Source: Chromohalobacter moromii (GTDB taxonomy: Bacteria; Pseudomonadota; Gammaproteobacteria; Pseudomonadales; Halomonadaceae). Taken from it: a stretch of DNA of 64,000 bases. The notes under the pieces are model-generated. The model was not told the origin of the DNA. It did no database searches and saw only the letters and a program-made list of their open reading frames with translations. The DNA is taken from NCBI RefSeq assembly GCF_023091865.1, contig NZ_JAHXDI010000001.1, forward strand, positions 62,001-126,000, read 5' to 3'. Positions 1 through 64,000 of this stretch are shown here, piece after piece. The position numbers and the translations under genes were made by a program. Each line of letters starts with the position of its first letter. The stretch's first letter is position 1.

Positions 1-308
1 GCGGTCTTGACCGTGATGTCCAGGTTCATGATGTCGCCCTTTTTGAGCTTCTTGGCGAAATCCGGCATGCCATGGCAGACGACATGATTGATCGAGGTGC
101 AGGTGGCGTAAGGAAAGCCATGATAGTTGAGCGGCGCGGGCGTGGAGCCTAGTTCGTCCACGATGTATTCGTGGCACAGGCGGTCGACTTCGCCGGTGCT
201 GATGCCGGCCACGACATGCGGCGTGATCATTTCCAGTACCGAAGCGGCCTGGCGGCCGGCTTCGCGCATTTTTTCGATTTCGTCGGCGGTTTTGATGGGA
301 ATGTTCAT
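1..308 (-). CDS. map: Methionine aminopeptidase type I, 3' end cut by window edge
   Basis: This is the first ~102 residues of the metalloenzyme that removes the initiator methionine from new proteins. Translation starts at the ATG complementary to 306-308 and reads MNIPIKTADEIEKMREAG. His79 (in VVCHGMP) and Asp97 (in NLDITV) fall at the same positions as the substrate-binding His and first metal-binding Asp of E. coli Map. The remaining metal ligands lie beyond the left edge. Divergent orientation from rpsB is the usual gammaproteobacterial arrangement. Identification is firm; only the truncation limits it. Confidence 0.96.
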   Translation of the reverse strand, partial: MNIPIKTADEIEKMREAGRQAASVLEMITPHVVAGISTGEVDRLCHEYIVDELGSTPAPLNYHGFPYATCTSINHVVCHGMPDFAKKLKKGDIMNLDITVKT

Positions 309-433
309 GCGGTCTCGAATTCGGAGGGTTCGGGTCTGGCGTCAGGGTCGCTCCTGGCCTATAGTCTCGCCGCGCAGGCTGGCGCGAGACGCAGTCTATG
401 CGCGCAGCCACCAAGCGCGGCAACCGGGGGCGA

Positions 434-463
434 CTTCATCTTGGAATCGATCTATGGTATAAA
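434..463 (+). promoter_or_regulatory. Candidate rpsB-tsf promoter
   Basis: An extended -10 (TG at 455-456, one base, then TATAAA at 458-463) lies 18 bases after a weak -35 (TTCATC, 434-439). Transcription from about 470 would give a leader of ~190 bases before rpsB. A long structured leader fits the S2 autoregulation known for rpsB in E. coli. I did not identify the S2-binding pseudoknot. Confidence 0.45.
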
Positions 464-663
464 GCCGCGCGCCTCACTGCAATCGCCGCCTAGCGCGTTC
501 GGCTCGACCGAGACATTGGTGCGGTGAAGCTAGTAGGTGAAATGATAACGCCTTGAAAACACACATGCACCGTCACATGGTCCCGGGTGCCGGGGCGGCA
601 GTCGTGCCGTCGTGGTCGGATCCATGGGGTGTATGGAGGCCTAACCCGATTCAGGAGTCATCC

Positions 664-1410
664 ATGGCACAAGTCAATATGCGTGACCTGCTCAAGGCAG
701 GCGCTCACTTCGGTCACCAGACCCGTTACTGGAACCCGAAGATGAGCAAGTACATCTTCGGTGCGCGCAACAAGATTCACATCATCAACCTCGAGCACAC
801 GCTGCCAGCGCTGAACGACGCGCTCGCCGTGGTCGAAAAGATGGTGGCGTCCAACAACAAGGTCTTGTTCGTCGGCACCAAGCGTGCCGCCAGCAAGATC
901 GTCAAGGAAGAGGCTCGTCGTGCTGGTCAGCCGTTCGTCAACCATCGCTGGTTGGGCGGCATGCTGACGAACTTCAAGACCATTCGCGTGTCGATCAAGC
1001 GTCTGCGCGAGCTTGAAGCCATGCATGAAGATGGCACGTTCGAGAAGCTGACCAAGAAAGAAGTCCTGATGGCGACCCGCGAGCAAGACAAGCTCGAGCG
1101 TAGCGTCGGTGGTATCAAGGACATGGGCGGTCTCCCTGACGCGCTGTTCGTGATCGACGTCGATCACGAGCGCATCGCGATCAACGAAGCCAATAAGTTG
1201 GGCATTCCGGTCATCGGTGTCGTCGATACCAACTCCAATCCGGACGGTGTCGACTACGTAATCCCGGGCAACGACGACTCCATCCGTGCTCTCCAGATCT
1301 ACACTCAGGCCGTCGCCGACGCTTGCGTGCAGGCCAAGGGCAACAGCGCTAGCGAGTTCGTCGAAGTGACCGACGAGGCAAGCGAAGCGAACGAAGCCGC
1401 CGCCGAGTAA
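664..1410 (+). CDS. rpsB: 30S ribosomal protein S2
   Basis: S2 is a small-subunit protein that bridges head and body and helps recruit S1. The product is 248 residues, slightly longer than E. coli S2 (241). It begins [20 protein letters not shown] and carries the family signature near residues 105-130 ([12 protein letters not shown]). I chose the ATG at 664 because it has a GGAG ribosome site (654-657) and matches the conserved N terminus, although the frame stays open upstream. The C-terminal ~18 residues are strongly acidic ([11 protein letters not shown]), a feature common in halophiles. It is followed by tsf, as in most bacteria. Confidence 0.98.
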
Positions 1411-1488
1411 TGGTGGTGGGTCCGTGCTGACGCTTGCCCGCGAGCGACGAGACACTAGGCAGCCCGTGAAGGCGGCGCAGCACGGACC

Positions 1489-1513
1489 AAAAGGGGGCTA
1501 CGAGCCCCCTTTT
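1489..1513 (+). terminator. Intrinsic terminator between rpsB and tsf
   Basis: A perfect 11-bp stem (1489-1499 with 1503-1513) has a 3-base loop and ends in four T. It sits 80 bases after the rpsB stop and 164 bases before tsf. It would thin transcription into tsf and so adjust the S2 to EF-Ts ratio. Partial termination in this gap is known for E. coli. Confidence 0.8.
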
Positions 1514-1676
1514 CACCGTCCGGATGCAAGGGCGGTGAACCCTGAAGGAATTCTTCATTCAAAGGAGATGCTGGTCGCGCGTCGCGCGTGAATGTCACGC
1601 CAAGTCACGCTAAAGCCGTGCCGGCGACGAGGCAGCGTTTCCACCAGACGTCGAACCACATTCAGAGGTATTTACC

Positions 1677-2546
1677 ATGGCAGCTATCAGCGCATCTCTG
1701 GTCAAGGAACTGCGCGAGCGCACTGGCCTCGGCATGATGGAGTGCAAGAAAGCGCTTACCGAAGCCGACGGTGAGATCGAAACCGCCATCGAAAACCTGC
1801 GCAAGAACTCCGGCCTGAAAGCGGCCAAGAAAGCCGATCGTACGGCAGCCGAAGGGGCCGTGGTGACGCGTGTCGCCGACGACGGCTCTTACGGGGTGAT
1901 GCTCGAGGTCAACTCCGAGACCGATTTCGTGGCGCGTGATGATAACTTCACCGCCTTCACCGAGCAGGTCGTTGCGAAGGTTTTCGAAACCAAGAGCGAG
2001 GACGTGGCGAGCCTGATGGAAGGCGGGCTGGAAGATGCGCGTCAACAGCTGGTGCAGAAGATCGGCGAAAACATCAGCGTGCGTCGCGCGGTGGTCATCG
2101 ATGCGCCGGAAGGCGGTGTCGTGGGTGCCTATGTCCACGGTAGTCGCATCGGCGTGCTGACCGTTCTCAGTGCCGGCAATGCCGACGTGGCCAAGGACAT
2201 CGCCATGCACGTGGCGGCCATCAATCCGAGTGCCGCGCATCCGGAAGACATGCCCCAGGCGGAGCTGGACAGCGAAAAGGCAATTATCCTGGCGCAGCCG
2301 GACATGGCCGGCAAGCCGGCGGAAATCGCCGAGAAGATGGTGCAGGGGCGCTTGAAGAAGTACCTGGCCGAAAATAGCCTGACGCAACAGCCTTTCGTCA
2401 AGGACCCCAATCAGACCGTGGCCGAATACGTGAAGGCTGCGGGTGGCGAAGTGGTCAGCTTCACTCGCTTCGAAGTGGGTGAGGGCATCGAGAAGGAAGA
2501 AGTCGACTTCGCTCAGGAAGTCATGGATCAGGCGCGTCGCAGCTAA
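1677..2546 (+). CDS. tsf: Translation elongation factor Ts
   Basis: EF-Ts is the nucleotide exchange factor that recycles EF-Tu-GDP to EF-Tu-GTP in the cytoplasm. The product is 289 residues (E. coli 283). The N-terminal UBA-like module contains the signature [13 protein letters not shown] near residues 16-28. The core motif [12 protein letters not shown] lies at about residues 80-91 and supplies the Asp-Phe pair that inserts into EF-Tu. Residues in the C-terminal coiled region are acid-rich. The ATG at 1677 follows an AGAGGT ribosome site. It is downstream of rpsB across a strong hairpin, so it may also have its own promoter in 1514-1676. Confidence 0.98.
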
Positions 2547-2571
2547 GCTGCCGTGTGTCTGTGCTGTCGTT

Positions 2572-2593
2572 GGCGTGCGCGGTTGCGCACGCC
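2572..2593. other. Perfect hairpin between tsf and pyrH
   Basis: GGCGTGCGC (2572-2580) pairs exactly with GCGCACGCC (2585-2593) around a GGTT loop. No T-run follows, so it is more likely a pause or mRNA-processing hairpin than an intrinsic terminator. Confidence 0.5.
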
Positions 2594-2670
2594 TTCGCGT
2601 ATCCGGCCGTTGCCTGGCCGAGCCGTTCCTACCCACGCCGATACAGTCCGCTGAGACGAGGAGAGTCCGA

Positions 2671-3432
2671 ATGTCTGTTCCCACCGATCGTAACGCCGCT
2701 TCCCCGGAGCGTAACGAGAAGTCGAAGTACAAGCGCATTCTGTTGAAACTGTCCGGCGAAGCCCTGACGGGCGAGCACGAGTTCGGAATCGATCCCAAGG
2801 TACTCGACCGCATGGCGCTGGAAATCGGTCAATTGGTCGGGATCGGGGTCCAAGTGGGTATCGTGGTCGGCGGCGGCAATTTGTTCCGTGGGGCGGCGCT
2901 TCACGCGGCGGGCATGGAGCGTGTCACTGGCGATCATATGGGCATGCTGGCGACTGTCATGAACGCTTTGGCGATGCGTGACGCCCTGGAGCGTTCCAAT
3001 ATTCGTTCGCGGGTGATGTCGGCGATTCCCATGAGCGGTGTCGTCGAGCATTACGACCGGCGTACCGCCATCCGGTACCTGACGTCGGGCGACGTGGTGA
3101 TTTTCTCCGCGGGGACCGGCAATCCGTTCTTCACTACCGACTCGGCGGCCTGCCTGCGCGGCATCGAGATCGATGCCAATGTGGTGCTCAAGGCCACCAA
3201 GGTGGATGGTGTTTACAACAAGGATCCGGTCAAGCACAGCGATGCCGCCAAGTACGAACGTCTCTCCTACGACGACGTGCTCGATCAGAAGCTCGGCGTG
3301 ATGGATTTGACCGCTATCTGCTTGGTGCGGGACCATGACATGCCGGTGCGCGTGTTCGATATGACCAAGCCGGGGGCCTTGCTCAACCTCGTGGTGGGGG
3401 GCAAGGAAGGAACGCTGGTAGATAGAGGCTGA
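2671..3432 (+). CDS. pyrH: Uridylate kinase
   Basis: UMP kinase makes UDP from UMP and ATP and is a hexameric enzyme of the amino-acid kinase fold. The product is 253 residues, with ~17 extra N-terminal residues before the conserved [12 protein letters not shown]. Key motifs are the glycine-rich [12 protein letters not shown] near residue 67 and the C-terminal [20 protein letters not shown]. The ATG at 2671 has a GAGGAG ribosome site nine bases upstream. The frr start follows four bases after the stop, so the two are probably translationally coupled. Confidence 0.98.
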
Positions 3433-3436
3433 AACA

Positions 3437-3994
3437 GTGATCAAAGATATCAAGAAAGACGCCGACGCGCGCATGAAGAAAAGCGTCGAGGCGCTGAACG
3501 CCAATTTCCATAAGATCCGTACCGGGCGCGCGCATCCCAGCCTGTTGGATGCGGTGCACGTGGAATACTATGGCGCCGATATGCCGCTCAACCAAGTGGC
3601 GAGCGTCAATGTGGAAGATGCGCGCACCCTGGCGGTAGTGCCCTGGGAAAAGAGCATGGTGCCCAAGGTCGAAAAGGCCATCATGACCTCCGACCTGGGT
3701 CTCAATCCCGCCGCCGCGGGTAACGTGATTCGTGTGCCTTTGCCGCCGCTGACCGAGGAAACGCGCCGCAATTACATCAAGCAGGCGCGTGGCGAGGCGG
3801 AAAACGCGCGAGTCGCGATTCGCAACGTGCGTCGTGATGCCAACGGCGATCTCAAGGCACTCCTCAAGGAGAAAGAGATCACCGAGGACGACGAACATCA
3901 CGCCATTGATGAGATCCAGAAGATGACCGATAAGTATGTCGCCGAAATCGACAAGCTTCTGGAAACCAAGGAACACGACCTTTTGCAGGTCTGA
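3437..3994 (+). CDS. frr: Ribosome recycling factor
   Basis: RRF splits post-termination ribosomes together with EF-G. The product is 185 residues, the standard family length. It has the long-helix N terminus ([13 protein letters not shown]), the hinge region and the C-terminal signature [11 protein letters not shown] near residues 129-139. The start is GTG at 3437, chosen because it is the only one that gives the full [11 protein letters not shown] terminus; AGAGGC lies just upstream. It is part of the pyrH-frr-uppS run. Confidence 0.98.
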
Positions 3995-4029
3995 GAGGTG
4001 ATCGTCGGGATGCGCTCCCTTCGATCTCC

Positions 4030-4803
4030 ATGATACGGGATCCCATGACCTCACAGCCGTTTTCTCCCTCCCGTGCGGGCGAACTGCCGCGCCACGTGGC
4101 GGTCATCATGGATGGTAATAATCGCTGGGCGCGCGCACGTGGACTGTCTGGCATCCGCGGGCATCGCGCGGGTGTCGAATCGGTGCGCGCGGTGATTCGT
4201 CGTGCTGCCGAGCGAGGTATCGACACGCTAACCTTGTTCGCCTTCTCCAGCGAGAACTGGAAACGCCCTGCCTCCGAGGTTGACGCGCTTATGGAGCTTT
4301 TCCTGATCGCGCTCAAGCGCGAGGTGAAAAAGCTCCATGGTCACGGTATTCGCCTGTCGGTGATCGGCCAGCGCGAGGAATTTTCCACGTCCATTCAGCA
4401 ATACATCGAGCGTGCCGAGGCCATGACGCGCGACAATCAGGGGCTGCATCTGGTGGTCGCCGCCAATTATGGTGGCCGCTGGGATATTACGAGTGCCACG
4501 CGGCGGTTAGCGCAGCGGGTCTCGGCGGGGGAGTTGTCGCCCGAGTCTATTGACGAAGAGACGCTGGGAGCCGAAATCAGCCTGGCCGACGAAGCTCCGG
4601 TTGACCTGTGCATCCGCACCAGTGGCGAGCAGCGGATTTCCAACTTCTTGTTGTGGCAGCTGGCCTACGCAGAATTCTACTTCACGCCTGAGCTGTGGCC
4701 GGACTTCGGTGCCGAGGCATTCGATGCCGCGTTGGATGCTTATAAAGAGCGTCAGCGCCGTTTCGGCATGTCCCAAGAACAAGTCGAGGCGCATGGTGCT
4801 TAG
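4030..4803 (+). CDS. uppS: Undecaprenyl diphosphate synthase (cis-prenyltransferase)
   Basis: UppS adds eight isopentenyl units to farnesyl diphosphate to make the C55 carrier lipid for peptidoglycan and O-antigen. The product is 257 residues from the first ATG. An in-frame ATG at 4045 (MTSQPF) is an equally good start. Catalytic Asp28 lies in VAVIMDGNNRWAR, and the C-terminal RTSGEQRISNFLLWQ and ELWPDF motifs bind pyrophosphate and substrate. Its 3' end overlaps cdsA by 11 bases. Confidence 0.97.
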   Translation: MIRDPMTSQPFSPSRAGELPRHVAVIMDGNNRWARARGLSGIRGHRAGVESVRAVIRRAAERGIDTLTLFAFSSENWKRPASEVDALMELFLIALKREVKKLHGHGIRLSVIGQREEFSTSIQQYIERAEAMTRDNQGLHLVVAANYGGRWDITSATRRLAQRVSAGELSPESIDEETLGAEISLADEAPVDLCIRTSGEQRISNFLLWQLAYAEFYFTPELWPDFGAEAFDAALDAYKERQRRFGMSQEQVEAHGA

Positions 4804-5596
4804 GCAACGTATCCTCACGGCGCTGGTCCTGGCGCCATTGGCACTGCTCGGTTTGTTTGGGCTCACCGGCCTGCCTTTTGCCTTGTTCACGGGGGCGATC
4901 GTGTTGATCGGTGCCTGGGAGTGGGCCAATCTGGCGGGTGTCGAGCGCCAGATGCCGCGTCTTGCCTTCGTCGCCGCCTGTGGCGTAGCGATGCTTCTTC
5001 TGTGGTTGAGTGGTGCTGTGCACCAACCTTGGCCGTTGTGGCTGGGGATGCTGGGCTGGTTGGCCAATCTCTATTGGGTCGTTAGCTATCCCCAGCAACA
5101 CACGCAATGGCAAGGTCGCGCGGTGCGTCTGAGCATGGGCCTGTGGGTGCTGCTACCGTGCTGGATCGGCTTCGTTCAATTGCGTGGCGACGGCGCGGCG
5201 TGGCTTCTGTTCGTGCTGTTGCTGGTCTGGGTGGCGGATATCGGTGCCTACTTCGCGGGGCGTGCGTTCGGGCGCCGCAAACTGGCCGTACACGTTAGTC
5301 CTGGGAAGTCCTGGGAAGGCGTCTATGGCGGTATGGCGGCGGTGGCGGTGCTGGCCCTTGTCTTCGCGCAGTGGCGGGGGGCAGCGGGCAGTGACGCACT
5401 GTGGCTCATGGTCTTGGCGTTGCCGGTAGTGCTGATATCGGTGCTGGGCGATTTGTTCGAAAGCATGCTCAAGCGCCAGCGCGGCTTGAAGGATTCGAGT
5501 CACTTGCTGCCCGGACACGGCGGCGTGCTCGACCGCATCGACAGCTTGACCGCCGCGATTCCGCTTTTCGTATTGTTGCGCCCATGGTTGGGCTGA
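4793..5596 (+). CDS. cdsA: Phosphatidate cytidylyltransferase
   Basis: CdsA makes CDP-diacylglycerol from phosphatidate and CTP at the inner membrane, the branch point to all phospholipids. The product is 267 residues with about eight hydrophobic segments. The family signature sits near the C terminus: LGDLFESMLKR, then KDSSHLLPGHGGVLDRID. The ATG at 4793 (MVLRQRILTALVLAPLALLG) overlaps the end of uppS, giving probable coupled translation. The frame is open further upstream, but that part is antiparallel noise inside uppS. Confidence 0.96.
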   Translation: MVLRQRILTALVLAPLALLGLFGLTGLPFALFTGAIVLIGAWEWANLAGVERQMPRLAFVAACGVAMLLLWLSGAVHQPWPLWLGMLGWLANLYWVVSYPQQHTQWQGRAVRLSMGLWVLLPCWIGFVQLRGDGAAWLLFVLLLVWVADIGAYFAGRAFGRRKLAVHVSPGKSWEGVYGGMAAVAVLALVFAQWRGAAGSDALWLMVLALPVVLISVLGDLFESMLKRQRGLKDSSHLLPGHGGVLDRIDSLTAAIPLFVLLRPWLG

Positions 5597-5604
5597 GGTG
5601 ACGC

Positions 5605-6810
5605 ATGGAATATGCCGATTGCGCTCGGATACAACGTGTGACCGTGCTTGGAGCTACTGGCTCCATCGGCAAGAGCACTCTCGATGTCATTGCCCGTCAT
5701 CCTCAACGCTATCGACTGCATGCCTTGACCGCCTACCGTTCGCGCGAAACGCTGCGCGATCAATGCCTAGTTCATCGTCCCGAGGTTGCGGTGCTTGGCG
5801 AGGAGCGCGACGCCGATTGGTTGCGTGATGCTCTCGCTGAGGCCGGTATCGATACCCAGGTGCGCGCTGGCGAGGCGGCACTTTCGGAGGTTGCCGGAAG
5901 CGCCGACAGCGACGTGGTAATGGCTGCCATCATGGGGGCGGCCGGCTTGATGCCGACGTTGGCTGCGGTGCGCGCCGGAAAGCGCGTGCTGCTTGCCAAC
6001 AAGGAAGCCCTGGTGATGTCCGGTGCGCTGTTCATGGACGCCGTCGAACAGCATGGTGCGGTATTGTTGCCCATCGATTCTGAACATAATGCCATTTATC
6101 AGTGTCTACCCACCGAGCACCGTGGTGGGTTGGTACGGCATGGCGTGACCCAGTTGTTGTTGACCGCTTCCGGGGGGCCCTTTCGTGACTGGTCCCAGGC
6201 GCAACTGAAAGCGGTGACGCCGGAGCAGGCGTGTGCGCATCCCAACTGGTCGATGGGTCGCAAGATCTCGGTGGATAGTGCCACCCTCATGAACAAGGGA
6301 CTCGAGCTGATCGAAGCATGCTGGTTGTTCGATGCGCGTGCGGATCAGGTTCAGGTCGTGGTGCATCCGCAAAGTGTCGTTCACTCCATGGCTGCCTATA
6401 GCGACGGCTCGGTGATCGCGCAATTGGGCAATCCCGATATGCGTACGCCGATCGCCTATGGGCTGGCTTGGCCCGAGCGGATCGATGCCGGCGTGGCGCC
6501 GCTAGACCTGTTTCAGGTGGCGCGGCTCGATTTCGAGGCGCCCGATGAAGCACGTTTCCCGTGTCTGCGTCTCGCCCGTGAGGCGATGGCGGCTGGGGGA
6601 ACGGCCCCGGCGACGCTCAATGCCGCCAATGAAGTGGCGGTGGAGGCGTTTCTCGACGCACGGTTAGGGTTCGCGGAGATTCCGCGTCTCGTGGCGTCGG
6701 TCTGCGAGGCTTGCGAGGTACACTCGGCGCATGAATTAAGCGCGGTGCTGGCTGCGGACGAGGTGGCTCGGCGCGAGGCGGAGCGGCAATTGGCGCGGTT
6801 CACCTCATGA
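5605..6810 (+). CDS. ispC: 1-deoxy-D-xylulose 5-phosphate reductoisomerase
   Basis: IspC (Dxr) converts DXP to MEP with NADPH and a divalent metal, the committed step of the non-mevalonate isoprenoid pathway. The product is 401 residues. The NADPH-binding [16 protein letters not shown] lies at about residues 14-29. [12 protein letters not shown], the metal-binding [11 protein letters not shown] and [13 protein letters not shown] follow in the usual order. Only 8 bases separate it from cdsA. Together with uppS downstream in the pathway, it places isoprenoid and lipid precursor genes in one transcript. Confidence 0.97.
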
Positions 6811-6850
6811 TGCGTGGGCTTGGCAATCCGCAGGAAGGAGGGCGATCCCC

Positions 6851-8206
6851 ATGGGCGTGATTGAGAATCTGCTGGCGGTCATCGTGGTGCTGGGGTTGTT
6901 GATCACCTTCCACGAGTACGGACATTTCTGGGTTGCGCGGCGTTGTGGCGTCAAGGTGTTGCGCTTTTCGGTAGGGTTCGGCAAACCGCTATGGTCGCGT
7001 GTCGACCGCCATGGCACGGAGTTCGCCGTGGCTGCGATACCGCTGGGTGGCTACGTCAAGATGCTCGACGAGCGAGAGGGCCCGGTGGCACCGGAGGAGC
7101 AGGCGCAGGCGTTCAATCGCAAGAGTGTCTGGGCGCGCATCGCCATCGTCTCCGCCGGTCCTATCGCCAACTTTCTGCTCGCCTTCGTCGCCTACTGGGC
7201 GCTGTTCGTCTATGGCACGACCACGGTGGCGCCGGTGATCGGCGACATTGCCGCAGACTCGCCGGCCGCGCGAGGCGGCTTGCAGTCCGGGCAGGAGATC
7301 GTGGCCGTCGAAGGTGAGCGCACGCCTTCCTGGGGAGAGGTCAACCTCAAGTTGGTGGCGGCCATCGGCGCCAATGGCGAGCTCGAGATAACCACGCGTG
7401 AGTCCGAGACGGCCTCGCCGGAACGCCATCAAGTGCCCGTCAGCGATTGGTTGGTACGCCAAGATCCGCCGCGTCCCTTGGCCACGTTGGGGGTGACGCC
7501 GTGGCGTCCCGAATTGCCCGCCGTGCTGGGAGAGGTGCTGGATGACGGGCGTGCCCAGCAAGCTGGGCTGCAGAGCGGTGATCGCATCGTCAGCGTCGAT
7601 GGTGCTGCGGTCGAGGATTGGATGGCATTCGTCGAGCGTGTGCGTGACAACCCCGGCAAGACGCTAGCGCTGGGCGTCGAGCGTGACGGTGAGCGCCGCG
7701 ATGTGATGTTGACCCCGGCCACGCGCGAGCAGGAAGACGGCACGGCGATGGGTTACATCGGCGTTGGAGTACAAACCGCTGAGTGGCCCGAGCGTTTTCG
7801 TCGCGAGATTCGTTATGGGCCGCTGGACGCCGTCGGTGAGGCGATGAGCAAGACCGGTGAGATGAGCTTGCTGACGATTGATTCGATCCGCAAGATGCTG
7901 GTAGGGCTGATCTCGCCCTCCAATCTGTCGGGGCCGGTGACGATTGCACGCATCGCGGGGGATTCCGCGCGTAATGGCGTGGAAAGCTTTATCAGCTTCC
8001 TGGCCTACTTATCGATCAGCCTGGGGGTGCTCAATCTCTTGCCGATTCCCGTGCTCGATGGCGGTCACTTGGTTTATTACCTGATCGAAGCGGTGCGGGG
8101 GCGTCCGGTGCCTGAGGCGGTGCAAGCGTTTGGATTGCGTATCGGTGTCGCCTTGGTGGGCTCGTTGATGTTGATGGCGTTGTATTTCGATTTGATGCGT
8201 CTGTAG
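6851..8206 (+). CDS. rseP: Site-2 protease RseP
   Basis: RseP is an intramembrane zinc metalloprotease that performs the second cut of anti-sigma-E (RseA) during envelope stress. The product is 451 residues. The catalytic HEYGH is at residues 21-25 in the first membrane segment. Two PDZ domains occupy roughly residues 115-290. The second catalytic motif, LLPIPVLDGGH, is in the C-terminal membrane part near residue 400. The ATG at 6851 has an AAGGAGG ribosome site. Its position directly before bamA matches the usual order. Confidence 0.97.
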   Translation: MGVIENLLAVIVVLGLLITFHEYGHFWVARRCGVKVLRFSVGFGKPLWSRVDRHGTEFAVAAIPLGGYVKMLDEREGPVAPEEQAQAFNRKSVWARIAIVSAGPIANFLLAFVAYWALFVYGTTTVAPVIGDIAADSPAARGGLQSGQEIVAVEGERTPSWGEVNLKLVAAIGANGELEITTRESETASPERHQVPVSDWLVRQDPPRPLATLGVTPWRPELPAVLGEVLDDGRAQQAGLQSGDRIVSVDGAAVEDWMAFVERVRDNPGKTLALGVERDGERRDVMLTPATREQEDGTAMGYIGVGVQTAEWPERFRREIRYGPLDAVGEAMSKTGEMSLLTIDSIRKMLVGLISPSNLSGPVTIARIAGDSARNGVESFISFLAYLSISLGVLNLLPIPVLDGGHLVYYLIEAVRGRPVPEAVQAFGLRIGVALVGSLMLMALYFDLMRL

Positions 8207-8214
8207 GGGCGTCG

Positions 8215-8244
8215 TTGCGAGACGTCCCGCCAGCAGGCTTTAAT
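8215..8244 (+). promoter_or_regulatory. Candidate promoter for bamA-skp
   Basis: TTGCGA (8215-8220) and TTTAAT (8239-8244) are separated by 18 bases, a plausible sigma70 promoter. The gap from rseP to bamA is 196 bases, so an independent promoter is expected. I looked for a sigma-E-type GGAACTT site, which E. coli has near here, and did not see one. Confidence 0.35.
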
Positions 8245-8402
8245 GTGGGCCATCAATGGCACGTCGTAAGCGGTCATCGGCCGCAAGGATGAGCGACCCG
8301 GGTGTCACTGCGAGGTGGGGTACGACCTTGCCAGTCACCCAGGGAAATGTATAAGGTGCCTGTTCCATGAGCGGGCGGACTCGAGAAAAGCGAATCGACT
8401 GC

Positions 8403-10739
8403 ATGAAGATCAAGACCATCGGATTGGCGGCGCTGCTGCTGTCCGCGACTCCCGCGGCACTGGCGGCCTCCTTCGAGATTTCAGATATTCGCGTGGAAGG
8501 GCTGCAGCGCGTATCGCCGGCATCGGTGTTCAATGCCTTTCCAGTCAGTGCGCGTGACCAGGTCGATGACCGCGAATTGGCCGAGGCGTCGCAGGAGCTG
8601 TTCGATACCGGCCTGTTCGACGACATTGAGCTGTCGCGTGACGGTGATGTATTGATCGTCAATGTGGTCGAGCGCCCCACCATCGCCAGCATCGAGCTCA
8701 ACGGCAACTCTCAGGTGTCCGATGAGGACCTTCGCAAAGGGATGACCGAGGCTGGGCTCGATGAAGGCCAAGTGTTACAGCGCTCGACGCTCGATGAGGT
8801 GCAGCGTGAGCTCGAGCGGCTTTATCAATCCCAAGGGCGTTATAGCGCCAATATAGAGACTAGCGTCGAGGAACTCGACAACAACCGCGTCGAAGTCGAT
8901 ATCGACATCAACGAGGGTGCGGTCGCCAAGATTCACCAGATCAATTTCGTCGGCAATCAAGACTTCGACGACGATACCTTACGTGACTTGTTCGCGCTGG
9001 AGGATAAGCCGGGTTGGTTCTTTGGCTGGTTCTCAGACGATGAATATTCTCGCGACAAGCTCTCGGGGGATCTCGAGACGTTACGCTCTTTCTATCTGGA
9101 TCGCGGCTACGTCAACTTCGACATCAGCTCATCCCAAGTGTCGATCAGTCCTGACAAGTCCGATATCTTCATCACCATCAACGTCGATGAAGGCAAGCGC
9201 TACAAGCTCGATGAAATTCGCTTTGCGGGCGATCTGAAGATCAGCGAAAGCGAAGCGCGTGAACTGGTGACCGCCGAACCCGGCGAGTATTACTCGGAAA
9301 CCGCGATGACCGAGTCCGCCGAGGCCTTGCGTAAGCGCCTCGGCGCCGAAGGGTTCGCCTTCGCCGAGATCAATAGCGTGCCCGAGGTCGATGCCGACGG
9401 CGATACCGTGGACGTCACCTTTCAGGTCGAGCCGGGGCGGCGTGCTTATGTGCGGCGCATCAATTTCGAGGGTAATACTACGACCCAAGACGAAGTGCTG
9501 CGCCGCGAGATGATCCAGATGGAAGGCGCGCCGGCTTCCACCGATCAGATCAGTCAATCCCGCGAGCGTCTGCAGCGTTTGGGCTTCTTCCGCTCGGTCG
9601 ACGTCGAAACGCGTCCCGTCTCCGATGAGCCCGACCAGCTTGACGTGACCTACAACGTCGAGGAACAGCCGTCCGGTTCGGTCTCGGCCAGCCTGGGGTA
9701 TTCGCAAAGCGCCGGAGTCATCTATGGGGCGTCGCTGTCTCAGAGCAATTTCCTGGGTACCGGTAACCGTGTCAACGTCAATGCGCAGAAAGGTGATTAT
9801 TTCACCAATCTTAACTTTGGCTACACCGATCCCTACTGGACGCTGGACGGCATCTCGCGCGGCTACAATCTCTATTATCGCGAGACCAATTACGAAGACT
9901 TCGATGACATCTCGACCTATTCCTCGGATGCCATCGGGGGGAGCATCAATTTCGGGTATCCGATCAATGACCTGTCGCGCCTCAACTTCGGTGTCGGCGT
10001 CGAGGACCTGTCGCTCGATACCTATCGCGACACGCCGGCCGAAATCATCCAGTACACGGAAGACGAGGGCGACGACTTCCTGAACTATAAGCTCACCGCC
10101 AGCTGGACGCGTAACAACCTCAATCGCGGCATCATGCCCACCGACGGCAGCTATCAGAAGCTGTCGCTGGAGACCGCCGTGCCGGGGAGCGATACGCAGT
10201 ACTATAAGACGCGCTACGAAGGCAAGAAGCTGTTTGAATTTCGTCCCGACTGGTCACTGAAGTTCAGCACCAACGTTGGCTATGCGAACACCGTCGGTGA
10301 CGATGCTTACCCGTTCTACGAGAACTTCTATGCGGGTGGCCTGGGCTCGGTACGCGGCTTTTCCAGCAATACGCTGGGGCCGAATACCACGCCGCGTAAT
10401 GATGGGGACGACGACACCCTGGGGGGTAACGTGCTCGTCGAAGGCTCGGCCGAGTTGATCTATCCATTCCCCTGGGTCGAGGATCGCCGCTCGCTGCAGA
10501 CCAGCGTGTTCTTCGATGCTGGTAATACTTACCTGACCGATTGCTACGATGTGCCGGCGGGTACGAGTTCTAGCTGCAGCAGTGGCGTGGATATGGGGGA
10601 CCTGCGCTATAGCGTCGGGCTGGGACTTTCCTGGTTGACCCCGGTGGGGCCGTTGACCTTTAGTGTCGCCAAGCCGCTCAGCGACGAAGAAGACGACGAT
10701 ACTCAGGTCTTCCAATTCTCGCTGGGTCAGACCTTCTAA
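8403..10739 (+). CDS. bamA: Outer membrane protein assembly factor BamA
   Basis: BamA is the Omp85 core of the BAM complex that folds beta-barrels into the outer membrane. The product is 778 residues. A signal peptide (MKIKTIGLAALLL to ALA) is cleaved at about residue 21. Five POTRA repeats reach to about residue 420, followed by a 16-strand barrel. The conserved VRGF motif of loop 6 (GSVRGFSS) is present near residue 650, and the protein ends in Phe (SLGQTF) as the beta-signal requires. I chose the ATG at 8403 because it gives the signal peptide. Extracellular loops are rich in Asp and Glu, and a Cys pair lies near the C terminus. Confidence 0.97.
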   Translation: MKIKTIGLAALLLSATPAALAASFEISDIRVEGLQRVSPASVFNAFPVSARDQVDDRELAEASQELFDTGLFDDIELSRDGDVLIVNVVERPTIASIELNGNSQVSDEDLRKGMTEAGLDEGQVLQRSTLDEVQRELERLYQSQGRYSANIETSVEELDNNRVEVDIDINEGAVAKIHQINFVGNQDFDDDTLRDLFALEDKPGWFFGWFSDDEYSRDKLSGDLETLRSFYLDRGYVNFDISSSQVSISPDKSDIFITINVDEGKRYKLDEIRFAGDLKISESEARELVTAEPGEYYSETAMTESAEALRKRLGAEGFAFAEINSVPEVDADGDTVDVTFQVEPGRRAYVRRINFEGNTTTQDEVLRREMIQMEGAPASTDQISQSRERLQRLGFFRSVDVETRPVSDEPDQLDVTYNVEEQPSGSVSASLGYSQSAGVIYGASLSQSNFLGTGNRVNVNAQKGDYFTNLNFGYTDPYWTLDGISRGYNLYYRETNYEDFDDISTYSSDAIGGSINFGYPINDLSRLNFGVGVEDLSLDTYRDTPAEIIQYTEDEGDDFLNYKLTASWTRNNLNRGIMPTDGSYQKLSLETAVPGSDTQYYKTRYEGKKLFEFRPDWSLKFSTNVGYANTVGDDAYPFYENFYAGGLGSVRGFSSNTLGPNTTPRNDGDDDTLGGNVLVEGSAELIYPFPWVEDRRSLQTSVFFDAGNTYLTDCYDVPAGTSSSCSSGVDMGDLRYSVGLGLSWLTPVGPLTFSVAKPLSDEEDDDTQVFQFSLGQTF

Positions 10740-10823
10740 AGCAGGCTGACGCAGCGTCATGCGCCAGGTGCGGCGGTGTGACCGCCGCATCGAGTGACCA
10801 TAACGAATCAAGGAGAGGGTGTG

Positions 10824-11327
10824 ATGCGCAAATTGACGGGTGCCCTATGTCTTGGGGCGATGAGTGTGCTGTCCATGCCGGCGATGGCGAACGAGGTTGG
10901 CGTTGTCGACTGGCGTCAGGCGTTGCTGAATTCGGATGCCGCCCAGCGTTCTATGAACGAGCTCAAGAATCAGATCGGCGACAAGAAACAGCGCGCCGAG
11001 TCACTGAGTCAGGAGCTGCAGCAGTTGCAACAGAAGCTGCAGCAGGATGGCGCGGTGATGTCCGATTCTGAGCGCACGAACGCTCAACAGGAGTTGCGTG
11101 CCAAGGGATCTGAGTTCCAGCAGTTGCGTCAGCAGATTCAAAGCATGCAGCAGAAGAAGGAACAATCCTTCATGCAGTCGGCCAAGCCTAAGCTCGATCG
11201 CGCCATCGAACAGGTCGTCGAGCAGCATGACCTGGACCTCGTGGTGGATCGTGATGCGGTGGTATATTCAGAGGATGGCCTCGACGTCACCGAGGAAGTC
11301 ACCCGCATCTTTAACTCGCTCAACTGA
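10824..11327 (+). CDS. skp: Periplasmic chaperone Skp (OmpH)
   Basis: Skp is a trimeric, tentacled chaperone that carries unfolded outer-membrane proteins across the periplasm to BAM. The product is 167 residues. The signal peptide MRKLTGALCLGAMSVL is cleaved after AMA, about residue 22. The middle is a long Gln- and Lys-rich coiled coil. The ATG at 10824 follows AAGGAGAGG. It sits between bamA and lpxD as in E. coli. Confidence 0.95.
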   Translation: MRKLTGALCLGAMSVLSMPAMANEVGVVDWRQALLNSDAAQRSMNELKNQIGDKKQRAESLSQELQQLQQKLQQDGAVMSDSERTNAQQELRAKGSEFQQLRQQIQSMQQKKEQSFMQSAKPKLDRAIEQVVEQHDLDLVVDRDAVVYSEDGLDVTEEVTRIFNSLN

Positions 11328-11375
11328 GCCCATGGGGCGCCAATAGCGCCCCATGGTTAGCGGTTCCAAGCGCAC

Positions 11376-12425
11376 ATGAAGACCCTTACTCCTTGCGCCT
11401 TCACGCTCGGTGAATTGGCCGAACGTCTCGAGGCCCGCTTGGTCGGCGATAGCGATCACCGTGTCACCGGCCTGGCGACTTTGCTTGATGCGGGCCCGAA
11501 CGACATTACGTTCCTGGCCAACAAGACCTATCTCAAATACTTGCCTGAAACGCGTGCAGCCGCCGTGTTGGTGCATCCCGCGTATGGCGCTGAGGTGCCT
11601 TGCGCGCGGCTCGAACTCGACAACCCTTATCTCGGTTACGCCGGACTATCGAGGCTGTTCGATCCGCTGGCGGGGCAGGCGCCGGAAGGCGTTCATCCTA
11701 GTGCGGTGGTCGCCGAGAGCGCGCGTCTTGGGGCGCGCGTCTCGGTCGGCCCACAGTGCGTGATCGAAGCCGGCGCGGTCATCGGTGATGGTTGCGTGAT
11801 CGGCGCCGGTAGTATCGTCGGCGCTCACAGCGAAATCGGCGCCGACTCTCGCCTGCATGCCAATGTCACCGTCTACCACGGCGTGAGCATCGGGCGGCGT
11901 GCCATCTTGCACAGTGGTTGTGTGGTGGGTGCCGATGGTTTCGGTTTCGCTCATGATGGACAAGGCTGGCACAAGATCGCGCAGTTGGGTGGCGTCCTCG
12001 TGGGCGATGACGTCGAAATCGGTAGCTGCTCTAGTATTGATCGCGGCGCCCTGGGGGACACGTTGATCGGCGATGACGTCAAGATCGACAGTCAGGTGCA
12101 GATCGCGCACAACGTGCAGGTCGGCGATCATAGCGCCCTGGCGGGATGCGTAGGCATCGCGGGCTCGACGCGCGTCGGTCGCCACTGCATGCTGGGTGGT
12201 GGCGTGGGGCTCTCGGGGCACCTGACGATTTGCGATGGCGTTCAGGTGACCGGTATGAGTCTTGTCACCAACTCCATTCACGAGCCCGGGGTGTATTCTT
12301 CGGGGACCGGCTCCATGCCCAATGGCTTGTGGCGCAAGAACGCGGTGCGCTTCAAGCAACTCGACGAGCTCGCCAAGCGTCTGGCGCGTCTGGAACGGGA
12401 TGTCTCGGACGCTGCCCAAGGCTGA
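11376..12425 (+). CDS. lpxD: UDP-3-O-(3-hydroxyacyl)glucosamine N-acyltransferase
   Basis: LpxD adds the second hydroxyacyl chain to the lipid A precursor. The product is 349 residues. The N-terminal domain binds uridine (about residues 1-100) and is followed by a left-handed beta-helix of hexapeptide repeats. The catalytic His is in VQIAHNVQVGDHS, near residue 247. It is 48 bases from skp and precedes the other lipid A genes, which fits co-transcription. Confidence 0.97.
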   Translation: MKTLTPCAFTLGELAERLEARLVGDSDHRVTGLATLLDAGPNDITFLANKTYLKYLPETRAAAVLVHPAYGAEVPCARLELDNPYLGYAGLSRLFDPLAGQAPEGVHPSAVVAESARLGARVSVGPQCVIEAGAVIGDGCVIGAGSIVGAHSEIGADSRLHANVTVYHGVSIGRRAILHSGCVVGADGFGFAHDGQGWHKIAQLGGVLVGDDVEIGSCSSIDRGALGDTLIGDDVKIDSQVQIAHNVQVGDHSALAGCVGIAGSTRVGRHCMLGGGVGLSGHLTICDGVQVTGMSLVTNSIHEPGVYSSGTGSMPNGLWRKNAVRFKQLDELAKRLARLERDVSDAAQG

Positions 12426-12448
12426 TGGCTGCTAGCGAGGCGGATCTG

Positions 12449-12515
12449 TATAATCCCAGCCCACCCAGATAGGCGGAGTACTCCGTCCTCGTGTGCCTGC
12501 CTTCACGGCAGGCAC
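12449..12515 (+). promoter_or_regulatory. Internal promoter -10, palindrome and hairpin upstream of fabZ
   Basis: A perfect TATAAT lies at 12449-12454, but no good -35 is placed at 17 bases. A 12-bp palindrome, CGGAGTACTCCG, lies at 12474-12485. GTGCCTGCC (12493-12501) pairs with GGCAGGCAC (12507-12515) around a 5-base loop. This gap of ~114 bases may let fabZ-lpxA-lpxB be driven separately from lpxD, or may terminate part of the upstream transcript. Confidence 0.4.
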
Positions 12516-12539
12516 TTCGTTATTTCAGAGGTTGTATCG

Positions 12540-12983
12540 ATGGTAATGGACATCAACGAGATCCGTGAGTATCTACCGCATCGTTATCCGTTCTTGCTGG
12601 TGGATCGCGTCATGGAGATCACGGTCGGCGAGTCGATCGTCGCCAACAAGAATGTCAGCATCAACGAGCCATTTTTCAATGGGCATTTCCCGCATCATCC
12701 GATCATGCCCGGCGTGTTGATCATCGAGGCCATGGCTCAGGCATGCGGTATCCTGGGTTTCAAGACCGTCAACAAGATGCCCGCCGACGGTTATGTCTAT
12801 TATCTTGTAGGAAGCGATAACGTGCGCTTCAAGCGTCCGGTGATGCCGGGCGATCAACTGCGCCTGGAAGCCAACGTCATCCGGGGTAAGCGCGGGATCT
12901 GGAAATTCGCCTGTCGTGCTACGGTCGACGGCGAGCTAGCTTGCGAAGCCGAGATCATCTGTGCCGAGAGGAAAGTCGCTTGA
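12540..12983 (+). CDS. fabZ: 3-hydroxyacyl-[acyl-carrier-protein] dehydratase FabZ
   Basis: FabZ dehydrates 3-hydroxyacyl-ACP in fatty acid elongation. It competes with LpxA for 3-hydroxymyristoyl-ACP, so its place next to lpxA is meaningful. The product is 147 residues with a hot-dog fold. The active-site segment [20 protein letters not shown] holds the catalytic His and Glu. An in-frame ATG two codons on ([16 protein letters not shown]) is an alternative start. The stop codon overlaps the lpxA start. Confidence 0.97.
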
Positions 12984-13747
12984 TTCATCCCACCGCCATC
13001 GTCGACCCCAGTGCGCGTGTGTCCGATGACGTCGACATCGGCCCGTTCTGCGTGATTGGCCCCGAAGTGGAAATCGGGGACGGCACGGTCATCGGTCCGC
13101 ACGTGGTGCTCAAGGGGCCCACGCGCCTGGGGAAGCGCAATCGGATCTTCCAGTTCGCCTCCGTCGGCGAGGACTGTCAGGACAAGAAGTACGCCGGAGA
13201 ACCCACTCGTCTGGAGATGGGCGACGACAATGTCGTGCGCGAAGGCGTTACCCTTCATCGCGGTACAGTGCAGGATAAAGAAGCGACCGTCATCGGCTCG
13301 CGCAATCTTTTCATGGCCTATGCGCATGTCGGGCACGACTGCGTCATCGGCGATGATTGCATCCTCGCCAACCAGGCGACCTTGGCGGGGCATGTCACCA
13401 TCGGCGACCACGCTATCCTTGGGGGGCTCTCGGCGATCCATCAGTTTTGCCATATCGGTACGCATGCCATGTGCGGTGGTGGGTCGATCATCACCAAGGA
13501 TGTCCCGGCTTACGTCATCGTCAATGGCAACCCTGCGCAGGCGCATGGGCTTAACCTGGTGGGGCTCAAGCGTCGCGGCTTCTCGCGCGAGGCCTTGCGA
13601 GCGCTGGGAGAAGCTTACCGCACCGTCTATCGTCAGGGACTGACCATGGAGCAAGCGCTGGAGCGTCTCGCGAACGATTTCGAAGGCCCGGAAGTCGCGA
13701 CGTTCCTGGCGTCGCTGAAGGATTCCCAGCGCGGCATCACGCGCTGA
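12980..13747 (+). CDS. lpxA: Acyl-ACP-UDP-N-acetylglucosamine O-acyltransferase
   Basis: LpxA catalyses the first step of lipid A synthesis. The product is 255 residues. It begins at a TTG (12980) that overlaps the fabZ stop as TTGA, giving the conserved N terminus [23 protein letters not shown] upstream is the ribosome site. Hexapeptide repeats form the beta-helix, and the catalytic His lies in [12 protein letters not shown] near residue 120. An ATG further upstream would add unrelated residues, so I rejected it. The TTG start may hold LpxA low relative to FabZ. Confidence 0.95.
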
Positions 13748-13759
13748 ACGAGGCACGTC

Positions 13760-14923
13760 ATGCGTATCTACCTGGTCGCGGGAGAGCTGTCGGGCGACAT
13801 CCTCGGCGCCGGCTTGATGCAGGCGCTGAAGCGTCGTCATCCCGACGCCGAATTTCGCGGCATCGGCGGGCCACGCATGCTCGCCGAAGGCTTGCACTCA
13901 CTGTACCCGCTGGAGACGCTATCGGTCATGGGGCTGGTCGAGGTGCTCAAGCACCTGCCTGGCCTGCTCAAGGTTAGACGTCATTTGCGGCGTGACGCCC
14001 TGGCTTGGCAGCCGGACGCGATGATCGGCATCGATGCGCCCGACTTCAATCTGGGGCTCGAGCGCCAATTGCGTGTCACCGGCATCCCCACCGCACATTA
14101 CGTCAGCCCCTCGGTATGGGCGTGGCGCCAGGGCCGAGTGAAGACCATTGCCCAGTCGGTCGATGCCATGCTTACCTTCCTGCCTTTCGAGGCGGCTTTT
14201 TACGCGCGCCATGACGTGCCGGTGGCCTTCGTCGGCCATCCGCTGGCCGATGAATTGCCGCTGGTCAACGACCGCCAGGCGGCCCGCGCGTCACTGGGAC
14301 TCTCATCCACGGCCCCGTTGCTGGCGTTGTTGCCAGGTTCACGTGGTAACGAAATCCGCTTTTTGGGGCCCACGTTTCTGGATAGCGTCGCCTGGTTGCG
14401 CGAACGCATCCCCGATCTGCAAGTGATCGTGCCGGCCGCGTCCCCGGCACGTCGCGCAGAACTCGAGAGCCTGCTGGCCGATCATCCGGCCCGCGATATC
14501 GTCGTGCTGTGCGATGGCGAGTCGCGTCAGGCGATGACCGCGGCCGATGCGGTGCTGCTAGCGTCCGGGACCGCTGCGCTCGAAGCCATGCTCTGCCATC
14601 GCCCCATGGTGGTGGCCTACAAGATGGCGCCGACTACGCACTGGTTGGCCAAGCGCATGGTCAAGACCGACTGGATCTCGCTGCCCAACCTGATCGCCCA
14701 GGAGACGCTGGTACCCGAACTTGTACAGGACGCCGCCAGCGCTGATGCGATCGGCGCGGCGTTGCTCGAATGGCTCGGCGATGATGCCAAGCGCCAGGCG
14801 ATGGAGGCGCGTTTTGCCGACTTGCACGCCACGCTTCAGCGTGGCGCCAGCGAGCGCGCTGCCGAGGCCATCGACGGTTTGATCACGCACGGTCGTTTGC
14901 CGCGAGGGGAGGAGAAAGCATGA
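13760..14923 (+). CDS. lpxB: Lipid A disaccharide synthase
   Basis: LpxB joins UDP-diacylglucosamine and lipid X to form the lipid A disaccharide at the inner face of the membrane (GT-B fold). The product is 387 residues. The N-terminal motif [15 protein letters not shown] and the central [13 protein letters not shown] match the family. The start overlaps nothing and is 12 bases from lpxA. The 3' end overlaps rnhB by four bases (ATGA). Confidence 0.97.
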
Positions 14924-15522
14924 CGGGACTACCACCGTTGGTGATCGATTATCAGGGCTCATGTCTGGCGGGCGTCGATGAAGTGGGGCGCGGCCCCTTG
15001 GTGGGCAGCGTAGTGGCGGCCGCAGTGATTCTCGATCCGGCGCGTCCCATCGAGGGGTTGGCCGACTCCAAGACCCTCAGCGAAAAACGCCGCCTCGTAT
15101 TGGCCGAGGCCGTTCGCCAACACGCGACGGCCTTCGCAATAGGCGAAGCGTCGCCCGCCGAGATCGACTCGCTCAACATCTACCACGCGACGCATTTGGC
15201 CATGCGGCGTGCCATCGACGCCCTGCCGGTGGCCGCGGAATATCTGCTGGTGGACGGCAACCGGATGCCGGGGCATCATGTGCCGGGGCAGTGCGCGGTC
15301 AAGGGCGACCAGCGCCATGTGGCCATCGGCGCCGCCTCGATTCTGGCCAAGGTGACGCGCGACGCTCAGATGCTCGCGCTGCACGAGCGCTATCCCGAGT
15401 ATGGGTTTGCGCGCCACAAGGGCTATCCTACCCGTGAGCACCGCGAGGCGCTCGAGCGCCTGGGGCCGCTCGATGAGCATCGTCGCTCGTTTGCACCGGT
15501 CAAGCAGGTGCTGCCGGCGTAG
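14920..15522 (+). CDS. rnhB: Ribonuclease HII
   Basis: RNase HII removes ribonucleotides and RNA primers from RNA:DNA hybrids. The product is 200 residues. The acidic active site is visible: Asp and Glu in [13 protein letters not shown], the DSK of [12 protein letters not shown], and Asp in YLLVDGNRM. The C-terminal HKGYPTREH motif is also present. It is coupled to lpxB by a 4-base overlap and followed by dnaE, the usual order. Confidence 0.97.
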
Positions 15523-15602
15523 CGTCACATCACGCCGTTACCCAATTCATTCAGGAAGGTGCCGCCCGTGCGGTATCGTCCGTTTCGTCTCAAGAGCTCG
15601 TC

Positions 15603-18600
15603 ATGACTACGCCTTTCGTTCATCTGCGTGTGCACAGTGAATACTCCCTGGTCGATGGCCTAGTGCGCTTGAAGCCGCTGATCGAGGCGACGGCCGAGGG
15701 TGGCATGCCCGCGGTGGCGGTGACCGACGATTCCAATCTGTTCGGTCTGGTCAAGGCCTATAAAGGCGCCCAAGGCGCGGGTCTCAAGCCGATCATCGGC
15801 GCCGATCTGTGGATGGAGAATCCTCACGACGAGGCGCATCCCTATCGCTTGACGCTGTTGGCGATGGACAACGACGGTTATCGTCATCTCACCGAATTGA
15901 TATCCCAGGGCTGGAGCGAGGGGCAGCAGCGCGGACAGGGCATTCTCAAGAAGGAGTGGATCTTCGCCCGAAGTGCGGGGCTGATCGCTTTGTCCGGTGC
16001 CCGCGAAGGGGAGATCGGCCGCCATCTTCTGACCGAACACGGCCAGGCGGCGCGGGAAATGTGCGATGCCTGGAACGCCGCCTTCCCCGGGCGGTTTTAT
16101 CTGGAAGTCCAGCGCACCGGGCGCGAACACGATGAGGAATGCCTGCACCTGTCGGTGGCGCTGGCGGCCGAGACCCAGACACCAGTGGTGGCGACCAATG
16201 ACGTTCGTTTCCTGACCCGCGAGGGGTTCTGGGCCCACGAAACGCGAGTGGCGATCGGCGAGGGCAAAGCGCTCGACGATCCACGGCGCGAACGCCGCTA
16301 CAGCGAAGAGCAGTACCTGAAAAGCCCGCAGGAAATGGCCGAGTTGTTCGCCGATCTTCCCGAGGCGCTGGAAAATAGCGTGATGATCGCCGCGCGCTGC
16401 AACGTCGACGTGCCGCTGGGAGAAATCTTCCTGCCCGAGTACCCGGTGCCTGACGGCATGAGCATGGAGAGCTTCTTCCGCAAGATCTCTCACGATGGCC
16501 TCACCGAACGGCTCGACAAGCTGTTTTCCGGCGAGAACCCGATCTATCCCGGGCGCGATCTCAGTGAGCACGAGGGGGCCTATCGCGAGCGACTCGACTT
16601 CGAGCTCAATATCATCCTCGAGATGGGCTTCCCCGGGTACTTCCTGATCGTCATGGACTTTATCCAGTGGGCCAAGGACAACGATATTCCGGTGGGGCCG
16701 GGACGTGGTTCCGGGGCCGGTTCGCTGGTCGCCTACGCGCTCAAGATCACCGACTTGGATCCGCTCGAGTATGACCTGCTGTTTGAGCGCTTTCTTAACC
16801 CGGAGCGCGTGTCGATGCCCGACTTCGACGTCGACTTCTGCATGGAGAAGCGTGACCGGGTCATCGAGTACGTGGCCAGCCGTTATGGGCGAGACGCCGT
16901 CTCGCAGATCGTGACCTTTGGCACCATGGCCGCCAAGGCCGTGGTGCGCGACGTTGCTCGCGCCCAGGGCAAGCCGTATTCGATGGGCGACAAGCTGTCC
17001 AAGCTGATCCCCTTCGAAGTCGGCATGACCCTGGCCAAGGCCATCGAGCAGGAGCCGGCGCTCAAGGAATATCTAGACAATGACGAGGAGTCCCAGGAAA
17101 TCTGGGACATGGCACTCAAGCTCGAGGGCATCACGCGCGGCACCGGCAAGCACGCCGGCGGGGTGGTGATTGCGCCCACCAAGCTGACCGATTTCTCGCC
17201 ACTGTTGTGTGAGGAAGACGGTAGCGGGCTGGTGGTGCAGTACGACAAGAACGACATCGAGGAAGCCGGGCTGGTCAAATTCGACTTCCTGGGCCTGCGC
17301 ACGCTGACCATCATCGACTGGGCGTTGGAAATGGTCGATACGGTGCGCGCCCGCGAAGGCCAGGGGCCGTTGGACATCTCCTCGATCCCGCTGGATGACG
17401 TGCCCACCTTCGACATGCTCAAGAAGGCCGAGACCACGGCGGTCTTCCAGCTCGAATCGCGCGGCATGAAGGAGCTGATCAAGCGCCTTCAGCCCGACTC
17501 GCTGGAAGACATGATCGCCCTGGTGGCACTGTTCCGCCCGGGGCCGCTGCAATCCGGCATGGTCGATGACTTCATCAACCGCAAGCATGGCCGCGCCGAG
17601 GTTGCCTATCCGCACCCGGATTATCAGCACGAGCTGCTCAAACCGGTGCTCGGTCCCACCTATGGCATCATCCTCTATCAGGAGCAGGTGATGCAGATCG
17701 CCCAGGTGATAGCGGGTTACAGCCTGGGGCAGGCCGACATGCTACGTCGCGCCATGGGTAAGAAGAAGCCCGAGGAGATGGCCAAGCAGCGCGCCGGCTT
17801 CATGGAGGGTTGTGCCGCTAACGGCATCGACAAGGACCTGGCCGGCAACCTCTTCGATCTGGTGGAGAAATTCGCCGGTTACGGGTTCAACAAGTCGCAC
17901 TCGGCAGCCTACGGCCTAGTCTCGTACCAGACGGCGTGGCTCAAGGCGCATTATCCCGCGCCCTTCATGGCGGCGGTACTGTCCACCGAAATGGACAACC
18001 TCGACAAGGTCGTGCCGCTGATCGAGGAATGCCGCAAGCAGGGGCTGACGGTCACGCCGCCGGACGTCAACATCGGCAGCTACAAGTTCACCGTCGATGA
18101 GCAAAACCGTGTCGTCTATGGCTTGGGCGCGATTCGTGGCGTCGGTGAAGGGCCCATCGGTGCGATCGTCGAGGCGCGCGAGGCCGACGGCACCTTCAGC
18201 GATCTGTTCGACTTCTGTCGCCGTGTCGACGCCAAGCGGCTCAACAAACGCACGCTGGAGGCGTTGATCCGCTCCGGCGCGTTGGACAACCTGGGGCCGA
18301 CCCGCGCGGTGTTGATGGCGTCGTTGGATGCCGCGCTCAAGGCGGCATCGCAGAGCAATGCCAATGCCAGCGCGGGGATGATCGACATGTTCGGCGATGC
18401 CTTCGTCGAGCCGGAAAGCGGCGATGTCTACGCCGATTATCATCATGCCCGCGAGTGGACCGACAAGGAGCGCTTGGCCGGGGAGAAAGATACCTTGGGC
18501 CTCTACCTGACGGGCCACCCCATCGACGAGTACGAAAGCGAGCTCAAGCGTTTCGTGTCGACGCGTATCGTCGATCTAAAACCTCAGCGCGGCGAATCGC

Positions 18601-19109
18601 AGCGTGTCGCGGGGCTGGTGGTGGCCATGCGCACCATGAAATCCAAGCGCGGCGACACCATGGCGTTCATTACCCTGGACGATCGTACCGGGCGTATAGA
18701 GGCTTCGCTGTTTGGCGAGATGTACGAGCAGATGCGTGGCAAGCTTGGCGCCGATGATGTTCTGATTATCGAAGGCGAAGTGAGCACCGACGATTATTCA
18801 GGCGGCCTGCGCCTGCGTGGCAAGGAAGTGACGCCGATGGTCGATGCGCGCACGCGCTATGGCGAGGCCGTGGAACTCTCCGTGGACGGCGCGCGTCTCA
18901 ATGGACGTTTCGCGCGTAGCCTGAACGAGAGTCTGACGCAGTGGCGCGATCCCCAGGGGCTGCCGGTGCGCGTACGCTACCGCAATCCCCAGGCCAGCGG
19001 CGTGTTGGAGCTGGGAGATCCCTGGCGGGTGTCACCCAGCGATGACCTGCTCATCGCCCTGCGCGAAGTCGAGGGGCAGGAGGCGGTTACGTTGCGTTAT
19101 CGTGGGTGA
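15603..19109 (+). CDS. dnaE: DNA polymerase III alpha subunit
   Basis: DnaE is the replicative polymerase subunit. The product is 1168 residues (E. coli 1160). The PHP domain opens with FVHLRVHSEYSLVDGL. The C-family polymerase active site carries Asp407 and Asp409 in MPDFDVDFC and Asp561 in KFDFLGLRT, matching E. coli 401, 403 and 555. Helix-hairpin-helix, OB-fold (about residues 985-1070) and tau-binding C-terminal regions follow. It starts 80 bases after rnhB. Confidence 0.98.
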   Translation: MTTPFVHLRVHSEYSLVDGLVRLKPLIEATAEGGMPAVAVTDDSNLFGLVKAYKGAQGAGLKPIIGADLWMENPHDEAHPYRLTLLAMDNDGYRHLTELISQGWSEGQQRGQGILKKEWIFARSAGLIALSGAREGEIGRHLLTEHGQAAREMCDAWNAAFPGRFYLEVQRTGREHDEECLHLSVALAAETQTPVVATNDVRFLTREGFWAHETRVAIGEGKALDDPRRERRYSEEQYLKSPQEMAELFADLPEALENSVMIAARCNVDVPLGEIFLPEYPVPDGMSMESFFRKISHDGLTERLDKLFSGENPIYPGRDLSEHEGAYRERLDFELNIILEMGFPGYFLIVMDFIQWAKDNDIPVGPGRGSGAGSLVAYALKITDLDPLEYDLLFERFLNPERVSMPDFDVDFCMEKRDRVIEYVASRYGRDAVSQIVTFGTMAAKAVVRDVARAQGKPYSMGDKLSKLIPFEVGMTLAKAIEQEPALKEYLDNDEESQEIWDMALKLEGITRGTGKHAGGVVIAPTKLTDFSPLLCEEDGSGLVVQYDKNDIEEAGLVKFDFLGLRTLTIIDWALEMVDTVRAREGQGPLDISSIPLDDVPTFDMLKKAETTAVFQLESRGMKELIKRLQPDSLEDMIALVALFRPGPLQSGMVDDFINRKHGRAEVAYPHPDYQHELLKPVLGPTYGIILYQEQVMQIAQVIAGYSLGQADMLRRAMGKKKPEEMAKQRAGFMEGCAANGIDKDLAGNLFDLVEKFAGYGFNKSHSAAYGLVSYQTAWLKAHYPAPFMAAVLSTEMDNLDKVVPLIEECRKQGLTVTPPDVNIGSYKFTVDEQNRVVYGLGAIRGVGEGPIGAIVEAREADGTFSDLFDFCRRVDAKRLNKRTLEALIRSGALDNLGPTRAVLMASLDAALKAASQSNANASAGMIDMFGDAFVEPESGDVYADYHHAREWTDKERLAGEKDTLGLYLTGHPIDEYESELKRFVSTRIVDLKPQRGESQRVAGLVVAMRTMKSKRGDTMAFITLDDRTGRIEASLFGEMYEQMRGKLGADDVLIIEGEVSTDDYSGGLRLRGKEVTPMVDARTRYGEAVELSVDGARLNGRFARSLNESLTQWRDPQGLPVRVRYRNPQASGVLELGDPWRVSPSDDLLIALREVEGQEAVTLRYRG

Positions 19110-19135
19110 TTCCGCCATTGCTGGCGCGTGGTGTC

Positions 19136-19163
19136 TTGCGTGATGCGTTCAGGGTGCGATAAT
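19136..19163 (+). promoter_or_regulatory. Candidate accA promoter
   Basis: TTGCGT (19136-19141), a 16-base spacer and an extended -10 (TGC followed by GATAAT, 19158-19163) lie in the 160-base gap between dnaE and accA. The implied leader is about 95 bases. Confidence 0.5.
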
Positions 19164-19269
19164 GCCGGTTTACGGCCGGTTGGCGCCATGCCCTGTCCGT
19201 CACAGCGTCGCCTCGTGCGACATCGGACGTGCGGCCCCGGGCTGCCCAAGACCACAAAGTAGACGTTCT

Positions 19270-20223
19270 ATGAATCCCAACTACCTGGACTTTGAACAGC
19301 CGATCGCCGAGCTGGAAGCCAAGATCGATGAGCTACGCCTGGTCGGTAACGACAGCCGTATCAGCTTGAGCGACGAAATCGGCAAGCTTGAAGACAAGAA
19401 TCGCAAGCTCACCGAATCGATTTTTCGCGATCTTAGCGCCTGGCAGGTATCGCAGCTCTCGCGTCATCCTCAGCGTCCTTACACGCTGGATTACCTCGAT
19501 AGCCTGTTCGAGGATTTCGACGAGCTGCATGGCGATCGCCATTTCGCCGATGACGCCGCCATCGTGGGCGGCGTGGCGCGCCTCGACGACAAGCCGGTGA
19601 TGGTCATCGGTCATCAGAAGGGGCGTGACGTCAAAGAGAAGGTGCGGCGCAACTTCGGTATGCCGCGCCCGGAAGGCTATCGCAAGGCGTGCCGGCTGAT
19701 GGAAATGGCCGAGCGCTTCAAGATGCCGGTATTGACCTTCATCGACACGCCCGGCGCCTATCCCGGGATCGACGCCGAGGAGCGTGGTCAGAGCGAGGCC
19801 ATCGCTTACAACCTGGCGGTCATGTCGCGCCTCAAGACGCCGATCATCTCCACCGTCGTGGGCGAAGGTGGCTCCGGCGGGGCACTGGCGATCGGTGTCT
19901 GCGATGAGCTGCAGATGCTGCAGTACTCGACCTATGCGGTCATTTCCCCGGAAGGCTGCGCCTCGATTCTGTGGAAGAGCGCCGAAAAAGCCTCTGAGGC
20001 GGCGCAAGCAATGGGAATTACCGCCGAGCGCCTCAAGGAGCTGGGCTTCGTCGATACCCTGATCAAGGAGCCGCTGGGAGGCGCGCACCGCAACCCGCAA
20101 AAGATGGCCGACAGCATCAAGGGCGCCCTCGGCGCCAGTCTCGAACGGCTGGAGTCCATGGAAATGGACGATCTGTTGTCGCGTCGTTACGAGCGCCTGA
20201 TGAGTTATGGCGCGCCCCAATAA
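19270..20223 (+). CDS. accA: Acetyl-CoA carboxylase carboxyltransferase subunit alpha
   Basis: AccA with AccD transfers carboxyl from biotin to acetyl-CoA, making malonyl-CoA for fatty acid synthesis. The product is 317 residues (E. coli 319), beginning [19 protein letters not shown]. The crotonase-fold core includes [19 protein letters not shown] and the oxyanion segment [13 protein letters not shown] chose the ATG at 19270 for its match to the family N terminus; the frame is open ~110 bases further upstream. The end overlaps tilS by 17 bases. Confidence 0.98.
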
Positions 20224-21508
20224 CGCCCGGCCGACCCCTGAAGCCCTTGTCGATGACGCCCTGGCGACGACCTCGCCGGGGCGTTGCGTTTGGGTGGCCC
20301 TTTCCGGCGGACTGGATTCGTCGCTGCTGCTGACACTCGCGGTCGCCGCCTGCCGCCGCCATCCGCGACCGCTCTATGCGGTGCACGTCAATCATGATCT
20401 GCAGCCGGCCGCCGAGGCCTTCGAGCGGCATTGTCGAGCGCTTTGTTCACGCCTTGGCGTGCCGCTCTTCATCGAGCGTGTCACGGTGGCATGTGGTGAG
20501 CGCGGCCTCGAGGCACACGCCCGCGATGCTCGGCTGGCGGCCTTTGCTAGGCGCGTCGCGCCGGGCGAGACGCTGTTGCTGGCGCAGCATGCCGACGACC
20601 AGGCCGAAGGGATGTTGCTGGCGGGTTTGCGCGGAAGCGGGTTGCGTGGCATGGCCGCCATGCCCGGGAGGCGTGAGTGGCTGGGGCGCTGCATGGTCCG
20701 GCCCTGGCTGTCCGTGACGCGGGCGGCGCTTGCGCGCGAGGCCGAGGCACGTGGCCTGCGTTGGATCGACGATCCGAGCAACGCCGACGAAGGTTTCGAT
20801 CGCAACTATCTGCGTCATACGGTCATGCCGGCGCTGGCGGCGCGTTGGCCGAGTGCGGCGACGTCGCTGTCACGTACCGCCGAGCAACTGGGCGAGAGCG
20901 ATGCGCTTTTGGAAGAGCTAGCCGAAGAAACCTTGCAGACGCTGGGGGGGGACGCCGCCTGCTTGCCAGTGGCGGATGCCCTGGCGCTCTCCCGGCCCCG
21001 TCAGCGGCTTCTCTTGCGCCATGCCTGCCGGCAACGCTCCCTACCCACGCCGCCGCGCGCGCGCCTCGAAAGCTTGCTCGATCAATTACAGGCCCGCGGC
21101 GACGCGCAGGTCCATGTCGCTTGGCCGGGTGGAGAGGCCAGGCGCTGGCGAGGATGTCTCTATCTGTTGGCACCGCTCGAGCTTATAGACAGCGACTGGG
21201 AGGCCGAGTGGGATGGCTGCGCTCCTCTGGAAACGCCGCTGGGCCCGATGGCGTGGCAACTGATTCCCGACCCATCGCGCCGTGTACGTCTCACGGTGAG
21301 AAGGCGTCAGGGCGGAGAGACGCTGCGCGTGGCGGGACGCGGCCGGCGCGACGTCAAACGGCTCCTGCAGGAAGCCGGGATACCGCCCTGGCAGCGCGAA
21401 CGCGTATGGCTGGCCTGGGAGGGCGAGACCTTGGTCGGCGTGCTGGGCATCGCCGCCGCCGAGGGCTGGCGACTGGCGCCGATGCCCAAAGACAACCGGC
21501 TCAGTTAG
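20207..21508 (+). CDS. tilS: tRNA(Ile)-lysidine synthetase
   Basis: TilS converts C34 of the CAU-anticodon tRNA-Ile to lysidine so that it reads AUA. The product is 433 residues. The N-terminal PP-loop ATPase motif SGGLDSS lies at about residues 33-39, followed by a substrate-binding and a C-terminal domain (RRQGGETLR, then [14 protein letters not shown]). It overlaps accA by 17 bases at the start and converges on ppx with a 4-base overlap of stops. Confidence 0.95.
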
Positions 21509-23001
21509 GTGTCGATAACCAGCGAGAAGCCGGCACTACGTTGATAACGCGCTTCTTGCTCGAGGTCGGCCATCAGCAGCGGCTGTTCGGCCTGGCCGAG
21601 TGTCAGTCGCAGTGCGTCGCCATCGGCCTCGAGGCGGACGTCGAGGGTGGGCTGCTCGGGACGCGAATGATTGAGGGCCACCGCCAGGCGCAGGAGTCGC
21701 GCCAGCCGTGCATAGGTGGATCGCGTGGCGGCAGGAAGGGCATCGAGTTCCTTGCCAGGGAACTTGCGGCGATGCGCACGCACCAGAAAGGCCAGAGCTT
21801 GTTGCTCGGGGCGCGAAAAGCCGGCCAAGTCGGAGTTTTCCAGCAGATAGGCACCGTGGCGGTGAAACTGGCTGTGCGAGATTGCTAGGCCGATTTCGTG
21901 CAGCTCGGCGGCCCAGGACAGAAACTGGCGCTGCTCCTGGCTCATGGGCCAGACGTCGGCAACATGCGCGCAGAGGTGTTCGGTGGTGGCGCGTACGTTG
22001 CTGGCCTGACGCATGTCGACGTCGAAGCGTCGGCGCAGCGTGAGTAGCGCCGACGCGCGTGAATCCTCGGCGGTATTGCGGCCGAGGAGATCGTAGAGCA
22101 CACCATCGCGCAAGGCGCCGTCGGAGTAGCGCATGCGCTCCAGATCGAAGGCGTCGAAGATGGCGCATAGAATCGCCACTCCGGCCGGAAACACGCGGGC
22201 TCGATCGCTTTTCAGCCCCGTCATGCTCACCTTGTCGAGCCGTTTGCACTTGATCAACCGACGCCGCAGGGCCATGAGCCCCTGGCGGGTCACGATGTCT
22301 TCCGGGCCGTCGCCATAGGCGGCCTGTACGGCGGCGATGGCTTTAATGGTGCCGCTCGAGCCGACGGGATCCTGCCAGCCGAGCGCCTGGTAGGGGCGTC
22401 GAATATTGGCGAGTTCCGAGAGTGCGGCGAGTTCGGCATCGCGAAAGCGCCGCTCGGTGATCGTGCCGTCGTGGAAGAAACGCTGTGTATAGGCCACGCA
22501 GCCCATGTGCAGGCTTTCCAGGGCCAGCGGTTCGAAGCGTTCGCCGATGATGAATTCGGTGGAGCCGCCGCCGATATCGACGATGAGGCGCCGGCCGTGG
22601 ACCTCGGCCAGCGCATGCGCGGCGCCCAGGTAAATCAGGCGGGCTTCCTCGCGGCCGGCGATGATCTCGATAGGGTGGCCGATCAGGGCCTCGGCTCGAT
22701 CGATCAGTGTCTGGCGGTTGTGTGCCGCGCGCAGCGCATTGGTGCCGACGATGCGCACATCACCGGCGTCGAGATCGCTCAAATAGGGAGCGAAACGCTC
22801 CAGGCAGGCGAGAGCGCGCTCCATGGCAGCTTCGTCGAGGAGATCGTCGTCGTCGAGACCGGCGGCCAGTTGTACTTTTTCGCCCTGCTTGGCGACCACC
22901 TGCAGGTCGCCGCCGACTTGATTGGCCACCAGCAGGTGGAAGCTGTTCGAGCCCAGATCGATGGCGGCAAGACGCCGTGGTGCCGGGTGGCGGCTGCTCA
23001 T
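21505..23001 (-). CDS. ppx: Exopolyphosphatase (Ppx/GppA family)
   Basis: Ppx removes terminal phosphates from polyphosphate, opposing Ppk encoded 10 kb away. From the chosen start the product is 498 residues. Phosphate-binding motifs AIDLGSNSFHLLVA and VDIGGGSTEFI mark the ASKHA-fold N-terminal half. The C-terminal half carries the HD-like helical region (AELHEIGLAISHSQFHRHG). The start at 23001 (MSSRHPAPRR) has AAGGA eight bases upstream, better than the in-frame ATG at 23031. A perfect -35 (TTGACA) on this strand at 23054-23059 may be its promoter, though the -10 is poor. GppA-type pppGpp hydrolysis is possible too. Confidence 0.92.
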   Translation of the reverse strand: MSSRHPAPRRLAAIDLGSNSFHLLVANQVGGDLQVVAKQGEKVQLAAGLDDDDLLDEAAMERALACLERFAPYLSDLDAGDVRIVGTNALRAAHNRQTLIDRAEALIGHPIEIIAGREEARLIYLGAAHALAEVHGRRLIVDIGGGSTEFIIGERFEPLALESLHMGCVAYTQRFFHDGTITERRFRDAELAALSELANIRRPYQALGWQDPVGSSGTIKAIAAVQAAYGDGPEDIVTRQGLMALRRRLIKCKRLDKVSMTGLKSDRARVFPAGVAILCAIFDAFDLERMRYSDGALRDGVLYDLLGRNTAEDSRASALLTLRRRFDVDMRQASNVRATTEHLCAHVADVWPMSQEQRQFLSWAAELHEIGLAISHSQFHRHGAYLLENSDLAGFSRPEQQALAFLVRAHRRKFPGKELDALPAATRSTYARLARLLRLAVALNHSRPEQPTLDVRLEADGDALRLTLGQAEQPLLMADLEQEARYQRSAGFSLVIDT

Positions 23002-23120
23002 GCGAGGATCCTTTTCACAGAAGTATGGCAAGGTTGCGTGGGCGCCCGAGGCTTGTCAATTGTCGCCATGCGGCGTCCAATGGGGAATGATGAATTGGCC
23101 GAATGCTCAGGAGGCGGCGT

Positions 23121-23453
23121 ATGTCCGAACAGCTTTTCGAGGTGACGGACGACACCTTCGAGGCCCGCGTGCTGGAAGCAGCCACACCCACCCTGGTGGC
23201 CTTTGTGGCGTCCTGGTGCAGCCCCTGCGTCGAATTGCGCCCACGGCTATCCGCCTTGGCCAGCGCGCGTCAGGCGACGTTGCAGGTTGCGCTGTGCGAT
23301 GTCGACCTCAATACGGCCATGGCGCACAAGTACGGTGTGCGCGGCATGCCGACCTTGGCGTTGTTTACCGACGCGGGGTTGGATACGACGCGCGTGGGGG
23401 CGTTGTCCGCTGCGCAACTCGACACCTGGCTCGATCACCAGCTCGCGAATTGA
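23121..23453 (+). CDS. Thioredoxin-like protein with a CSPC active site
   Basis: This small protein (110 residues) has the thioredoxin fold. The active site reads WCSPC rather than the usual WCGPC, and the residue after the second Cys is Val rather than Lys. The cis-Pro loop is conserved (GVRGMPTLALF). It has no signal peptide, so it is cytoplasmic. The ATG at 23121 has AGGAGG at 23109-23114. Its place just upstream of rho matches trxA-rho in E. coli, but the altered active site and weaker overall match make it either a divergent TrxA or a second thioredoxin. Redox properties cannot be read from sequence alone. Confidence 0.88.
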   Translation: MSEQLFEVTDDTFEARVLEAATPTLVAFVASWCSPCVELRPRLSALASARQATLQVALCDVDLNTAMAHKYGVRGMPTLALFTDAGLDTTRVGALSAAQLDTWLDHQLAN

Positions 23454-23884
23454 GGGCGTGCCATAAAGAGGGGCCATCCCCGATAAGACCCGGCGTCGCA
23501 TCCCGTGATCACGCATGAGAAAAGTGGGCTTGCGTTTGGCTGGCGCCTTGACTACCATCGAGACGTTCGCCTGTTCCGAATGCTTCCTGACCGTTCACGC
23601 GGCATTGCCGTCGCGGTCCTCCAAGTCGTCAGATCGCCCCAAGTATTCTTGTCTCGCCAAGCCTCCCGATCAGGAGCTGGGCATGGCGCCAGGCGACGCG
23701 AACCGAATCTCTCAATACCGTTTTTCGCCAATCCCTCGCTCGGCGATGCCTTGAGGCATGAATGCGACGAGTGGAACGGATTTCCTGGGGCCCTCTGAAC
23801 GCACCGCGCGGCGCACAACCGCCTCCTGTCTTTTGTCCGGCAATCCCATTGCCTCGCCGACACGAGCAATCTCTGACGAAACCG
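23454..23884 (+). promoter_or_regulatory. Long non-coding leader before rho
   Basis: This 431-base gap shows no convincing gene. A weak promoter is possible (TTGCGT 23530-23535, 17 bases, TACCAT 23553-23558), which would leave a leader of ~320 bases. In E. coli rho is autoregulated by Rho-dependent termination in a long leader, and the size here fits that. Short open frames cross the region but none has a good ribosome site and family match. Confidence 0.45.
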
Positions 23885-25144
<1,260 letters not shown>

Positions 25145-25167
25145 CATCGGTCTGCGCTCGGCAATGC

Positions 25168-25234
25168 GGCGTTGAACTCCGGCTCGCCATGCGCATGTAC
25201 TAAAGTACACCCCGCTGGCTCTCCGGAGTTCGCC
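25168..25234. repeat. Nested inverted repeat just after rho
   Basis: GAACTCCGG (25174-25182) is exactly complementary to CCGGAGTTC (25223-25231), and GGC (25168-25170) to GCC (25232-25234). Inside lies a second hairpin, TGTAC-TAAA-GTACA (25196-25209). The compound shape and position 24 bases after the rho stop suggest a mobile-repeat or RNA-stability element rather than a simple terminator. Whether it recurs in the genome cannot be seen here. Confidence 0.5.
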
Positions 25235-25330
25235 TTGACCGCGCGTCCCGGTCTGGCCTTCGCTCGATTCGATGCTCTGCATTAATGCGATCAGTGCTAC
25301 ATCTAAGCTTTGCAGCAGAAACGAAAATGA

Positions 25331-25356
25331 AGGGCGGCATGTTATGCTGCCCTTTT
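25331..25356 (+). terminator. Intrinsic terminator upstream of ubiD
   Basis: A 10-bp stem (25331-25340 with 25344-25353, one G-T pair) with a GTT loop ends in TTTT. It lies 187 bases after rho and only ~24 bases before the ubiD start. It may simply end the rho transcript, or it may act as an attenuator for ubiD. Confidence 0.6.
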
Positions 25357-25379
25357 CGCGTTCTGGCACGGAAAACCAC

Positions 25380-26906
25380 ATGAAGTATCGGGACTTGCGC
25401 GATTTCATCGCGGCGCTGGAGGAACGTGGCGAGCTCCAGCGAATCACGGCGGAGGTCGATCCCTATCTGGAGATCACCGAGATCTGTGATCGCACGCTGC
25501 GTGCGGGGGGGCCGGCGCTCTTGTTCGAGAACGTCAAGGGCCACGCCATGCCGTTGCTGGGCAATCTGTTCGGGACGCCGGAGCGTGTCGCGCTGGGCAT
25601 GGGCCAGGATTCGATCGCTGCACTGCGTGAGGTCGGCGAACTGCTGGCGTTTCTCAAGGAGCCGGAGCCGCCCAAGGGCTTCCGCGATGCCTGGGAAAAG
25701 CTCCCGATCTTCAAGCAGGTGATGAGCATGGGGCCCAAGACGCTGCGTAAGGCGCCATGCCAGGAGGTGATCCTTGAAGGCGACGAGGTCGACCTCGACC
25801 AGTTGCCGATCCAGCATTGCTGGCCGGGCGATGTGGCACCGCTGGTGACCTGGTCGCTGGTGGTGACCAAGGGGCCTCACAAAGAACGCCAGAATCTGGG
25901 CATCTATCGCCAACAGAAATTGGGTAAGAATCGCCTGATCATGCGCTGGCTCTCACATCGCGGCGGGGCGCTGGACTTCCAGGAATGGCAAAGCGCACAT
26001 CCCGGTGAGCCGTTTCCGGTCGCTGTCGCGTTGGGAGCCGACCCAGCGACGATTCTGGGGGCGGTGACTCCGGTGCCCGACAGTCTTTCCGAATACGCCT
26101 TCGCCGGCTTGCTGCGCGGCTCGCGCACCGAGCTGGTCAAGTGCGGCCATGCCGATCTCGAGGTTCCGGCGTCGAGCGAAATCGTTCTAGAGGGCTACCT
26201 CTACCCCGACGATATGGCCCCGGAAGGCCCTTATGGCGACCACACCGGCTACTACAACGAGGTCGAAACCTTCCCGGTCTTCACCGTGGAACGCATCACC
26301 CATCGCCGCGAGCCGATCTATCATTCCACCTATACGGGGCGACCACCGGATGAACCTGCCATCCTGGGCCTGGCGCTCAACGAAGTGTTCGTGCCGATCC
26401 TGCGCAAGCAGTTTCCCGAGATCGTCGATTTCTACCTGCCGCCAGAGGGCTGTTCCTACCGTATGGCGGTGGTGACCATGAAAAAACAGTACCCGGGCCA
26501 TGCCAAGCGCGTGATGATGGGCGTCTGGAGCTTCTTGCGCCAGTTCATGTACACCAAGTTCGTGATCGTGCTCGATAACGATGTCGACGCACGCAACTGG
26601 GAAGATGTGATCTGGGCGATCACGACGCGTATGGATCCGGCCCGCGATACGGTGATGGTCGAGAACACGCCGATCGACTATCTCGATTTCGCCTCGCCGG
26701 TGGCAGGCCTGGGCTCGAAGATGGGGTTCGATGCCACCACTAAATGGGCGGGCGAAACCGATCGCGAGTGGGGCACGCCCATCGTCATGGACGATGCCGT
26801 CAAGCGGCGTGTCGACGCGCGCTGGGAAGAATACGGTATCGCTACGCGGCCACCGGCTCCCCGCCATTCGCCCCAGAGCGACGAACGAGGACACGATGAC
26901 GCCTAA
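25380..26906 (+). CDS. ubiD: 3-octaprenyl-4-hydroxybenzoate decarboxylase
   Basis: UbiD is a prenylated-FMN-dependent decarboxylase of ubiquinone synthesis. The product is 508 residues, close to E. coli UbiD along its whole length, with a slightly longer C terminus. Recognisable blocks are [43 protein letters not shown] and [15 protein letters not shown]; the latter includes the catalytic Glu region. I chose the ATG at 25380 ([10 protein letters not shown]), as in E. coli. It is followed 11 bases within its own 3' end by fre, so the two genes overlap, as the E. coli ubiD-fre neighbours do in order. Confidence 0.97.
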
Positions 26907-27708
26907 GACGCTGACCTGCCATGTCGAGTCGGTCGAGGACCTGACGACCGACGTATTTCGCGTCCATCTGGCGGGGCGCCGCGAGGCCATCGCGCATGCC
27001 CCCGGCCAGTATTTGGAACTCAAGCTCGACGAGGAGATCTGGGTACCGTTCTCCATCGCCAACGCCCATGTCGACGACGGCATTATCGAGTTGCACGTTC
27101 AGCATTGGCCGGAACGCAGCAATTCGGCGCGCCTGCGCGAGATCCTCGTGCAGGCCGCTCAGTTGACCGTACGCTTGCCCAATGGCGGTTGCGTGCTGGA
27201 TACCCACAGTCGGCGACCCTTGACGCTGATCGCGGCGGGCACCGGTTTCGCGCAGATGAAAGCCATCGTCGAGGCGGCGCTGGCCAACGATCATCCGGGA
27301 CCGATTCGGCTGTGGTGGGCGGTCAAGTCGCCCCGTGACCTGTACCTGGAAAGCCTGGCGCTCGAGTGGGCCGCCACGCATGCCCATCTGGACGTGCATA
27401 CCGTGGTCGAGGACAGCGAGCCCGCGCTGAGCGCGCCGGCCGGCGTGACGCGACACATCGGTCGCATCGACGAGGTGCTCGCCGAGTACCACGGTGACGT
27501 CTCCGGCGACGACGTCTACCTGTCCGGTTCGCCGGGCATGGTCTACGCCTGCATCGACACCCTGGCCCCGTTGGGACTCGATCCTGAACGGGTCTTCTCG
27601 GATGTCTTTGCCTATGCGCCGCGTGTGCCGTTGATTCCGCTGCCGGACGACCCGGCCGAGAGCGTACCGCTGGCACCCGGTGAGCGCCGCGCGGAGGATG
27701 ACGCATGA
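26896..27708 (+). CDS. fre: NAD(P)H-flavin reductase
   Basis: This is a ferredoxin-reductase-fold protein that reduces free flavin with NAD(P)H; it may supply reduced FMN to the UbiX/UbiD system. The product is 270 residues. The FAD/FMN-domain motif PFSIAN lies near residue 54. The NAD-binding domain carries [12 protein letters not shown] and the C-terminal [11 protein letters not shown]. No Cys-rich 2Fe-2S motif is present, which separates it from full ferredoxin reductases. It has a C-terminal extension of ~35 residues relative to E. coli Fre (233). It overlaps ubiD at its start and folM at its end (ATGA). Confidence 0.88.
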
Positions 27709-28418
27709 GCCAATCGCCGATTCTCGTCACCGGGGGCGCCCAGCGCTTGGGGCGCCACTGCGTGGAGCGCCTGCTCGACGACGGCCAGCCGGTGATCATG
27801 AGCTACCGTCGCGAGCGTGAGTCTCTGGAGGCGTTGCGGCGGCGCGGGGCGGTGACTCTCGCAGCGGACTTTTCCAGCGAGGCGGGCATTCACGATTTCA
27901 TCGCGCGCCTCAAGGCGCAGACCTCGTCGCTGCGCGCCATCGTCCATAATGCCAGCGACTGGGCGCCGGACAGCCTCGACGACGATGCCGGTGCCAATTT
28001 CGAACGCCTGTTTCGCGTTCACATGCAGGCCCCGTACCTGATCAATCTGCATGCCCGCGAACTGCTCGACGCCTGCCAAGAACCGCAGCGCGACATCATC
28101 CACATGACCGATTACGTCAGCCAGAAGGGTTCGCGCAAGCACGCCGCCTATGCGGCGACCAAGGCGGGACTGGACAACCTGACCCTTTCGTTTGCCGCGA
28201 TGTACGCGCCGAGTATTCAGGTCAACGCCATCGCACCGGCCTTGATCATGCTGGGCGACGGTGACGACGAAGCCTATGCCGAGAAGGCCAAGGCCAAGTC
28301 GTTGATGGCCAAGGTGCCGGGGCCGGGCGTGATCTATCAGACACTGCGTTATCTGCTCGACAACGATTTCGTGACCGGTGCGATATTGCCCGTCGATGGT
28401 GGTCGTCACCTGCGATGA
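27705..28418 (+). CDS. folM: Dihydromonapterin reductase FolM
   Basis: FolM is a short-chain dehydrogenase that reduces dihydromonapterin (and weakly dihydrofolate) with NADPH. The product is 237 residues. The cofactor motif ILVTGGAQRLGRH opens the Rossmann fold. The NASDW segment and the catalytic YAATKAGLDN (Tyr-x3-Lys) follow. The C terminus FVTGAILPVDGGRHLR is nearly identical to E. coli FolM, which is why I prefer this over a generic SDR. It overlaps fre by four bases and ends ~70 bases before the aromatic leader peptide. Confidence 0.9.
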   Translation: MSQSPILVTGGAQRLGRHCVERLLDDGQPVIMSYRRERESLEALRRRGAVTLAADFSSEAGIHDFIARLKAQTSSLRAIVHNASDWAPDSLDDDAGANFERLFRVHMQAPYLINLHARELLDACQEPQRDIIHMTDYVSQKGSRKHAAYAATKAGLDNLTLSFAAMYAPSIQVNAIAPALIMLGDGDDEAYAEKAKAKSLMAKVPGPGVIYQTLRYLLDNDFVTGAILPVDGGRHLR

Positions 28419-28438
28419 GCGATAGCCCCGCAGTGGGC

Positions 28439-28466
28439 TTGCCAAATGGCGACAGCCATGTAGGAT
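28439..28466 (+). promoter_or_regulatory. Candidate promoter of the DAHP synthase leader
   Basis: TTGCCA (28439-28444), a 16-base spacer and TAGGAT (28461-28466) would start RNA near 28473, about 18 bases before the leader peptide ATG. Confidence 0.4.
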
Positions 28467-28490
28467 GAAGCCATGTTTTGGAGTCAACCC

Positions 28491-28628
28491 ATGTCGATAG
28501 CATCAGCAGCCACCGCAAGCATGCATTCCCTGCCGACTCAGGCAGCGGAAGCGGGTGCGCGCGCGTTCTTTGGCTTTAGCTATTGGTATTGGTTTAGCCC
28601 CGGCGTGTCCGGCGTTAGGGTCACATGA
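28491..28628 (+). CDS. Aromatic leader peptide for DAHP synthase attenuation
   Basis: A 45-codon frame begins at the ATG at 28491 with GGAG seven bases upstream (28480-28483). It ends at the TGA at 28626. Codons 26-35 (28566-28595) read FFGFSYWYWF: four Phe, two Tyr and two Trp in ten residues. Such a run just upstream of a terminator is the mark of ribosome-mediated attenuation, as in E. coli pheA and trp leaders. An in-frame ATG at 28473 could extend it by six residues that include another Phe and Trp. The peptide itself probably has no other function. Confidence 0.85.
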   Translation: MSIASAATASMHSLPTQAAEAGARAFFGFSYWYWFSPGVSGVRVT

Positions 28629-28713
28629 CCTGATACGCCGAGAGGCACGCCCCACCCCGGGTTGCCTCCAGCGTCTTCGAACCCCCGGTCGGCAACCCGA
28701 CCGGGGGTTTTTG
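28602..28713 (+). promoter_or_regulatory. Transcription attenuator with competing hairpins
   Basis: Three pairings are visible. The pause hairpin joins GGCGTG (28602-28607) and CGGCGT (28610-28615) with CACGCC (28646-28651) and ACGCCG (28635-28640); the leader stop lies in its loop. The terminator is a 13-bp stem, 28680-28692 with 28697-28709, loop CAAC, followed by T residues to 28712. The antiterminator pairs CGGGTTGCC (28658-28666) exactly with GGCAACCCG (28691-28699), which destroys the terminator. Stalling on scarce Phe, Tyr or Trp should favour read-through into the DAHP synthase gene. Confidence 0.85.
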
Positions 28714-28930
28714 CGTTTAATCCACCTCTTTTTTGACGAATGACACAGGAGCGCAACATGTTCGAGATCGGCGGCGCATGGCAGAGCACGCAGGCACTAT
28801 ATTATTGGCGATTTAGCGACGTCCGGTCGGTCTTATCTGCCACCTCCGACCGTGAAACGCTGGGTGGCGTCCGCCGAACACGAAGTTCCGCTGTCCGCTC
28901 GTGACGGACAGCCCAGACAAGAGACTCGAC

Positions 28931-30001
28931 ATGAACGCACCCTTGACGATGCCCCAACGCCCCCAGGCCGCCACGGCACCTTCTCATCAGCCCCTGCCCA
29001 CGCCGGGTGAACTCAAGCAGCGCCTGCCGCTGGAAAGCGCCCTCGAGGAGCAGATCGAGCGCCAGCGTGGCGAGATTCAGGCCATTCTCGACGGGCACGA
29101 CGACCGCCTGCTGGTCGTGGTGGGGCCCTGCTCGATTCACGACCCGTGCGCGGCGCTGGAATACGCTGAAAAGCTCAGTGAGCTCGCCGCGCGCCTCGAC
29201 GACCGTCTGCTAATGGTCATGCGTGTATATGTCGAAAAGCCGCGTACCACGGTGGGCTGGAAGGGGCTCGCCTATGACCCGCACCTGGATGGCAGTGACG
29301 ACATGGCGCATGGCCTGGAGGTCTCGCGGCGCTTGATGCGTGATATTGCCGCCTTGGGCATGCCCGTGGCCACCGAATTGCTGCAGCCGATGGCCGCGCC
29401 GTACCTGGAAGACCTGCTCAGTTGGGTCGCTATCGGGGCGCGCACCACCGAGTCGCAGATCCATCGTGAACTCGCCAGTGGCCTGCGCGCCGCGGTGGGC
29501 TTCAAGAACGGCACCGACGGCAGTGTCGATGTCGCCGTTGCCGCGATGCAGTCCGCTGCGCACCCACACCGTCATTTCGCTCTCGACGATGCGGGCCGCC
29601 CGTCGATGCGCGAGACCGACGGCAATCCGCATACCCACGTGGTGCTGCGGGGCGGGCATGGCAAGCCCAACTATGATGTGGATTCGGTTCGTGCCTGTCG
29701 CCGCGAGCTACAAAGCGCCGGCATAGCGCCGCGTCTGATGGTCGACTGCAGCCATGCCAATTCGCGCAAAGATCACCGCCGCCAGACCGAGGTCATGCTC
29801 GATGTGCTCGAACAGCGTCTGGCCGGCGACCGCGATTTGGTCGGCGTGATGCTGGAAAGCCACCTGCACGAAGGCAAGCAGGCGCTGCAGCCCGGTGCGA
29901 TGCGTTATGGTGTCTCCGTCACCGATGCTTGCCTGGGTTGGGAGGGCACTGAGCACTTGCTGACATTGGCCGCCGAGCGGTTGCGCGACGCCTGTGCCTG
30001 A
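28931..30001 (+). CDS. 3-deoxy-7-phosphoheptulonate synthase, class I
   Basis: DAHP synthase condenses phosphoenolpyruvate and erythrose 4-phosphate, the first step to all aromatic amino acids. The product is 356 residues of the AroF/AroG/AroH type. Recognised blocks are VVVGPCSIHDP, MRVYVEKPRTTVGWKGL, IGARTTESQIHRELASGL, GFKNGTDGS and VDCSHANSRK. I chose the ATG at 28931. Which paralogue it is, and so its feedback inhibitor, cannot be settled by eye. The upstream leader with Phe, Tyr and Trp codons suggests control by more than one aromatic amino acid at the level of transcription. Confidence 0.95.
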   Translation: MNAPLTMPQRPQAATAPSHQPLPTPGELKQRLPLESALEEQIERQRGEIQAILDGHDDRLLVVVGPCSIHDPCAALEYAEKLSELAARLDDRLLMVMRVYVEKPRTTVGWKGLAYDPHLDGSDDMAHGLEVSRRLMRDIAALGMPVATELLQPMAAPYLEDLLSWVAIGARTTESQIHRELASGLRAAVGFKNGTDGSVDVAVAAMQSAAHPHRHFALDDAGRPSMRETDGNPHTHVVLRGGHGKPNYDVDSVRACRRELQSAGIAPRLMVDCSHANSRKDHRRQTEVMLDVLEQRLAGDRDLVGVMLESHLHEGKQALQPGAMRYGVSVTDACLGWEGTEHLLTLAAERLRDACA

Positions 30002-30044
30002 GCGGCACTTCATGGCACTGTCATATCGGCGGTTCAGGATATGA

Positions 30045-30093
30045 CCTCACAGCATGTTCCGACACGCCGGTGTGTCGGTGGAACGCCGTGAGG
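30045..30093 (+). promoter_or_regulatory. Long stem-loop covering the phoX ribosome site
   Basis: CCTCAC (30045-30050) pairs with GTGAGG (30088-30093), GTTCC (30056-30060) with GGAAC (30080-30084), and GACAC (30061-30065) with GTGTC (30072-30076). The 3' arm includes the first bases of the GAGGAG ribosome site of phoX. It may restrain translation or mark the end of the DAHP synthase transcript; no T-run is present. Confidence 0.4.
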
Positions 30094-30100
30094 AGAGACC

Positions 30101-32251
30101 ATGAGCAAGGAAATCGAGACTCAGCACAACTTCAATCGCAGCGATAACGAACCGTTCTCGTCGATACTGGCACGCCATGTTTCTCGACGTGACATCATGC
30201 GGGGTGGCCTGAGTCTGGCTGCCTTGGGCATGTTGGGCGGCATCGGCGGGCTCAACCTCGCCAATGCCCAGGAAAGCGGTGCCGGCAAGACGCCGCTGGC
30301 GCTAGCATTCGAATCGCTGCATGGCTCGCGTACCGATGCCGTGCTGGTCCCCGAGAGCTATACCGCACAGGTGTTGATCCCCTGGGGGACGCCGTTAGAT
30401 GAGCAGGCACCGGCTTGGCATCGTGGGCAGGAAATGACCGCCGAAGCGCAGGCTCACAGCGTAGGCATGCATCACGATGGTATGCATGCCTTTCCGCTCG
30501 ATGCGGACAATGCCTCGCGCGATTTCCTGCTTGCCCTCAACAACGAATATATCGATCAGAACGCGCTTTGGGCGCCGCGCGGAGGGCCGACGAATCCCGA
30601 CAGAGGTCAACGTCCGGCCGACGAGGTACGTACTGAAGTCCATGCTCATGGCGTCACCATCGTACGGGTGCGAAAGCAGGCGGATGCGCGTTGGTCGCAT
30701 GTGGCCGGTGACGCTCACAATCGCCGTTTCACCAGCGCGACGCCGATGGACTTGGCAGGCCCCGTGGCCGGCAGCGATTACGTCAGGACACGCTATTCCC
30801 CGGAAGGCACGCAGACACGTGGCACCAACAACAACTGTGCCAATGGCTTCACGCCTTGGGGCACCTACCTGACCTGCGAAGAGAACTGGCCTGAGGTCTT
30901 CGTCAACCGAGGCGAGCTCAATATCGACGATCGTCGCCTGGGGCTACCCACCGAACGCGGCCGCTACGGCTGGGAAACCGCCGCCGGCACCGAGGGCGAG
31001 CGCGAGGACGAGTTCGCGCGTTTCGATGTCACGCCGCGTGGCAACGGACCGCGTGACGATTATCGCAACGAGACGCGCACCTTCGGCTATATCGTGGAGA
31101 TCGATCCATACGATGGCCAATCCCGCGCCGTGAAGCGCACTGCGCTGGGGCGCTTTCGCCATGAGGGCTGCTGGCCGGGCAAGCTGGTCGCCGGTGAGCC
31201 GGTCGTCTTCTATTCCGGTCATGACGCGCGGAACGAGTACATCTACAAGTTCGTGTCCGATGCCAACTGGGATCCTGCGGATGCCAACCGTCCCGGTGAG
31301 AGTTACGACCGTTTGGCGTTGGGTGCCAAGTACATGGACCAAGGCACGCTTTACGTCGCGAGGTTCAGCGCCGATGGCAGCGGTGAATGGCTGCCCCTAG
31401 AGCCGGAGACGCGCGTGGCGGACGGTCGCACGCTGGCCTCAGCCCTGTCATTGGCGGAAGACGACCGTGCGGGCGTCATCGTGCATACCTGCGACGCCGC
31501 CGACCTGCTCGGCGCCACGCCGATGGACCGTCCCGAATGGGGAACCGTTGATCCGGCCTCGGGTGAGGTCTATATGACGCTGACCAATAACTCTCAGCGC
31601 ACCGCCGCCGACACGGCGCCGACCTTCACCCATGAAGGCGACGACATCGACGCCGCGGGCGTGGGGTATGCCACGGCCCCCACCAATGCCGCGAATCCGC
31701 GCGCCGACAACGAGGCGGGGCAGGTGATCCGCTGGCGGGAGCGGGGCGACGATGCCACGCGTTTCGACTGGGAGGTGTTCGTGTTCGGCGCCGCTGCGGG
31801 CGATGCCGACAACCTGTCGGGGCTGACCGAGGGCAACCAGTTCGCCAGCCCCGATGGCCTGTGGTACGACGACCGCGGTGACGGCCAAGGCATTCTGTGG
31901 ATCGAGACCGACAATGGCTACGACGGTGTCGCCGAGCAGACCAACGACCAGGTGCTGGCGGTGGTGCCGGCGGCACTGTCACGTGAGAGTGGCCAGGCGT
32001 CGGTGGTGGGTGCCGCCAACCAGCAGCAACTCAAGCGATTTGCGGTGGGCCCCAACGACTGCGAGGTGACAGGGATCTTTGCCACGCCGGACAAGACGGC
32101 GTTGTTCATCAACATCCAGCATCCCGGCAATTGGCCGGCGGATGCCGATGCGGCGACGCAGGATGCCACGAAGGCCGCCGCCGGCAGCGTACGCCCGCGG
32201 GCGGCCACGGTGGTGATCCAGAAAGCCGATGGTGGGCAGGTCGGGGTATAA
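30101..32251 (+). CDS. phoX: PhoX-family alkaline phosphatase, Tat-exported
   Basis: PhoX enzymes hydrolyse phosphate monoesters outside the cytoplasm using a calcium-iron centre (DUF839 family). The product is 716 residues. A twin-arginine signal is clear: Ser28-Arg29-Arg30-Asp-Ile-Met, a hydrophobic stretch and ANA at 54-56. Family motifs include NNCANGFTPWGTYLTCEENW near residue 245 and GRFRHEGCW near residue 350. A half Pho-box (CTGTCAT, 30018-30024) is upstream but the second repeat is poor. TatABC are encoded nearby. Exact substrate is inferred from the family. Confidence 0.9.
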   Translation: MSKEIETQHNFNRSDNEPFSSILARHVSRRDIMRGGLSLAALGMLGGIGGLNLANAQESGAGKTPLALAFESLHGSRTDAVLVPESYTAQVLIPWGTPLDEQAPAWHRGQEMTAEAQAHSVGMHHDGMHAFPLDADNASRDFLLALNNEYIDQNALWAPRGGPTNPDRGQRPADEVRTEVHAHGVTIVRVRKQADARWSHVAGDAHNRRFTSATPMDLAGPVAGSDYVRTRYSPEGTQTRGTNNNCANGFTPWGTYLTCEENWPEVFVNRGELNIDDRRLGLPTERGRYGWETAAGTEGEREDEFARFDVTPRGNGPRDDYRNETRTFGYIVEIDPYDGQSRAVKRTALGRFRHEGCWPGKLVAGEPVVFYSGHDARNEYIYKFVSDANWDPADANRPGESYDRLALGAKYMDQGTLYVARFSADGSGEWLPLEPETRVADGRTLASALSLAEDDRAGVIVHTCDAADLLGATPMDRPEWGTVDPASGEVYMTLTNNSQRTAADTAPTFTHEGDDIDAAGVGYATAPTNAANPRADNEAGQVIRWRERGDDATRFDWEVFVFGAAAGDADNLSGLTEGNQFASPDGLWYDDRGDGQGILWIETDNGYDGVAEQTNDQVLAVVPAALSRESGQASVVGAANQQQLKRFAVGPNDCEVTGIFATPDKTALFINIQHPGNWPADADAATQDATKAAAGSVRPRAATVVIQKADGGQVGV

Positions 32252-32271
32252 CTGACGGCGTGAGGCGGGAA

Positions 32272-32308
32272 GACAAACCCTCCGAGGCATAACCTCGGAG
32301 GGTTTGTC
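32272..32308. terminator. Bidirectional terminator after phoX
   Basis: A 16-bp perfect inverted repeat (32272-32287 with 32293-32308) encloses the loop CATAA. It is 20 bases after the phoX stop. T-rich ends on both strands make it suitable for either direction. Confidence 0.85.
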
Positions 32309-32337
32309 GTTCCAGGGGAGGAACTCGGCATACTGCC

Positions 32338-32455
32338 TACGAGCTACGAGCTACGAGCTACGAGCTACGAGCTACGAGCTACGAGCTACGAGCTACGAGC
32401 TACGAGCTACGAGCTACGAGCTACGAGCTACGAGCTACGAGCTACGAGCTACGAG
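32338..32455. repeat. Heptanucleotide tandem array, about 17 copies of TACGAGC
   Basis: The 7-base unit TACGAGC repeats without error from 32338 to 32455 (16.9 copies). It lies between the phoX terminator and the ppk stop, which abuts it. A period of 7 is not a multiple of 3, so the rightward strand reads open in every frame (YELRATS repeats) while the leftward strand has TAG every 21 bases. It is therefore non-coding. No spacers are present. Confidence 0.97.
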
Positions 32456-32456
32456 T

Positions 32457-34661
32457 TCAGGGCTTGGCGGCATAAGCATAGAGTAAGGTTTCCTGGGCGC
32501 TGATCGGTTCGGCGTCGCCGGCATCGAGGAGACGGTAGCGGCCGTCGGTTTGTAGCTCCCAGCTCTGACAGTTGTCCACTAGGTAGGTGGCCAGGTCCTT
32601 GCGCACCCGTTGGGCGAGCTTCTTGTCGAGCAGTGGGAAGCAGGTCTCCACGCGGCGGAACATGTTGCGCTCCATGAAATCGGCGCTGGAGCACCAGGTC
32701 TCGGGCTTGCCGCCGTTGTGGAAGTGAAACACCCGGGTGTGCTCCAGGAAACGACCGATGATCGAGCGCACCCGAATGTTCTCGGAGACGCCCTCGACCC
32801 CGGGGCGCAGGCAGCACATGCCGCGAATGATGAGATCGCACTGCACACCGGCGCGCGAGGCGCGGTAGAGCGCGCGAATCAACTGCGGCTCGGTCAGCGA
32901 GTTGCACTTGATGATCAGCTGCGCCTTTTGGCCCTTTTCGGCGTGACGCGCTTCGCGGTCGATCATGGCCACCAGGCGGTCGTGCAGCACGAACGGCGCG
33001 TGTAGGAGCGTATCGATCTGGCGCGGCTTGCCCATCCCCGAGAGTTGCTGGAAGACCATATGCACGTCTTCACAGAGCGTTTCGTTGGCGGTGAGCAGGC
33101 TGTAGTCGGTATACAGCTTGGCGGTCTTGGAGTGGTAGTTGCCGGTGCCCAGGTGCGCGTAATAGCGCAAGGCGCCGCGTTCGCGGCGTACCACGTGAAG
33201 CATCTTGGCATGCGTCTTGTAGGCCATGACGCCGTAGATGACGATGGCGCCGGCTTCTTGCAGGCGCGAGGCCAGTGCCAGGTTGTCGGCCTCGTCGAAA
33301 CGGGCGCGCAACTCGATGACCACGGTGACTTCCTTGCCGTTGCGCGCCGCATTGACCAGAGCGCCGACGATGGGCGAGTCCGCGCCGGTCCGGTAGAGGG
33401 TCTGCTTGATCGCCAGTACGTCGGGATCGTCGGCCGCCTCTTGAAGCCAGTCCTCGATCAGCGAGAAGGACTGGAAGGGATGATGCAGCAAGATGTCGCT
33501 CTGGGCGATCTGGGTGAACAGGCTGACATCGCTCTTGACCTGACGCGGCAATCCCGGCGTGAAGGTGCGATACAAAAGGTCCGGGCGGTCGACGTCGCTG
33601 AGTACCGACATCAGGCGGGTCAGGTTGACCGGGCCGGATACACGGTAGAGATCCGCCGCCTCGAGTTCGAACTGGGTCAGTAGGAAGCGCGAGAGTTGAT
33701 CGGGGCAGTTGTCGGCGACTTCCAGGCGCACGCCGCTGCCGTAGCGCCGTGCCAGCAGCTCGCCGCGCAGCGCCGAGGCCAGGTCCGAGACGTCCTCGGG
33801 GTCGACGGCCAGATCGGCGTTGCGCGTCAGGCGGAACTGGTAGCAGCCACGCACTTCCATGCCGGGGAAGACCTCCTGGGCATGGGCATGGATCATCGAG
33901 GAGAGAAACACGTACTCGGTGTAGCCTGACTCGCACAGCTCGCTCGGCAGACGCATCAAGCGTGGCAGCGAGCGTGGCGCTGGCAGGATGGCCATGCCCC
34001 CCTCACGACCGAAGGCGTCGGTGCCTTCGAGCTCGACGATGAAGTTCAGGCTCTTGTTGACCAGTCGCGGGAAGGGGTGCGAGGGATCGAGGCCGATGGG
34101 ACTGATCACCGGCATGATCTCTTCGGCGAAATACTCGCGCACCCACGCGGCCTGCGCCTCGGTCCACTGCGTGCGTCGCCGGAAGCGCAGCCCCTGCTCC
34201 TCGAGTGCCGGGATCAGCGTCTCGTTGAGAATATGGTATTGGCGTTCGACCTGCTCGTGCGTGATGCGCGAGATTTCGGCCAGTACCTGGCGCGGCGGCA
34301 GGCCATCGGCACCGCTCTCCTCGCGCGACAGGGCAATCTGATGCTTGAGACCGGCCACCCGGATTTCGAAGAACTCATCCAGGTTGGAAGAAAAGATCAG
34401 CAGAAACATCAACCGGTTGAGCAGTGGATGCGAAGGATCCAGAGCCTGCTCGAGCACGCGGATATTGAACTGCAGGTGCGAGAGTTCGCGATTGAAGTAC
34501 AGTGCCGGATCGTCAAGATCCGCCTCGGGGAACGGCGTGGGCTTGGCGTGAATGCCCGTGCGCGTGCGGTTGACGCGAAGCGGCGGCGTTTCACCGGCTT
34601 CCTGAGAGGTTGTATTGTCGCTACCGAGGGGAACATCGGAAGAGCGCGTGCCGTCCATCAT
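32457..34661 (-). CDS. ppk1: Polyphosphate kinase 1
   Basis: Ppk1 polymerises the gamma-phosphate of ATP into polyphosphate. From the start at 34661 the product is 734 residues. The N-terminal helical domain (FNRELSHLQFNIRVLEQA) and head domain precede two phospholipase-D-like catalytic domains. The autophosphorylated His lies in YKTHAKMLHVVRR, with Arg-rich phosphate sites around it. A GGGAG ribosome site precedes the paired ATGs at 34661 and 34658. A Pho box lies ~57 bases upstream. The gene ends at the heptamer array. Confidence 0.96.
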   Translation of the reverse strand: MMDGTRSSDVPLGSDNTTSQEAGETPPLRVNRTRTGIHAKPTPFPEADLDDPALYFNRELSHLQFNIRVLEQALDPSHPLLNRLMFLLIFSSNLDEFFEIRVAGLKHQIALSREESGADGLPPRQVLAEISRITHEQVERQYHILNETLIPALEEQGLRFRRRTQWTEAQAAWVREYFAEEIMPVISPIGLDPSHPFPRLVNKSLNFIVELEGTDAFGREGGMAILPAPRSLPRLMRLPSELCESGYTEYVFLSSMIHAHAQEVFPGMEVRGCYQFRLTRNADLAVDPEDVSDLASALRGELLARRYGSGVRLEVADNCPDQLSRFLLTQFELEAADLYRVSGPVNLTRLMSVLSDVDRPDLLYRTFTPGLPRQVKSDVSLFTQIAQSDILLHHPFQSFSLIEDWLQEAADDPDVLAIKQTLYRTGADSPIVGALVNAARNGKEVTVVIELRARFDEADNLALASRLQEAGAIVIYGVMAYKTHAKMLHVVRRERGALRYYAHLGTGNYHSKTAKLYTDYSLLTANETLCEDVHMVFQQLSGMGKPRQIDTLLHAPFVLHDRLVAMIDREARHAEKGQKAQLIIKCNSLTEPQLIRALYRASRAGVQCDLIIRGMCCLRPGVEGVSENIRVRSIIGRFLEHTRVFHFHNGGKPETWCSSADFMERNMFRRVETCFPLLDKKLAQRVRKDLATYLVDNCQSWELQTDGRYRLLDAGDAEPISAQETLLYAYAAKP

Positions 34662-34717
34662 GAGCTCCCTGTCGTCTTTGGTGACCAACCGCTGCCCCGG
34701 AAGCATGACACCCGTCT

Positions 34718-34735
34718 GTGACAGGAATGTGACAG
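34718..34735 (-). promoter_or_regulatory. Pho box upstream of ppk1
   Basis: On the leftward strand two direct repeats CTGTCAC (34735-34729 and 34724-34718) are separated by four bases. This is the PhoB site layout, with both halves matching the consensus CTGTCAT at six of seven. A weak -10 (CATGCT) lies ten bases downstream. Phosphate starvation should therefore induce ppk1. Confidence 0.8.
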
Positions 34736-34799
34736 AGGCGACCGGACTTTTCAGTATACGCATGAAACAGGGCGCGACACGCGTCAACCCACGATGAGG

Positions 34800-34819
34800 A
34801 CGGGCCAAGCGTGGCCCGT
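34800..34819. terminator. Hairpin after tatC
   Basis: ACGGGCCA (34800-34807) pairs with TGGCCCGT (34812-34819) around AGCG, just beyond the tatC stop. No T-run follows on the leftward strand, so it may only slow read-through from tatC or lie in the far ppk1 upstream region. Confidence 0.3.
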
Positions 34820-34829
34820 GTGTCGGAGG

Positions 34830-35609
34830 TCAGCTTTCGTGGGGTGCTTCGTCATCGGCGTCATACCGGTGACGCGGGACCAGGCGACCGAAGAGGATGC
34901 CGACCTCGAACAGCAGCCACATGGGGATGGCGAGTAGGCTCTGGGAGACGACGTCCGGGGGCGTCATCAGCATGCCGACCACGAAGCAGCCGACGAGCAC
35001 ATAGGGGCGTTTCTTGCCGAGACTCTCGACACTGGTTGCACCGGTCCAGATCAGCAGGAAAGTGGCGATGGGAATCTCGAAGGCCGCACCGAAGGCGAAG
35101 AACAGCTTGAGCACGAAATTGAGATACTGATTGATATCGGTCATGACCGTGACGTTCTCCGGCCCGGTGTGGACGAAGAAGTCGAACAATAGGGGAAAGA
35201 CCGCGAAATAGGCGAAGGCCACGCCGCCGTAGAACAGCAAGATACTCGAGGCGAGCAGAGGAAATGCCAACGTCTTCTCGTGTCGGTAAAGGCCCGGGGC
35301 GATGAATGCCCAGGCCTGGTAGAGCACGAAGGGAACAGCGATGAACAAGGCCGTGAACAACGTCAGCTTGAAGGGCGCCAGGAATGGCGATGCCACTTCG
35401 GTGGCGATCATCTGCGAGCCTTCGGGCAAGAGCGCCATCAGGGGGTCGGCAACGAAGCTGTAGATGTCGTTGGAGAAGGCGTAAAGCGCAGCAAAGATGA
35501 CGACGATCACCGCCACCGCCTTGACCAGCCGCGAACGCAGCTCAATCAGGTGTTCGATCAAGGGTGTCTGGGCGTGCTCCTCCGGTTCGCGGGGCGGTGT
35601 ATCGCTCAT
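34830..35609 (-). CDS. tatC: Twin-arginine translocase subunit TatC
   Basis: TatC is the inner-membrane receptor for twin-arginine signals. The product is 259 residues with six membrane segments. The conserved [12 protein letters not shown] lies near residue 20 and [11 protein letters not shown] near residue 170. Its start overlaps the tatB stop by four bases. The C-terminal tail is acidic ([10 protein letters not shown]). PhoX, encoded nearby, is a likely substrate. Confidence 0.97.
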
Positions 35610-36001
35610 GGGGCGTTGGAATCCTTGGCGGACGAGGCGTCGGGTGTTTCCCGGGAAGCGGCGGGACGCGCCGCCGGGGTGTCATCACCCGGTCTAGGCG
35701 CCGTCTGGCCTCGGCGTGATCCGGCGTGATGCGTATCGGTGTCGTCGGCGTGGCGTTCGACCCCGTCACGAACCTTGTGCAGACCGGCGTCGAGCTTACG
35801 TTGTTGCTCGTTGAGCTTCTGGCGCAGGTCTTCGGCTTCCAGCTGTGCATTGATTTCACGCTGCATGCCGGACACCGTGCGCTTGATCTTGCCGATCCAC
35901 AGGCCCACGGTGCGCGCCGCCGTGGGCAGGCGCTCTGGTCCCAGCACCAATAGGGCCACGACACCGATGAGCATCAGTTCGAGAAAGCCCATATCGAACA
36001 T
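35606..36001 (-). CDS. tatB: Twin-arginine translocase subunit TatB
   Basis: TatB forms the receptor complex with TatC. The product is 131 residues: a short N-terminal membrane segment ([21 protein letters not shown]), the conserved PERLP turn, then a long amphipathic helix and a Pro- and charge-rich tail. It is five bases downstream of tatA. Confidence 0.95.
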
Positions 36002-36006
36002 GGCGG

Positions 36007-36282
36007 TTACTTCCGCTCGGAGGTTTCGTCGGCCTTGGACGATTGCGAGGCTTTCGGTTTCGTGTCGAGCGTCTCGTCGTTCACGTCATGCTCGACACGC
36101 TGCTGCGTCGTGTCCTCGTCGTCGTGCGCTTTTTTCTGCTCTTCTTCGCCGACGGCGCTCTTGAACCCCTTGACGGCGCCTCCGAGATCGCTGCCCAGGT
36201 TGCGCAGCTTCTTGGTGCCGAAGATCAGGATGACGATGCCGAGAACGATCAGCAGCTGCCAGATACTGATTCCACCTAACAT
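36007..36282 (-). CDS. tatA: Twin-arginine translocase subunit TatA
   Basis: TatA oligomerises to form the conducting element of the translocase. The product is 91 residues. The N-terminal helix [20 protein letters not shown] is followed by the [14 protein letters not shown] hinge and amphipathic helix. The tail is strongly acidic. I chose the ATG at 36282 by family length; the frame extends upstream toward hisE without homology. Confidence 0.95.
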
Positions 36283-36319
36283 GGACGATCTCCTTGATGC
36301 CCGAAAACGGCCGGGCCGA

Positions 36320-36658
36320 TTAGCGTGATGGGCGTGACGCTTTTTCTTCCAAGCCGGACGTTCCGAAGCGTCGGGCCAATTCATCCAACACCGCCTGATG
36401 GTCGATGTCTAGATGCGAGAGCATCACTAGGCTATGAAACCACAGGTCGGCGGTTTCGGCGACCAATGCCTGCCGCGTTTTGTCGTCGCCATGTTCGGCA
36501 TCCTTGGCAGCCAGCAGGGTTTCGGTCGCTTCCTCACCGACTTTCTCCAGGATCTTGTTGAGGCCCTGGGCATGGAGTTTGGCAACGTACGAGCTGTCGG
36601 GTGCGGCATGGCGGCGTGCGGCCAGGACGTCCGATAGCTGGGAAAGCGTATCACTCAT
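36320..36658 (-). CDS. hisE: Phosphoribosyl-ATP pyrophosphatase
   Basis: HisE hydrolyses phosphoribosyl-ATP to phosphoribosyl-AMP, the second step of histidine synthesis. The product is 112 residues, with the MazG-like [15 protein letters not shown] and [14 protein letters not shown] helices that bind magnesium. The next enzyme, HisI, is usually encoded immediately upstream in Pseudomonas or fused as HisIE in E. coli. Here ubiB follows with a 70-base gap and no hisI. The start at 36658 gives the family length. Confidence 0.95.
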
Positions 36659-36728
36659 GATGTGACGGTTCCGAGACAAAGAGGATGATGGGTAGATGAT
36701 AGCAGCAACATTGCGCGCTGATAGGGGG

Positions 36729-38351
36729 TTAACGCCAGGCGATGAGAGCCAGCCCCAGTGTGGCGGCGACCAGTATCGGCCAGGGCTGGCTGTTCGCCCA
36801 TTCCCAGAGGGGCTGCCAGGCCAACGCCACGGCGATCAGTAAGGCTCCGAAACGCAGTCGGCGCGCGCGCGTTCCAGCACCGCGCAAGCGCCGCCGCAAG
36901 GCATTGAGCGCTTCGGTTTGCTGGCGTTGCTGGCGGTGGCTGTCTTCACTGCGGGCGAGGGCCTGGTGAGCGAGCACGGGCAGCTCGGGCAACTGTCGCG
37001 AGAGTTCGGGGGCGTGCTTGGTCAAGGCGTCCCAGAAACCGCGTGGCCCAGCACGCTCCTTCATCCACTGCTCTAGGTAAGGCTTGGCGGTGCTCCACAA
37101 GTCCAGGTCCGGGTACAACTGACGACCGAGTCCCTCGATATTGAGTAGCGTTTTCTGCAAAAGCACCAACTGCGGTTGGACTTCCATGTTGAAGCGCCGC
37201 GCGGTCTGGAAAAGCCCTAGCAGCACCTGGCCGAAGGAAATGTCCTTGAGGGGCTTCTCGAGAATCGGCTCGCAGACCGCGCGAATGGCGGCAGCGAACT
37301 CATTGGCGCGCGTGTCCTCGCCGACCCAGCCCGACTCGATGTGCAACACGGCGACTTCGTAGTAGTCCTGGCGGAAGAAGGCGAGCAGGTTGCGGGCCAG
37401 GTAATCCTGGTCTTCGCGCGTCAGGCTACCGACGATCCCGCAGTCGATGGCGATGTACTGAGGGTCGCGCGGATTGTCGGCGGACACGAAGATATTGCCG
37501 GGGTGCATGTCGGCATGGAAGAAGTTATCGCGAAACACCTGGGTGAAGAAGATTTCCACACCGCGCTCGGCGAGTCGGCGCAAGTCGATGCCGGCCGCTT
37601 GCAGGGCGTCCATGTCGGCGACCGGAATACCGTGTATACGCTCCTGAACCATCACCTGCTTGCGTGTCAGTGACCAGTGAATCGCCGGCACGTAAAGGAG
37701 CGGCGAGTCGCGGAAGTTGCGCTTGAGCTGCGAGGTGTTGGCCGCTTCCTTGTGCAGATCCAGCTCATCGAACAGCGTCGCCTCGTAGTCGGCAACGACC
37801 TCGACGGGGCGTAGCCGCTTGGCTTCGGGAACGCGTTTGAGCAGGCGCGCGAAGGTATACAGCAGGCCAATGTCCTTGCGCATCACGCCATCGATGTTCG
37901 GGCGGATGATCTTGACCACTACGTCTTCGCCGGTGTGCAGGCGTGCGCCGTGCACTTGAGCGATGGAGGCCGAGGCGAGTGGCTCGCGGGTGAATTCGGC
38001 GAAGGCAGCATCGATGTCCATGCCGAGCTCTTCCTCGACCAGTGCGCGGGCCTGCTCGCCGGGAAACGGCGGTACCTGATCCTGTAGACGCTTTAGCTCG
38101 TCGGCGATATCCGGCGGTAGCAGGTCACGGCGGGTAGAGAGCATCTGGCCGAACTTGACGAAGATCGGGCCCAGAGCCTCAAGCGCCAGGCGTAAGCGCT
38201 TGCCTCGGGTGTGCGGACCGGTGGGTAGCAAGCGCAGTGGCGAAAGCTTCATCGCCACGCGGAGTATGCCGGGGAGGCGCTCTGAGGGGATCAGGGTGTC
38301 GAGGCGGAAGCGCGCGATCACCCAGCCGATACGAAACAGTCGCAAACTCAC
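36729..38351 (-). CDS. ubiB: Ubiquinone biosynthesis ATPase-like kinase UbiB
   Basis: UbiB is a membrane-bound atypical kinase-like ATPase needed for ubiquinone synthesis. The product is 540 residues. The signature KxGQ motif is in [16 protein letters not shown]; the Ala-rich nucleotide loop is [19 protein letters not shown] supplies catalytic residues. Two C-terminal membrane helices follow. The start overlaps the ubiJ stop by four bases. Confidence 0.97.
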
Positions 38352-38998
38352 GACGCGTGTTCCTCCTGTCGGCGACGTTCGATCTCACGAACCAGCCGGT
38401 CCAGGCGTGCCTCGAGTCGGTCGGTGGCCAGGCCCAGTTGCGTCAAGTGTTCGCGAGCGATGTCCCATTGCGTGCGGCTGGGCAGTAGCCGTGCTTCCTC
38501 GGTCAGGTATTCATGCACGTCGCGTCGCAATTCGCCGCGCGTGCGTAGACCGAAGCGGTTCAGGCGCCGCAAGCCTTGCGAGAGGCTATGCGCGGGCATG
38601 TCGCCTAGCCAGTGTGCGAGTTCGGCTTCCCAGTCGACCTCCAGGTCACTGAGTAACTGACTGGCGCGTTCGAGCACGTGTGTGCGTCCGCGCACCGACA
38701 GCCTCCCGGCGAACATCAGTGCCTCGACACGTTCGCCACCCAGCAGCGCGCCCAGGGTCTCGACATCCAGTTCAACGACCACGTCGCTATCGGCCTCGTC
38801 GGGGTCGTGCTGGGCGAGCAGGGTGATGCCGTGGATGTCGAAATGCACCAACACCGCCAGTGCCGGGCGTTCAAGACGCAGCGATATGCGTTGTCCGGCA
38901 AGCTGTGACAATCGCGAGGGCGAAGCAGGATCGTGTGCAAGCAGCCCATTGATCAGCGTTTCCGCGCTGGCCAGCAGGGTGGTGAACATCACCGGCAT
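38348..38998 (-). CDS. ubiJ: Ubiquinone biosynthesis accessory factor UbiJ
   Basis: UbiJ binds the hydrophobic ubiquinone intermediates through an N-terminal SCP2 domain and helps form the Ubi complex. The product is 216 residues. The SCP2 fold occupies about residues 10-120, and the C-terminal part is a charged coiled coil. The start at 38998 has GAGG upstream and leaves a 7-base gap from ubiE; an alternative at 39022 would overlap ubiE. Order ubiE-ubiJ-ubiB matches E. coli. Confidence 0.9.
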
Positions 38999-39005
38999 GA
39001 CGGCC

Positions 39006-39752
39006 TCATAGTTTGATGCCACGGTGCAGGGCGACGACGCCCCCGGTCATGTTGGTGTACTCGACCCGTTCGAGCCCGGCGTTTTCCATCATCGCCTTGA
39101 GGGTTTCCTGGTCAGGATGCATGCGAATCGATTCGGCCAGGTAGCGATAGCTCTCGCCGTCCTGGGCGACCCATTCGCCCATGCGTGGCAAGACGCGGAA
39201 GGAATACTCGTCGTAAAGGCGCGACAGCGCGGCACTCGCCGGCTTGGAAAATTCCAGTACCAGCAGGCGGCCGCCAGGCTTGAGCACGCGCGCCATGGAG
39301 CGCAGTGCGGCATCTTTATCGGTGACGTTGCGCAGACCGAAGGCAATCGTGATGCAGTCGAAGCTGTTATCGGCGAAGGGTAGCGCTTCGGCATTGGCCT
39401 GCACGTATTCGACATTGTCGCCGACACCGTTGTCGAGCAGCTTGTCGCGGCCCACACGCAGCATCGAGGCGTTGATGTCGGCGAGAACCACGCGGCCGCG
39501 AGGACCGACCAGGCGCGAGAACTTCAGCGCCAGGTCGCCGGTGCCGCCCGCGATGTCGAGCACGTGGTGGCCGGGGCGTACGCCGGCGCGCTCGAGGGTC
39601 AGACGTTTCCAGAGGCGATGCACGCCGAACGACATGAGATCGTTCATGACGTCATAGCGGGCGGCAACCGAATGGAAGACTTGCGCCACTCGATCGGCTT
39701 TCTCCTCGACCGGAACTTCCTGATAACCGAAGTGGGTCGTGCGCTTGTCCAT
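39006..39752 (-). CDS. ubiE: Ubiquinone/menaquinone C-methyltransferase UbiE
   Basis: UbiE is the SAM-dependent C-methyltransferase of ubiquinone and menaquinone synthesis. The product is 248 residues. SAM motif I is [13 protein letters not shown]; the family signatures [17 protein letters not shown] and [12 protein letters not shown] are present. I chose the ATG at 39752 ([13 protein letters not shown]) by family alignment; upstream in-frame sequence has no homology. It leads the ubiEJB operon. Confidence 0.97.
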
Positions 39753-39850
39753 GACCTTTCCTTGGGCAGGCGTGGAGTGCCCGCGCGGTGCGTGGAAGTG
39801 GGGCTGCATTGTAACGTCGCCCCCGGCATTTGTCGCCACGCCGGGGTGTC

Positions 39851-40234
39851 TTATAACTCCTTGATGGTGATGGTGGACGGCTCTCGCGAGGCACCGGCCT
39901 CCTCGAGACGGCGTAGGTAATCGGCCCACCATTGCGCTTGATGGCAGGCCATTTCATAAAGGTAGTCCCAGCTATACAAGCCGCTGTCGTGGCCGTCATC
40001 GAAGTGCAGCTTGAGGGCATAACGCCCGGCCTGAGTGATGTTCTTGAGGCCGACATCCTTCTTGCCAACCTGCAGGACGGCCGTGTCCGGGCCGTGGCCG
40101 CGAACCTCGGCGGAGGGCGAGAACACGCGCAACAGCTCCGCCGGCAAGCGGTAGGACGTGCCATCGGCATAGCCGAGCTCGAGCTCACGGGCCTTCTGAT
40201 GATAATGGATGCGCGTGGGAACGGGAGCGGTCAT
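39851..40234 (-). CDS. DUF971 family protein
   Basis: This protein of 127 residues belongs to the DUF971 (gamma-butyrobetaine hydroxylase N-terminal-like) family, recognisable from [20 protein letters not shown] and the C-terminal [14 protein letters not shown]. The function is unknown; eukaryotic relatives bind zinc at this fold. It sits downstream of hslVU, as in Pseudomonas. In that genus phaC follows, whereas here ubiE follows directly. Confidence 0.85.
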
Positions 40235-40247
40235 GAACACCTCCGGT

Positions 40248-40285
40248 GAGCTTCGAGCTTCGAGCGGTTCGTTGCCCGAAGCTCG
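40248..40285. repeat. Short heptamer repeats with inverted copy downstream of hslU
   Basis: GAGCTTC repeats about 2.6 times (40248-40265). Then CGAAGCTC (40277-40284) can pair back with GAGCTTCG (40255-40262). The bases GCTCGTA at 40281-40287 are the reverse complement of the TACGAGC unit in the array at 32338. It may act as a transcript end for hslU. Confidence 0.6.
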
Positions 40286-40296
40286 TAGCGCGTGGC

Positions 40297-41622
40297 TTAG
40301 AGAATGTACCGCGACAGATCTTCGTCGGTGGCCAGTTCGCCGAGTTGCTCGTCGACATAGGCGGCGTCGATGGTCAGCGGGCTGGCCATGTCGCCTCCCT
40401 GGAAGGAAGGTTCTTCGAGTAGACGCTCCATCACCGTGTGCAGGCGCCGGGCGCCGATATTCTCGGTGCCTTCGTTGACCTGCCAGGCAATCTCGGCGAT
40501 GCGCGTGATGCCCTCATCGGTGAAGTTCACGTCCAGGCCATCGGTCGCCAGCAGCGCTTGGTACTGTTTGGTCAGCGCGGCAGAGGGTTCGGTGAGGATG
40601 CGCTTGAAGTCAGCCGGCGTCAGCGCTTGCAGCTCGACGCGGATCGGCAGGCGCCCCTGCAACTCGGGGATCAGGTCCGATGGCTTGGAGAGGTGGAATG
40701 CCCCCGAGGCGATGAACAGGATGTGGTCGGTGTTGACCATGCCGTGCTTGGTGGACACCGTCGATCCTTCGATCAGCGGCAGCAGGTCGCGCTGCACGCC
40801 TTCGCGGGAGACATCGCCGCCGCTGCCCGAGTCACCGCGCTTGGCGACCTTGTCGATCTCGTCGAGGAAGACGATGCCGTTCTGCTCCACCGCTTCGATG
40901 GCGCGGTTCTTGATCTGCTCTTCGTTGACCAGCTTCGCGGCTTCTTCATCGTGCAGCAGGCGCCGGGCTTCCTCGACGGTCACGCGGCGCGACTCAGACT
41001 TCTGCTTGCCCATGTTGGAGAACATGCTTTGCAGCTGGCTGGTCATCTCTTCCATGCCCGGTGGCGCGGAGATATCGAAGTTGCCACCCTGAGGCGTGAC
41101 CTCGATGTCGATCTCCTTGTCGTCGAGCTGGCCTTCACGCAGTTTCTTGCGGAAGGTCTGGCGCGTCGAGGAGTCGTCGCGGGCATGGTCGTACTCGCTG
41201 CCGCGTGGCCGGGGCAGAAGCGCGTCGAGAATACGCTCCTCGGTGGCGTCCTCGGCCTTGTGAGCGACTTCTTCCTTGGCCTGCTCACGAACCATTTTCA
41301 TGGCCATTTCGACCAGGTCGCGGACGATCGACTCGACGTCGCGGCCGACATAGCCCACTTCGGTGAACTTGGTCGCCTCGATCTTGATGAACGGCGCCCC
41401 GGCCAGCTTGGCCAAGCGACGGGCGATCTCAGTCTTACCGACCCCCGTGGGGCCAATCATCAGGATGTTCTTGGGCACCACCTCGCCGCGCAGGCTGTCG
41501 TCGAGCTGCATGCGGCGCCAGCGGTTGCGCAGGGCGATGGCGACGGAGCGCTTGGCTTCCTGCTGGCCGATGATGTACTGATCCAGTGCGTGGACGATCT
41601 CGCGGGGAGTCATCTGTGTCAT
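40297..41622 (-). CDS. hslU: ATP-dependent protease ATPase subunit HslU
   Basis: HslU unfolds substrates and feeds them to HslV. The product is 441 residues. The opening [17 protein letters not shown] and Walker [15 protein letters not shown] are typical of the Clp/HslU class. Walker B is [14 protein letters not shown], and the C-terminal residues (DEDLSRYIL) insert into HslV. An ATG three codons in is an alternative start. It is 38 bases downstream of hslV. Confidence 0.98.
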
Positions 41623-41660
41623 GACGGAGCCCTATGCTGTCCGGGAGCGGTGAGCGTGGC

Positions 41661-42179
41661 TCACAGCTCCTCGAGGGTAATGTTTTGATTGGTGAAGACG
41701 CAGATATCGCCAGCGATTTCGAGCGACTTCTCGGTGATGGCGCGCGCGTCGAGCTCGGTATTCTCGAGCAGGGCGCGTGCGGAGGCTTGGGCGTAGTGAC
41801 CCCCGGAGCCGATGGCGATGATCCCGCGTTCGGGTTCGACGACATCGCCGTTACCGGTGAGGATCAGCGAGGCGTTCTTGTCAGCCACGGCGAGCATCGC
41901 TTCCAAGCGCCGCAGGGCGCGGTCGGTGCGCCATTCCTTGGAAAGCTCGACGGCGGCCTTGACCAGATGCCCCTGGTACTTGTCCAACTGGGCCTCGAAG
42001 CGCTCGAACAGGGTAAAGGCGTCGGCCGTACCGCCGGCGAAACCGGCCAGCACCTTGCCATGGTGAATGCGGCGTACCTTGCTGGCGTTGCCCTTCATCA
42101 CCGTGTTGCCGAGCGAAACCTGACCATCGCCGGCGAGGGCGACATGTTCGCCGCGACGTACGGATACGATCGTGGTCAT
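41661..42179 (-). CDS. hslV: ATP-dependent protease peptidase subunit HslV
   Basis: HslV is a proteasome-like threonine peptidase. The product is 172 residues. After Met removal the catalytic Thr is exposed ([20 protein letters not shown]). Lys and Asp of the active site lie in the GNTVMKGN region. I chose the ATG at 42179 because it puts the Thr second; AAGGAG lies upstream. A sigma32-like promoter precedes it. Confidence 0.98.
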
Positions 42180-42286
42180 GGATGGGAACTCCTTGTGGGG
42201 TGTCGGGCACCCGATGACTTGATTGCCGAGGCGCCCGCGGCCCCCAGGCGATAAAACGGTGGCAACGAATGCCATGATGCTCACGG

Positions 42287-42315
42287 TAATGCGGGCGGCA
42301 GACGGGGAAATCAAG
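42287..42315 (-). promoter_or_regulatory. Heat-shock (sigma32-type) promoter of hslVU
   Basis: On the leftward strand CTTGATT (42315-42309), 13 bases and CCCGCATTA (42295-42287) closely match the sigma32 consensus CTTGAAA-N13-CCCCATNT. It lies ~110 bases before hslV. The leader carries a 5-bp stem (GGGTG with CACCC) just before the ribosome site. Confidence 0.65.
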
Positions 42316-42331
42316 CCGCCCGGGCGCCCCT

Positions 42332-43030
42332 TCAGTTCTGTAGCTTGATCAGCAGTGGCTCGATGCCTTGTGTCACCATCAGGTCCTGGGCGCGCGTCAG
42401 CTCATTCGTGTCTTGGTAGGGGCCGACCTGCACTCGGTGCCAGGTTTCGTCGTTGGAGGTTTGCACTTCGGTGATCTTGGCGATCAGCCCGAGGTCCTGA
42501 AGCCGACTTGCGAGGCGCTTAGCATCAGCGACCTTGCGAAACGAGGCCGCCTGCAGCATGTACTTGAGCCCATCGGCGGAGGGATCGGCCACCACCTCGT
42601 CAGCACGGTCGTCGCTCGTATCCGGCGAACGCTCACCGCCGCTACTGGGCGCCGAGGGGGTGTTATTCACCTTGGGTGCGATGACCTCCGATTCCGGCAA
42701 TAAGGTGTAGAACTCGAAGGTCGGCATGCGCGACGCGGAGGCGTCCTCATTGGCGGCACCGCTTGAGGAGGCGCCATCGCCCGTATTCCCCGTCGAATCG
42801 CTGCTGGACGAGGTGCTGTTGGAGGGTTTGGGCATTACCGTGGCGACCGGCGCCGGGGCCGATTGATGGAGGTATTGGGCGAGCGCGAAGCCGGCGATCA
42901 AGCCGGCCACGCCCCATAGCCATCCCGGAAGGCCCGCGCGCGCTGCCTTGGTCTGGCGCTTGCGGCTGGTGGCGCCGCGTGACGCAGCGCGTGAGTTGCT
43001 CTTTCCTTGCTGGGCGGGGCGACGAGCCAT
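42332..43030 (-). CDS. SPOR-domain cell-division-type protein (FtsN-like)
   Basis: The product is 232 residues. A Lys/Arg-rich cytoplasmic N terminus leads to one membrane helix ([18 protein letters not shown], about residues 36-53). A Ser-, Thr- and Asp-rich linker follows, then a C-terminal SPOR domain ([18 protein letters not shown] to VQVGPY) that binds denuded septal peptidoglycan. Architecture and position after argS match the FtsN-like protein of Pseudomonas. True FtsN function is inferred. Confidence 0.85.
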
Positions 43031-43032
43031 GC

Positions 43033-44718
43033 TTACATCTCCTCGGGTGCGCTGACGCCCATCAGGTCGAGACCGTTGCGCAGCACCTGGCGCGTGGCCA
43101 AGCCGAGTGCCAGCCGGGCATTGCGCAGCTCATCGTCGTCGACCATGACTTTGACCGCGTTGTAGCAGGTGTGGAAATCGGAGGCCAGGTCCATCAAGTA
43201 CTGGGCGACCTGCTGTGGCTCGCGGGTCTGGGCAGCCCGTTCGACGACCTCCGGGTAGCGTGCCAGACGATTCATCAGATCCTTTTCCTGCTCGGTGTCG
43301 AGCCGGTTCAGGTGCTGCATGCCCAGCGCGTGATCGAATGCCTTGGCGTCGGATTCGGCGCGGCGCATCATGCTGCACACGCGCGCATGGGCGTACTGAA
43401 TGTAGTAGACCGGATTGTCGTTGGACTGCGAGCGTGCGAGGTCGATATCGAAGGTCAACTGCGAATCGGCACGCCGTGCGGCGAGGAAGAAGCGGGTGGC
43501 ATCGCGGCCCACTTCATCGATGAGATCGCGCAGCGTCACGTAGCTGCCGGCACGCTTGGAGAGCTTGACCTCGACCCCGGAGCGCGTGACCAACACCATC
43601 TGATGCAGCACGTAGTCCGGCCAGCCTTGCGGGATGCCGGCTTCCAGCGCCTGAAGGCCAGCCCGCACCCGGGTGACCGTGGAGTGGTGATCGGCGCCCT
43701 GCTCGTTGATCACGGTGGTAAAGCCGCGCTGCCACTTGTCGAGGTGGTAGGCGACGTCCGGAAGGAAATAGGTATAGTCGCCATCTTTCTTACGCATCAC
43801 CCGGTCCTTGTCGTCACCGAAATCGGTGGTGCGCAGCCAGATGGCGCCATCCTCTTCATAGGTATGGCCACCGTCGACGAGTGCTTTCACCGTGGCGTCG
43901 ACCTTGCTGTCGTTGTACAGCGAAGACTCCAGGAAGTAGACATCGAAGGCGACACCGAACGCCTTGAGATCAAGATCCTGCTCGCGGCGCAGGTAGGCGA
44001 CGGCGAAATCCTGGATGGCGTTGAGGTCCTCGGCATCTCCTTTGCCGGTGACTTCTCGATCATCGGCGGTAATCGTCTCGCCGGCCAGGTACGCCTTGGC
44101 GACATCAGCGATGTAGGCGCCGCGATAGCCGTTCTCGGGCCACTCGGCAGCTTCTGGTGTGAGGCCTTTTACGCGAGCCTGTACGGAGTGAGCGAGATTG
44201 TGGATCTGGACGCCAGCATCGTTGTAGTAGAACTCGCGGGTGACATCGAAGCCGGTGGCTTCCAGCAGCCGGCATAGGCAGTCGCCGATGGCGGCGCCAC
44301 GCCCATGGCCGACGTGTAGCGGGCCGGTGGGGTTGGCGGAGACGAATTCCACCTGCACCTGCTGGCCTTGGCCGCTCAGGCTGCGCCCGTAGGTATCGCC
44401 GGCATCCAAAATGTCAGGAATGACCTGGGCGACGGCGTCGGTGGCGGCGAAGAAGTTGATGAACCCGGGACCGGCGATGTCGACCTGGCGTATGGCGGCG
44501 CTTTCCGGCAGCGCCGCGACCAGTGCCTCGGCCAGTTCGCGTGGCTTGCGTCCGGCCGGCTTGGCCAGGGTCAGCGCGAGGTTGCTCGCGTAGTCGCCGT
44601 GGGCCTTGTCCTTGGTGGGCTCGACCTTGATGGCAAGCGGAGTGTCTTGAGGAAGAATGCCTTGCTGCTTGAGCTGCGTACCGGCCGCGTCGAGCAGTTC
44701 GATGATGGTGTCTTTCAT
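43033..44718 (-). CDS. argS: Arginyl-tRNA synthetase
   Basis: ArgRS is a class I synthetase charging tRNA-Arg. The product is 561 residues. The HIGH motif appears as [12 protein letters not shown] within [10 protein letters not shown], and the second signature as [10 protein letters not shown]. The N-terminal Add1 domain and C-terminal anticodon domain ([10 protein letters not shown] to LGLATRQVL) are complete. The SPOR gene begins two bases after its stop. Confidence 0.98.
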
Positions 44719-44793
44719 GAAATTCCGATGTCCTGTGTCTGGCGCGCGACAGGCCGGCGAGCGCCAGGCTGCGCTAAGAGCGTTAGATCGCCT

Positions 44794-44822
44794 ATTATCG
44801 GCGATTGGCCGACGCCTTTAAA
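44794..44822 (-). promoter_or_regulatory. argS promoter
   Basis: On the leftward strand TTTAAA (44822-44817), 17 bases and GATAAT (44799-44794) make a good sigma70 promoter. It lies in the 167-base gap between priA and argS. The -10 is within the loop of a small inverted repeat (ATCGCC/GGCGAT). Confidence 0.6.
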
Positions 44823-44885
44823 CCCAGCGATGCCATGTGTCTTTCGTCGCCACTCGTGGCGACGGATGCGGGCGGTGGAAACCCG

Positions 44886-47111
44886 TCAACTCAGCGTTTG
44901 TGGGTCGACATCCAACGCGGCGCGTACGCGCCGACTATCAGGATGATTGTCCAGCCACTGCACGAGCCAGGCACACGCACGGTGCAGGGCGCTGCGGCGC
45001 GTGTCGGAGAGCATTAGCTGCATGTGATAGCGATTCTGGCGCCGCTCCATGGGGGCCGGTACCGGTCCCAGGCAGGTGACCGAGGCGTCCTGGGTGACGA
45101 GCCATTCGCGCAATGCTTCGGCGGCTGCGGTGGCGAATTCGGTGACGTGTTGCTCGCGCGCCGCTTCAAAGCGGACCAGGGCCAAGTGACGATAGGGCGG
45201 CAGGCCGGCCAGACGCCGTTCTTCCAGCAGTTGACCGGCGAGCGCTTCATAGCCGCTGTCGGCGAGCAGGCGCAGGTTGGGGTCGTCAGGGTGCAGGGTC
45301 TGGACCAGCACACGACCGGGATGCTCGGCGCGGCCAGCGCGGCCGGCGACCTGTACCAGCAGTTGGGCGCTGTGCTCGAGGGCGCGGAAGTCGCTGGCGT
45401 AGAGCCCGGCGTCGGCGTTGACGACGACCACCAGCGTGACATGTGGCAAGTGATGGCCCTTGGCGAGCATCTGGGTGCCGACCAGCAGGCTGGGGTCGCC
45501 GCGCCGAATCTCGCGCAGGATATCCTCGAAGGCTTGCTTGCGTCGGGTGCTGTCGCGGTCGATGCGATGCACGGGGGTCTCGGGGAAGAGGGCGGCGAGC
45601 GTTTCCTCGGTGCGTTCGGTGCCGCTGCCCAGGGGGCGCAGGTCGCCACTGTCGCATTCCGGGCAGGCATCGGGCAGCGGGCGGTGAAAATCGCAATGAT
45701 GGCAGACCAGTTCCTGGGGCTGGCGATGCAGCGTCATGCGGGCATCGCAATGCGGACACTCGGCTAACCAGCCGCACGCGTGGCATGCCAGAGTGGGAGC
45801 GAAACCACGCCGGTTGATGAAGACCAACACCTGGTTGCCTGCGTTCAGGGTCTGCCGAATTGCCTCGATGGCGGGGGCGATCAGGCCGCCCTGGCGGTGG
45901 CGTCCGCGCAGGTCGGTCAGTTCCAGGCGTGCCGGGGCGTGCCGGTTGGCGCGTTGGGTCAGACGCAGATGGCGGTAGCGGCCGCTACGTGCTTGGGCGA
46001 GGGTCTCCAGCGCCGGTGTGGCGCTGCCCAGCACGATGGGAATGTCCTCACGGTGGGCGCGGGCGATGGCCAGATCGCGGGCGTGGTAGCGCAGGCCTTC
46101 CTGTTGTTTGAAGGAGCCGTCGTGTTCCTCGTCGATGACGATCACCCCGGCGGCGGCCAGGGGGGTGAAAACTGCCGAACGCGTACCGATGACGATCGGG
46201 GCTCGGCCGGTACGCGCGGCATCCCAGGCATCCAGGCGTTCGAGGTCGGTGAGCCCCGAGTGTAGGGCGACCACCGGGACCCGAAAGCGTTGCCGGAAAC
46301 GGGTCAGCGTTTGCGGTGTCAGGCCGATTTCCGGTACTAGCACCAGCGCCTGGCGGCCTCGCGCGAGCACCGCCTCGATGAGTTGCAGGTAGACTTCGGT
46401 CTTGCCGCTGCCGGTGACACCGTGCAGCAAGCACGGATGATAGCGCTCGAGACCTTCGTGAATCTCGGCAAGGACGCCCGCCTGTTCGCGGGTCAGTGGC
46501 AACGAGGGCTCGGCGAGCCGCGAGCCGGCTTCTTCCTCGGTGGCCGTCAGGCGTTCTTCGTGGCACTCGACGAGATGCTTGGCTTGCAGGCCTTCGAGCT
46601 GCGCGCGGGTGAAGCCTTGCGCGGTGATCGCGCGTGTCATCAAACCACGTGGGTGCTGGCGCAGCATGGCCAGCAATTCGGCTTGGCGAGGCGCGCGTTC
46701 GAGCGGGCCGGTATCGCCGTCGCGCGCTATCCAGCGCTCCTGGTGGCGTGCTTGCAAGGGCCGTCCCTGGCGCAAGGCGACGGGCAGCGCCTGGGCGATG
46801 GTGTCGCCCAGCGGATGTTGGTAGTAGCGCGCGGTAAAGCGACACAACCACCACCAGTCATCGGGCAAGGGGGCATCGTCGAGACACGCCAACACGGCCT
46901 TGAGCTGCGCGTCCGGCACATCGCTGCGTTCGGGACACTCGACCACCACGCCGATGAGCTGGCGACGTCCGAACGGCACCTTGACGCGAAGCCCTGGGCG
47001 CCAGCCACAGGCGGGAGCCTCGCGACAGGGGCGATAGTCGAAGAGGCGTCGCAAGGGTGTGGGCAGGGCGACCCTGATGAGTAGGCGCGGTGTATGGTCG
47101 GTGCTCGACAA
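44886..47111 (-). CDS. priA: Primosomal replication protein N' (PriA helicase)
   Basis: PriA reloads the replisome at stalled forks. From a TTG start at 47111 the product is 741 residues; GGAGG lies five bases upstream. An ATG at 47138 is in frame but lacks a ribosome site. Domains are the DNA-binding N terminus, helicase Walker A GVTGSGKTEVY, DEEH in VIVIDEEHDGSFKQQ, and a zinc ribbon (CHACGWLAECPHC, CHHC, CPEC). Confidence 0.95.
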   Translation of the reverse strand: MSSTDHTPRLLIRVALPTPLRRLFDYRPCREAPACGWRPGLRVKVPFGRRQLIGVVVECPERSDVPDAQLKAVLACLDDAPLPDDWWWLCRFTARYYQHPLGDTIAQALPVALRQGRPLQARHQERWIARDGDTGPLERAPRQAELLAMLRQHPRGLMTRAITAQGFTRAQLEGLQAKHLVECHEERLTATEEEAGSRLAEPSLPLTREQAGVLAEIHEGLERYHPCLLHGVTGSGKTEVYLQLIEAVLARGRQALVLVPEIGLTPQTLTRFRQRFRVPVVALHSGLTDLERLDAWDAARTGRAPIVIGTRSAVFTPLAAAGVIVIDEEHDGSFKQQEGLRYHARDLAIARAHREDIPIVLGSATPALETLAQARSGRYRHLRLTQRANRHAPARLELTDLRGRHRQGGLIAPAIEAIRQTLNAGNQVLVFINRRGFAPTLACHACGWLAECPHCDARMTLHRQPQELVCHHCDFHRPLPDACPECDSGDLRPLGSGTERTEETLAALFPETPVHRIDRDSTRRKQAFEDILREIRRGDPSLLVGTQMLAKGHHLPHVTLVVVVNADAGLYASDFRALEHSAQLLVQVAGRAGRAEHPGRVLVQTLHPDDPNLRLLADSGYEALAGQLLEERRLAGLPPYRHLALVRFEAAREQHVTEFATAAAEALREWLVTQDASVTCLGPVPAPMERRQNRYHMQLMLSDTRRSALHRACAWLVQWLDNHPDSRRVRAALDVDPQTLS

Positions 47112-47157
47112 GAGTCCTCCGAAAGGGTGGCGGCACATGGCGTTCGCGCCACGCGTC

Positions 47158-47187
47158 TTTTCAGCGATATCACGGCACTGCTATAAT
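47158..47187 (+). promoter_or_regulatory. rpmE promoter
   Basis: TTTTCA (47158-47163), 18 bases and a perfect TATAAT (47182-47187) precede rpmE by ~135 bases. The long leader between them contains no gene and might host L31 regulation. Confidence 0.6.
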
Positions 47188-47322
47188 GTTCGGCTCTTTG
47201 GCTGTGGCCAAGGCGAGTATCGTCGGGGTCGCATGCCGAATCAATCGGTTGCATCTTTATCAACCCGTGTGCGGTGCCTGGCATCGACCAGGTGGCGGCG
47301 CACCATAGCGTGAGGCAGCAAA

Positions 47323-47538
47323 ATGAAACAAGCGATCCATCCCGAATACAAGAAGGTCTCCGCCACCTGTTCCTGCGGCGCGACCTTCGAGCTGGGCTCC
47401 ACGTCCAAAGACGACTTCTACCTGGATGTCTGCTCGCAGTGCCACCCGTTCTATACCGGCAAGCAGAAGCAGGCGACCACCGGTGGTCGAGTCGAGCGCT
47501 TCAACAAGCGTTTCGGTGCAGCGCTCAAGCGCGACTGA
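47323..47538 (+). CDS. rpmE: 50S ribosomal protein L31, zinc-binding type
   Basis: L31 bridges the ribosomal subunits. The product is 71 residues. Cys16, Cys18, Cys37 and Cys40 form the zinc site that defines the C+ type and distinguishes it from the zinc-independent ykgM/rpmE2 type. The core ends in [11 protein letters not shown]. It stands alone between priA (divergent) and a terminator. Confidence 0.97.
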
Positions 47539-47582
47539 GCCAAGCAAGAACTGCTACGCCGACGACGCGTCGGCGTTCGAGC

Positions 47583-47617
47583 AAACCCGCCACGAAAATG
47601 GCGGGTTTTTTTATTTT
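47583..47617 (+). terminator. Intrinsic terminator of rpmE
   Basis: AAACCCGCCA (47583-47592) pairs with TGGCGGGTTT (47599-47608), loop CGAAAA, followed by a long T-rich tract. A textbook terminator 44 bases after the stop. Confidence 0.93.
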
Positions 47618-47653
47618 TGAAAAGTCGAAGACGACGCTCCGATAAGGTTTGTT

Positions 47654-47776
47654 TTATGCCTGGTTAGTCAGGCATAAGTTTCAACAAATGGCTGGTAATT
47701 GCTTCAAACGGTCGCTTAAAAGTCTTTAATGTCGCGAACTTGGCGTAAGTTGTTTGGCGGAATCTTTTTCTATATT
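47654..47776 (+). promoter_or_regulatory. AT-rich control region of the malic enzyme gene
   Basis: TTATGCCTG (47654-47662) is an exact inverted repeat of CAGGCATAA (47669-47677), a possible operator. A likely -10, TATATT, is at 47771-47776, with TTGTTT (47750-47755) 15 bases ahead. The stretch is clearly more AT-rich than its surroundings. Confidence 0.4.
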
Positions 47777-47816
47777 CTGGCGATTATGCCTCCATGCAGA
47801 CGATTGGAAAAAGCTC

Positions 47817-49091
47817 ATGAGTGACGAAAAAAGACAGGCAGCGCTGGATTATCACGCCAAGCCAATTCCCGGCAAGTTATCCGTCGAACTGACCAAGCCC
47901 ACCGAAACAGCGAAACATCTGGCCCTGGCGTATAGTCCCGGGGTGGCCGAACCGTGTCGCGAGATCGCCAAGGACGTGGAAAACGCCTATCTGTATACCG
48001 GCAAGGGTAATCTGGTGGCCGTGGTCTCCGACGGCAGCGCTATCCTTGGCTTGGGTAATCTGGGCCCTCAGGCCAGCAAGCCAGTCATGGAGGGCAAGGG
48101 CGTGCTGTTCAAGCGCTTCGCGGGCATCAACTCCGTAGACATCGAGGTCGATGCCGAGAGTCCGCAGGCCTTCATCGATACCGTGGCACGCATCGCTGAC
48201 ACCTGGGGCGGCATCAATCTCGAGGATATCAAGGCGCCGGAGTGCTTCGAGATCGAACAGTCGTTGATCGAGCAGTGCAATATTCCGGTCTTCCACGATG
48301 ACCAACATGGCACGGCCATCGTCACGGCCGCGGGGCTGCTCAATGCTCTGGATATCGCTGGCAAGCGCCTCGAAGACGCCAAGATCGTCTGCCTGGGCGC
48401 GGGCGCGGCGGCCATCGCCTGCATGAAACTGCTGGTCTCGTGTGGCGCACGCGCCGAGCATATTTACATGCTCGATCGCAAAGGCGTGGTGCACAGCGAG
48501 CGTGACGATCTCAACCAATACAAAGCGATGTTCGCCACCGAGACGTCGCGGCGTACGCTGGATGATGCCATCGAGGGTGCGGATGTCTTCGTGGGGCTGT
48601 CCGGCCCTAACCTGCTCAAGCCCGAGCAGCTCGAGCGCATGGCGGCGAGTCCGGTGGTCTTCGCCTGCTCCAATCCAGACCCGGAAATCCACCCGGACGT
48701 CGCCAACGAAACCCGCGATGACGTGATCATGGCCACCGGGCGTTCCGATTATCCCAACCAGGTCAACAACGTGCTGGGCTTTCCGTTCATCTTCCGTGGG
48801 GCGCTGGATGTACGCGCCACGCGTATCAACGAGGAGATGAAAGTGGCGGCCGTACATGCCTTGAAGGACCTGGCGCGCGAGCCAGTGACCCGCGAGGTGC
48901 TGGATGGCTACGGCATTGAGTCACTGGAGTTCGGGCGCGGTTACATCATTCCCACGCCACTGGATTCGCGGCTGCTCGACCGCGTCGCTTCGGCGGTGGC
49001 GCAAGCTGCGGTAGATAGCGGCGTGGCGCGCAAGCCTTATCCGGCGCATTATCCGTTGACCAGCATCAAGGACGTTTACGGGCCGCAATAG
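47817..49091 (+). CDS. NAD(P)-dependent malic enzyme, short form
   Basis: Malic enzyme decarboxylates malate to pyruvate, producing NADPH or NADH. The product is 424 residues, lacking the C-terminal phosphotransacetylase domain of the 759-residue E. coli MaeB. It matches the short Pseudomonas form. Key blocks are the catalytic Tyr/Lys region (LAYSPGVAEPCREI), metal-binding VFHDDQHGTAIV, and the Rossmann GAGAAAIACMKLL. The cofactor preference is not decidable by eye. I chose the ATG at 47817 by family length. Confidence 0.92.
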   Translation: MSDEKRQAALDYHAKPIPGKLSVELTKPTETAKHLALAYSPGVAEPCREIAKDVENAYLYTGKGNLVAVVSDGSAILGLGNLGPQASKPVMEGKGVLFKRFAGINSVDIEVDAESPQAFIDTVARIADTWGGINLEDIKAPECFEIEQSLIEQCNIPVFHDDQHGTAIVTAAGLLNALDIAGKRLEDAKIVCLGAGAAAIACMKLLVSCGARAEHIYMLDRKGVVHSERDDLNQYKAMFATETSRRTLDDAIEGADVFVGLSGPNLLKPEQLERMAASPVVFACSNPDPEIHPDVANETRDDVIMATGRSDYPNQVNNVLGFPFIFRGALDVRATRINEEMKVAAVHALKDLAREPVTREVLDGYGIESLEFGRGYIIPTPLDSRLLDRVASAVAQAAVDSGVARKPYPAHYPLTSIKDVYGPQ

Positions 49092-49117
49092 TCGTGCGCC
49101 GAGCAGGCATGATGTCG

Positions 49118-49144
49118 AAGGGCCGCTCCGGGAGCGGCCCTTTT
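49118..49144 (+). terminator. Terminator after the malic enzyme gene
   Basis: AAGGGCCGCT (49118-49127) pairs with AGCGGCCCTT (49133-49142), ending in TTTT. The same hairpin could serve the converging DUF481 gene. Confidence 0.8.
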
Positions 49145-49169
49145 CGTTGTAGGTCGGGGCGTGTCGCCA

Positions 49170-49922
49170 TTACCAGCTGTAGAGCAGTGACATCGAGGTC
49201 GTGCGGTCGGTGTTGGCTTCGGCGCCGTCGGGCGGACTCGTGTTGTTCTTGACCTCAAAGGACATCTTGAGCGCCAGGTGCGAATTGAGCTGGGAGGTCA
49301 ACGACGAAATCGAGCGCGTCGTGGTGTTGGGTGCGGCCGCTTCGACAGAAACTGCCTGCTCGAAGTAGGCGCCTTCCGAGATGTTCCAGCGATAGTCGAG
49401 TGCAGCATAGGCCAAGCCGAGGTCGTCTTCCTTGCCGTCCTGGTAGGCATCGTGACGATAGCCCGGGCCGAATTCCGTGGACAGTGTATGCGTCGGCCCG
49501 TCGAGCCACTGGCGGCCATAGCCGCCGATGGTGGTGAACTGGTAGTCGTAACCGCTGAAACGGTCCTTTTCCCAGCGTCCGAAACCGAACAGATAGTGAG
49601 GCCCTTCCAGCTCATAACGCTCGCGGCCGCCCAGCAGATACTGCTCGGTACTGGTTTCATCGTTTTCCTGAACGCTGCGTGTCTCGCCGCGCAGCGTGTG
49701 TGTATGGCGTCCCGTCAGCCAGGTGAGGCGCCCCTTGGCGAGCAGCGTCCGACTGTTGCTGTTCCCGGAGAGGTGCGTATAGCCGAGTTCGGCTTCGCCG
49801 CTCATCTTGGGAGCATCGTCCTGCGGGGCAGGCGGTGCGTAGAACAAGTCGGCGTGCACTGGGAGTGTGGCGCCGAGCAGTATGACGAGCAATAACCATC
49901 GCGAGTCTCGCGACACGAGCAT
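49170..49922 (-). CDS. DUF481 outer-membrane beta-barrel protein
   Basis: The product is 250 residues. A signal peptide ends at VHA (about residue 25). The body alternates polar and aromatic residues in beta-hairpins and ends with an aromatic (LLYSW), typical of barrels. ELGYTHLSGNSNSRTLLAKG is the DUF481 signature seen in YdiY-like salt-induced proteins. Function is unknown. It converges on the malic enzyme gene and lies downstream of mrcA. Confidence 0.85.
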   Translation of the reverse strand: MLVSRDSRWLLLVILLGATLPVHADLFYAPPAPQDDAPKMSGEAELGYTHLSGNSNSRTLLAKGRLTWLTGRHTHTLRGETRSVQENDETSTEQYLLGGRERYELEGPHYLFGFGRWEKDRFSGYDYQFTTIGGYGRQWLDGPTHTLSTEFGPGYRHDAYQDGKEDDLGLAYAALDYRWNISEGAYFEQAVSVEAAAPNTTTRSISSLTSQLNSHLALKMSFEVKNNTSPPDGAEANTDRTTSMSLLYSW

Positions 49923-49977
49923 GGTGGACTCCCTTTCAAAAACGGTTCTCGGTCAGTGGTGTGGGAGCTGGCGCGCT

Positions 49978-50005
49978 CATGGGGTGGCCGTCGGGGCCAC
50001 CCATG
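49978..50005. other. Hairpin between mrcA and the DUF481 gene
   Basis: An 11-bp stem with one bulged G (49978-49989 with 49995-50005) and a 5-base loop. Without a T-run it is a weak terminator candidate for mrcA. Confidence 0.35.
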
Positions 50006-50014
50006 GGGAGTTGA

Positions 50015-52534
50015 CTAGAAAATGGCATCGTAAGTGCCGGTCCCTTGGGAGCCACTTCTATCTTCGAGTTCGGGCTGGATGGAACGCGGTTTGTAGTCGG
50101 GCAGATTGTCCTTGCGAAAGATTTCCTGCATGCCGCCCGATTGGTCGTTATGCAGGCGCAGCCCGGTCTCGGGATCGATGCGGACTTTGACGATATCGTC
50201 GGGACGCGAGGGCATGCTTTCTGGCTGGCCTTGAAGCGCCTGCCCCATGAACGACTTCCAGATTGGCAAGGCGGCTTGAGAGCCGTATTCACCGGTCGTG
50301 GAATTGTCGTCCTTGCCGACCCATACGGTGGCCACCAAGTCGTCGTTGAAGCCCGAGAACCAGGCATCGCGTTGATCGTTGGTGGTGCCGGTCTTGCCGA
50401 CGATATCGGGACGGTTGAGATCCAGTGCGCCGCGCCCCGTGCCCTTCTCGATGACGTCACGCATCATGTCGCGGATGATGTACATCTCTTCAGGCGTGGC
50501 CACGCGCTTGGCGATACGTCGGGTTTCCCCGTTGAGTGCGACGGTCTTCTGGTCGGGATCGCACTCCCGGCATGCCACCACGGGGTTGGCCTCCTCGACC
50601 AGTTCGTTCTGGCTGCCATGGGTAACCGACTGGATATACCACGGCGCGACCTTGAAGCCGCCATTGGCCAAGACGGCGTAGGCATTGGCCATTTCCAGTG
50701 GGGTCAGCGACGCGCTGCCCAAGGCGAGCGATAGACCATGCGGCAGCCGGCCCTTGGCGAAGCCGAAGTTCGTCAGGAATTCCAGCGTGTTATCCAAGCC
50801 TAGCGACTGCAGCACACGGATTGTGACGAGATTGCGCGACTGGTAGAGGCCGACGCGCAACCGCGTGGGGCCGCGGAATTCGCCCTCCGCGTTTTCGGGG
50901 CGCCAGTCGCCGCCGACATCGGACATGACCACAGGGGCATCGTTGATGACCGTGGCGGCGCTCATCCCGTTGTGCAGTGCGGCGAGATAGATGAAGGGCT
51001 TGAAGATCGACCCCGCCTGGCGTTGCGCCTGGATGGCGCGATTGAACTTGCTCGACGAGAAGCTGAAGCCACCCTGAAGGCCACGAATAGCGCCGGTTTT
51101 GGGGTCCATGATGACGATCGCGGCCTGGGCGCCCGGTACCTGGGAGAGACGCCAGTCACCATCCTCGGTGCGCATGACGCGAATCAGGTCGCCACGTTGG
51201 GCAATGGCTGCGGCGTTGGCCGGGGTCTCGCCGCGCCATTCGGCGCTGTGGTACGTACGCGCCCAGTCAAGCCCATCCCAGCCGAGTGTCACGACGCCAT
51301 CGTCACGCGTCAGGACGCGCATCTGGCGGCCATCGGTGTCCACGACGATGCCCGGCTCGAGGGGGCCGTGCCGTGGGGTTCGGTCGAGCACCTTGACCCA
51401 GTTGCTGACATCCCCGTCGACCCCTTCGACCGACTCCTCGCTGCTCTTGGCGGCTTGGCGTGCGGTTTCCATGACCTCGGGCGATTCGGATAGCTCTTCC
51501 TCGAGCCCTTGGGAGTCCGTGCGCTCCTGGGCCTCTACCAGGCTGGGGGGAATCTCGGTTTCTTCGGCTCCGCGCCAGCCATGGCGAGTGTCGTAATCGA
51601 TGAGCCCATTGACCAACGCGTTGCGCGCGGAGCCCTGAAGGCGGCTGTCGATGGTCGTCTGGATCTGGTAATTGTCGGTATAGGCGTTGTCGCCGAAGCG
51701 TTCCACAGCATATTGGCGTGCCATTTCAGCGACATAGGATGCGTTGACCTCGTATTGCGAACGCGGTCGATGTGCGGTGATCGGCGCCTTGACGGCGGCC
51801 TGGTACTGAATCGGGTCGATGGAGCCGAGTTCGCGCATGCGCAGCAATACCCAGTTACGGCGAATCAACGAGCGCTCGGGGTTGTTCAGGGGGTTTAGCG
51901 CCGAAGGAGCCTTCGGCAGACCGGCGAGCATGGCCAGTTGCGGTAAGTCGAGTTCCGCAAGCGGTTTATCGTAGTAGCCTTCAGCGGCCGCGCCGATCCC
52001 ATAGGCGGCATTCCCGAGATAGATCTTGTTGACGTAGAGCTCGAGAATTTCCTGCTTATCGAGTACCTGCTCCATTTGCAGCGACAGCAGGATCTCGCGA
52101 ATCTTGCGAGTGAACGTGCGGTCCAGCGTCAACAGATAGTTGCGCGCTACCTGCATGGTGATGGTACTGCCTCCTGACTGGATGTTGCCGCTGGTGGCAA
52201 GCTCCATCGCTGCGCGTGCTAGCCCCTTGGGGTCGATGCCCGGATGCTCGAAGAAGCTGGCATCCTCGGCGGCCAGCAGGGCGTCGATGTAGGATTGGGG
52301 GATGTCGTCATAGCTCACCGGCATGCGGCGTTGCTCACCGAACTCGCCGATTAGCTTGTCGTCACGCGTGTACACGCGTAGCGGTGTCTGCAGTTCGAAG
52401 TCCTGCAGTTGACGAACGTCGGGCAGGCCCGGCGCGAAATAGATACCGGCGCCGATGATGGCCAGTACGCAGCCCAGCCCCAAAGACACAATTAGCCATA
52501 GGATGGACGTTAGCAAGCGTTTGAAAAGCTTCAT
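50015..52534 (-). CDS. mrcA: Penicillin-binding protein 1A
   Basis: PBP1A is a bifunctional glycosyltransferase and transpeptidase of peptidoglycan synthesis. The product is 839 residues. One N-terminal membrane anchor is followed by the GT51 domain (AEDASFFEHPGIDPKG and GGSTITMQVARNY), then an OB-like insert and the transpeptidase with Ser509 in GSIFKPF, SRN and KTGTTNDQRD. I chose the ATG at 52534 (MKLFKRLLTS) by family alignment. The divergent partner is pilM, as in Pseudomonas. Confidence 0.96.
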   Translation of the reverse strand: MKLFKRLLTSILWLIVSLGLGCVLAIIGAGIYFAPGLPDVRQLQDFELQTPLRVYTRDDKLIGEFGEQRRMPVSYDDIPQSYIDALLAAEDASFFEHPGIDPKGLARAAMELATSGNIQSGGSTITMQVARNYLLTLDRTFTRKIREILLSLQMEQVLDKQEILELYVNKIYLGNAAYGIGAAAEGYYDKPLAELDLPQLAMLAGLPKAPSALNPLNNPERSLIRRNWVLLRMRELGSIDPIQYQAAVKAPITAHRPRSQYEVNASYVAEMARQYAVERFGDNAYTDNYQIQTTIDSRLQGSARNALVNGLIDYDTRHGWRGAEETEIPPSLVEAQERTDSQGLEEELSESPEVMETARQAAKSSEESVEGVDGDVSNWVKVLDRTPRHGPLEPGIVVDTDGRQMRVLTRDDGVVTLGWDGLDWARTYHSAEWRGETPANAAAIAQRGDLIRVMRTEDGDWRLSQVPGAQAAIVIMDPKTGAIRGLQGGFSFSSSKFNRAIQAQRQAGSIFKPFIYLAALHNGMSAATVINDAPVVMSDVGGDWRPENAEGEFRGPTRLRVGLYQSRNLVTIRVLQSLGLDNTLEFLTNFGFAKGRLPHGLSLALGSASLTPLEMANAYAVLANGGFKVAPWYIQSVTHGSQNELVEEANPVVACRECDPDQKTVALNGETRRIAKRVATPEEMYIIRDMMRDVIEKGTGRGALDLNRPDIVGKTGTTNDQRDAWFSGFNDDLVATVWVGKDDNSTTGEYGSQAALPIWKSFMGQALQGQPESMPSRPDDIVKVRIDPETGLRLHNDQSGGMQEIFRKDNLPDYKPRSIQPELEDRSGSQGTGTYDAIF

Positions 52535-52604
52535 GAAAAGGCGTTTTCCGTCGTCTCGGGTGGCGGTCTGGCCGCAATGAATGGTGCAATCCGTTGCCAT
52601 TGGC

Positions 52605-52610
52605 ATTATA
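52605..52610 (-). promoter_or_regulatory. mrcA promoter -10
   Basis: A perfect TATAAT on the leftward strand sits ~70 bases before mrcA; the -35 is weak. The rest of the 281-base mrcA-pilM gap holds GATAAT boxes at 52720 and 52772 that may serve pilM, and an inverted repeat GCGTGCC/GGCACGC near 52691-52718. Confidence 0.4.
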
Positions 52611-52815
52611 AGAACGCAGCCGCACAGGGGCTAGCGTTGATGCAAATCGACTGTCACGGCAGTATGCATAATGTAACCTTACGCAATGTGGCGTGCCTCA
52701 TACGATAGTGTGGCACGCTGATAATAAAGCGGCTTGCCTCGACACAGGGGCAGCGGGTTGGCTCGACGAACGATAATACCGAGCTCCACGCCACGCCGAA
52801 GAATATCGCAGGGGT

Positions 52816-53886
52816 ATGACAGTGTGGCGGTTTAAAAAGTCCCAACAAGGCCTGGTAGGGGTGGATATTACCTCGGCCACCGTCAAATTGATCGAGCTCG
52901 ATCGTGCGGGGGCGGGTCAGCGTATCGCCAGTTACGCCGTGCGGCCATTGCGTGAAGGCGCGGTAGTGGAGCGGCGCATCCGCGATCTCGACGAGGTGGC
53001 CGCGACGTTGACGCGCGCAGTCGAGCATGCGCGTCCGCATTCACGGCACGCGGTCGCGGCGGTCCCTGCCAGCGCGACGATCACTAAGACGCTGACCTAT
53101 CCGGTCTCCCTCAGCGATGATGAGATCGAGGCCCGCATTCAGCTCGAGTCCGAGCGCCATATCCCGTTTCCGCTCAATGAGGTGGCCTTCGATTTCCAGC
53201 GCCTGGGGCTCAACGCCCGCTACCCCGATCAGCAAGATGTCTTGCTGGTAGCGTGCCGTTTGCAGGACGTCGACCATCTCGCCGACGTTCTTCGCCGTGC
53301 CGGACTCGAGCCTGCCGCGGTCGACGTGGAATCGTTCGCCATGGAGCGTGCGGCCAGCGAGCTGTTGCGCGACGAGACGCCGTCCGGCCAGACGGGAGAG
53401 TGCGCCGCGCTGGTCGATATCGGCGCCAATATGAATGCCTTCCATGTGCTCATCGATGGGCGTATCGCCTATACCCGCGACAACGTACTGGGCGGTCGCC
53501 ACTTGACCGAGGAAATCCGCAAGCGCTATGGCCTGAGTCTCGAAGAAGCGGGGTTGGCCAAGAAGCGTGGCGGTTTGCCCGAGGATTACGAGCATGAGGT
53601 GGTGACGCCGTTCATCGACATGTTGATTCAGCAAATCGGCCGCTCGTTGCAGCTTTATCACACCTCGGGCAAGCCTCGAGATATCCAGCGCCTGATTCTG
53701 GCGGGTGGCTCGAGTGTCATTCCCGGGCTGCGTGAACGGCTCGCCGCGCAAAGCGGGTTGGAGGTGGTGATGGCCAATCCGTTCGAACGCATGCGGGTGG
53801 CGTCGCGCGTCGACGTGCAGGCGCTTGCCAGCGATGCACCGGCGATGCTCACTGCGTGCGGTCTAGCGATGCGGGGGCGGCGATGA
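52816..53886 (+). CDS. pilM: Type IV pilus assembly protein PilM
   Basis: PilM is an actin-like cytoplasmic protein that docks to the N terminus of PilN in the pilus alignment complex. The product is 356 residues. VGVDITSATVKLIEL and VDIGANMNAFHVL are the ASKHA nucleotide motifs; LILAGGSSVIPGL is the adenosine site. It opens the pilMNOPQ operon; its stop overlaps pilN by four bases. Confidence 0.96.
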   Translation: MTVWRFKKSQQGLVGVDITSATVKLIELDRAGAGQRIASYAVRPLREGAVVERRIRDLDEVAATLTRAVEHARPHSRHAVAAVPASATITKTLTYPVSLSDDEIEARIQLESERHIPFPLNEVAFDFQRLGLNARYPDQQDVLLVACRLQDVDHLADVLRRAGLEPAAVDVESFAMERAASELLRDETPSGQTGECAALVDIGANMNAFHVLIDGRIAYTRDNVLGGRHLTEEIRKRYGLSLEEAGLAKKRGGLPEDYEHEVVTPFIDMLIQQIGRSLQLYHTSGKPRDIQRLILAGGSSVIPGLRERLAAQSGLEVVMANPFERMRVASRVDVQALASDAPAMLTACGLAMRGRR

Positions 53887-54449
53887 GTATTGAAATCAAT
53901 CTGTTGCCGTGGCGTGAAGCGCATCGGCAGCGGCGCACGCGGCGCTTTTACATGGCGCTGGTGGGCGTGGCGGTGCTGGCACTGCTGTGCGCCTTGGGGG
54001 TGTCGCGTTGGTATCAAGCGGGGATCGACGCCGAGCGCGGTCGCTTGGCCTTGATCGAGCGCCGGATGGAGGCGCTCGAAAAGGATATCGACACGGTCAA
54101 GGATTATCGCGAATTGCGGGGGCGAATGCTCGAGCAGATCGGCCTGATCCGTGAGCTGCAATTCAGCCGTCCGCAGACGGTTCGTATCTTCGATCAGTTG
54201 GCGGCAACGTTGGTCGACGGCGTGCATTACGACCGTTTGGTACGCGAGGGCGACCGCCTCGAGCTCAGTGGCCTGGCACGCTCCAATCGGCGCGTGTCCG
54301 AGCAGTTGCGGCAGCTCGATGCGTCGCCTGTATTCGGTACGCCGGCGCTTTCCGACGTGCAGTCGGACGGCGACGATACGACGCTGAAGCGTTTCAACCT
54401 CAGTGTCGAGGCGCGTACGCCTCGCCGTGATACCGAGGAGGCGCCATGA
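53883..54449 (+). CDS. pilN: Type IV pilus assembly protein PilN
   Basis: PilN is an inner-membrane protein. The product is 188 residues. The N-terminal INLLPWREAHRQRR is the PilM-binding peptide, followed by one membrane helix (about residues 23-42) and a periplasmic coiled coil and ferredoxin-like domain. It overlaps both neighbours by four bases. Confidence 0.95.
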   Translation: MSIEINLLPWREAHRQRRTRRFYMALVGVAVLALLCALGVSRWYQAGIDAERGRLALIERRMEALEKDIDTVKDYRELRGRMLEQIGLIRELQFSRPQTVRIFDQLAATLVDGVHYDRLVREGDRLELSGLARSNRRVSEQLRQLDASPVFGTPALSDVQSDGDDTTLKRFNLSVEARTPRRDTEEAP

Positions 54450-55084
54450 GTCTGCGCTCACAGTGGCGGCAGTTGCGTGAGGTCGAGTGGCGCGACCTGG
54501 ATCTCAAGGAAGCCGGTACCTGGCCGGCATTGCTGCAGGCGGTGTGTCTGGTGGCGCTTTTTCTAGCCGTCTTCTGGGTGGCTCAGTGGTACGTTGCCGC
54601 GCCGCGCCAGGACACTCTGGAGAGTTTGCAAGGGCGCGAGGACGAGCTGCTCCAGGAATACGAAACCCGTGCCTATCAGGCGGCTAATCTCGAGCAAATG
54701 CGCACGCAGATGGCGGAGCTCGACACGCGCATGCAGGCATTGCTGAAAATGCTGCCCACCGACACAGAGATTCCAGCGTTGCTGGATGACATCAGCGATG
54801 CGGCCCAGGATCATCGACTCGCCATCGAGTCGATTCGGTTGCGCTCGCCGGTGCCGCAAGACTTCTACATCGAGCAGCCCTTCGATATCCGGGTACGCGG
54901 TGGCTATCACGACATTGCCGCCTTCCTGTCCAGCGTGGCGGCGCTGCCGCGTATCGTGACGCTGCATGACTTCTCGCTGTCGCCGGTGGGCGATGGCGAT
55001 ACGCTGCGTCTGTCGCTGCTGGCCCGTACCTACAGCTATCGCGAAGAGGCTGATCCCAAGGCCGAGGAGCGTGGCGATGATTGA
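54446..55084 (+). CDS. pilO: Type IV pilus assembly protein PilO
   Basis: PilO pairs with PilN in the inner membrane. The product is 212 residues with one membrane helix (about residues 29-47), a coiled coil and a periplasmic ferredoxin-like domain (FDIRVRGGYHDIAAFLS). The pilP start lies 8 bases inside its 3' end. Confidence 0.95.
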   Translation: MSLRSQWRQLREVEWRDLDLKEAGTWPALLQAVCLVALFLAVFWVAQWYVAAPRQDTLESLQGREDELLQEYETRAYQAANLEQMRTQMAELDTRMQALLKMLPTDTEIPALLDDISDAAQDHRLAIESIRLRSPVPQDFYIEQPFDIRVRGGYHDIAAFLSSVAALPRIVTLHDFSLSPVGDGDTLRLSLLARTYSYREEADPKAEERGDD

Positions 55085-55634
55085 GCGGCTGACGATCTCC
55101 TGGCGTTGGTGCGTCCTGCTTACGGGGTTGCTGGGGATGGTGTCGTTGGGCGGTTGTCGCGATGCCGAGATGACCGCCCTGGATGCGCACCTGAATGCCC
55201 TGCGCCAGCGGCCGGAGGGTAGCATCGAAGCGCTTCCTCCCGCGCCGGTTTATCGTACGGCGCATTATTCGCAGGGCCAGCAGCGTAGCCCGTTCAGTGG
55301 CGAGCGCCGCACGCAGGAAGGTGCCATGACAGCAGCGCAGGGCAATGGCCCAGATCGTCAACGCCCGCGTGAGCCCCTGGAGCGCTTTCCGTTGGCGCAA
55401 CTCGAACTGGTGGGAACCTTGACGGTAGGCGGGCAGCCATCGGCCCTGATCCGCGCGCCCGACGGTAACGTCTACCGTCTTTTCGAAGGTCACTATCTGG
55501 GGACCGATTTCGGACGTGTCACGGCGATTCAGGACACGGGCGTCGAGCTGGTTGAACGGGTGCGCGAGGGCGGCGCCTGGCGTCAGCGGCAGCGTACCTT
55601 GGACTTCAACGATTCATCGCAAGCCGCCGAGTGA
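55077..55634 (+). CDS. pilP: Type IV pilus lipoprotein PilP
   Basis: PilP links the PilNO inner-membrane complex to the PilQ secretin. The product is 185 residues. A lipobox (SLGGC) marks Cys27 for acylation. The C-terminal half has the HR/beta domain (LVGTLTVGGQPSALI to YLGTDFGRV). I chose the ATG at 55077, which overlaps pilO and gives the lipoprotein signal. Confidence 0.95.
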   Translation: MIERLTISWRWCVLLTGLLGMVSLGGCRDAEMTALDAHLNALRQRPEGSIEALPPAPVYRTAHYSQGQQRSPFSGERRTQEGAMTAAQGNGPDRQRPREPLERFPLAQLELVGTLTVGGQPSALIRAPDGNVYRLFEGHYLGTDFGRVTAIQDTGVELVERVREGGAWRQRQRTLDFNDSSQAAE

Positions 55635-55662
55635 TGGCGGTACGTACAGGCAGGAGAACTAC

Positions 55663-57675
55663 ATGATGCGAACGCTGCGCGACTGGCTGGTGGGCGGGCT
55701 CTGCCTCGTAGGGCTGGCCGTCTGTGCCCAAGGACAGGCGGCGACGTTGACATCGCTCGAGTTTGCCCAGCGCGGGGATGGCGGAATCGATGCGCTGCTG
55801 GCATTCGATGGTCCGGCCCCCGAGCCGCATAGCTATCGAAGCGGTTCACCGGCGCAGATCGTCGTCGACCTGCCGGCAACGAAAAACCAGCTCGAGCAGC
55901 GCCGCTTCGGTATCGATCGGGACGGACTGCGCGAGGTCAGCGTGGCCGAGACGGGGGAGCGCACGCGTTTGGTATTCGGTCTCGATGAGCCCTTGTCTTA
56001 TTCGACCCAGCGTCAAGGGGAGCGGCTTCGCGTGCGCCTAGGAGGAGATGCCGCTGAGCGCTCCACTGCGTTGACGCGCATCCGCGATCTCGACTTTCGG
56101 CGTGGCGATAACGGTGGTGGTCGTTTGGTCGTCACGCTCGACCATGGTGGCGTGACGCCTGAAACGGATACTGAGGGCGACACCTTGACGGTAACGCTAC
56201 CTGGTGTCCGGCTTCCCGGAGATATGAACCGGATTCTCGACGTCAGCGATTTCGATACGCCAGTGTCGCGCATCGTGCCACAGGAGAGCGATGAGGGGGT
56301 GACGCTGACGCTCGACAATCGCGAGGCTTTTCAGCACCTGGTCACGCAGCGCGGCGATCAACTGATCGTGGAGGTGCAGCCGCGGGCTGATGATGCGCGC
56401 GCGTTGGAGGACGACACACAGGAATACGATGGCGAGCCGGTGAGTCTCAATTTTCAGAACATCCAAGTGCGCGAAGTACTGTCGGTGCTCTCTGACTTCA
56501 GTGGGGTCAATATCGTCGCCAGCGATAGCGTCCAGGGCAGTGTGACGCTCAACCTCACGCAGGTGCCGTGGGACCAAGCGCTCGACCTGATCCTCAAGAG
56601 CCATGGTCTTGCGAGTCGTCGCGAGGGAGATGTGATCGTGGTCGCGCCCGCCGATGAGCTAGCGCAGATGGAGCGCCAGACGCTGGAGAATCGCGTCCAA
56701 TCCCAACAGTTGGCTCCGCTGAAGACGGAATACGTGCAGGTGCGTTACGCCAAGGCCACTGACCTCGCCACGATGCTGCGTGGCAGCGAGGGGTTCGGCC
56801 TGCTCTCCGAGCGTGGCCGCGTGACGGTCGATGAGCGAACCAATACCTTGCTGGTACGTGACACGCCCGAGCAGTTGGCCGGTATCCGTGACATGCTCGA
56901 CAAGCTTGATGTGCCGGTGCGTCAGGTGCAGATCGAGGCGCGTATCGTCATCGCCCGTGATACCGCCTCTCAAGAGTTGGGCGTCAACTGGGGCGTTTCG
57001 CAACGCCAGGGTGTTACCTTCGACGAAGATGGCGTGGGGAGCGTGGTCGACCGCAACCCTAGCGGTGCCAATCGTGGCTCCGCCGGCCTATCCGTCGACC
57101 TGGGCGATAGCGATGGCAGCGGCTCGGCATTCAGCTTCGGCTATCTTTCCGGTGATGTACTGCTCGATCTGGAGCTGCGCGCTCTGGAAAGCGAAGGCAA
57201 GAGTCAGACCATTTCTCAGCCCAAGATCATCACCGCCAACCAGAAGAAGGCGGTGATCAAGCAAGGGCAGGAAATTCCCTACCAAGAGTCGACCTCGTCC
57301 GGGGCGACCAATGTGGAATTCAAGGAAGCCGTGCTGTCGCTAGCAGTGACGCCGCAGATCACTCCCGATGACAGCATCGTCATGGACTTGCTGATCAACA
57401 ACGATACCGTCTCCGACATGAGCTTCGGTAACGGCGCACCGGCGATCGATACCAATTCCATCGAGACCCAGGTGCTGGTGGACGATGGCGAAACGGTGGT
57501 GTTGGGCGGCATACTGACCTCCGAGCAATTGCGCAATCTCTACAAGACACCGCTGCTCGGTGATATACCGTTCATCGGTTCGTTGTTCCGCTATACCCAG
57601 GAATCCAACGAAAAGGTAGAATTGCTGATCTTCATTACCCCCAAGATCATCGGAGACGAACAGGCGAATCGCTGA
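55663..57675 (+). CDS. pilQ: Type IV pilus secretin PilQ
   Basis: PilQ forms the outer-membrane gate for the pilus. The product is 670 residues. A signal peptide ends near QGQA (residue 26). Two AMIN domains (about 30-250) bind peptidoglycan, then STN and N1 domains ([16 protein letters not shown]), then the secretin pore (about 430-665) with GVNWGV and [16 protein letters not shown] at 55663 follows CAGGAG. Its last base overlaps aroK. Confidence 0.96.
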
Positions 57676-58217
57676 TGCAGGGTCTGCCCACGATCATTCT
57701 CGTCGGCCCTATGGGCGCGGGGAAAAGTACCATCGGACGCCTGCTGGCAGCCGAGTTGAAGCGCGAGTTTTTCGATAGCGATCATGAAATCGAGGCGCGC
57801 TGCGGTGCCAATATTGCCTGGATTTTCGATGTCGAGGGCGAGCGTGGCTTTCGTGATCGTGAAACTCTCATGCTGCGGGAGCTGGCTGGCCGCGAGGCCA
57901 TCGTCCTCGCCACCGGCGGCGGCGCGGTGATGCGCGAGGATAACCGCCAAGCGCTGCGTGAGCGTGGCACGGTGGTGTATTTGGCGACCTCGGTCGAACA
58001 GCAGATTCGACGCACGGCCCGCGACCGTAACCGCCCCTTGTTGCGCCAAGGCAATCCTGAGCAGGTGCTGCGCGATCTATTCGCCAAGCGTGACCCGCTT
58101 TATCGCGCCACCGCTGACTTGACGGTACGCACCGACCGACGCGGCCCCAAGGCGGTGGTCAACGAGATCATTCGCCGCACCAAGCGTTTGTCCGATCCAC
58201 TCGATCTAAAGGCTTGA
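57675..58217 (+). CDS. aroK: Shikimate kinase
   Basis: Shikimate kinase phosphorylates shikimate at O3. The product is 180 residues. Walker A is [11 protein letters not shown], the shikimate-binding DSDHEIE follows, and RDRNRPLL is the lid Arg. It directly follows pilQ, sharing one base (TGATG), and precedes aroB. Confidence 0.97.
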
Positions 58218-58219
58218 CC

Positions 58220-59323
58220 ATGACCGCTTCGCAGTATCAACGTCTGCACGTCGAACTCGATGCCCGACGCTATCCCATCCATGTCGGGCCGGGGTTGCTC
58301 GATACACCGGACATTTTGGTGCCGTACCTGGCCGGGCGTCAGGTGATGATCGTCACCAACGAGACGGTGGCGCCGCTGTATCTCGAGCGCCTCAAGCGCA
58401 CGCTGAGCGGTGACGATCGTGACGTGCGCGAGGTGATCCTGCCCGACGGCGAACACACCAAGACGTTGGCCAGTGTCGAGCGCATCTGGGATGCACTGCT
58501 GGCGGCGGGCTTCAACCGTCGCTGCACCCTAGTGGCGCTTGGCGGGGGCGTGATCGGCGACATGGCAGGTTACGCAGCGGCGTGCTATCAGCGCGGCGTG
58601 GCTTTCGTGCAAGTGCCCACCACCTTGTTGTCGCAGGTGGATTCCTCGGTGGGGGGCAAGACCGGCGTCAATCATCCGCGCGGCAAGAATATGATAGGCG
58701 CTTTCTGGCAGCCGCGCGCGGTATTGATCGACACCGATACATTGGCCACGCTGCCAGGCCGAGAGCTAGCCGCGGGGCTCGCCGAGGTCATCAAGTACGG
58801 CCTGATACAGGATGCCGGCTTCCTCGCCTGGTTGGAGGCGCGCATGTCGTCGCTGCGTGGGCTCGATGTCGAGGCGCTCACCGACGCCATTCTGAGAAGC
58901 TGTGCGATCAAGGCTGAGATCGTCGCCCGCGACGAGACCGAGCAAGGGCAGCGAGCGCTGCTCAATCTGGGGCATACCTTCGGGCACGCCATCGAAGCGC
59001 ATCAGGGCTATGGCAACTGGCTTCATGGTGAGGCCGTGGGCGCAGGAATGCTGATGGCCGCCACGCTGTCGCAGCGTCTGGGCTGGCTTTCCAGCGAGGA
59101 TATGGCGCGTGTCGAGACGCTGGTGGCCAGTGCCGGCCTGCCGGTGACGGTACCTGCTGCGATGAGCGCGGATGATTTTCTCGCGGCCATGCGTTTGGAC
59201 AAGAAAAACATCGACGGCCGCTTACGTCTGGTGCTGTTGTCCGGTCTAGGTGAGGCGTGCGTCTACGACGATACTCCCCCGGATATGCTCAAGGCGCTGC
59301 TCGACGAGTTCCCCCGCGCCTGA
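58220..59323 (+). CDS. aroB: 3-dehydroquinate synthase
   Basis: AroB cyclises DAHP to 3-dehydroquinate, using NAD and a metal ion. The product is 367 residues. The NAD site is [18 protein letters not shown]; the metal ligands are in GLAEVIKYG (Glu) and [12 protein letters not shown] (His). It consumes the product of the DAHP synthase at 28931. It begins two bases after aroK. Confidence 0.98.
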
Positions 59324-59352
59324 CGTTCTCTTTCCCCGCCGATCGACTCGCG

Positions 59353-59378
59353 ACGCCTGCCTCCTCGGCAGGCGTTTT
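59353..59378 (+). terminator. Terminator after aroB
   Basis: ACGCCTGCC (59353-59361) pairs with GGCAGGCGT (59367-59375), loop TCCTC, then TTT. It closes the pil-aro transcript. Confidence 0.8.
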
Positions 59379-59614
59379 GCGTAGGGCTTCGCTGCGTTTG
59401 TGCAGCGGCGTTTTTCACGCGACAATATGCCTGTATCGGCATGCCTCATGCAGGATCGGCATGGGGTTAAGTTGAATTTTAGACCAAAGTCGTATGCTTC
59501 GAGACTCAAGCGTTCAAGCTTGCTAACGCGTTGACATGTCAGGGGTTTTAGTGAGGGGTTGCGGCTAACCCCGCGATTTTGCGCAGCTTTGAGGCAACAC
59601 GGCAGGTAGTGGAA

Positions 59615-59643
59615 TTGCTTGAGAGGGGGGCAGGGGCTATGCT
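59615..59643 (+). promoter_or_regulatory. Candidate gltB promoter
   Basis: TTGCTT (59615-59620), exactly 17 bases and TATGCT (59638-59643) form a sigma70-type site. The rest of the 450-base gap before gltB is AT-rich from about 59690 and shows no gene. A second weaker site is TTGAAT/TATGCT (59472-59498). I saw no sigma54-type site. Confidence 0.5.
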
Positions 59644-59773
59644 GGTCGACCTTTTTCACGCCCGATGCGTCATCGCATGACGTGCTTTTCGACCTTAAAA
59701 AAATAAAAGATAACCGTAAAGCATAACACGATTATTTCTGGACACAAGTTTCAAAATTTTGTGAGGCACGCCC

Positions 59774-62700
59774 ATGATGAGAGGCCTTCACCAGCCTGGC
59801 GAGTTCCGTGACAACTGCGGTTTTGGCTTGATCGCCCACATGGAAGGGCAGGCGAGTCATGATCTGCTCAAGACTGCGATCGAATCCCTGACTTGCATGA
59901 CCCACCGTGGCGGCATTGCCGCCGACGGCAAGACCGGCGATGGCTGCGGTCTACTATTCAAGATGCCTAGCGACTTCATGCGTGCCGTGGCAAGTGAGGA
60001 CCTGGGCGTCGTACTAGGCGAGCGCTTCGCCGTGGGGAGTGTGTTTCTGCCCGATGACGATGCGCGAGAGGCGCATGCGCGAGAAGTGCTCGAGGCGCAG
60101 CTGACGGCGCGTGGACTGCGAGTCAGTGGGTGGCGCGACGTGCCCACCGATGCTTCAGTCTGTGGCCCCATGGCATTGGAGTGCCTGCCCCGGATTCGCC
60201 AGGTCTTCGTCGAAGCGGAAGGTGAGCGTGACACCCAGGCGTTCAATGTCGATCTGTTCATGGCGCGTCGTTATGCCGAACAGGCGCTCAAGGACGAAGA
60301 CGATTTCTATATCTGTTCGTTGTCCAGCGAGGTGGTGTCCTACAAGGGGCTGATGATGCCCGCGGACCTGCCGACCTTTTATCGCGACCTGGGCGATGAG
60401 CGGCTGCACACGGCGATCTGCGTGTTCCATCAACGCTTCTCCACCAATACCGCGCCGCGTTGGCCCTTGGCGCAACCCTTCCGGTTCATGGCCCATAACG
60501 GCGAGATCAACACGGTCGAAGCCAACCGTGGCTGGGCCAACGCGCGCAAGGAAAACTTCGTCTCGCCGTTGTTGCCGGAAATCACCGAACTCGATGAGAT
60601 CGTCAACACCTCGGGGTCCGACTCCTCCAGCATGGACAACATGCTCGAGGTGTTGCTGACCGGGGGCATGGATCTTTACAACGCCGTGCGCATGATGGTG
60701 CCGCCGGCGTGGCAGAACGTCGAAACCATGGACGGCGATCTGCGTGCCTTCTACGAATACAATTCCATGCATATGGAGCCGTGGGATGGCCCTGCCGGTC
60801 TGGTGATGACCGATGGCCGCCATGCGGTATGCATGCTCGACCGTAATGGGTTGCGTCCGGCGCGCTGGGTGATCACCGAGAACGGCTACATCACCCTGTC
60901 GTCCGAGATCGGTGTCTACGACTACAAGCCGGAGGATGTCATCGCCAAGGGCCGTGTGGGCCCGGGGCAAATCCTTGCCGTGGACACCCACACCGGTGAA
61001 GTCCTGCATACGCCGGATGTCGACGAACGCCTGCGCTCGGCGTATCCCTATCGCCGCTGGTTGAAGCAGCATGCGCATTACCTGGAGTCCGCGTTGACCG
61101 AGCTGGCGCGTTTTCAGCCCATGGCCGGCAACGAACTCAACGTCTACCAGAAGATGTTCCAGGTGACGTTCGAAGAGCGCGATCAGTTGTTGCGCCCGTT
61201 GGCCGAAGGCGGCCAGGAGGCGGTGGGCTCGATGGGCGACGACACGCCGATGGCGGTGCTATCGCGCCATGGGCGCTTGCTGACTGATTACTTCCGGCAG
61301 AAGTTCGCCCAGGTCACCAACCCGGCCATCGACCCGCTGCGCGAAGCGATCGTGATGTCGCTGGAAACCTGTTGCGGCGCCGAGTTGAATGTCTTCGAGG
61401 CGACCCCCGAACACGCGCATCGCTTGATTTTGACGACGCCGGTACTCTCGCCGCGCAAGTTCACCGCGTTGGTGACCCAGGAAGACCCGGCATTCGCCAG
61501 CCATAAGCTGAGCCTGAGTTACGACCCTGAGCGCGATACGCTCAAGCAGGCGCTGCTCGGCCTGTGCCAACGGGCCGAGGACGCGATTCGCGAGGGTAAG
61601 GTGATTCTGGTGCTCTCGGATGCCGACCTGGAACGTGGCAAATTACCGATTCATGCCGTGCTGGCGGTGGGGGCGATTCATCATCACCTGGGGCGCAAGG
61701 CACTGCGGCCGCGGGTCAACCTGGTGGTCGAGACGGGCTATGCCCGCGATGCCCACCAGATGGCGGTGCTGTTCGGCGTGGGGGCCACGGCGGTGTATCC
61801 GTACTTGGCCTACCAGGTCATGGCGGACATGCACAACACCGGCGAGCTGACCGGCAACCCGGCGGATGCTCGCGAAAACTATCGCAAGGGCCTACAGAAG
61901 GGGCTCTACAAGATCCTCTCCAAGATGGGGATCTCGACGCTGGCATCCTATCGCGGTTCTCAGCTATTCGAAGCGGTGGGGCTGTCCTCCGAGGTCATGG
62001 ACATGTGCTTTGCCGGTATGGCGTCGCGCATCGAGGGCGCCGGCTTCGCCGAGCTGCAACTGCAGCAAGAACTGCTGGCCCGTGATGCCTGGATTCCGCG
62101 CAAGGGCATTCGTCAGGGTGGCTTGGTGAAGTACGTGCACGATCATGAATACCACGCCTACAACCCAGACGTGGTCATGCAGTTGCAAAGCGCGGTGCAA
62201 AGCGGCGACTACGCCAAGTGGAAGCAGTTCGCACAGACCGTCAATGAGCGCTCGGTGGCGACCATTCGTGACTTGCTCATGCTCAAGCCGGCCCCCGAGC
62301 CGTTGCCGCTCGACGAGGTCGAGCCGGTCGAAAACCTTCTGCCGCGCTTCGACAGCGCCGGCATGTCGTTAGGGGCGTTGTCACCCGAGGCCCATGAGGC
62401 GATGGCGCAAGCCATGAACGAAACCGGCGGACGCTCCAACTCCGGTGAGGGCGGTGAGGATCCAGCCCGCTACGGAACCGTTCGCTCGTCGAAGATCAAG
62501 CAGATCGCCTCCGGGCGCTTCGGCGTGACGCCGGCCTATCTGGTCAATGCCGAGGTGCTGCAGATCAAGGTCGCACAGGGGGCCAAGCCCGGTGAGGGTG
62601 GCCAGTTGCCCGGTGGCAAGGTCAATGAGCTGATCGCACGGCTGCGCTACGCCGTGCCGGGCGTGACACTGATCTCGCCGCCGCCGCATCACGATATCTA

Positions 62701-64000
62701 CTCCATCGAGGATCTGGCGCAGTTGATCTTCGACTTGAAACAGGTCAACCCGTCGGCTCAAGTGTCGGTGAAGCTAGTTTCCGAACCCGGCATCGGCACC
62801 ATCGCCACCGGCGTGGCCAAGGCCTATGCCGATTTGATTACCGTCTCCGGCTACGATGGCGGCACCGCGGCGAGTCCGCTGACCTCGATCAAGCATGCTG
62901 GTAGCCCGTGGGAACTGGGTCTGCCCGAAGTGCATCAGGCGCTGCGCATCAACAGCCTGCGTGACAAGATTCGCCTGCAGACCGACGGCGGCCTCAAAAC
63001 CGGCCTCGATGTGGTCAAGGCGGCGATTCTCGGCGCCGAGAGTTTCGGCTTCGGCACGGCACCAATGGTGGCGCTGGGGTGCAAATACCTGCGTATCTGT
63101 CACCTCAATAACTGTGCCACCGGCGTCGCGACCCAGCATCAGCATCTGCGCGACGAGCATTTCCGCGGCACCGTGGACATGGTCAAGCACTACTTCCGCT
63201 TCATCGCCGAGGAAGTACGCGAGCTGATGGCGTTGCTGGGTGTGCGCCAGTTGACCGATTTGATCGGGCGTACCGACCTGCTCGAGATCATCGAGGGCGA
63301 GACGGCCTCCCAGCGCAAGCTCGACTTGATGCCGCTGTTGCAGAACGACCATGTGCCCGAAGGGGCCCCGCAGTTCTGCCAGGTCGGTCGCAACGAGCCG
63401 CACGACCCCGGCGCCAAGAATCAGGAGGTGCTGGATGCCTTGCTGCCGGCCATCGAGGCCAAGTCGGGCGGGGAGTTCAGCTTCCGGATCACCAACTGCG
63501 ATCGCAGTGTGGGCGCTCGGGTATCCGGCGAGATCGCCAAGCGTTACGGCGAGGCGGGGCTCGAAGAGGCGCCGATCACCGCGCGCTTCACCGGCGTGGC
63601 CGGGCAGAGTTTCGGCGTGTGGAACGCACGTGGGTTGCAGCTCTATCTCGAGGGCGACGCCAACGATTACGTCGGCAAGGGCATGAACGGCGGTAAGGTG
63701 GTCATCGTGCCGCCCCGCGAGAGTCGTTTCGAAAGCCATAAAACGGCGATTATCGGCAACACCTGCCTGTATGGCGCGACCGGCGGCAAGCTGTTTGCGG
63801 CAGGCACGGCAGGTGAGCGCTTCGCGGTGCGCAACTCCGGCGTGCATGCGGTTATCGAGGGGGCCGGCGACCACTGCTGCGAATACATGACCGGCGGCTT
63901 GGTAGCCGTGCTCGGCGAGACCGGCATCAACTTTGGGGCGGGCATGACCGGCGGGTTCGCATATGTAATCGACGAGGATCGCACCTTCGTCGACAAGTAC
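59774..64000 (+). CDS. gltB: Glutamate synthase large subunit, 3' end cut by window edge
   Basis: GltB makes glutamate from glutamine and 2-oxoglutarate. The first 1409 of about 1480 residues are present. A 14-residue propeptide ([14 protein letters not shown]) precedes catalytic Cys15 of the class II amidotransferase domain (CGFGLIAHM). The central domain and the FMN-binding synthase domain ([22 protein letters not shown]) follow. The 3Fe-4S cysteines are about 1103, 1109 and 1114. The C-terminal GXGXG helix region is incomplete. The GTGAGG ribosome site is 7 bases before the ATG. Confidence 0.97.

Follow-up and report, generated by a model that had tools for sequence, protein, structure and literature searches.

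In E. coli, the DAHP synthase (DAHPS) genes aroF, aroG and aroH are controlled by the TyrR and TrpR repressors. The RNA family P15 (Rfam RF00627), reported from Pseudomonas as a small RNA, is typed in Rfam as Gene and not as Cis-reg, and is said to go back to Livny 2006. Another system that bears on DAHPS control is that of Corynebacterium glutamicum, which belongs to another phylum than the organism studied here. In that species a putative leader peptide with Phe-Tyr-Phe precedes the DAHPS gene aroF and, in the part of the report available, is proposed as an attenuator (PMC4046766). Among the titles and abstract openings listed from an open-licence library, we found no report of P15, or of a Pseudomonas or Halomonas DAHPS leader, as an attenuator. 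Native DAHP synthases matter in Pseudomonas engineering. A paper from that field discusses the feedback inhibition of DAHPS, and its main text contains neither 'leader' nor 'attenuat' (PMC9395534).

Here we analyse a stretch of 64,000 nucleotides from Chromohalobacter moromii (the window, from whose first letter all positions are counted), in which a DAHPS gene is preceded by two short reading frames rich in aromatic codons (Table 1). We propose, with a probability of about 0.83, that two leader peptides acting one after the other control this DAHPS, leader 1 as a ribosome-mediated transcription attenuator and leader 2 as a second check. An earlier sequence-only reading had described a complete Phe/Tyr/Trp attenuator before the gene, with a leader frame running through FFGFSYWYWF, a terminator of 13 bp and an exact 9-bp antiterminator. 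Each of these elements is present, the terminator counting 14 pairs in our scan, and the attenuator itself finds support in the comparisons below; what did not stand is its single leader, since a second ORF follows.

Table 1. Features of the DAHPS leader region, with positions in the window
Feature	Positions	Strand	Basis or detail
Promoter-like site TTGCCA-16-TAGGAT	28439-28466	+	consensus scan only, 9 of 12
Leader ORF 1, 45 codons, ATG 28491 to TGA 28626-28628	28491-28628	+	SD GGAG 28480-28483; alternative in-frame ATG 28473
Control codons F-F-G-F-S-Y-W-Y-W-F	28566-28595	+	sequence
Match to Rfam RF00627 (P15, Pseudomonas sRNA)	28571-28707	+	49.8 bits, E 4.4e-9, gathering score 70
Strand A, codons G-V-S (G-V-P in many relatives)	28602-28609	+	A:B pairing
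H0, small hairpin separating A from B and spanning the leader-1 stop codon	28610-28640	+	fold
Strand B, partner of A or C	28644-28651	+	covariation alignment
Strand C, putative antiterminator 5' strand, CGGGTTGCC	28658-28666	+	C:D and B:C pairing
Strand D, GGCAACCCG, within the terminator	28691-28699	+	C:D pairing
Intrinsic terminator, 14 pairs in scan, then T run	28679-28710	+	terminator scan; conserved hairpin
Leader ORF 2, 48 codons, between terminator and DAHPS	28758-28904	+	SD AGGAG 28747-28751; YYWRF 28800-28814, then S
Leader-2 core TGGCGATTTAGC, codons W-R-F-S	28806-28817	+	pattern search, genome scan
Strand A2, partner of C2	28824-28830	+	A2:C2 pairing
Strand B2, partner of D2	28839-28844	+	B2:D2 pairing
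Strand C2	28846-28852	+	A2:C2 pairing
Strand D2	28863-28868	+	B2:D2 pairing
H2, hairpin with the leader-2 stop codon in its loop, just upstream of the DAHPS start	28891-28911	+	sequence, fold
DAHP synthase, class I (AroF/G/H type)	28931-30001	+	NF009395 521 bits, TIGR00034 455 bits, both above cut-off

Elsewhere in the same genome lies a paralogue of this DAHPS, 53% identical, and no aromatic leader was found among the ORFs listed in its upstream 900 nt. The attenuator begins directly after genes of another kind, since leader 1 is preceded, at 26731-28418, by a flavin-reductase-like gene, whose best NCBIfam match is below the cut-off, and by a dihydromonapterin reductase gene (NF005066, above the cut-off). 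Downstream of the DAHPS, a 716-aa ORF (30101-32251) is without an NCBIfam match at E<=0.001, and at the far side of the window, at 542-645, there is a match to the Rfam t44 RNA (69.1 bits, above the gathering score). When the TyrR-type HTH model was run against the genome itself, the best match reached 28.6 bits (L260, G000:C2:214482-214622) and stayed under the cut-off of 30, so that classical TyrR control is uncertain in this organism.

For comparison we searched the family of the window, in which all 121 genomes gave a DAHPS match; the best match was of the window's type (at least 56% identity) in 103 genomes, and the 18 genomes with a paralogue-type best match only stand outside the leader counts. 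From the former, 88 genomes were taken, L069 and L076 being excluded for an unmatched gene start and 13 others being left out, and two further families of the order contributed 15 loci, which brings the upstream regions used below to 103. Because the genomes are related by descent, counts across the comparative sets are not independent events.

An aromatic leader ORF was found upstream of DAHPS in 103 of 103 regions, and hence in three families of the order, so that the codon run noticed in the window is conserved in its relatives. Our table of leader 1 covers 98 of these regions; the other five (L015, L036, L038, L044 and L047) carry a variant run, GYWRWF, which the pattern missed. In four of the five (L036, L038, L044 and L047) a terminator-like hairpin stands merely 30-37 nt before the DAHPS start, and a second leader was not found in the same four. 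The frame of leader 1 is open in all 98 tabulated loci and, by a lenient test, its ATG is accompanied by an SD-like 4-mer in 79 of them, such a 4-mer not being found in 19. Counted per 12 codons, aromatic residues average 5.9 in this frame and 0.24 and 1.41 in the two others, in loci that had been picked for an aromatic run. The leader frequently ends in ..GYWYWFSxGVP.. in the window's family and in ..YGYWFSxRRA-stop in Pseudomonas-type genomes, the aromatic run itself ending mostly in TGGTTTA. On predicted translation, the window therefore has a short leader with a run of product-amino-acid codons, as ribosome-mediated attenuators do. NCBIfam and Pfam searches with four leader peptides gave only two weak matches (E 0.13 and 0.14), which were taken as chance.

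A model of leader 1 (R1) was also searched over the class, where it matched 11 of 274 genomes at E<=0.001 and brought in a fourth family with leader 1 (f207); this search, like the P15 search of the order genomes and the leader-2 model search described below, was run with stricter filters, and weak matches were lost. The matches in the own genome and in G015, G140 and G523 (E 4.4e-9 or better) adjoin a DAHPS. Seven other matches (E 1.2e-5 to 6.8e-4), with no DAHPS within about 2-3 kb, were taken as chance or terminator matches.

Four strands that follow the control codons can pair in competing ways. A:B and B:C share strand B, B:C and C:D share strand C, and C:D and the terminator share strand D; therefore A:B would go with antitermination and B:C with termination. 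Pairing was followed in alignment A1, with 64 of the 98 loci (30 short-spacer and 4 long-spacer loci were left out), and in alignment A3, with 25 of the 30 short-spacer loci; a further alignment, A4, had 37 sequences. Over 61 distinct family sequences, A:B was 98.3% paired, B:C 93.3 and 96.7%, and C:D 96.4 and 97.5%, the antiterminator pairing being conserved in this way beyond the window. The terminator hairpin was 95.3% paired, with double-sided changes in 6 of 11 pairs, and across the family the inner part of H0 reached only 51.5% at fixed columns. One pair of A:B is U-A in 24 sequences and C-G in 37, and another is U-A in 44, C-G in 10 and U-G in 7. Double-sided changes lie at alignment columns 24-78 and 26-76 in A:B and at 95-135 in C:D, and one C:D pair has 16 of them; pairs with double changes were, as a class, no more numerous than in shuffles, 474 of 500 being as high for the 61-sequence set and 364 of 500 for the short-spacer set.

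When the partners were slid against each other, pairing was lost: the whole antitermination structure was 88.4% paired in register and 21-47% out of it, and B:C together with the terminator 95.3% and 27-62%. A:B was 92.2% paired, against 23-63% slid, in the 25 short-spacer sequences, which are mostly of Pseudomonas type. In the window, the fold of 28571-28715 has an energy of -74.9 kcal/mol, against a shuffle mean of -54.2 (z -4.7, with 0 of 200 shuffles as stable), and 28200-29000 holds three terminator-like sites, against a shuffle mean of 0.8, of which the one assigned to leader 1 has the longest stem. An intrinsic terminator upstream of the structural gene is thus found in the window, along with a mutually exclusive antiterminator that has covariation support. 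The hairpin is followed by a sufficient T tract in 67 of the 98 loci and by a short one in 31, three of the latter belonging to the window's own genus. Taken at the level of sequence, an attenuator before DAHPS is well supported.

The arrangement suggests the following course of events. If charged tRNA for Phe, Tyr or Trp runs short, a ribosome would stall on the aromatic codons of leader 1, and strand A, just ahead of it, would pair with B, which then could not hold C; the freed C would form C:D, the terminator could not close, and transcription would continue. When the aromatic tRNAs are charged, the ribosome would reach the leader-1 stop and keep A unpaired, B:C would form and leave D free, and the terminator would form, releasing a short RNA that in Pseudomonas would be P15. 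We infer the stalling, and a direction of control in which the A:B hairpin favours antitermination, from this anatomy. The sequence-only reading had spoken of a pause hairpin, which we take to be A-H0-B (28602-28651), since C begins six bases past it. The hairpin is there, and so is the offset of six bases; the role of pause hairpin falls away, A:B being, on our reading, the hairpin of the antitermination side. A trp-type set of four strands, in which 1:2 leads to termination and the stalled ribosome covers strand 1, was not found in the window. The earlier suspicion that the competition differs from the trp pattern is thus borne out as far as A:B would go with antitermination, and the position of the antiterminator strand, which had seemed odd, is accounted for by the extra competitor B:C.

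Folding energies agree in part with this direction. In the growing RNA of the window with A free, the best predicted fold is A-H0-B at 28652, B:C at 28668 and 28680, A:B with C:D at 28700 and, once 28705 is reached, B:C with the terminator; the alternative folds are close in energy in this model, and their order is not a clean switch. For RNA made up to D, all 98 loci have the antiterminator as their minimum-energy fold when A is free, and 66 of them keep it as the best fold under a mask on A, which may also cut into B in short-spacer loci. Masking A cuts the mean advantage of the antiterminator from 11.1 to 4.3 kcal/mol and lowers it in 95 of the 98 loci. Because the margin drops in this way, energy supports the direction of the switch, part of which is left to folding order and timing.

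The match of the window to P15 runs over model positions 1-119 of 119, from the control codons to the terminator, and the place before a DAHPS is likewise the same, at a score below the gathering score of the family. P15 matched 21 of 244 order genomes (11 of them at or above the gathering score) and 0 of 14 control genomes; in each of the 21, a DAHPS comes directly after the match. An exact pattern of P15 type occurs in named genomes at 119 loci at least, the 80 listed by title being mostly from Pseudomonas and Stutzerimonas. At 113 of the 119 loci listed, a same-strand DAHPS follows no more than 700 nt away, and at the other six the available sequence ends 22-343 nt downstream. Since P15 matches adjoin DAHPS wherever enough sequence is available, we take P15 to be, most likely, the leader RNA that results from termination at the DAHPS attenuator. 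Its typing as Gene in Rfam would suit another view, in which P15 and its relatives are trans-acting sRNAs that merely happen to lie upstream of DAHPS, the terminator being their own 3' end. Against this, the place beside DAHPS is kept in every checkable case, a reading frame with many aromatic codons makes up the 5' part, and the antiterminator strand covaries with the terminator, for which a plain sRNA has no need; we regard a trans-acting role as very improbable.

Leader 2, which is Tyr-rich, would be read on any transcript that passes the terminator, and its stop is close to the DAHPS start. Its near-invariant core is TGGCGATTT, and the longer form found in the window, TGGCGATTTAGC, is present as a single copy in the 3.47-Mb genome. 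With a pattern allowing synonymous codons, the core was found in 72 of the 103 upstream regions, and its codons CGA and TTT are kept in 72/72 and 71/72 loci, where the same amino acids could have been encoded otherwise; we found nothing with which these core codons (28806-28814) would pair. Loci with TGGCGATTTA have an open frame, an ATG and an SD-like 4-mer in 64 of 64 cases in the family and in 113 of 113 Pseudomonas-type cases among the matches listed. Per 12 codons, the two groups have 4.8 and (again among the matches listed) 5.4 aromatic residues in frame and less than one in the other frames, figures to which the core itself contributes two residues, from loci chosen for the core and with a lenient SD test.

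Of the 119 P15-type loci listed, 113 contain the core. A DAHPS is in reach at 113 as well, though not at the same 113, and 111 of these contain the core. L178, an Alcanivorax metagenome assembly, and L250 are P15-type loci with a DAHPS in reach and without the core. At the codon following TGGCGATTT, the 113 loci listed (L141-L259) read TTTAGC in 72 cases, TTTACC in 39 and TTTATC in 2, the search having required the A. Some genera have leader 1 without leader 2 (for example L016 and L028). Such species, and a conservation of the core that exceeds its amino acids (CGA and TTT are kept), are what one would expect if leader 1 were a real attenuator and ORF 2 no separate translated regulator, its core and fold acting at the RNA level, for instance by binding a protein or ligand. 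We consider this unlikely, given the open frame, ATG and SD-like sequence in every core locus of both groups, the listed Pseudomonas-type one included, and the crowding of aromatic codons into that one frame.

The region past the core can form two helices, A2:C2 and B2:D2. Alignment A2 holds 58 of the 72 core loci, after removal of L041 (too long), of the near-duplicates L011, L026, L066 and L080, and of nine non-family rows, in eight of which the fold was not seen by eye; since all nine were left out, the helix figures from these 58 sequences speak for the window's family only. There, A2:C2 is 96.6% and B2:D2 97.4% paired, the two helices are interleaved, and they have 24 double-changed cells; on all five measures, 0 of 500 shuffles scored as high. 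At fixed spacing, full A2:C2 pairing occurs in 58 and full B2:D2 pairing in 52 of 64 family loci; among the 113 Pseudomonas-type loci listed, B2:D2 is full in 88 and absent in 25, and A2:C2 has one mismatch in 83. Two interleaved covarying helices, as in an H-type pseudoknot, are therefore found in the family and are weaker or absent in the Pseudomonas-type loci; the same pairing could also represent alternative folds. For leader 2, RNAalifold recovered only five pairs of B2:D2 and showed no other conserved helix close to the DAHPS start. A model of leader 2 matched 15 of 293 order genomes, some of them in its training set, all beside DAHPS, 11 in the window's family and 4 in the family holding the best P15 matches. 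A link between a leader-2 helix and the leader-1 terminator, both of which hold CGGTCGG and CCGACCG, was considered and dropped on inspection of the locus tables by eye.

A fold that begins 6 nt past the core, in an ORF whose -1 frame is the DAHPS frame, would also suit a pseudoknot causing a frameshift that fuses leader 2 to DAHPS. A TGA at 28853, past the core and inside the pseudoknot region, closes the DAHPS frame in the window; this rules out such a fusion at the core there and leaves the idea with hardly any probability.

Leader 2 most likely checks the aromatic supply a second time, either through translation or through Rho. In a translational version, reading through leader 2 would let C2-D2 fold onto the DAHPS ribosome site, and stalling would keep the pseudoknot and free the site. 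Relative to the DAHPS start as we assign it, the leader-2 stop ends within -45 to +17 in 62 of the 64 family loci. In 36 of the 64 it ends within -11 to +17, as this version would have it, and some species show strong pairing with the site (for example L025 and L061, z -3.4 each). The pairing is nevertheless weak overall, with a mean z of -0.50 and a median of -0.74 over 58 loci and cognate pairing at -21.2 kcal/mol against -20.5 for non-cognate, and it is absent in the window (z +1.5), so the translational version is put forward tentatively. We rejected the idea that leader 2 generally sequesters the SD, the effect being weak over the 58 loci and absent in the window.

In a Rho-dependent version, reading to the stop would expose a C-rich stretch before DAHPS, and a stalled ribosome would let the pseudoknot hide it. 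The terminator scan found no terminator-like site after leader 2 in the window, and the mean C-over-G skew after D2 is positive, at 0.145 in 57 family loci (background -0.03) and 0.217 in the 88 Pseudomonas-type loci listed (background 0.05), both of which speak for Rho. The skew is modest, however, exceeding 0.2 in 17 of 57 and 55 of the 88 listed loci and reaching 0.13 in the window (28869-28930), and the Rho version, too, is put forward tentatively.

Together, the comparisons support both ORFs, the helices of leader 1, those of leader 2 in the family and the place of the whole beside DAHPS. For the more specific proposal of a two-stage aromatic sensor in the window's family and in Pseudomonas, made of a his-like attenuator (P15) and then a Tyr-rich leader whose conserved core and pseudoknot make up a new translation-dependent switch without intrinsic terminator, we see about even odds. 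If it is true, the entry step of aromatic synthesis in pseudomonads and their relatives senses the charging of Phe, Tyr and Trp tRNA, which would differ from the TyrR/TrpR control of E. coli; P15, catalogued as a 'small RNA' family, becomes a cis-acting leader that can be tested, and is joined by a second conserved leader whose core is defined at the nucleotide level.

Among known systems, the his attenuator of enteric bacteria resembles the window in passing alternative pairings along a chain of strands to the terminator or antiterminator; the window differs in its Phe/Tyr/Trp control codons, in its gene, DAHPS, and in a strand A that comes after the control codons. With the trp and pheA attenuators of E. 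coli it has in common the leader peptide, the antiterminator and the intrinsic terminator. In trp, the 1:2 hairpin leads to termination, whereas in the window the first hairpin, A:B, would go with antitermination, and there is a further competitor, B:C. Tandem leader peptides are known from erm genes, where two leader ORFs precede one gene as they do here; those respond to antibiotics and act on translation. P15 is the same element, although it is filed as a gene and the window copy scores below its gathering threshold. The aroF leader of C. glutamicum has Phe-Tyr-Phe, and the part of the report available describes no second leader, whereas the window has two (PMC4046766). Since that leader is in print, attenuation of DAHPS is not new in itself; what appears to be new is the version reading all three aromatic amino acids in these families, its identity with P15 and the second leader in tandem.
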